From a virus, in IMG/VR virus record IMGVR_UViG_3300009154_000372, positions 1-20,096 of that record: a stretch of 20,096 bases of DNA; one strand, 5' to 3'. Of this stretch, positions 1 to 20,096 are shown one piece after another. The notes beneath the pieces were generated by a model that was not told the DNA's origin, searched no databases, and saw nothing but the letters and a program-made list of their open reading frames with translations. Position numbers and translations under genes: made by a program. Each line of letters begins with the position of its first letter. The stretch's first letter is position 1.

Positions 1-39
1 ATTCTGACAACGCCTGCTGCGCCTAACGAAGTACCCTAA
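1..39 (+). CDS. Possible C-terminal end of an upstream gene (partial)
   Basis: Frame 1 is open from the window edge to a TAA at 37-39 and would encode ILTTPAAPNEVP. The other two forward frames close at 5-7 and 24-26, so this is the forward frame most likely to carry the end of an upstream late gene. Twelve residues are too few to recognise a family. The Pro/Ala-rich tail would suit a phage structural protein, but this could also be non-coding. Confidence 0.4.
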   Translation: MLTTPAAPNEVP

Positions 40-71
40 TAACTTAGCCCGACTCCGGGGAAAAGGGGGTG

Positions 72-107
72 CTGGCAGACCATCCTTTGGGTTAATGTCT
101 GCCCCAG
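72..107 (+). other. Imperfect hairpin ahead of the lysis cassette
   Basis: Positions 74-80 (GGCAGAC) pair with 97-103 (GTCTGCC). The stem can be extended by CT (72-73) with AG (106-107) across a two-base bulge, and the loop is 16 nt. No T-run follows, so it is not a typical intrinsic terminator. It lies in the only sizeable spacer (40-119) on the + strand and could be an RNA-processing or regulatory structure. I saw no convincing promoter in this spacer. Confidence 0.35.
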
Positions 108-119
108 ATTGTGTGAAAT

Positions 120-611
120 ATGATTGACCCCATAACCATCGGTGCCGCGTTTGCAATAGCAAAGAGCACCATTGCTGGGGTCAAAGAAGCTATTCAGATG
201 GGCAAAGACCTGCAAGAGTGCAGTGGCGACCTGATTAAATTCTTTGAGATGCATGACACCGTTGAAAAGGGTGCAAATCAAGATAAAGCCAAAGCGTCAA
301 ACTCAGAGATGGCGCAGGCGCTTGAGTCTGTGATGCAAGCAAAATTTCTGAGGGATGCTAGAACTAAACTTAAAGAACAGTTAATTTGGTCAGGTCAGGG
401 CGATGTGTGGGAAGCGATCCAAGCCGAGTACAACATGATCGTTGCCAACAGGAAACGGGCGGAACGTGCGGCGGAGGCCAAGGCTAAACTGAAGCGGGAA
501 AATCTGGCAGAGACAGTAAACATCCTGCTGATCGGGTTTGCTTCTATTCTTGCGGCTGGATTTGTCGGCTGGGGTACGTTTGCATTTATTATGTACAAAC
601 TGAGGAATTGA
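120..611 (+). CDS. Conserved phage protein with C-terminal membrane anchor
   Basis: This 163-aa protein of unknown function starts the lysis cassette. Residues 1-30 form an alanine- and glycine-containing, possibly amphipathic helix beginning MIDPITIG. Residues 60-130 are strongly helical and charged (many K, R, E and A). Residues 132-158 form one clear hydrophobic segment, followed by a short basic tail (YKLRN), so the protein is probably tail-anchored in the inner membrane with most of it on one side. The start at 120 gives the MIDP beginning that I recall from related unannotated phage proteins next to holins, although no good Shine-Dalgarno precedes it. It is followed after one base by another membrane protein and then by the holin and endolysin. 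A lysis-accessory role is therefore plausible but unproven, and a virion membrane role cannot be excluded. Confidence 0.85.
   Translation: MIDPITIGAAFAIAKSTIAGVKEAIQMGKDLQECSGDLIKFFEMHDTVEKGANQDKAKASNSEMAQALESVMQAKFLRDARTKLKEQLIWSGQGDVWEAIQAEYNMIVANRKRAERAAEAKAKLKRENLAETVNILLIGFASILAAGFVGWGTFAFIMYKLRN
602..606 (+). promoter_or_regulatory. Ribosome binding site for the 87-aa membrane protein
   Basis: GAGGA lies 6 nt upstream of the ATG at 613, inside the last codons of the preceding gene. It supports the 613 start and coupled translation. Confidence 0.6.
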
Positions 612-612
612 T

Positions 613-876
613 ATGAATTGGACAGATGTAATGAAGGCAATCATTCCGATTGTCGTTGCCTCTCTGGCATGGCTTTTGGGTGAAGTGTCCTCTTTCAATA
701 CCCGTCTAACCAAGATTGAAGGTTCTATGCCTGCGCTGATTACATCCCAAGGCGTACCCACAGACAGCCCCTTGTCTGCCGAAGCTCGGCACAAGCTCAA
801 AGAAGAAATCTACAAAGAGATCAACACCCTACACGTCAAAGTAACCCTGCTCGAAGAGCGTCAGAAAGGAAAATAA
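613..876 (+). CDS. Small single-TM membrane protein, lysis-cassette member (spanin- or antiholin-like candidate)
   Basis: This is an 87-aa protein. Residues 7-23 form one hydrophobic segment (AIIPIVVASLAWLLG). A Ser/Thr/Pro-containing stretch follows at about residues 36-55, and then a charged helix with coiled-coil character (about 55-87, KLKEEIYKEI and VTLLEERQ). An N-terminal anchor followed by a helical soluble part is the architecture of an inner-membrane spanin, and also of many small holin-associated proteins. I see no lipobox-bearing outer-membrane spanin partner inside or beside it, so spanin is only a candidate. It ends in TAATG, overlapping the holin start by one base, and shares its operon. 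The sequence does not settle the function. Confidence 0.8.
   Translation: MNWTDVMKAIIPIVVASLAWLLGEVSSFNTRLTKIEGSMPALITSQGVPTDSPLSAEARHKLKEEIYKEINTLHVKVTLLEERQKGK
863..870 (+). promoter_or_regulatory. Ribosome binding site for the holin
   Basis: AGAAAGGA ends 5 nt before the ATG at 876. It is a good Shine-Dalgarno and fixes the holin start despite the overlap with the preceding stop codon. Confidence 0.65.
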
Positions 877-1370
877 TGGATTGGTTAAAAACGATTGCGC
901 CCACCATAGCCACTGCGCTGGGTGGCCCTCTTGCTGGACTGGCCATTGAGGCGGTGTCAAAAGCCATTGGTATTGACCCCAAGGATGTTCAGTCTACGAT
1001 CAGCGAAGGCAAGTTATCTTCTGACCAGATCATGCTCTTGAAGCAGGCCGAGATTGACATGGCTGCACGGGCGCAGGAGATGGGGCTGGACTTTGCTAAG
1101 TTAAACGTAGAAGACAGGAAGTCTGCGCGTGAGATGCAGGCTGAGACCCGTTCTTACATCCCTGCTGTTCTTGCTGTATCGGTCACCATCGGATTCTTTG
1201 GCATCCTGATTGGCATGATGACGGAGACCTTTAAAGCATCTGACGCCCTGATGTTGATGCTTGGCTCTCTTGGCACCGCTTGGACGGGCATCATTGCGTT
1301 TTACTTTGGTTCGTCCGCTGGCTCTCAAGCTAAGGATGATCTTCTCCACCAATCTACGCCTATAAAATGA
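876..1370 (+). CDS. Holin, GTA-type three-TM holin family
   Basis: This 164-aa protein matches the holin family described for gene-transfer-agent release. The N-terminus has an amphipathic, glycine-containing helix (residues 8-32, ALGGPLAGLAIEAVSKAIG). A charged helical middle follows (50-92, with the LKQAEIDMAARAQEMG type of sequence). Two strong membrane segments lie at 94-114 and 123-145, and the tail motif FYFGSSAGSQAK is characteristic of the family. Such proteins assemble in the inner membrane and open it at the end of infection so that the endolysin reaches the peptidoglycan. Its place immediately before a GH19 endolysin, overlapping it by the four bases ATGA, supports this role. The family call rests on recognition of sequence features, not on a search. 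Confidence 0.87.
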   Translation: MDWLKTIAPTIATALGGPLAGLAIEAVSKAIGIDPKDVQSTISEGKLSSDQIMLLKQAEIDMAARAQEMGLDFAKLNVEDRKSAREMQAETRSYIPAVLAVSVTIGFFGILIGMMTETFKASDALMLMLGSLGTAWTGIIAFYFGSSAGSQAKDDLLHQSTPIK

Positions 1371-1960
1371 TTACTGCTGAACAACTGGCAAAGCTAAAGA
1401 TTGACCCCGAGTGGCTGGAGCCTTTAAACGACACGTTCCAACGGTACGACATCAACACTCCCCTGCGGATGGCCGCGTTTATTGGGCAGTGCTCCCATGA
1501 ATCCGGTGGTTTTAAGGTCTTGCGGGAAAACTTAAACTACAGCGCAGAACGCTTGTGCAAGGTCTGGCCCAGTCGTTTTCCTTCACTGGAGGCCGCGCAA
1601 CCTTTCCACAGAAACCCTGACATGATTGCCGACAAGGTGTACTCTGGCCGGATGGGCAACAACGAGGAGGGCGATGGCGCTCTGTACATTGGGCGCGGCT
1701 GCATTCAGTTGACGGGCAAGGACTCCTATACACTGGCTGGAGACGCTCTTGGAGTAGACTTTCTGCACAGCCCTGATCTTGTATCAATCCCCAAGTACGC
1801 AGCCCTGACCGCCGGGCGGTTTTGGAACAAACGAAACTTGAACAAAGAAGCTGACGCCAAGGATTACTTGGGGATGACAAAGAAGATTAACGGTGGCACA
1901 ATCGGGTTTGACGATAGGGTTGCTCATATCAATACCGCCCTTGACGTGTTGTCTGCATAA
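1367..1960 (+). CDS. Endolysin, glycoside hydrolase family 19 (chitinase-like)
   Basis: This 197-aa protein is the expected size for a single-domain phage GH19 lysin. It cleaves glycan strands of peptidoglycan in the periplasm. Residues 36-49 contain the catalytic motif (AAFIGQCSHESGGF), with E45 as the likely general acid. E100 or E101 in NNEEGDG is the likely second acidic residue. Residues 107-117 carry the conserved YxGRGxxQLTG motif that lines the substrate cleft. The later FWNKRNLN and TKKINGG segments also fit the family. There is no signal peptide or signal-anchor, so export should depend on the holin encoded just upstream. The start ATG lies within the holin stop (ATGA), which indicates coupled translation. 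The protein has no separate cell-wall-binding domain. Confidence 0.93.
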   Translation: MITAEQLAKLKIDPEWLEPLNDTFQRYDINTPLRMAAFIGQCSHESGGFKVLRENLNYSAERLCKVWPSRFPSLEAAQPFHRNPDMIADKVYSGRMGNNEEGDGALYIGRGCIQLTGKDSYTLAGDALGVDFLHSPDLVSIPKYAALTAGRFWNKRNLNKEADAKDYLGMTKKINGGTIGFDDRVAHINTALDVLSA

Positions 1961-1968
1961 GGTTTGCA

Positions 1969-4089
1969 ATGCTCAAGAAACTGACTTTAAAGGCGGGGGT
2001 TAACCGTGAAAACACTCGGTACACAAACGAGAACGGTTACTATGTCTCCGATAAGGTTCGGTTTCGTCAGGGCACGCCAGAGAAGATAGGCGGCTGGACA
2101 CGCATCTCAGACAATACATTCCTTGGAACGTGTCGATCTCTCTGGAATTGGATCAATCTTGGTGGGGCTAACTTTCTTGGCCTTGGAACAAACTTGAAGT
2201 TTTACATTGAATATGGCGGCGTATACAACGACATCACGCCCATTCGCGCCACCTCCACAATTAACAACAATCCGTTTGTAGCCACGCTAGGTTCTTCAAC
2301 CATAACGGTTACTGACACGGCGCATGGTGGAGTTACAGGCGACTTTGTAACTTTCAGTGGCGCTACGGGCTTGGGTGGAAACATCACGGCCACTGTTTTA
2401 AATGCTCAATATCAAATCACCGTAATAAGCGCGGACAGCTATACGTTTACAGCTACGGCTACAGCTACTGCGGCTGACGTTTTAGGTTCTCCCGGAGGTG
2501 GTGCGGCCGTTGTTGCAGCCTACCAAATCAATGTCGGCGCTGATTCATCCACTCTGGCGTTTGGTTGGGGCGGTGGTGGCTGGGGTTCTGGTACATGGGG
2601 TTATGGAACATCAACTGCCGTGCCTATCCGCCTATGGAGCCAAATGAACTTTGGTGAAGACTTGGTTTTTGGCCCGCGTCAAGGCCCAATTTACTACTGG
2701 TCAAACTCTTCTGGATTAACTGCTCGTGGTGTTTTGCTTTCCAGCACTGGCGGTTCTGTTACGTTTACTAACGCCAGCCCTACAGTAGTTACTGCAACTA
2801 CCACATTTACCGCCGGTACAACGCTTCAGTTTGCTGCTACTACTTCATTGCCCGCAGGCATCACAGCCTTAACAACTTACTACGTTACCAACGTAAGCGG
2901 TTTAACTTTTAAACTGACAGATAGCGCGGGCACGTTAATCAACACTACCTCTACGGGTACGGGGGTGTATATCTCTAATATCGTAGATGTGCCAATTTCT
3001 CAAAACTACCTTTTAGTGTCTGACGCCTCCCGGTTTATCTTTGCTTTCGGTGTAAATGATTACGGTAGCGCAACACAAAATCAAATGTTGTTGCGTTGGT
3101 CGGATCAGGAAAACCCAATTCAATGGACTCCCGCCGCAACCAATCAGGCCGGCAGTTTGCTGTTATCTCACGGCTCACAGATCATTACAGCCTTGCAAAC
3201 ACGGCAGGAAATACTGGTTTTTACCGATTCAAGTTTGTATTCGCTCCAATACGCAGGGCCGCCTGTAGTGTGGGGCTCCCAGTTGCTAGCTGATAACATA
3301 TCTATTGCAAGCGAAAATGCTGCCGCAGTAGCGTCTGGCGTTTGTTATTGGATGGGCATAGACAAGTTTTACAAATACGATGGCCGCACCCAAACCTTGC
3401 GTTGCGATTTGCGTCAATACATTTACAACGATATAAACCTTAATCAATCTGCTCAATTTTTTGCCAGCACTAACGAAGGCTTCAATGAGGTCTGGTTTTT
3501 TTATTGTTCAGCAGCCTCCAGTACCATTGATCGCTACGTCATCTATAACTATTTTGAAAACAACGGTGACGGCGTATGGTATTACGGAAACATGGTTAGA
3601 ACCGCGTGGCTTGATTCTGGCCTAAGAAACTACCCAATGGCCGCAACAGGCATAAACAATATTGTAAATCACGAAAGTGGCGTAGACGATAACGCTACCG
3701 CTACTACCGTTGCCATCAACGCCATTATTGAAACGTCTGAGTTTGACATTGATGACGGCGACAGTTTTGGTTTTGTACGCCGCATTCTTCCTGATATTAC
3801 GTTTTCGGGGTCTAATGGAGTTAACACCCCACAAGTCACAATGACGTTAATTCCCATGCAAAACTCCGGTTCTGGGGCTAATAACCCACAGTCTGTCGGC
3901 GGAGAGAGTTACGCCAGCATTGCACGAATTGCTACAGCCCCCATTGAGGAGTTCACAGGGCAGGTATTTATCCGTGTGCGCGGGCGTCAGATGATCCTCA
4001 AAATTGAGTCTAACCAGATTGGTACGCAGTGGCAGCTTGGCTCCCCCCGTATTGACATTCGCCAAGATGGGCGTCGAGGTAACTCATGA
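1969..4089 (+). CDS. Large tail protein, probable nozzle or hub-like protein
   Basis: This 706-aa protein begins with a conserved block (residues 8-50: GVNRENTRYTNENGYY, then DKVRFRQGTPEKIGGW) that I associate with podovirus tail or DNA-stabilising proteins. By style it is closest to the P22 gp10/T7 gp12 functional class, but the exact family is uncertain. Two Ser/Thr/Val-rich beta-sandwich-like modules appear inserted at about residues 104-174 and 257-334. Between them is a Trp/Gly motif near residues 197-212 (FGWGGGGWGSGTWGYG). The rest alternates beta-strand-like segments, which could form a propeller around the DNA channel. It starts 8 nt after the endolysin, with only a weak AAGG upstream, and overlaps the next gene by four bases. 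It could instead be a different tail-fibre or baseplate-like protein. Confidence 0.88.
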   Translation: MLKKLTLKAGVNRENTRYTNENGYYVSDKVRFRQGTPEKIGGWTRISDNTFLGTCRSLWNWINLGGANFLGLGTNLKFYIEYGGVYNDITPIRATSTINNNPFVATLGSSTITVTDTAHGGVTGDFVTFSGATGLGGNITATVLNAQYQITVISADSYTFTATATATAADVLGSPGGGAAVVAAYQINVGADSSTLAFGWGGGGWGSGTWGYGTSTAVPIRLWSQMNFGEDLVFGPRQGPIYYWSNSSGLTARGVLLSSTGGSVTFTNASPTVVTATTTFTAGTTLQFAATTSLPAGITALTTYYVTNVSGLTFKLTDSAGTLINTTSTGTGVYISNIVDVPISQNYLLVSDASRFIFAFGVNDYGSATQNQMLLRWSDQENPIQWTPAATNQAGSLLLSHGSQIITALQTRQEILVFTDSSLYSLQYAGPPVVWGSQLLADNISIASENAAAVASGVCYWMGIDKFYKYDGRTQTLRCDLRQYIYNDINLNQSAQFFASTNEGFNEVWFFYCSAASSTIDRYVIYNYFENNGDGVWYYGNMVRTAWLDSGLRNYPMAATGINNIVNHESGVDDNATATTVAINAIIETSEFDIDDGDSFGFVRRILPDITFSGSNGVNTPQVTMTLIPMQNSGSGANNPQSVGGESYASIARIATAPIEEFTGQVFIRVRGRQMILKIESNQIGTQWQLGSPRIDIRQDGRRGNS

Positions 4090-4340
4090 GCTTGTTCACC
4101 ATTGTCTCCCCGCCACGTCCTACGTCTGCCCCAAAAGACTACGATCAGGACTTCATGGCCCAGATGCAGAACATCTTGAACTTGTTCTTTCAACAAATAA
4201 ACGCCATACAGCCAATCAATATTGCCAAGTTAAACATTAACTTAAACACACTTCCAACTGAGGCGGATGTGGCTAATCTACGGGTAGGTGATGTATATCG
4301 AGATACCACGGCCAGCAACGTATTAAAAGTGAAAGTCTGA
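4086..4340 (+). CDS. Small conserved tail-associated protein of unknown function
   Basis: This is an 84-aa protein whose start overlaps the preceding tail gene (ATGA). It has a Pro-rich beginning (residues 9-16), a helical segment (18-42, DYDQDFMAQMQNILNLFFQQ) and a C-terminal block with TLPTEADVANLRVGDVYRDT and a Val/Lys-rich end (LKVKV). I recall similar short proteins after nozzle-like genes in environmental phages, all without a known role. The conserved C-terminal block looks like a short beta hairpin that might dock to the tail. There is no signal peptide or membrane segment. Tight coupling to the nozzle-like gene suggests that the two products work together. Confidence 0.83.
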   Translation: MSLFTIVSPPRPTSAPKDYDQDFMAQMQNILNLFFQQINAIQPINIAKLNINLNTLPTEADVANLRVGDVYRDTTASNVLKVKV

Positions 4341-4341
4341 C

Positions 4342-7300
4342 ATGGAACCACTATCAAGCAACTTGCTGCCAGACGACACACAACCACAGCCGTCTGCTGC
4401 GTATCAGTGGGCCATGAGTCCAGATGGCGGCGGCTTGGATGCCATGTACCGCAGCATTGCTCAGTTTGCTTCTACAAATCCCGATGAAGCTGCTATTGCC
4501 CAAGCTCAAGCTCAATTTGGCGTAAGCCCTACAGACTATCAAAATGCTTTGGCATGGGCTGCTCAACAGAACCCCGGGCAAGTTGAGGCGGCCCCAACAA
4601 CAACACCGCCCGTTGGCCCCACTGGAACGCCGGCCGGCATTGCAACTTTGGCCTCTGCGGCACAGCAAGTAGCTGCCCCATCTACTGCTACGCCGTACTC
4701 TCCCTCGGGAATTGCAACAGTAGCTCCAGCGACCGCCAATCCCGCTCCAGTAAGCCCACCAGCCGTTGCTGCGCCCACCGGAATTGCAACAGTAGCTCCA
4801 GAGGTAATGTACAAGGCGGCTTCTGTAGAAGCCCCGCCAGTTGGCCCACCCGGGCCCGCCCCAGTAAGCCCGCCAACCGTTACCACGCCGCAGATACAAG
4901 CCAGTTATACAGCTTTAAAAGGTACAAACGATGATTTGTTAATCTGGGTTGCTCAACAAGTATCCAAGGGCGCAACCATAGACCAGTTGTCTGCAGTCTC
5001 TGGGTACAAACCAGAAGAGCTAAAGCCGGTTATAGAAAAAGCTGTTGGCACTTTTGGCGATGGCAACATTACCAAAGAGGAAAAAGACTTTATTGACTGG
5101 AAGATGGCCCAGTCAAATCAAACTGGTGGCGGCACTCAAGCGGATGTGTTTGCCAGACAAGGCATTCAAAATATATATACAGACCCAACTCTTCGCGCTC
5201 AAGCCAAAGAACAAATTGAACGATCTAATCGTCGTGAGGCCTTGGGTGTAGCTCAGGCTGATGCCGCTCCGTGGACAGACCCAAATTGGAAAACGTATTT
5301 AGGCACCAACAAAGAGGCGTACAACACTGCTAAACAAGTGCTGGCTGACCCTGCATTTGCTGCTAAATTTTCTGCGCAAACTGGATTGACTGGTGCCAAT
5401 TTAAATAACTGGGTGACTGCCGCTATGTCGCCCGCAACTCGTCAACAGCAGCAACTGGCCGCGTCTATTAATGGGCCTTTGGTAGCCGGCCCGGGCGGGA
5501 ATGATGCCTCACGTTATTCTGAATATCACGCCCCCGGAGAGGCTATAACTTCTGGCGAGAAATTCTCCAAACAATACACCAACGATGAGCTGGCGGCAGT
5601 ACGCAATGGAATGGAGACCTATCGGTACGACCCAGATTCAATGGCAAAGTTCATGACCGCATACGGCGTCACAAAAGACGATGCCGGCCTGATACTGGGC
5701 ATGTCCAAAAATGAAATGAATAAGTTTCTTGGGGCAAATAAAGACACTGTCCCAACTGCAAAATCTGACAGCGCAGGTCTTGGTTCCCTTGCCAACATCA
5801 ATCTGGGTGCGGCCAATGCGTTTGAGGCATTGGATGACAAGACTCGCAAAGATTTAACCTTGGAGTGGATGAAAACCAACGGAGTTGATTCAAAAGTCAA
5901 CGGGCAAACAAGCGAGGAATACAAGTGGACGCCCTATGTTGTTGGTGGAAGACCCGCCTCGCTTGAGCAAGGCCATGCATTAGATAAAAGCTACAGCGAC
6001 TTTGTTGCAAATTACAACAAGACGCACGATTTTCAGCCATTTAGCTTGGACAAAGCCAGTGCGTTTAATCAGTTGGACAAAGACGCGCAAAACAAAATAA
6101 CGACCGAATGGCAAAAGCAAAACGGCGTTGTTTTAATGAACAAGGATACGTCTGGCAACCCGGCGTTTACTTTGGCTAATGGAAAGGCCGTAAGGGGCGA
6201 AGACGCTGTTGGGATGCAGTCTAGTTACGACAAAATGATTGCGGACTATAACGCAACGCATAAACCAACTGTTTCACCGCAAGCCTCACCGCAATCTGGA
6301 ATTGCCAGTATTGTTGCCGCCAACGCAGCAGCTCAACAGAATAAGCCTGTAAGCCCAACCAATCCTCCAGCAGTTAGCGGTGCAACGCCATTATCTGCGC
6401 AGGATTTTTCCACTCAGTACACTGCGCTTCAAGGCAAGAAAGATGCTACGCCGCAAGAGTGGTCTACGTTTCTTGCTTCCGCACTTGCCAACCCGCAGAT
6501 CAAAACAGCATACGGCGACAAGCTGATTCCTGCGTATCAGTCACTGAACGCGCAGCAGTACACCACCTCACTGTTGACTGATCCGTATGCATCCGGCACT
6601 GATATTCAGAAACAAATTAAAACGCTGATGGATGACCCTACTTCCAAAGAGAAGTACGGCGACAAACTACAGGCAATTTACGACAAAGCAGGCACCCCGC
6701 AATCAGGTTACTACGGCGGCAAACAATACGACAGCCTGAACCCTCTGGCGGTTGACAACATTTTTAACCAGTTAAAGGCGCAGCAAAATGCTCTAGGTAC
6801 TGACAAAATAATGCAGGGCGGGGCCATAAACGGCAATGACAAAGGCTTTGGCTCAGTAGATGCGGTGACTATGGACATGGCCAAGAACTTGGCGGCGTCA
6901 GGAATTACTGACATCAAACAAGTTGGACAGGGTATGTCGTACTACCAGCAACCTGTTATATCTCGTTATGTAACCAACGATGGTATACAAGTTGAGGCAA
7001 AGGACGGCAAGTACTTTACCAATATTGTTGATCCCAACGATTCAGAAAAATATATTACAAAAGAAGTTGATCCCAAAACTGTTACCAAACAGATGGGCAT
7101 CATGACTGAACAAGCGACAGGCGATAATTCGGAATACGGAACATCTTCAATGGAGGCATTTACTCCTTTGACTGATGAACAACAGAAACAAGTTAAAACT
7201 GATGCCAAAGGCAATATAACTTTTCCTGTTCCGGGAGGCGAAGGAATCATCAACAAAGAAACTGGTCAACGTCTGGCCAGCAATTACAGCGAGCGCACCC

Positions 7301-8082
7301 AAGGCCCCATGTGGTCTGGTACTTTCAGGGGCCCCGGCAATACAGGTTACGGGGTACAGTTTGATGAAAAAACTGGCACTCCTGTGTTCTTTACTCGTGG
7401 CGCCACATCGGATGATTTAGGGCCGTTAACCACTCTTTTAAGTTTGGCATCATTTATTCCCGGCGTAGCACCTTTTGCTATGGCGGCAAACGCTGCGCTG
7501 GCTGCATCGCAAGGCAACTGGCTAGGTGCTTTGTCTAGCGGGCTTGGCGCTTTTGGCGGTGCGGGTGGTTTTGGCAACATGCTAGGCGCAAGTGCAGACA
7601 CTCTGTCCACCCTTGGCAATATTAAGAGCGGCATTGGTTTGCTTAGTGCAGTCAACAACAAGGATTGGCTGGGTGCATTGACATCTGGCTCCAGCTTAAT
7701 CCCCGGCATGAACTTGGGCGACATGAAGTTGGGCGATAACTTCAGCGTCAAAGATTTGACTGGCGGCCTGAGTGTGGCCAATGCCTTGCAGAAGGGCGAT
7801 TGGGCTGGGCTGTTGAGCATCGGCGCACAGATGTCAGGCAGCAAAGACGCCATGACGGCTGCAAACGGATTGGCTTTAATGAAAGCGGTGCAATCTGGAA
7901 ATCCTGCCGCGATGACCTCGGCTGTAGCCAAGCTGCAAAATACTCTGAGCAAACCTCCGGGTAACGCAAGGGGAGGCTTGTTACACGGGCCTGCGCCTGT
8001 TAAAGTACCACGTAATATGAACAACGTAGACCCTCGGATGTTCCAAGGGGTAGCAGCCAATCTGATGGCAAGGAGAGCTTAA
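4342..8082 (+). CDS. Very large repetitive virion-type protein, possible ejected protein
   Basis: This 1246-aa protein has no function I can recognise. Residues 1-80 are helical and include an FGVSPTDYQNAL unit. Residues 80-185 are a Pro/Ala/Thr linker with repeated GIAT units. Residues 494-562 and 575-640 are diverged copies of one domain. Residues about 715-780 hold a second duplication with YGDK at 724 and 772. The C-terminal third is Gly/Ala-rich and hydrophobic (about 1025-1200), with three W-(L/A)-G-x-L units at W1060, W1109 and W1154. It ends with ARGGLLHGP (1209-1217) and a basic tail. There is no signal peptide. Its length, position in the late operon and membrane-active-looking C-terminus suggest an internal virion protein ejected with the DNA, but this is inference. 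It starts one base after the previous stop codon with a weak ribosome site. Confidence 0.85.
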   Translation: MEPLSSNLLPDDTQPQPSAAYQWAMSPDGGGLDAMYRSIAQFASTNPDEAAIAQAQAQFGVSPTDYQNALAWAAQQNPGQVEAAPTTTPPVGPTGTPAGIATLASAAQQVAAPSTATPYSPSGIATVAPATANPAPVSPPAVAAPTGIATVAPEVMYKAASVEAPPVGPPGPAPVSPPTVTTPQIQASYTALKGTNDDLLIWVAQQVSKGATIDQLSAVSGYKPEELKPVIEKAVGTFGDGNITKEEKDFIDWKMAQSNQTGGGTQADVFARQGIQNIYTDPTLRAQAKEQIERSNRREALGVAQADAAPWTDPNWKTYLGTNKEAYNTAKQVLADPAFAAKFSAQTGLTGANLNNWVTAAMSPATRQQQQLAASINGPLVAGPGGNDASRYSEYHAPGEAITSGEKFSKQYTNDELAAVRNGMETYRYDPDSMAKFMTAYGVTKDDAGLILGMSKNEMNKFLGANKDTVPTAKSDSAGLGSLANINLGAANAFEALDDKTRKDLTLEWMKTNGVDSKVNGQTSEEYKWTPYVVGGRPASLEQGHALDKSYSDFVANYNKTHDFQPFSLDKASAFNQLDKDAQNKITTEWQKQNGVVLMNKDTSGNPAFTLANGKAVRGEDAVGMQSSYDKMIADYNATHKPTVSPQASPQSGIASIVAANAAAQQNKPVSPTNPPAVSGATPLSAQDFSTQYTALQGKKDATPQEWSTFLASALANPQIKTAYGDKLIPAYQSLNAQQYTTSLLTDPYASGTDIQKQIKTLMDDPTSKEKYGDKLQAIYDKAGTPQSGYYGGKQYDSLNPLAVDNIFNQLKAQQNALGTDKIMQGGAINGNDKGFGSVDAVTMDMAKNLAASGITDIKQVGQGMSYYQQPVISRYVTNDGIQVEAKDGKYFTNIVDPNDSEKYITKEVDPKTVTKQMGIMTEQATGDNSEYGTSSMEAFTPLTDEQQKQVKTDAKGNITFPVPGGEGIINKETGQRLASNYSERTQGPMWSGTFRGPGNTGYGVQFDEKTGTPVFFTRGATSDDLGPLTTLLSLASFIPGVAPFAMAANAALAASQGNWLGALSSGLGAFGGAGGFGNMLGASADTLSTLGNIKSGIGLLSAVNNKDWLGALTSGSSLIPGMNLGDMKLGDNFSVKDLTGGLSVANALQKGDWAGLLSIGAQMSGSKDAMTAANGLALMKAVQSGNPAAMTSAVAKLQNTLSKPPGNARGGLLHGPAPVKVPRNMNNVDPRMFQGVAANLMARRA
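4708..4801 (+). repeat. Pair of 22-bp direct repeats within the coding sequence
   Basis: Positions 4708-4729 and 4780-4801 are identical over 22 bp and spaced 72 nt apart, in the same reading frame. They encode two of the GIATVAP units of the Pro/Ala linker. Similar AGTAAGCCC-containing segments lie at about 4749-4757 and 4863-4871. The repeats probably arose by in-frame duplication of linker units. Confidence 0.85.
8070..8077 (+). promoter_or_regulatory. Strong ribosome binding site for the 543-aa protein
   Basis: AAGGAGAG ends 5 nt before the ATG at 8083 and is among the best Shine-Dalgarno matches in the late operon. It suggests strong independent initiation, although the upstream stop codon (8080-8082) directly abuts the start. 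Confidence 0.75.
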
Positions 8083-9714
8083 ATGGGTGAAGATGATTTT
8101 GACTTTAGCAATGGTGGTTTTGACGACAACATTGACTTTGGCAACCTCGATTTAGGAAACCTCGATCTAGGAAACCTTGATCTTGGTAACCTTGATCTAA
8201 GCAACCTTAATCTAGGCGATCTAAGCAACCTTGATTTGTCTGGAACCGGCCTGTCAAAAGAAGACATGGCGCTGTTAATTGGTCAGGCCAATCAGGACAT
8301 GACTGGCACGGGCGACCTGCAAGGCGGGGGTTTTAATCTGGATGACCTGCTAAGCGGTGGCGGCGATGAACAAGGCGGTAACGGTGGTGGCGCCGAAGAT
8401 TTTAATATTGATGATTTACTAGGTAGCGGAGGCGATAATTTAAATCTTGATGATTTGTTGAGCGGCGGTGGTGATGGCAAAACTCGGTCTTTGTTTGGCG
8501 CCGGCGCTGGCGGTGGTAAGCACGATGCAGACGCTTTAATTCGATCCTTAACGGGAGGCGGCGGCAATGAAGAAAGCCAGCTTAAAGATATTCTTGCCGG
8601 TTATTCCAAAGATCGTGATCCATTTGAAGGATTAAAAATATCTGGTCGCGGGCAATTGTCTGGGTTGCCAAGTGAAACGGGTACGGGTATTACAGGAGAA
8701 GGTTTTTCAAGCATCAATGATTTATTGAAATCAGGAACGCCAGAAGAAATTGCTCGTTATACCCCCGGTACCGCGGATTACGCCTTACATAGTGGCCTCG
8801 AAGGCGATCCATTTAGCTTTAAGGCTGATGCCACGCAAGGCGCAAACCTGACCAGCATGGGCGGCGGTCAAGGCCTGACTAAGTACGTTCCTGCAATGTA
8901 TACCGATGACGGCGAACTGATGTCGGGTACGGGCGGCACTTTAACTGAACTTGGCTTTATCCCAGACAAGGGTTCTCGCGTAGCTATTGGCAATCCAAAT
9001 TCTTGGATTAACAACCCCGCTAAGACTGGTGAAAAAGCTATTGTGTCGCAAGATAACGTAGTTAGAACCACTGCACCCAGTGGAGCCACTACTACAACAC
9101 CTAACAAACCTACCGTTACAACGGCAAAAGACCAAACACCCGTTACGCCCGGCAACAACCAAAGTTTAATTGACCAACTCAAAGCCTTGATTGGCGCTGG
9201 CTCTGGTTCTCAAACTCAGCAAAACGACTGGATGAAGTATCTGATGATGCTGTTGGCTTTGGACGCCATGCGCAATAAAGGTGATAGCGGCCCAGCCATC
9301 ATGAAAGGTAGTGACCGCACTCAGACTCCATACGCTGCAATTCAGCAGGCCGCAGGCTACCGTCCGGGGCAGGGCGGAATTCAGTACTTCAGCTCAGCAG
9401 CCGGCAAAGCTGCTGGCGGGGGCATTGGATCGCTGTCTAACGTTGGCTCCGTGGATGCTGCTGGTGGACGCCTGCTGCGCGGCCCCGGTGATGGCGTATC
9501 TGACAGCATTAACGCTCAGATTGGTAATAACCAACCGGCCCGTCTGGCTGATGGCGAGTATGTGCTGGACGCTCGCACTGTCGCTGAGATTGGCAACGGC
9601 TCTACAGGAGCGGGAGCTAGAAAACTCGCTGCTATGGTTTCCAGAATTGAACAAGCTCGTCGCCATGCAAAGCGCGGCAAGCCTAGTAACGCAGACCAAC
9701 ATCTCTTAGCATAA
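8083..9714 (+). CDS. Repeat-bearing virion-type protein with conserved phage C-terminal domain
   Basis: This 543-aa protein is in three parts. Residues 1-52 are very acidic and contain tandem GNLDL-type pentapeptides (20-52). Residues 84-131 contain three DDLL boxes (F84-D95, F107-D118, N119-D131) in a Gly/Asp-rich spacer. The middle is Gly/Thr-rich with no family I recognise. The C-terminus (about 440-530) has AAGGGIGSLS, then AAGGRLLRGPGDG (459-471), followed by SDSINAQIG and ARLADGEYVLDA. That last block is of a type I know from the ends of several phage structural proteins, where its role is undefined. Pentapeptide-like coils can be rigid spacers or protein-binding surfaces. A structural or ejected virion role is inferred from position. 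Its strong ribosome site suggests it may be made in high amounts. Confidence 0.86.
   Translation: MGEDDFDFSNGGFDDNIDFGNLDLGNLDLGNLDLGNLDLSNLNLGDLSNLDLSGTGLSKEDMALLIGQANQDMTGTGDLQGGGFNLDDLLSGGGDEQGGNGGGAEDFNIDDLLGSGGDNLNLDDLLSGGGDGKTRSLFGAGAGGGKHDADALIRSLTGGGGNEESQLKDILAGYSKDRDPFEGLKISGRGQLSGLPSETGTGITGEGFSSINDLLKSGTPEEIARYTPGTADYALHSGLEGDPFSFKADATQGANLTSMGGGQGLTKYVPAMYTDDGELMSGTGGTLTELGFIPDKGSRVAIGNPNSWINNPAKTGEKAIVSQDNVVRTTAPSGATTTTPNKPTVTTAKDQTPVTPGNNQSLIDQLKALIGAGSGSQTQQNDWMKYLMMLLALDAMRNKGDSGPAIMKGSDRTQTPYAAIQQAAGYRPGQGGIQYFSSAAGKAAGGGIGSLSNVGSVDAAGGRLLRGPGDGVSDSINAQIGNNQPARLADGEYVLDARTVAEIGNGSTGAGARKLAAMVSRIEQARRHAKRGKPSNADQHLLA
8140..8238 (+). repeat. 15-bp tandem repeat encoding GNLDL pentapeptides
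   Basis: From 8140, four units encode GNLDL, then SNLNL, then an interrupted GDL plus SNLDL, all in phase with the 543-aa protein. The preceding DNIDF (residues 15-19) may be a decayed first unit. The DNA copies differ mostly at third positions (for example CTC GAT TTA versus CTT GAT CTT), which suggests the peptide, not the DNA, is conserved. Confidence 0.9.
8332..8475 (+). repeat. Three DDLL-box peptide repeats
   Basis: In-frame units FNLDDLLSGGGD (8332-8367), FNIDDLLGSGGD (8401-8436) and NLNLDDLLSGGGD (8437-8475) are separated by Gly/Asp/Glu-rich linkers. The nucleotide copies have diverged in synonymous positions. Confidence 0.88.
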
Positions 9715-9720
9715 GGACGG
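9713..9720 (+). promoter_or_regulatory. Ribosome binding site for the 589-aa protein
   Basis: AAGGACGG, overlapping the stop codon of the preceding gene, lies 3 nt before the ATG at 9724. The AAGGA core has suitable spacing and supports this start. Confidence 0.6.
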
Positions 9721-9723
9721 ATC

Positions 9724-11493
9724 ATGCCTGATACCACTCCCCCAACCGGCACGACAAACACCCAAGGTTTAGCGCCGTGGGCAGCTCCGTACATTACAGA
9801 CTATTTAAGCCGCGCGCAAACTCTTGCAAATGAGCCTACGCAGGTTTATCACGGCCAATTAACTGCTGGGCCTTCTCAACTGCAAAACCAAGCCTTTGCC
9901 GGCATTGGCGGGCTAACTGTTCCAACTGGTATTGGACAGGGCGCATACGATGCAGGTCAGTATGGGCGCATGGCTGCAACTACGCAGTACCAACCTCAGA
10001 CCATGAATTTCTTGGGTCAGTCGTTTGCTCCTCAGCAGCAACCTCAGTACACGCCTCAACCGATAAGGCAGCCACCAATTGATTTTCCGCAGTACCCGCA
10101 AGATGATCCAAGCAACGGCGGGGAACCCGGCGGGATTACGGGCCTGCCGTACCGTAGGGGTGGTGCAAACCCAATGGGCGGCAGCTACGACGGTTCGGGC
10201 ATCAATCCCGGGGGAAAATATAACCAACCTACGGGTGGCATGATGCCTCCTCGTTTGGGTGGTCAGTTTGATCCTAGCGGTGGCTTTGAACCCGGCGGTT
10301 TTACTGGCGGAAAGGTTGGCATGGGCGGAGGTGGGCCAAACCCAATGGGCGGCGACATGAGTTCAATATTGCAACAAATGCAAAATTTTAAAGGTAACGC
10401 AAACGGACTTTCTAGCGATCCTTCTATGGGGGAGAGGGCAGTTCTAAACGGCGGTAACATGTCTTCTAACCAGTCAATGGGTAACGGTTCCGTGCAAAGC
10501 GTTGGCCCAAATGGCGAGATGACTGGCGGCATGCCTATGTTTGGCGGACAGACCGGCGGCCCCATGGAAAGTTTTGCGCCTATGTCGCCGCAACAATACC
10601 AAGAGCCAGAGCTTGGTCCGCCTAAAGATATGCAAAACTTTGGCGGCATGGGTCGGCCCGCTCCCGGCGCACCAAATTACAACGACACTCCAAACTACAC
10701 TCCCCCGGGCGGAGGTGGTCCTAACCCAATGACTGGGGGGCCCATGCCACCTGCGCAACCTCCTCAGCCCGCTCAATCTATTGCTCAGCAGTACATGAAT
10801 CCGTACTTGCAGGCATCGCTTGATCCCCAGTTGGCAGCAGCTAAGCGTGCGGCAGACATTCAGGCTCAAACAAACAACGCCGCAATGACTAAAGCCGGCG
10901 CGTTTGGTGGTGGGCGTCAGGCTATCTTGACTTCAGAAGGTCAGCGTAACCTTGGCGACACGATGTCCAACATCACTGGTCAGGGCTATAACACTGCATA
11001 CGACAAAGCCATGCAGCAGTTTAATGCTGACCAAGATCGCCAAATGAAAGAGGCTCAGTTTGGTACCACCTCACGTTTGCAAGGTTTGCAGACTGGCATC
11101 CAAGGTGCGCAGACTCAAGGGCAACTGGCTGATACTCAAAACAAAGCTAACATTTCAAACCTTAACACACAGATGAATGCAGGCGACGTGCAGCGTGGCA
11201 TTACATCCGAAGGCATCAAAGCCGATTACGATGAGTGGATGCGTCAGAAAGATGATCCATACAAAAAGGCTCAGTTCCAAAAAGACATGCTTGCTGGTTT
11301 ACCTGTTGGCTCGATGACCAACTCTGCTGCCGGCTTGTCTGGCATAGCAGGACTGATCTCCGCAATGGGTGGCGTAGGCGCACTGAATACCGCACTGGGT
11401 GATCCAAACAGCCCACTGGGCAAACTGTTGGGTCAATTGGGTCTGGGAACAGGAACTACTACTGGAACCGGAAATACAAATGGGGCCACATAA
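9724..11493 (+). CDS. Conserved virion-type protein with central low-complexity region
   Basis: This is a 589-aa protein. Residues 1-90 are an ordered N-terminus (APWAAPYITDYLSRAQTLAN). Residues about 95-355 are rich in Gly, Pro, Gln, Met and Asn with recurring NPM units (N149, N206, N334). Residues about 360-525 are a long helical conserved region (MNPYLQASLDPQLAAAKRAA, AGAFGGGRQAIL, AYDKAMQQFNADQDRQMKEA). The end is a Gly/Ala/Leu-rich hydrophobic stretch (about 530-589). I recognise the helical region as a type common in environmental podovirus genomes, usually unannotated and near other putative internal virion proteins. No enzymatic motif is visible. It overlaps the next gene by one base (TAATG). 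An internal-core or ejection role is inferred only. Confidence 0.87.
   Translation: MPDTTPPTGTTNTQGLAPWAAPYITDYLSRAQTLANEPTQVYHGQLTAGPSQLQNQAFAGIGGLTVPTGIGQGAYDAGQYGRMAATTQYQPQTMNFLGQSFAPQQQPQYTPQPIRQPPIDFPQYPQDDPSNGGEPGGITGLPYRRGGANPMGGSYDGSGINPGGKYNQPTGGMMPPRLGGQFDPSGGFEPGGFTGGKVGMGGGGPNPMGGDMSSILQQMQNFKGNANGLSSDPSMGERAVLNGGNMSSNQSMGNGSVQSVGPNGEMTGGMPMFGGQTGGPMESFAPMSPQQYQEPELGPPKDMQNFGGMGRPAPGAPNYNDTPNYTPPGGGGPNPMTGGPMPPAQPPQPAQSIAQQYMNPYLQASLDPQLAAAKRAADIQAQTNNAAMTKAGAFGGGRQAILTSEGQRNLGDTMSNITGQGYNTAYDKAMQQFNADQDRQMKEAQFGTTSRLQGLQTGIQGAQTQGQLADTQNKANISNLNTQMNAGDVQRGITSEGIKADYDEWMRQKDDPYKKAQFQKDMLAGLPVGSMTNSAAGLSGIAGLISAMGGVGALNTALGDPNSPLGKLLGQLGLGTGTTTGTGNTNGAT
10166..10353 (+). repeat. 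17-bp direct repeat in the low-complexity region
   Basis: CAAACCCAATGGGCGGC occurs at 10166-10182 and 10337-10353, each in frame and encoding NPMGG. A diverged third unit (NPMTGG) begins at about 10723. The repeats mark in-frame expansion of the Gly/Pro-rich centre of the 589-aa protein. Confidence 0.8.
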
Positions 11494-13001
11494 TGAGCGT
11501 TAATCTGATTCAAATCCAAGAGCGTCTCAAAGACGTTCCCATGCAGAGCGTCATGCAGTACGCTAACGGCGGAAACCCTGATGTGCCTCCGTTTATGGCG
11601 CTGTCAGAGTTAAGCCGACGTAAGCGAGTACAGCAGGATTCTCAGCAAGCTCAGGCTCCACAGGGAACGGTTAAAGACAAGATTGAGCAGGAAGCCGCTG
11701 GCATGGCAGGCATGGCTGGCCCCGGTCAAATGCCCGGCCAACAACCCGGTCAGCCTCCCGGTCAACCCCAAGGCGCTCCTCCGCAGGGCGCTCCTCAAGG
11801 TGCCCCGCAAGGCGCTCCTCAGATGGCTCCTCCACAAGCACCACCAGTTCGTGCTGCAGAAGGTGGACTGATGTCTTTGTCTGTGCCTGACTTTAAATTT
11901 GGCTCAGGCGGTATCGTTGCGTTTGCCGACAGCGGCCCTGTGGAGGGAACAGAGGTAGAAGAAGACCCATCAGAACTGGTTAGCATGAATTTAGCGGGGG
12001 ATTTAAAACGCTATAAAGACATGATGGCGAAAAAGATGGCTGAACAAGTGCCAGAAACTTTGTCTCCTTTGGCTATGGAAAAAAAGATGGCCGCAGAAGA
12101 CCCAGAACGGTACGCTATTTTGCGTGCCAAGCCGGGTGTTGAGTACATGCAAGGCATTGAGGCTCAACTGCAAGCTCGTAATTCAGAAGCAGAAAAACAA
12201 CGTGCCGAGAACGCTAAGTTGAAAGAGCTGAACACTTACGGCCTGTTGGCTAAAGCGGCCAATTCCACCCGTGGTATGACTGGTGGCGTGGGCTCACAGA
12301 TTGCACAGATGCTGGGCAGCTTTGGTCAGGGTTATGCTGGCGTAGAAGAAAAGGCTATAACCCAAGAGCAAGCTTTGCGTGACGACTTACTCAAACGTAA
12401 CGAGCTGAAGAACGCTGCACAGTTTGAAGTAGAAAAGCTGCAACGCGCTCAAGCGGACGGTGATGTCAAAGGTGAATACATTCATAGATCAAATTTGCAA
12501 AAGTTGCAGAATGCCTTGAGCGTTTCTCAGAATAGCTTGCTTAAGAGCGCAATTGATGGAGTGTATGGCGCTACTGCAAAACAGAATGCAGCCAACATTG
12601 CTGCTAAGGCCAGTATTGAACGAGAAAAAATCAAGGCTGCGTCTGACCTTGCCACTGCCAACAAACCCGATCCCGCCACGGTGATTCTTAACCGTGCTTA
12701 TGCAATGGAAAAAGAAGGAAAATTTCCTGAAGCAAAAATATTGATGGATCGTTACATTGCCTTGAAGAATGGCACGACTCCAGACATGCGCCGTGCTCAG
12801 TTGATTGAAAAGTTTACCAATGACTGGGCTAAGATCAAGCCGATGCAAATGATTGCATTAAAAGAAGCCGGCATTGATGAAGACACATGGGTGCGCAATA
12901 AAGTTAACATGGCGGAAGGCGCTGCACCTGCTGGTGGCGGCAACAACAAACCCAATGTAGACTTGCTGAAAAAGGCAGACGCAATTATCGGAGTTAAATA
13001 A
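11493..13001 (+). CDS. Conserved helical virion-type protein with GAPQ repeats
   Basis: This is a 502-aa protein. The N-terminus (residues 1-45, LIQIQERLKDVPMQSVMQYA and LSELSRRK) is a conserved opening that I recall from unannotated environmental phage proteins. Residues 76-115 are a Pro/Gln/Gly linker ending in repeated GAPQ units. AAEGGLMSLS (121-130) and SGGIVAFADSG (138-148) are short glycine motifs. From about 155 to 500 the protein is mostly charged helix, including KLKELNTYGLLAKAANSTRG near residue 240 and an Ala/Lys/Glu-rich helix near 350-390. No catalytic motif or signal peptide is seen. It joins both neighbours by TAATG overlaps (11491-11495 and 12999-13003). I infer a virion or ejection-complex role from the operon position; the function is unknown. 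Confidence 0.88.
   Translation: MSVNLIQIQERLKDVPMQSVMQYANGGNPDVPPFMALSELSRRKRVQQDSQQAQAPQGTVKDKIEQEAAGMAGMAGPGQMPGQQPGQPPGQPQGAPPQGAPQGAPQGAPQMAPPQAPPVRAAEGGLMSLSVPDFKFGSGGIVAFADSGPVEGTEVEEDPSELVSMNLAGDLKRYKDMMAKKMAEQVPETLSPLAMEKKMAAEDPERYAILRAKPGVEYMQGIEAQLQARNSEAEKQRAENAKLKELNTYGLLAKAANSTRGMTGGVGSQIAQMLGSFGQGYAGVEEKAITQEQALRDDLLKRNELKNAAQFEVEKLQRAQADGDVKGEYIHRSNLQKLQNALSVSQNSLLKSAIDGVYGATAKQNAANIAAKASIEREKIKAASDLATANKPDPATVILNRAYAMEKEGKFPEAKILMDRYIALKNGTTPDMRRAQLIEKFTNDWAKIKPMQMIALKEAGIDEDTWVRNKVNMAEGAAPAGGGNNKPNVDLLKKADAIIGVK
11718..11837 (+). repeat. Pro/Gln/Gly-rich GxPQ repeat tract
   Basis: Residues 76-115 of the 502-aa protein read as PGQ-type units followed by three consecutive GAPQ units (near residues 99-110). 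The tract looks like an extended flexible linker. The spacing is not regular enough Gly-X-Y to call it collagen-like. Confidence 0.75.
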
Positions 13002-16000
13002 TGGCAACAGCGGAACAATATGCTCAGTGGCTGGTCGATAACGAAAGTAAAAAAGGCACTTCAGAATTTGACACAGTTGCGCAAGCCTATCGTTCCGTTC
13101 GTTCGGCAGTATTGGCTCCACCAAAGCCGCCTGAAGACCCCGGGTTTTTTAGCAACATGGGCAACCTCTTGGTTCAAGGCGGTAAACAGGCTTTAGCTGC
13201 GGCCGAGATGTCTCCGTCTGTCCTCGCTGGTAATGTTGGACAAAACAAAGCAGCGTTGCTGGCCAAGCAACTGGCCGAGCCAAGCAAGCCACAGCCTGCT
13301 GAATTGCAGGAAATCAAAGGCGCTTTCAAAGATGAGGCGCAAGATTTTGAAAAAGCTCAAGGCTTTGTGCAGTCTGCCAAGGCGTTTGCTCCTATCTTGC
13401 TGGAGATTGGCAAGCAGGCGCTGACCAACCCCAAGGGCATGGCATACATGACCGCTGAGCAGGCGGCAAACATGGCTCCTTCTATGGCAGGCATGTTGGC
13501 TGGTGGCCGTACAGGCGCAATGATTGGAGCTATGGTTCCTGTGCCGGGTGCTGCACCTCTTGGTACTGCAATTGGCGCTGCTATAGGTTCGTTTGGCGGC
13601 AGCGTTCCAATGGAGGTTGGCTCTGAATTTATTGGCTTGGTAAGTAAAGAATTGGCAGCGCGTAAGTTGCCACCCACCGAGGCAAACATTTCCGACTTGT
13701 TGCGTGATACAGACTTTATGGCTACGGCCACTAAGAACGCCACTACCAAGGGCGTTACCACGGCTGGCGTAGATGCGGCACTGAACGTGGTGACTGGTGG
13801 TGCGGCTTCTGCTCCTCGCCGTGCGGCTGTTAAAGCTGCGACTGCTGAGTTGGGTGCTGCTGCAAATGCGGCCAAAATTGCAGAGCGCACTAAAGATTTG
13901 CTGGCTCAGAGAACGCTTGGTCAAAAGGTCAAGACTGGTGCAGGTGCTGTTGGTATTGAAACATTGGGCGGTGGTGCATCTGAGGCTGCTGGACAGAAGG
14001 CGGCTTACGGCAAAGTGGACATTGAAGATGTTGCACAGGAAATGCTGGGAGGCTTGGGCGGCTCTGCCTTGGAGGTGCCTGCATCTGCTTATGCAATGAC
14101 TCGGGACTTAGCTGCGGGCAAAGAAACGCCTGTCACCCCTGAGACATTTGAGACTCCGGATATACCAGAGCCTACCGACACAGCCATTCAAAAGAAAATT
14201 GCTGAGAAGACAGGGTTGACTGAAGCTCCGTCAGCACCGCCAGATATTCTGTCTTCGGAAGAGGCAAACGCTCAACGTGCAAAAATGTTGCAAGCCAAGA
14301 TAGACGCCGACATGATTGCACAGGAAGAGCGTGCTCGCCGTGAAGGCCCACGTCCTGTTGTTCCAGAAGTAACCCCTGCTGCAGATATAAGCCGACTTAA
14401 TGAGGAGCTGCCAAAGGCTACACCCAAGTCAGAGCTATTGACCAAGCAGGCGGAGATTGACCGCATGCGCCTTGAGGCTGGCTTGCCTACGGGAGAGTCA
14501 TCGTTAACGCCCGGTGTGCAGCCTGAAGTGGCCGCGCCCACGGAAGTGTTGACGCCCAAGATTGTGGACAACCGTCCATTGCAAGAAGGTGCTGCCAAGA
14601 ACCGTTTGATGGTTATGCAGAACATGCTCAAGAACGAAGGCGGTGATCCAGCCAGCTTGACCATTGTTCCTCACCCTACGGCCAAAGAAAGATTTGCCAT
14701 CCAGTCGATGGATGTGCCTGCTCGCTTTACCCCTGAGATGCAGGGCAATAAGAACGAGACTGGCCGTGTCCGTGAGACAACAGTCATTCGTGAAGATGAG
14801 GCCGGTAAACCTTTTGCCGAGACAACCGAGACGCCTGCCGGCCCCGGCATTGAGATTGATCCAATCAAAACGTACATTGATATTGCACGGCGCACCAACA
14901 CGCCAGCGTCTATGCGTTTGGTCAGAGACTTTGAATCTGGTTTGGTAACCCGTGATGATGTGCAAGCTGCGCTAGACGCAGAGAGATTGGCTGGCCGTCC
15001 ACTGCCTTTGAATTACACAAAAGCTGGTGAGCCTTGGTTCTTGGCTCCTGAGTCTTCCAAGCCCCGAGGTGAGCGTGAGCTGCCCCCGTCGTCACGGCTA
15101 ACACCGGAACCATTTGCAGGCCCAACTCGCCCCGGTGAAGTTGTCCCTCCTCAAGAGACACCTCCTCCTCAAGAGCCGCCTACGCCTCCAGAAGAAGAGC
15201 CTCCAGAGCCAACTGGCGTTATGCCGCAAAGCTTGGAAGAGTTTAAAACGAAGTTTCCCATTGAAAGAAATAGCCCTGCCATTTTGGCCGCGCACAAAGC
15301 CGGTAACTTTCGGCAACTTGCAGACGTCATGGCTGCTAGTCCAAACCCGGCTGTTAAGCGCGTGGGTGAGTTGTCTCGCGCTATTGCCGGAAAAGTTACA
15401 TTGTTAAAACCGGGGAAACAAAACGAACCTGATACATTGGGCCGTTATAGGTATATTGATGACTCCATTCAAATGGCCCCTAGAGCAGCGGCTGATGAAT
15501 GGGTAAGTGCCCACGAATCATTGCACGCATTGATAGCATTGGCACAACGAGACCCTACGCCACGGCAAAAAAACACCGTGCAAAAGATTAGCAATTTGTA
15601 TTTTTATGTTAAGCAAAATTTAAATCGTCAAGGCATTGGGTGGGGTAAAAACTCTTCTGGCAAAAAGTATCCTAGGCAAGTGTATGGTTTGGCTGACGAG
15701 CTGGAGTTCACAGCGGAAGCTATGAGCAACCCTGAATTCCAATACATGCTTATGCAAATTCCTTACGCTGGAAAGCGTAGCGCATGGACGCAGTTCACAC
15801 GTTTAGTAGCTGACTTGCTGGGCATCAAAAACACTAATGCTTTGACAGAGGTAATGAACCTAACTGACAAGCTGGCTCAGATGCCACGGTCTAAGTATGT
15901 ATTTAGCAAAAATCTAACTTCGGAAAATTCGGCAACTGAAGGTGTAACCGAAGTACCGGAAGTGGAAGAGCTGTCAATGCCATCGTTTGGCAAGAAGCCA

Positions 16001-18787
16001 GAAGCTCCTACGCCCACCGAAGTTGGCAAGCAAGCGCTTGACATCGTTAGCCAGACCGGCATGGAAGCCAAGCCGCCACCATTGACCAAGGCGCAGATTG
16101 CACAGCAAGTGATTGCCAAGGTTAAAGAAGACCCAGCCCTCTCCGCCAAGACGGCCAAGGCTGCGCTGCAACGCGCAATGGATAAGTTCGAGACATCCAT
16201 GTTCTCGGGCGATGCAGCATTTAACAATGAGATTCGTCGCAACTTGATAAAAGATTTCAAGGAAGCGCCAGAAGTTCTTGGCATGTTGTTGGAAGCCAGT
16301 CAATCGCAGGCCGTTCACTCGGATGCACTGGCTACGCAATTCATCATTGATGGTGGTATTGTTTACGATGAAGACGCCAAGAAGTGGGTGTCTATCAAGA
16401 AGGAAGACAACTTCATTAAGCTGGCTCAGAACATTGAAGCCTTGCAGAAACAGTACAACCTGACCAAAGAAGATGCTGAGCGGATTGCACACACGTACTT
16501 TGTAGCCAAGCGCTTTAACTCTTTGTTAGATAAACAAAATGAACGAGAAGCCAAGATTTCACAACTTGAGTCTCGCATTGAACAAGAGCAGCGCAATCCA
16601 AAACTAACAGACTCCCAACGCGACGCCATGCTTAAGGGTTTGCGGTCGGATATCAAAAAGCTGGAAGCTGCTAACGTATATATCTCTTCCGATCAGAAAG
16701 CAATGATTGGCCCCGGTATGAACTTAGGCAAATTGATGCCTGAGCTGGAGCAGATTAGCAACACATGGCAAGGTATCCGTGTGAACGCCATCAAGGCAAT
16801 GGTAGACGGTGGTCTGTGGAATCTGCAGACGGCCGAGGCCATGCTGGATAACATCGACTACGTGCCGTTCTACCGCGAAGAACAGCTTGAAGAAGGCCAA
16901 GGCCCACAAGAGTTCATCAAGGGACTAGAGGTTAAGGCTAAAGAGTACAAGCTCAAAGGCTCTAACTCACCAGTCAACGACGTGTTTGACAACATGGTGC
17001 GCTGGACGCAGTACGCCATCAACCGTTCTGTGCGCAACCACAAGGCTGTGCAAATGGTAGACCTTGCCACCGACATCAGCATTGGCGATGAGAAGATGGC
17101 TAAGAAGGTTGACGAGATGGACAAGGACAAGAACATTGTCCGCGTCTTCCGTGATGGCGTGCAAGAGTTGTACGAGGTCGCTGACCCGCTGTACATGGAT
17201 GCGTTTGCTGCAGTGAGCAACGTGGCTTTGCCAATGCACAAAGTGTTTACGTTCATGGCAGACTTGCTGCGCAAGACTGTGGTGTTAAACCCTCTGTTCT
17301 CGCTGGCGCAGGTTCCTGCTGACGCTTTTTCGGCCATGTTCACCTCTGGTTTGCAAACTCGTTACGCCCTGAGCATTCCTGCCCGGGCCGTCAAAGAGTT
17401 TGTAACCACACTGACCAAGACCAGCGCTACACACAACTTACTCAAGCAGTATGGTGCTGTGGGTGTGCGTGATTTCAACGCAACAATTGCCCGTGAAGAT
17501 GTAGAAATTGCGGCCGGCCTAAAGGCTCCTAAAAATCTTACTGGCAAAGTAATGGAGGGCATGAGCCATATTGCGATGGCTGCGGATAACGCAGTGCGTC
17601 AGGCCACGTATGAGGCAGCAATGGCACAGGGCTTATCCAAGTCCGAAGCAATTGAAAAAGCTTTTGAGATCATCAACTTCCGCCGCCGTGGCACCAACAA
17701 AATGGTGAACGTGCTGGGCCAGACTGTGCCGTTTTTCTATGCATACATGAGCGTGCAACGTGTAGCAATGAAGACCATCAGCGGTGTGGGAATCTCACCT
17801 ACAACGCGTGGTGAAGCAATTAAAACTTTGATATATACCTCGGGTGCTGTAACGGCACTGTCCATGCTTTATGCAATGGCTAACGGTGGCGATGAAGAAT
17901 ATGAAAAGACTCCTATCGCCATCCGGGATCGCACCTTGCACATCCCCGGCACGGTTATGCGTATTCCTTTGCGGCCAGACTTCTTCTTGTTTCCAAAGAT
18001 TGTTGGCGAACATTTGTACCACTTGATTACAGACAAAGGTTTGTCGGACGGCGCTACGTTCCGTACAGCAATGACTGATAACTTGTGGAATGCAATTGCC
18101 AGCCCACAACCTATTCCTCAAACGTTCAAGACTTTGTTTGAAGTTGGGATTAACCATGACTTCTTCCAAGGCCGTCCAATTGTTGGGGCATTTGAAGCAA
18201 AGAAAGAAGCTGAGCGCCAATTTAATGACAGCACATCCGAGCTGTCCAAATGGATTGGTCATAACATTGGTGGCTCACCCATCATGCTGGACCATGTCAT
18301 CCGTGGCATGTTTGGTTCACTGGGTGGCATAACAATGTACGCCTCCAACATGCTGATGAATAGCGATCCCGATGTAGAGCGTCCGGCCGGTACATTCCGT
18401 GACGCCATAGCGGGCTTGCCGGGTTCCTCTGGATTTATTTCCAAGGCCAACGAGTCGCGTCTGAAGAATGACTTTTACGAACTGCGTGATGCAGTGGAGA
18501 AGGCTAACGCCACGTACAAGGACATTGAAAAACGCAGCCCTCAAGGCATCGAAGAGTTCCTCAAAAACGAGAAGAACATGATGCGCTTGGGGCTGGTGGA
18601 TGATGTTGAAAGCATAACTCGTGAGTTGTCTGAAATCCGTAGCTCAATCACGCAACTGACCAACGCTCCAAAGGATGCGTTTACCAGCGAAAAAAAGCAG
18701 CAGTACATCAAAGAATTGCGAAACGTAGAAACAGAAATGCTGAAGTCTTCGCAAATCCCAGAAATGAGAAAACTTGCGCAATTGTAA
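13001..18787 (+). CDS. Giant polyvalent virion protein with metallopeptidase-like and LPD38-like domains
   Basis: This 1928-aa protein is the largest in the window. Residues 1-34 contain a conserved opening (KKGTSEFDTVAQAYRSVR). Residues about 157-215 are a hydrophobic glycine-zipper-like segment. Residues about 704-745 are a Pro/Glu linker. Residues about 800-960 resemble the zincin-like peptidases of phage polyvalent proteins: HESLH at 838-842 gives the HExxH zinc site, and ELEFTAEAMSNPEF (900-913) supplies a possible third ligand, best E902. Residues about 1110-1230 are charged coiled-coil helices. Residues about 1390-1640 (NPLFSLAQVPADAFSAMF, NFRRRGTNKMVNVLGQTVPF) look like large polyvalent-protein-associated domain LPD38. 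Such proteins are thought to be packaged and injected with the DNA. CGGAG at 12989-12993 is a moderate ribosome site. I see no toxin domain or transglycosylase motif. Confidence 0.88.
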   Translation: MATAEQYAQWLVDNESKKGTSEFDTVAQAYRSVRSAVLAPPKPPEDPGFFSNMGNLLVQGGKQALAAAEMSPSVLAGNVGQNKAALLAKQLAEPSKPQPAELQEIKGAFKDEAQDFEKAQGFVQSAKAFAPILLEIGKQALTNPKGMAYMTAEQAANMAPSMAGMLAGGRTGAMIGAMVPVPGAAPLGTAIGAAIGSFGGSVPMEVGSEFIGLVSKELAARKLPPTEANISDLLRDTDFMATATKNATTKGVTTAGVDAALNVVTGGAASAPRRAAVKAATAELGAAANAAKIAERTKDLLAQRTLGQKVKTGAGAVGIETLGGGASEAAGQKAAYGKVDIEDVAQEMLGGLGGSALEVPASAYAMTRDLAAGKETPVTPETFETPDIPEPTDTAIQKKIAEKTGLTEAPSAPPDILSSEEANAQRAKMLQAKIDADMIAQEERARREGPRPVVPEVTPAADISRLNEELPKATPKSELLTKQAEIDRMRLEAGLPTGESSLTPGVQPEVAAPTEVLTPKIVDNRPLQEGAAKNRLMVMQNMLKNEGGDPASLTIVPHPTAKERFAIQSMDVPARFTPEMQGNKNETGRVRETTVIREDEAGKPFAETTETPAGPGIEIDPIKTYIDIARRTNTPASMRLVRDFESGLVTRDDVQAALDAERLAGRPLPLNYTKAGEPWFLAPESSKPRGERELPPSSRLTPEPFAGPTRPGEVVPPQETPPPQEPPTPPEEEPPEPTGVMPQSLEEFKTKFPIERNSPAILAAHKAGNFRQLADVMAASPNPAVKRVGELSRAIAGKVTLLKPGKQNEPDTLGRYRYIDDSIQMAPRAAADEWVSAHESLHALIALAQRDPTPRQKNTVQKISNLYFYVKQNLNRQGIGWGKNSSGKKYPRQVYGLADELEFTAEAMSNPEFQYMLMQIPYAGKRSAWTQFTRLVADLLGIKNTNALTEVMNLTDKLAQMPRSKYVFSKNLTSENSATEGVTEVPEVEELSMPSFGKKPEAPTPTEVGKQALDIVSQTGMEAKPPPLTKAQIAQQVIAKVKEDPALSAKTAKAALQRAMDKFETSMFSGDAAFNNEIRRNLIKDFKEAPEVLGMLLEASQSQAVHSDALATQFIIDGGIVYDEDAKKWVSIKKEDNFIKLAQNIEALQKQYNLTKEDAERIAHTYFVAKRFNSLLDKQNEREAKISQLESRIEQEQRNPKLTDSQRDAMLKGLRSDIKKLEAANVYISSDQKAMIGPGMNLGKLMPELEQISNTWQGIRVNAIKAMVDGGLWNLQTAEAMLDNIDYVPFYREEQLEEGQGPQEFIKGLEVKAKEYKLKGSNSPVNDVFDNMVRWTQYAINRSVRNHKAVQMVDLATDISIGDEKMAKKVDEMDKDKNIVRVFRDGVQELYEVADPLYMDAFAAVSNVALPMHKVFTFMADLLRKTVVLNPLFSLAQVPADAFSAMFTSGLQTRYALSIPARAVKEFVTTLTKTSATHNLLKQYGAVGVRDFNATIAREDVEIAAGLKAPKNLTGKVMEGMSHIAMAADNAVRQATYEAAMAQGLSKSEAIEKAFEIINFRRRGTNKMVNVLGQTVPFFYAYMSVQRVAMKTISGVGISPTTRGEAIKTLIYTSGAVTALSMLYAMANGGDEEYEKTPIAIRDRTLHIPGTVMRIPLRPDFFLFPKIVGEHLYHLITDKGLSDGATFRTAMTDNLWNAIASPQPIPQTFKTLFEVGINHDFFQGRPIVGAFEAKKEAERQFNDSTSELSKWIGHNIGGSPIMLDHVIRGMFGSLGGITMYASNMLMNSDPDVERPAGTFRDAIAGLPGSSGFISKANESRLKNDFYELRDAVEKANATYKDIEKRSPQGIEEFLKNEKNMMRLGLVDDVESITRELSEIRSSITQLTNAPKDAFTSEKKQQYIKELRNVETEMLKSSQIPEMRKLAQL

Positions 18788-18831
18788 ACTTAAGTATGTC
18801 GGCAACTTATTCTAAATAAGTCGCGGTCAGC
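18788..18831. terminator. AT-rich hairpin between convergent operons, possible weak bidirectional terminator
   Basis: ACTTATT (18805-18811) and AATAAGT (18815-18821) form a perfect 7-bp stem with a 3-nt loop, flanked by GC on the left and GC on the right across one mismatch. It sits between the stop codons of the rightward and leftward operons. There is no proper U-tract on either strand and the stem is AT-rich, so intrinsic termination would be weak. Nearly identical CTTAAGTATG and CTTAAAGTATG flank the hairpin. Confidence 0.4.
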
Positions 18832-19116
18832 TTAAAGTATGCAATTGTCGTTTAACAGGGTTTCAATGGTCTGATTCAGGGCTGCCAGTTCGTCCATCTT
18901 TTTGACTGCCCAAATACGCTTTTGCCCGTGGATTCCGTTAAGGTTTCCACGATGGCAATCGGGACACAGTGGCATAGATGTAAACCACTGGCCCTGATTG
19001 ATTTCGTGGCACTCGCTGGGGCCAGAGGCACCACACACTACACAGTCCATTCCTTTGATCCGTGCAATGTGGATACGCTCTGACGACGTTGGTGCTTTTT
19101 TATTTTTGCTTTGCAT
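18832..19116 (-). CDS. Ref-like HNH nuclease (RecA-dependent nuclease family)
   Basis: This 94-aa protein matches the nuclease domain of the P1 Ref family. C25-x-x-C28 and C51-x-x-C54-H55 form a probable zinc site. H37-E38 (SECHEINQGQWF) and H63 (GIHGQKR) are the likely metal-binding or catalytic residues. The C-terminus is a helix (KKMDELAALNQTIETLL). P1 Ref is known to cut double-stranded DNA within RecA-made D-loops. This protein is about half the length of P1 Ref and has only a short basic N-terminal tail, as in many small phage members. It is the last gene of the leftward block downstream of SSB, consistent with recombination or DNA processing. A general HNH endonuclease is the alternative. 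Confidence 0.88.
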   Translation of the reverse strand: MQSKNKKAPTSSERIHIARIKGMDCVVCGASGPSECHEINQGQWFTSMPLCPDCHRGNLNGIHGQKRIWAVKKMDELAALNQTIETLLNDNCIL

Positions 19117-19122
19117 GATGCT

Positions 19123-19320
19123 TCACAATCTTTTCTCTCTTTCTGCCATCATAGCCTCGGCCCTGTCAAATGCGTACTTTGCTGCGGTTTCGGGGCTTTG
19201 AGTGTTTGACATTAAAGCAAATGCGGCGTACCAGTCCAGCATGGTGATCTCTTGAATGGACGGGTACTCCACTGGGGCAACCAGCTCTTCAATGCCTTCA
19301 GGCTTTTTTGGTTTTGCCAT
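19123..19320 (-). CDS. Small acidic conserved phage protein of unknown function
   Basis: This is a 65-aa protein. Residues 1-8 are basic (MAKPKKPE), followed by an acidic Pro/Glu segment. Residues about 26-62 form one helical unit (MLDWYAAFALMSNTQSPETA, then AAKYAFDRAEAMMAEREKRL). The LDWYAA followed later by A-x-x-A-E-A-M pattern recurs in many short, unannotated phage proteins that I recall from early regions. GAAAGG-like sequence (complement of 19329-19334) lies at a good distance from the start at 19320. The gene overlaps the end of the upstream ribbon-helix-helix gene by 23 nt. No catalytic or DNA-binding motif is evident. Confidence 0.8.
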   Translation of the reverse strand: MAKPKKPEGIEELVAPVEYPSIQEITMLDWYAAFALMSNTQSPETAAKYAFDRAEAMMAEREKRL

Positions 19321-19621
19321 TGGGTTTACCTTTCACGTTTTGAGAGACGATCATTGGAGCCAACAAATGATTGAGGTAGTAGGCCAAGCTCTGTCCTTCA
19401 ATCCCAAGAACCTTGCACCACTGGTCGTCGTGCAGCGTATGAATTACATCGCGCAAAGCCTTGTTGTAGCCGCCGTTGAATGAGTCATCACCTTCAATAA
19501 TTAACGTAATGGCATCGCGCACCAGTGCTGACGCTTTGCGCTGGCCGGCAGCAGCCTTGAGCTTCTTGTAAATCTCCTCCGGCAAATGCACAGAGTAGGG
19601 TATTAGACGCTTTGTTTCCAT
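19298..19621 (-). CDS. Ribbon-helix-helix (CopG/Arc-like) DNA-binding protein
   Basis: This is a 107-aa protein. Residues 4-12 form a probable beta strand (KRLIPYSVHL). Residues 14-25 (PEEIYKKLKAAA) and 30-43 (ASALVRDAITLIIE) form the two helices of a ribbon-helix-helix fold, which dimerises and reads the major groove through the strand. Residues 45-107 are an extra region (GYNKALRDVIHTL, then CKVLGIEGQSLAYYLN) of unknown fold, ending in a basic tail. AAGGAA (complement of 19630-19635) is a good ribosome site. The gene overlaps both neighbours (19 nt upstream, 23 nt downstream). It may repress an early phage promoter or act in DNA maintenance. No toxin partner is visible beside it. Confidence 0.85.
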   Translation of the reverse strand: METKRLIPYSVHLPEEIYKKLKAAAGQRKASALVRDAITLIIEGDDSFNGGYNKALRDVIHTLHDDQWCKVLGIEGQSLAYYLNHLLAPMIVSQNVKGKPNGKTKKA

Positions 19622-20028
19622 GAGTGATATTCCTTAATGACAAACTGCAATTTCTTGGCAGCTTGATAGTTTTCTTTTAATTCAGAACGCGATTGAATTT
19701 CCAGCTCTTCTTTCAACCACGTCACTACGGCGTCCTCTGACGACTCAAATATCTGCCCTATGTCCAGCAGATAACGAGCGAAGTCGGGGTCGCGGCAAAG
19801 GATTCCTGCTGTGCGTACTGCGTCGCGGGAATACTCTATGTCTCTGTTAATGGGTCGTTCTTCGCCGTTCAGTCTCACCATAACCACCTGATACCTTGCC
19901 CCGACAAAGTCCCTTAGCAGAGCCTCGGGTACCTCATCTGGGTGTACGTTAAGAGTCAGAATATAGCCAGTCTTGTCCTGCTTCATGGCTATCTTCACAC
20001 CCTCAAACTGTAACGTCTGTACGCTCAT
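19603..20028 (-). CDS. Conserved 141-aa early phage protein, function unknown
   Basis: This 141-aa protein follows SSB by two bases. Residues 5-60 are beta-rich (VQTLQFEGVKIAMKQDKTGY, then ARYQVVMVRLNGEERPI). They contain HPDEVPEALLRDFVGARYQV, a block I recall from proteins beside SSB genes in environmental phages. Residues 70-135 are mainly helical and acidic (AGILCRDPDFARYLLD, VVTWLKEELEIQSRSELKEN). It has no signal peptide, membrane segment or obvious catalytic motif. It lacks a Shine-Dalgarno of its own, so translation probably depends on termination of SSB. A role in replication or recombination is inferred from the neighbour only. Confidence 0.85.
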   Translation of the reverse strand: MSVQTLQFEGVKIAMKQDKTGYILTLNVHPDEVPEALLRDFVGARYQVVMVRLNGEERPINRDIEYSRDAVRTAGILCRDPDFARYLLDIGQIFESSEDAVVTWLKEELEIQSRSELKENYQAAKKLQFVIKEYHSWKQSV

Positions 20029-20030
20029 GG

Positions 20031-20096
20031 TCAGAAGGGAATATCTGATTCGTCAAAGCTTTGCTGCTGCTTGGGGCTGCGGCGCTCCTGCTGAGG
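20031..20096 (-). CDS. ssb: Single-stranded DNA-binding protein, C-terminal end (partial)
   Basis: Only the last 21 residues are in the window, and the gene continues past the right edge. The tail reads PQQERRSPKQQQ followed by SFDESDIPF and TGA (20031-20033). An acidic tip ending in D-I-P-F after a Gln/Pro/Arg-rich linker is the hallmark of bacterial-type SSB, where it recruits replication and repair partners such as exonucleases, helicases and polymerase subunits. One residue of the common DDDIPF is changed (ESDIPF). The OB-fold is not visible, so the call rests on this tail and on the downstream Ref-like nuclease in the same operon. Confidence 0.82.
   Translation of the reverse strand, partial: PQQERRSPKQQQSFDESDIPF

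Follow-up and report, generated by a model that had tools for sequence, protein, structure and literature searches.

An acidic tandem repeat opens a putative virion-type phage protein

The GNLDL repeat near the N-terminus of a 543-residue protein from an uncultivated phage is not due to chance, and we tentatively read it as part of a flexible, multivalent docking array that would help load the protein into the virion. The window, by which we mean the whole stretch of DNA analysed, is an entire virus record of 20,096 bases, which may be a genome fragment. The features on which the analysis turns are the following.

1969..4089, + strand: 706-aa virion structural or stabilization protein (phrog_3287, E 1.3e-52)
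4342..8082, + strand: 1246-aa ORF, directly upstream of the array ORF
8083..9714, + strand: 543-aa ORF with the array, a putative virion or ejection-cluster protein
8083..8139, + strand: residues 1-19, an acidic-aromatic stretch MGEDDFDFSNGGFDDNIDF that corresponds to MDEFDFG or MGDFDFDFG at the start of relatives
8140..8238, + strand: acidic repeat array (GNLDL four times, SNLNL, a GDL insert and SNLDL), residues 20-52
8332..8367, + strand: second repeat type, copy 1, FNLDDLLSGGGD, residues 84-95, resembling FDISSLLGGGD of relatives
8401..8436, + strand: second repeat type, copy 2, FNIDDLLGSGGD, residues 107-118
8440..8475, + strand: second repeat type, copy 3, LNLDDLLSGGGD, residues 120-131
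9226..9276, + strand: hydrophobic helix DWMKYLMMLLALDAMRN, residues 382-398, with a hydrophobic segment at the same place in relatives
9463..9711, + strand: conserved C-terminal module (GGRLLRGPGDGVSDSI...LADGEYVLDARTV...), common to Caulobacter, Synechococcus and Planktothrix phages and to a DSL-LC04 protein annotated as tail tape measure protein
9724..11493, + strand: 589-aa ORF, with similarity to a protein of DSL-LC04 whose PHROG match is phrog_4287 'DNA ejection protein'
13001..18787, + strand: 1928-aa ORF, at the place of the DSL-LC04 'DNA transfer protein'

A sequence-only reading of this DNA had reported six or seven near-identical pentapeptides at 8140-8238. The tandem repeat is real and lies in frame, residues 20-52 reading GNLDLGNLDLGNLDLGNLDLSNLNLGDLSNLDL; we count six units and not seven, because the three-residue insert GDL breaks the register ahead of the last SNLDL. 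Tandem Repeats Finder delimits it as 8143-8216, with a period of 15, 4.9 copies and 84% matches. At its best lag the array matches itself at 24 of 35 residues in the best stretch, against shuffle maxima of 14 (500 shuffles of the whole protein) and 17 (2000 shuffles of residues 1-140). Pairwise comparison of the first five 15-base copies gave 18 codon differences at position 3, 12 at position 1 and none at position 2, bearing out the earlier remark that the codons have drifted while the peptide is kept. The protein is acidic, as had also been noted, and its net charge is concentrated at the N-terminus: -11 for residues 1-40, -13 for residues 1-60 and -26 for residues 1-140, compared with -1 for residues 141-543.

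The 543-aa ORF has no Pfam match (E<=1) and no PHROG match (E<=0.001), and an NCBIfam FlgM match (E 0.0057, under the cut-off) was set aside as chance or composition. In one relative (L100:256-2163), a Hint/intein-like domain lies between the array and the hydrophobic helix, at residues ~300-438 (PT-HINT E 6.5e-9; Intein_splicing E 0.0011, the latter under the cut-off).

Gene context points to an ejection cluster

The array protein most likely belongs to an ejection cluster, as judged from a phrog_4287-like neighbour, the gene order of phage DSL-LC04 and a set of fused ORFs. Upstream of the array ORF lie a GH19-family protein (Pfam E 8.8e-10), which is probably lytic, the 706-aa structural protein and ORFs of 84 and 1246 aa, and downstream of it follow ORFs of 589, 502 and 1928 aa. 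The order in DSL-LC04 is comparable: a stabilization protein, two hypotheticals, a 'tail tape measure protein', two further hypotheticals and a 'DNA transfer protein'. The C-terminus of the 543-aa protein aligns with the end of the 'tail tape measure protein' (38% over 84, E 3e-9), and the 589-aa ORF with the protein that comes next in DSL-LC04 (28% over 212, E 1e-7). That protein matches phrog_4287 'DNA ejection protein' (E 6.9e-9), as do the counterparts of the 589-aa ORF in L064, L079, L080 and MinM2 (4/4, or 5/5 with DSL-LC04). The window's own 589-aa ORF gave no PHROG match at E<=0.001; the counterparts of the 543-aa protein in L064, L079, L094, L095, L106 and MinM2 gave none at E<=0.01, and no direct similarity was found between the 1928-aa ORF and the 'DNA transfer protein'.

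Twenty-one ORFs contain the conserved regions of both the 543-aa and the 589-aa protein; in 38 other loci the two are separate. These counts take in the window (L001), two contigs that each appear under two names (L080/L089 and L086/L099) and some contigs that encode identical proteins. Where the two are separate, the second ORF starts at most 10 bases past the end of the first in 37 of the 38 loci. The fused ORFs have the C-terminal module in common, and none of them carries the array. What supports the earlier description of the 543-aa protein as virion-type is its gene context.

Several further observations concern the same cluster. The distance from the array ORF to the next ORF, taken as start minus end (9714-9724 in the window), is nearly constant, at 9-10 in 36 of the 38 unfused loci, with repeated contigs counted in. 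At L086:5620-9528 (the same contig as L099), one 1302-aa ORF takes the position of both the 1246-aa and the array protein, with the acidic motifs inside it, near residue 900 and just past an internal Met. By eye, short segments resembling PNMTEAMIARGMNEYGISPERVA turn up in different cluster proteins, namely the array-family ORFs of L004, L006 and L067 and the N-terminus of L086. The 1928-aa ORF of the window has a period-18 tandem repeat at 15149-15192, in a Pro/Glu-rich stretch, and the 4387-base contig L008 encodes a 706-aa protein 99.9% identical to that of the window.

The array is one version of an acidic N-terminus

A search of viral contigs with the window protein as sole query found no relative. 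Relatives were gathered through the neighbouring 1928-aa and 706-aa proteins (for the latter, the best 80 of at least 594 matches) and through two alignment-derived patterns, one of which, DFG[NG]LD[LA]G, lies in the array itself. From 64 hits besides L001, 8 that were identical to another member were dropped, and the remaining 56 together with the window make 57 non-redundant proteins: 40 reached through the 706-aa and 1928-aa neighbours, 16 reached through the patterns, and the window. ORF starts were set mechanically at the first ATG, GTG or TTG, and some N-termini may be off. Twenty-four chosen members served for a second alignment, a second AlphaFold run and a Pfam scan of relatives; loci L110-L122 lie outside the ORF set used for the motif, density, run-length and charge counts. 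Weak LRR, STAS and Tcp10_C matches were set aside as chance or composition. A DNA pattern for two copies of GN[LF]D[LF] matched two viral contigs, L113 and L114, whose ORFs look unrelated by eye.

What relatives share with the array is a looser core motif, Phi-D-Phi-[SG], where Phi is hydrophobic, counted in residues 1-120. At least four core motifs occur in 14 of the 57 proteins, against a shuffle expectation of 0.3-0.6; this proportion is not a frequency, since the 16 pattern-found members are enriched for the array. Relatives carry from 0 to 10 core motifs, so the copy number varies between related phages, a check that the sequence-only reading had proposed in support of its claim; L090, L102, L103 and L108 have 2 or 3 each, and the longer ORF of L086 contains 3. 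Examples of the array in relatives are MDEFDFGDMSGLDFGDFDLSGLENMDLSGLEGLDLSSLEG (L088) and MEEFDFGSLDAGEGAFDISSLLGGDSG (L092). A density of at least 3 core motifs per 100 aa was reached by 21 of 8520 mechanical ORFs, all 21 of them array-family (repeated contigs and identical proteins included), and by none of 986 shuffled ORFs of at least 150 aa.

Relatives found without the array as a search key seldom have it: L080 alone among the 40 members found via neighbour genes has at least four core motifs (1/40). The family does not need the array, since 43 of the 57 members have fewer than four. The MinM2 and DSL-LC04 counterparts show no array in their first 180 residues; a scan of genome contigs returned four relatives, with the array absent from the first 150 residues of each, L121 being a cut end; and tblastn of the L094 N-terminus against phage records gave no match, although the low-complexity filter may hide one.

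Acidity is far more widespread than the motif. Residues 1-40 have a net charge of -5 or below in 49 of the 57 array-family proteins and, on per-protein values, in 32 of the 40 found without the array as search key. The acidic N-terminus is thus the broader trait of the family, with the Phi-D-Phi array as one of its versions. Among neighbouring families, the same threshold was reached by 0/81 (706-aa), 0/34 (589-aa), 0/25 (502-aa), 0/17 (84-aa), 0/8 (1928-aa) and 0/7 (164-aa) proteins, by none in two further families of 5 members each, and by 13/35 of the 1246-aa family; this comparison leaves out any ORF that begins in the first 3 bases of a locus and assigns fused ORFs to the array family alone. 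In 21 of the 57 proteins, 10 of which are among the 40 neighbour-found members, residues 1-120 contain a significant self-repeat (at most 3 of 300 shuffles). Other acidic N-terminal repeats have unrelated motifs, such as ESVFDPTYGG twice (L045, L046) and DDELGYL three times (L052).

The N-terminus is constrained, and tolerated slippage is a rather unlikely source

Repeats of this kind could be low-complexity sequence produced by replication slippage and tolerated without a specific function. We regard this explanation as rather unlikely, although the varying copy number and spacing, and the absence of the array from many members, speak for it. In 12 pairs of relatives the pN/pS of the N-terminus was 0.15-0.52. 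The N-terminus is constrained, though more loosely than the C-terminus: the last 160 residues gave 0.07-0.25, and the N-terminal value was the higher one in 11 of the 12 pairs, as slippage would have it. These ratios carry the uncertainty of repeat alignment, and the pair L100/L105 has only 5 synonymous N-terminal differences.

Motif copies within single proteins argue the other way, with pS of 0.56-0.97 in 15 of 17 proteins and pN/pS of 0.15-0.48 in 15 of 17, the choice of copies by motif lowering pN. The exceptions, with two copies each, are L090 (pS 0.11, ratio 5.55), L108 (pS 1.23) and L103 (ratio 0.67). In the window, the five copies gave a pS of 0.68 against a pN of 0.10 (again with a downward bias of pN from picking copies by motif), in line with a peptide that is kept while its codons change. 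Persistence of an acidic N-terminus across N-termini that are unrelated in sequence is a further point against slippage.

The five-residue period is not kept by relatives

The sequence-only reading had likened the repeat to a pentapeptide-repeat protein. Its real, acidic repeat of varying copy number stands; the square coil is not supported, and the five-residue period is not kept in homologues. According to a review (PMC8145042), a pentapeptide-repeat protein has eight or more contiguous repeats. Contiguous units of the form [ASTVCG][DN][LFM] number 6 in the window, and 8 if any residue followed by [DN][LFMIV] is allowed, and the longest 5-spaced run in any other family member is 3 units. Spacings between successive motifs are mainly 5, 7, 8 and 12-15, and four 5s in a row occur only in the window.

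A short pentapeptide-repeat domain, a right-handed quadrilateral beta-helix with roughly one and a half or two coils, is very unlikely in our judgement. It would fit the 8 loosely defined units at residues 15-54, and L106 has NFSGADLSGVDLSD, which is the one Pfam Pentapeptide match among the 24 scanned members (15.3 bits, E 0.015, below the 20.2 cut-off). Its best evidence is a PDB sequence search in which the only two hits to the window protein at E<=1, weak ones at E 0.31 and 0.75, were both pentapeptide-repeat proteins. Against the coil, the window's own period is broken by the three-residue insert, and its protein has no match to Pfam Pentapeptide (PF00805) at E<=1. Structure prediction of residues 1-60, the check proposed for the coil, gave no strands there in either of two low-confidence AlphaFold models. 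The single-sequence model (mean pLDDT 43.4) has 3-residue helical turns in the repeat; the model with the 24-member alignment (mean pLDDT 47.6) has a helix at 59-70, with block means of 50-55 over residues 1-50 and 70-74 over residues 51-70. Across the two, pLDDT is ~47-55 over residues 1-50; at such low confidence the lack of strands is weak evidence and no proof of disorder. After tests by Pfam, PDB sequence search, AlphaFold, contiguous-run counts and comparison with relatives, we reject the coil as the main reading, with the two PDB hits standing against that rejection. We prefer to see in the period-5 run a looser motif that has expanded locally in tandem, and the case teaches that the period should be checked in homologues before a short run of Leu/Asp pentads is called a pentapeptide coil.

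A possible docking array for loading into the virion

Two other functions can be imagined for such a segment. In some other phages, internal proteins counteract host defences, and an acidic N-terminus that is possibly ejected with the DNA could serve as a DNA mimic or another counter-defence module; with no anti-restriction family match in Pfam, PHROGs or NCBIfam, we find this highly doubtful. The least credible reading is a Gly/Asp-rich repeat that binds calcium in the manner of RTX proteins, whose nonapeptide motif is GGxGxDxUx, since by eye no such nonapeptide period is seen and Pfam gives no match, despite GGGD runs in the second repeat type and a MinM2 protein with the same C-terminus that is annotated 'calcium-binding protein'.

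The docking array is the reading we prefer, and we hold it tentatively, as a real possibility that falls short of an expectation. The array would be the most regular part of an acidic N-terminal set of short hydrophobic-Asp motifs (Phi-D-Phi-[S/G]), one of which may have expanded in tandem to a five-residue period in the window. This N-terminus is probably flexible, to judge from the low AlphaFold confidence and from charge-hydropathy scores near the boundary (-0.09 for residues 1-60 and +0.01 for residues 15-54). The protein would be packaged in the head and later ejected with the DNA; the motifs would form a joint, multivalent docking tag, bringing it to the growing head through scaffold, coat or a partner ejection protein, and would let go later.

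Little is understood of the way in which phage heads take up their ejection proteins, and the P22 data point to N-terminal regions and the scaffolding protein: gp7 and gp20 bind procapsids via their N-terminal portions, and scaffolding protein is needed (PMC8402733). For T4 IpIII, ten residues of the N-terminus are enough to have the protein incorporated (PMC8402733). One result counts against docking, in that P22 gp7 without its first 20 residues shows little effect, with ~60% of the burst left (PMC8402733). Within our data, docking is favoured by the excess of core motifs over shuffles and their confinement at high density to this family, by the acidic N-termini and the other acidic repeats of some members, by the phrog_4287-like neighbour, by the 21 ORFs that join the conserved regions of the two proteins, and by the constrained N-terminal pN/pS. 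The array-less MinM2 and DSL-LC04 counterparts, the lack of the array in those 21 fused ORFs, the 43 members with fewer than four core motifs, the array's rarity among neighbour-found members and the missing PHROG match of the window's 589-aa ORF weigh against it.

A wider proposal, which we consider rather improbable, is that ejection-cluster proteins of these phages bear fast-changing N-terminal 'loading tags', degenerate acidic motif arrays binding by avidity, with the motif exchanged between lineages (LDLSGLEG, FDISSLLGGD, ESVFDPTYGG, DDELGYL) and only acidity and position retained. In a family whose N-terminal motifs are readable, repeated and swappable, a loading signal would become open to test. 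A literature search by title gave nothing on arrays of this kind in ejection proteins of phages, though this does not prove their absence from the literature.

Comparison with known systems

With pentapeptide-repeat proteins (PF00805; NP275-NP276, Alr5209) the window protein shares a central Leu after Asp or Asn and a five-residue period; it differs from them in having fewer than eight contiguous strict units and Gly or a large Leu at i-2, in a period that relatives do not keep, and in the lack of a Pfam match and of a predicted coil. The ejection (internal virion) proteins of P22 (gp7, gp20, gp16) and T7 (gp14, gp15, gp16) resemble it in a hydrophobic helix, a mosaic architecture and a cluster that follows a stabilization-type protein, here with an adjoining relative of a phrog_4287 protein; ejection proteins are described as mosaic and rapidly diverging (PMC8954989). 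Unlike them, the window protein has an acidic motif array and no PHROG match, and its packaging is putative; tblastn in phage records matched 7 records, P22 and T7 not among them. Proteins with the GPGDGVSDSI...DGEYV module, annotated 'tail tape measure protein' in DSL-LC04 and 'tail length tape measure protein' in Caulobacter phage GB2A, are 38-51% identical to it over ~70-84 aligned C-terminal residues; no similarity was found elsewhere, and the array is absent from the two counterparts examined (MinM2, DSL-LC04). Compared with the multivalent short-linear-motif regions of disordered proteins, the window array is putative in both its disorder and its docking, and it resembles them in its many degenerate hydrophobic-acidic cores at loose spacing.
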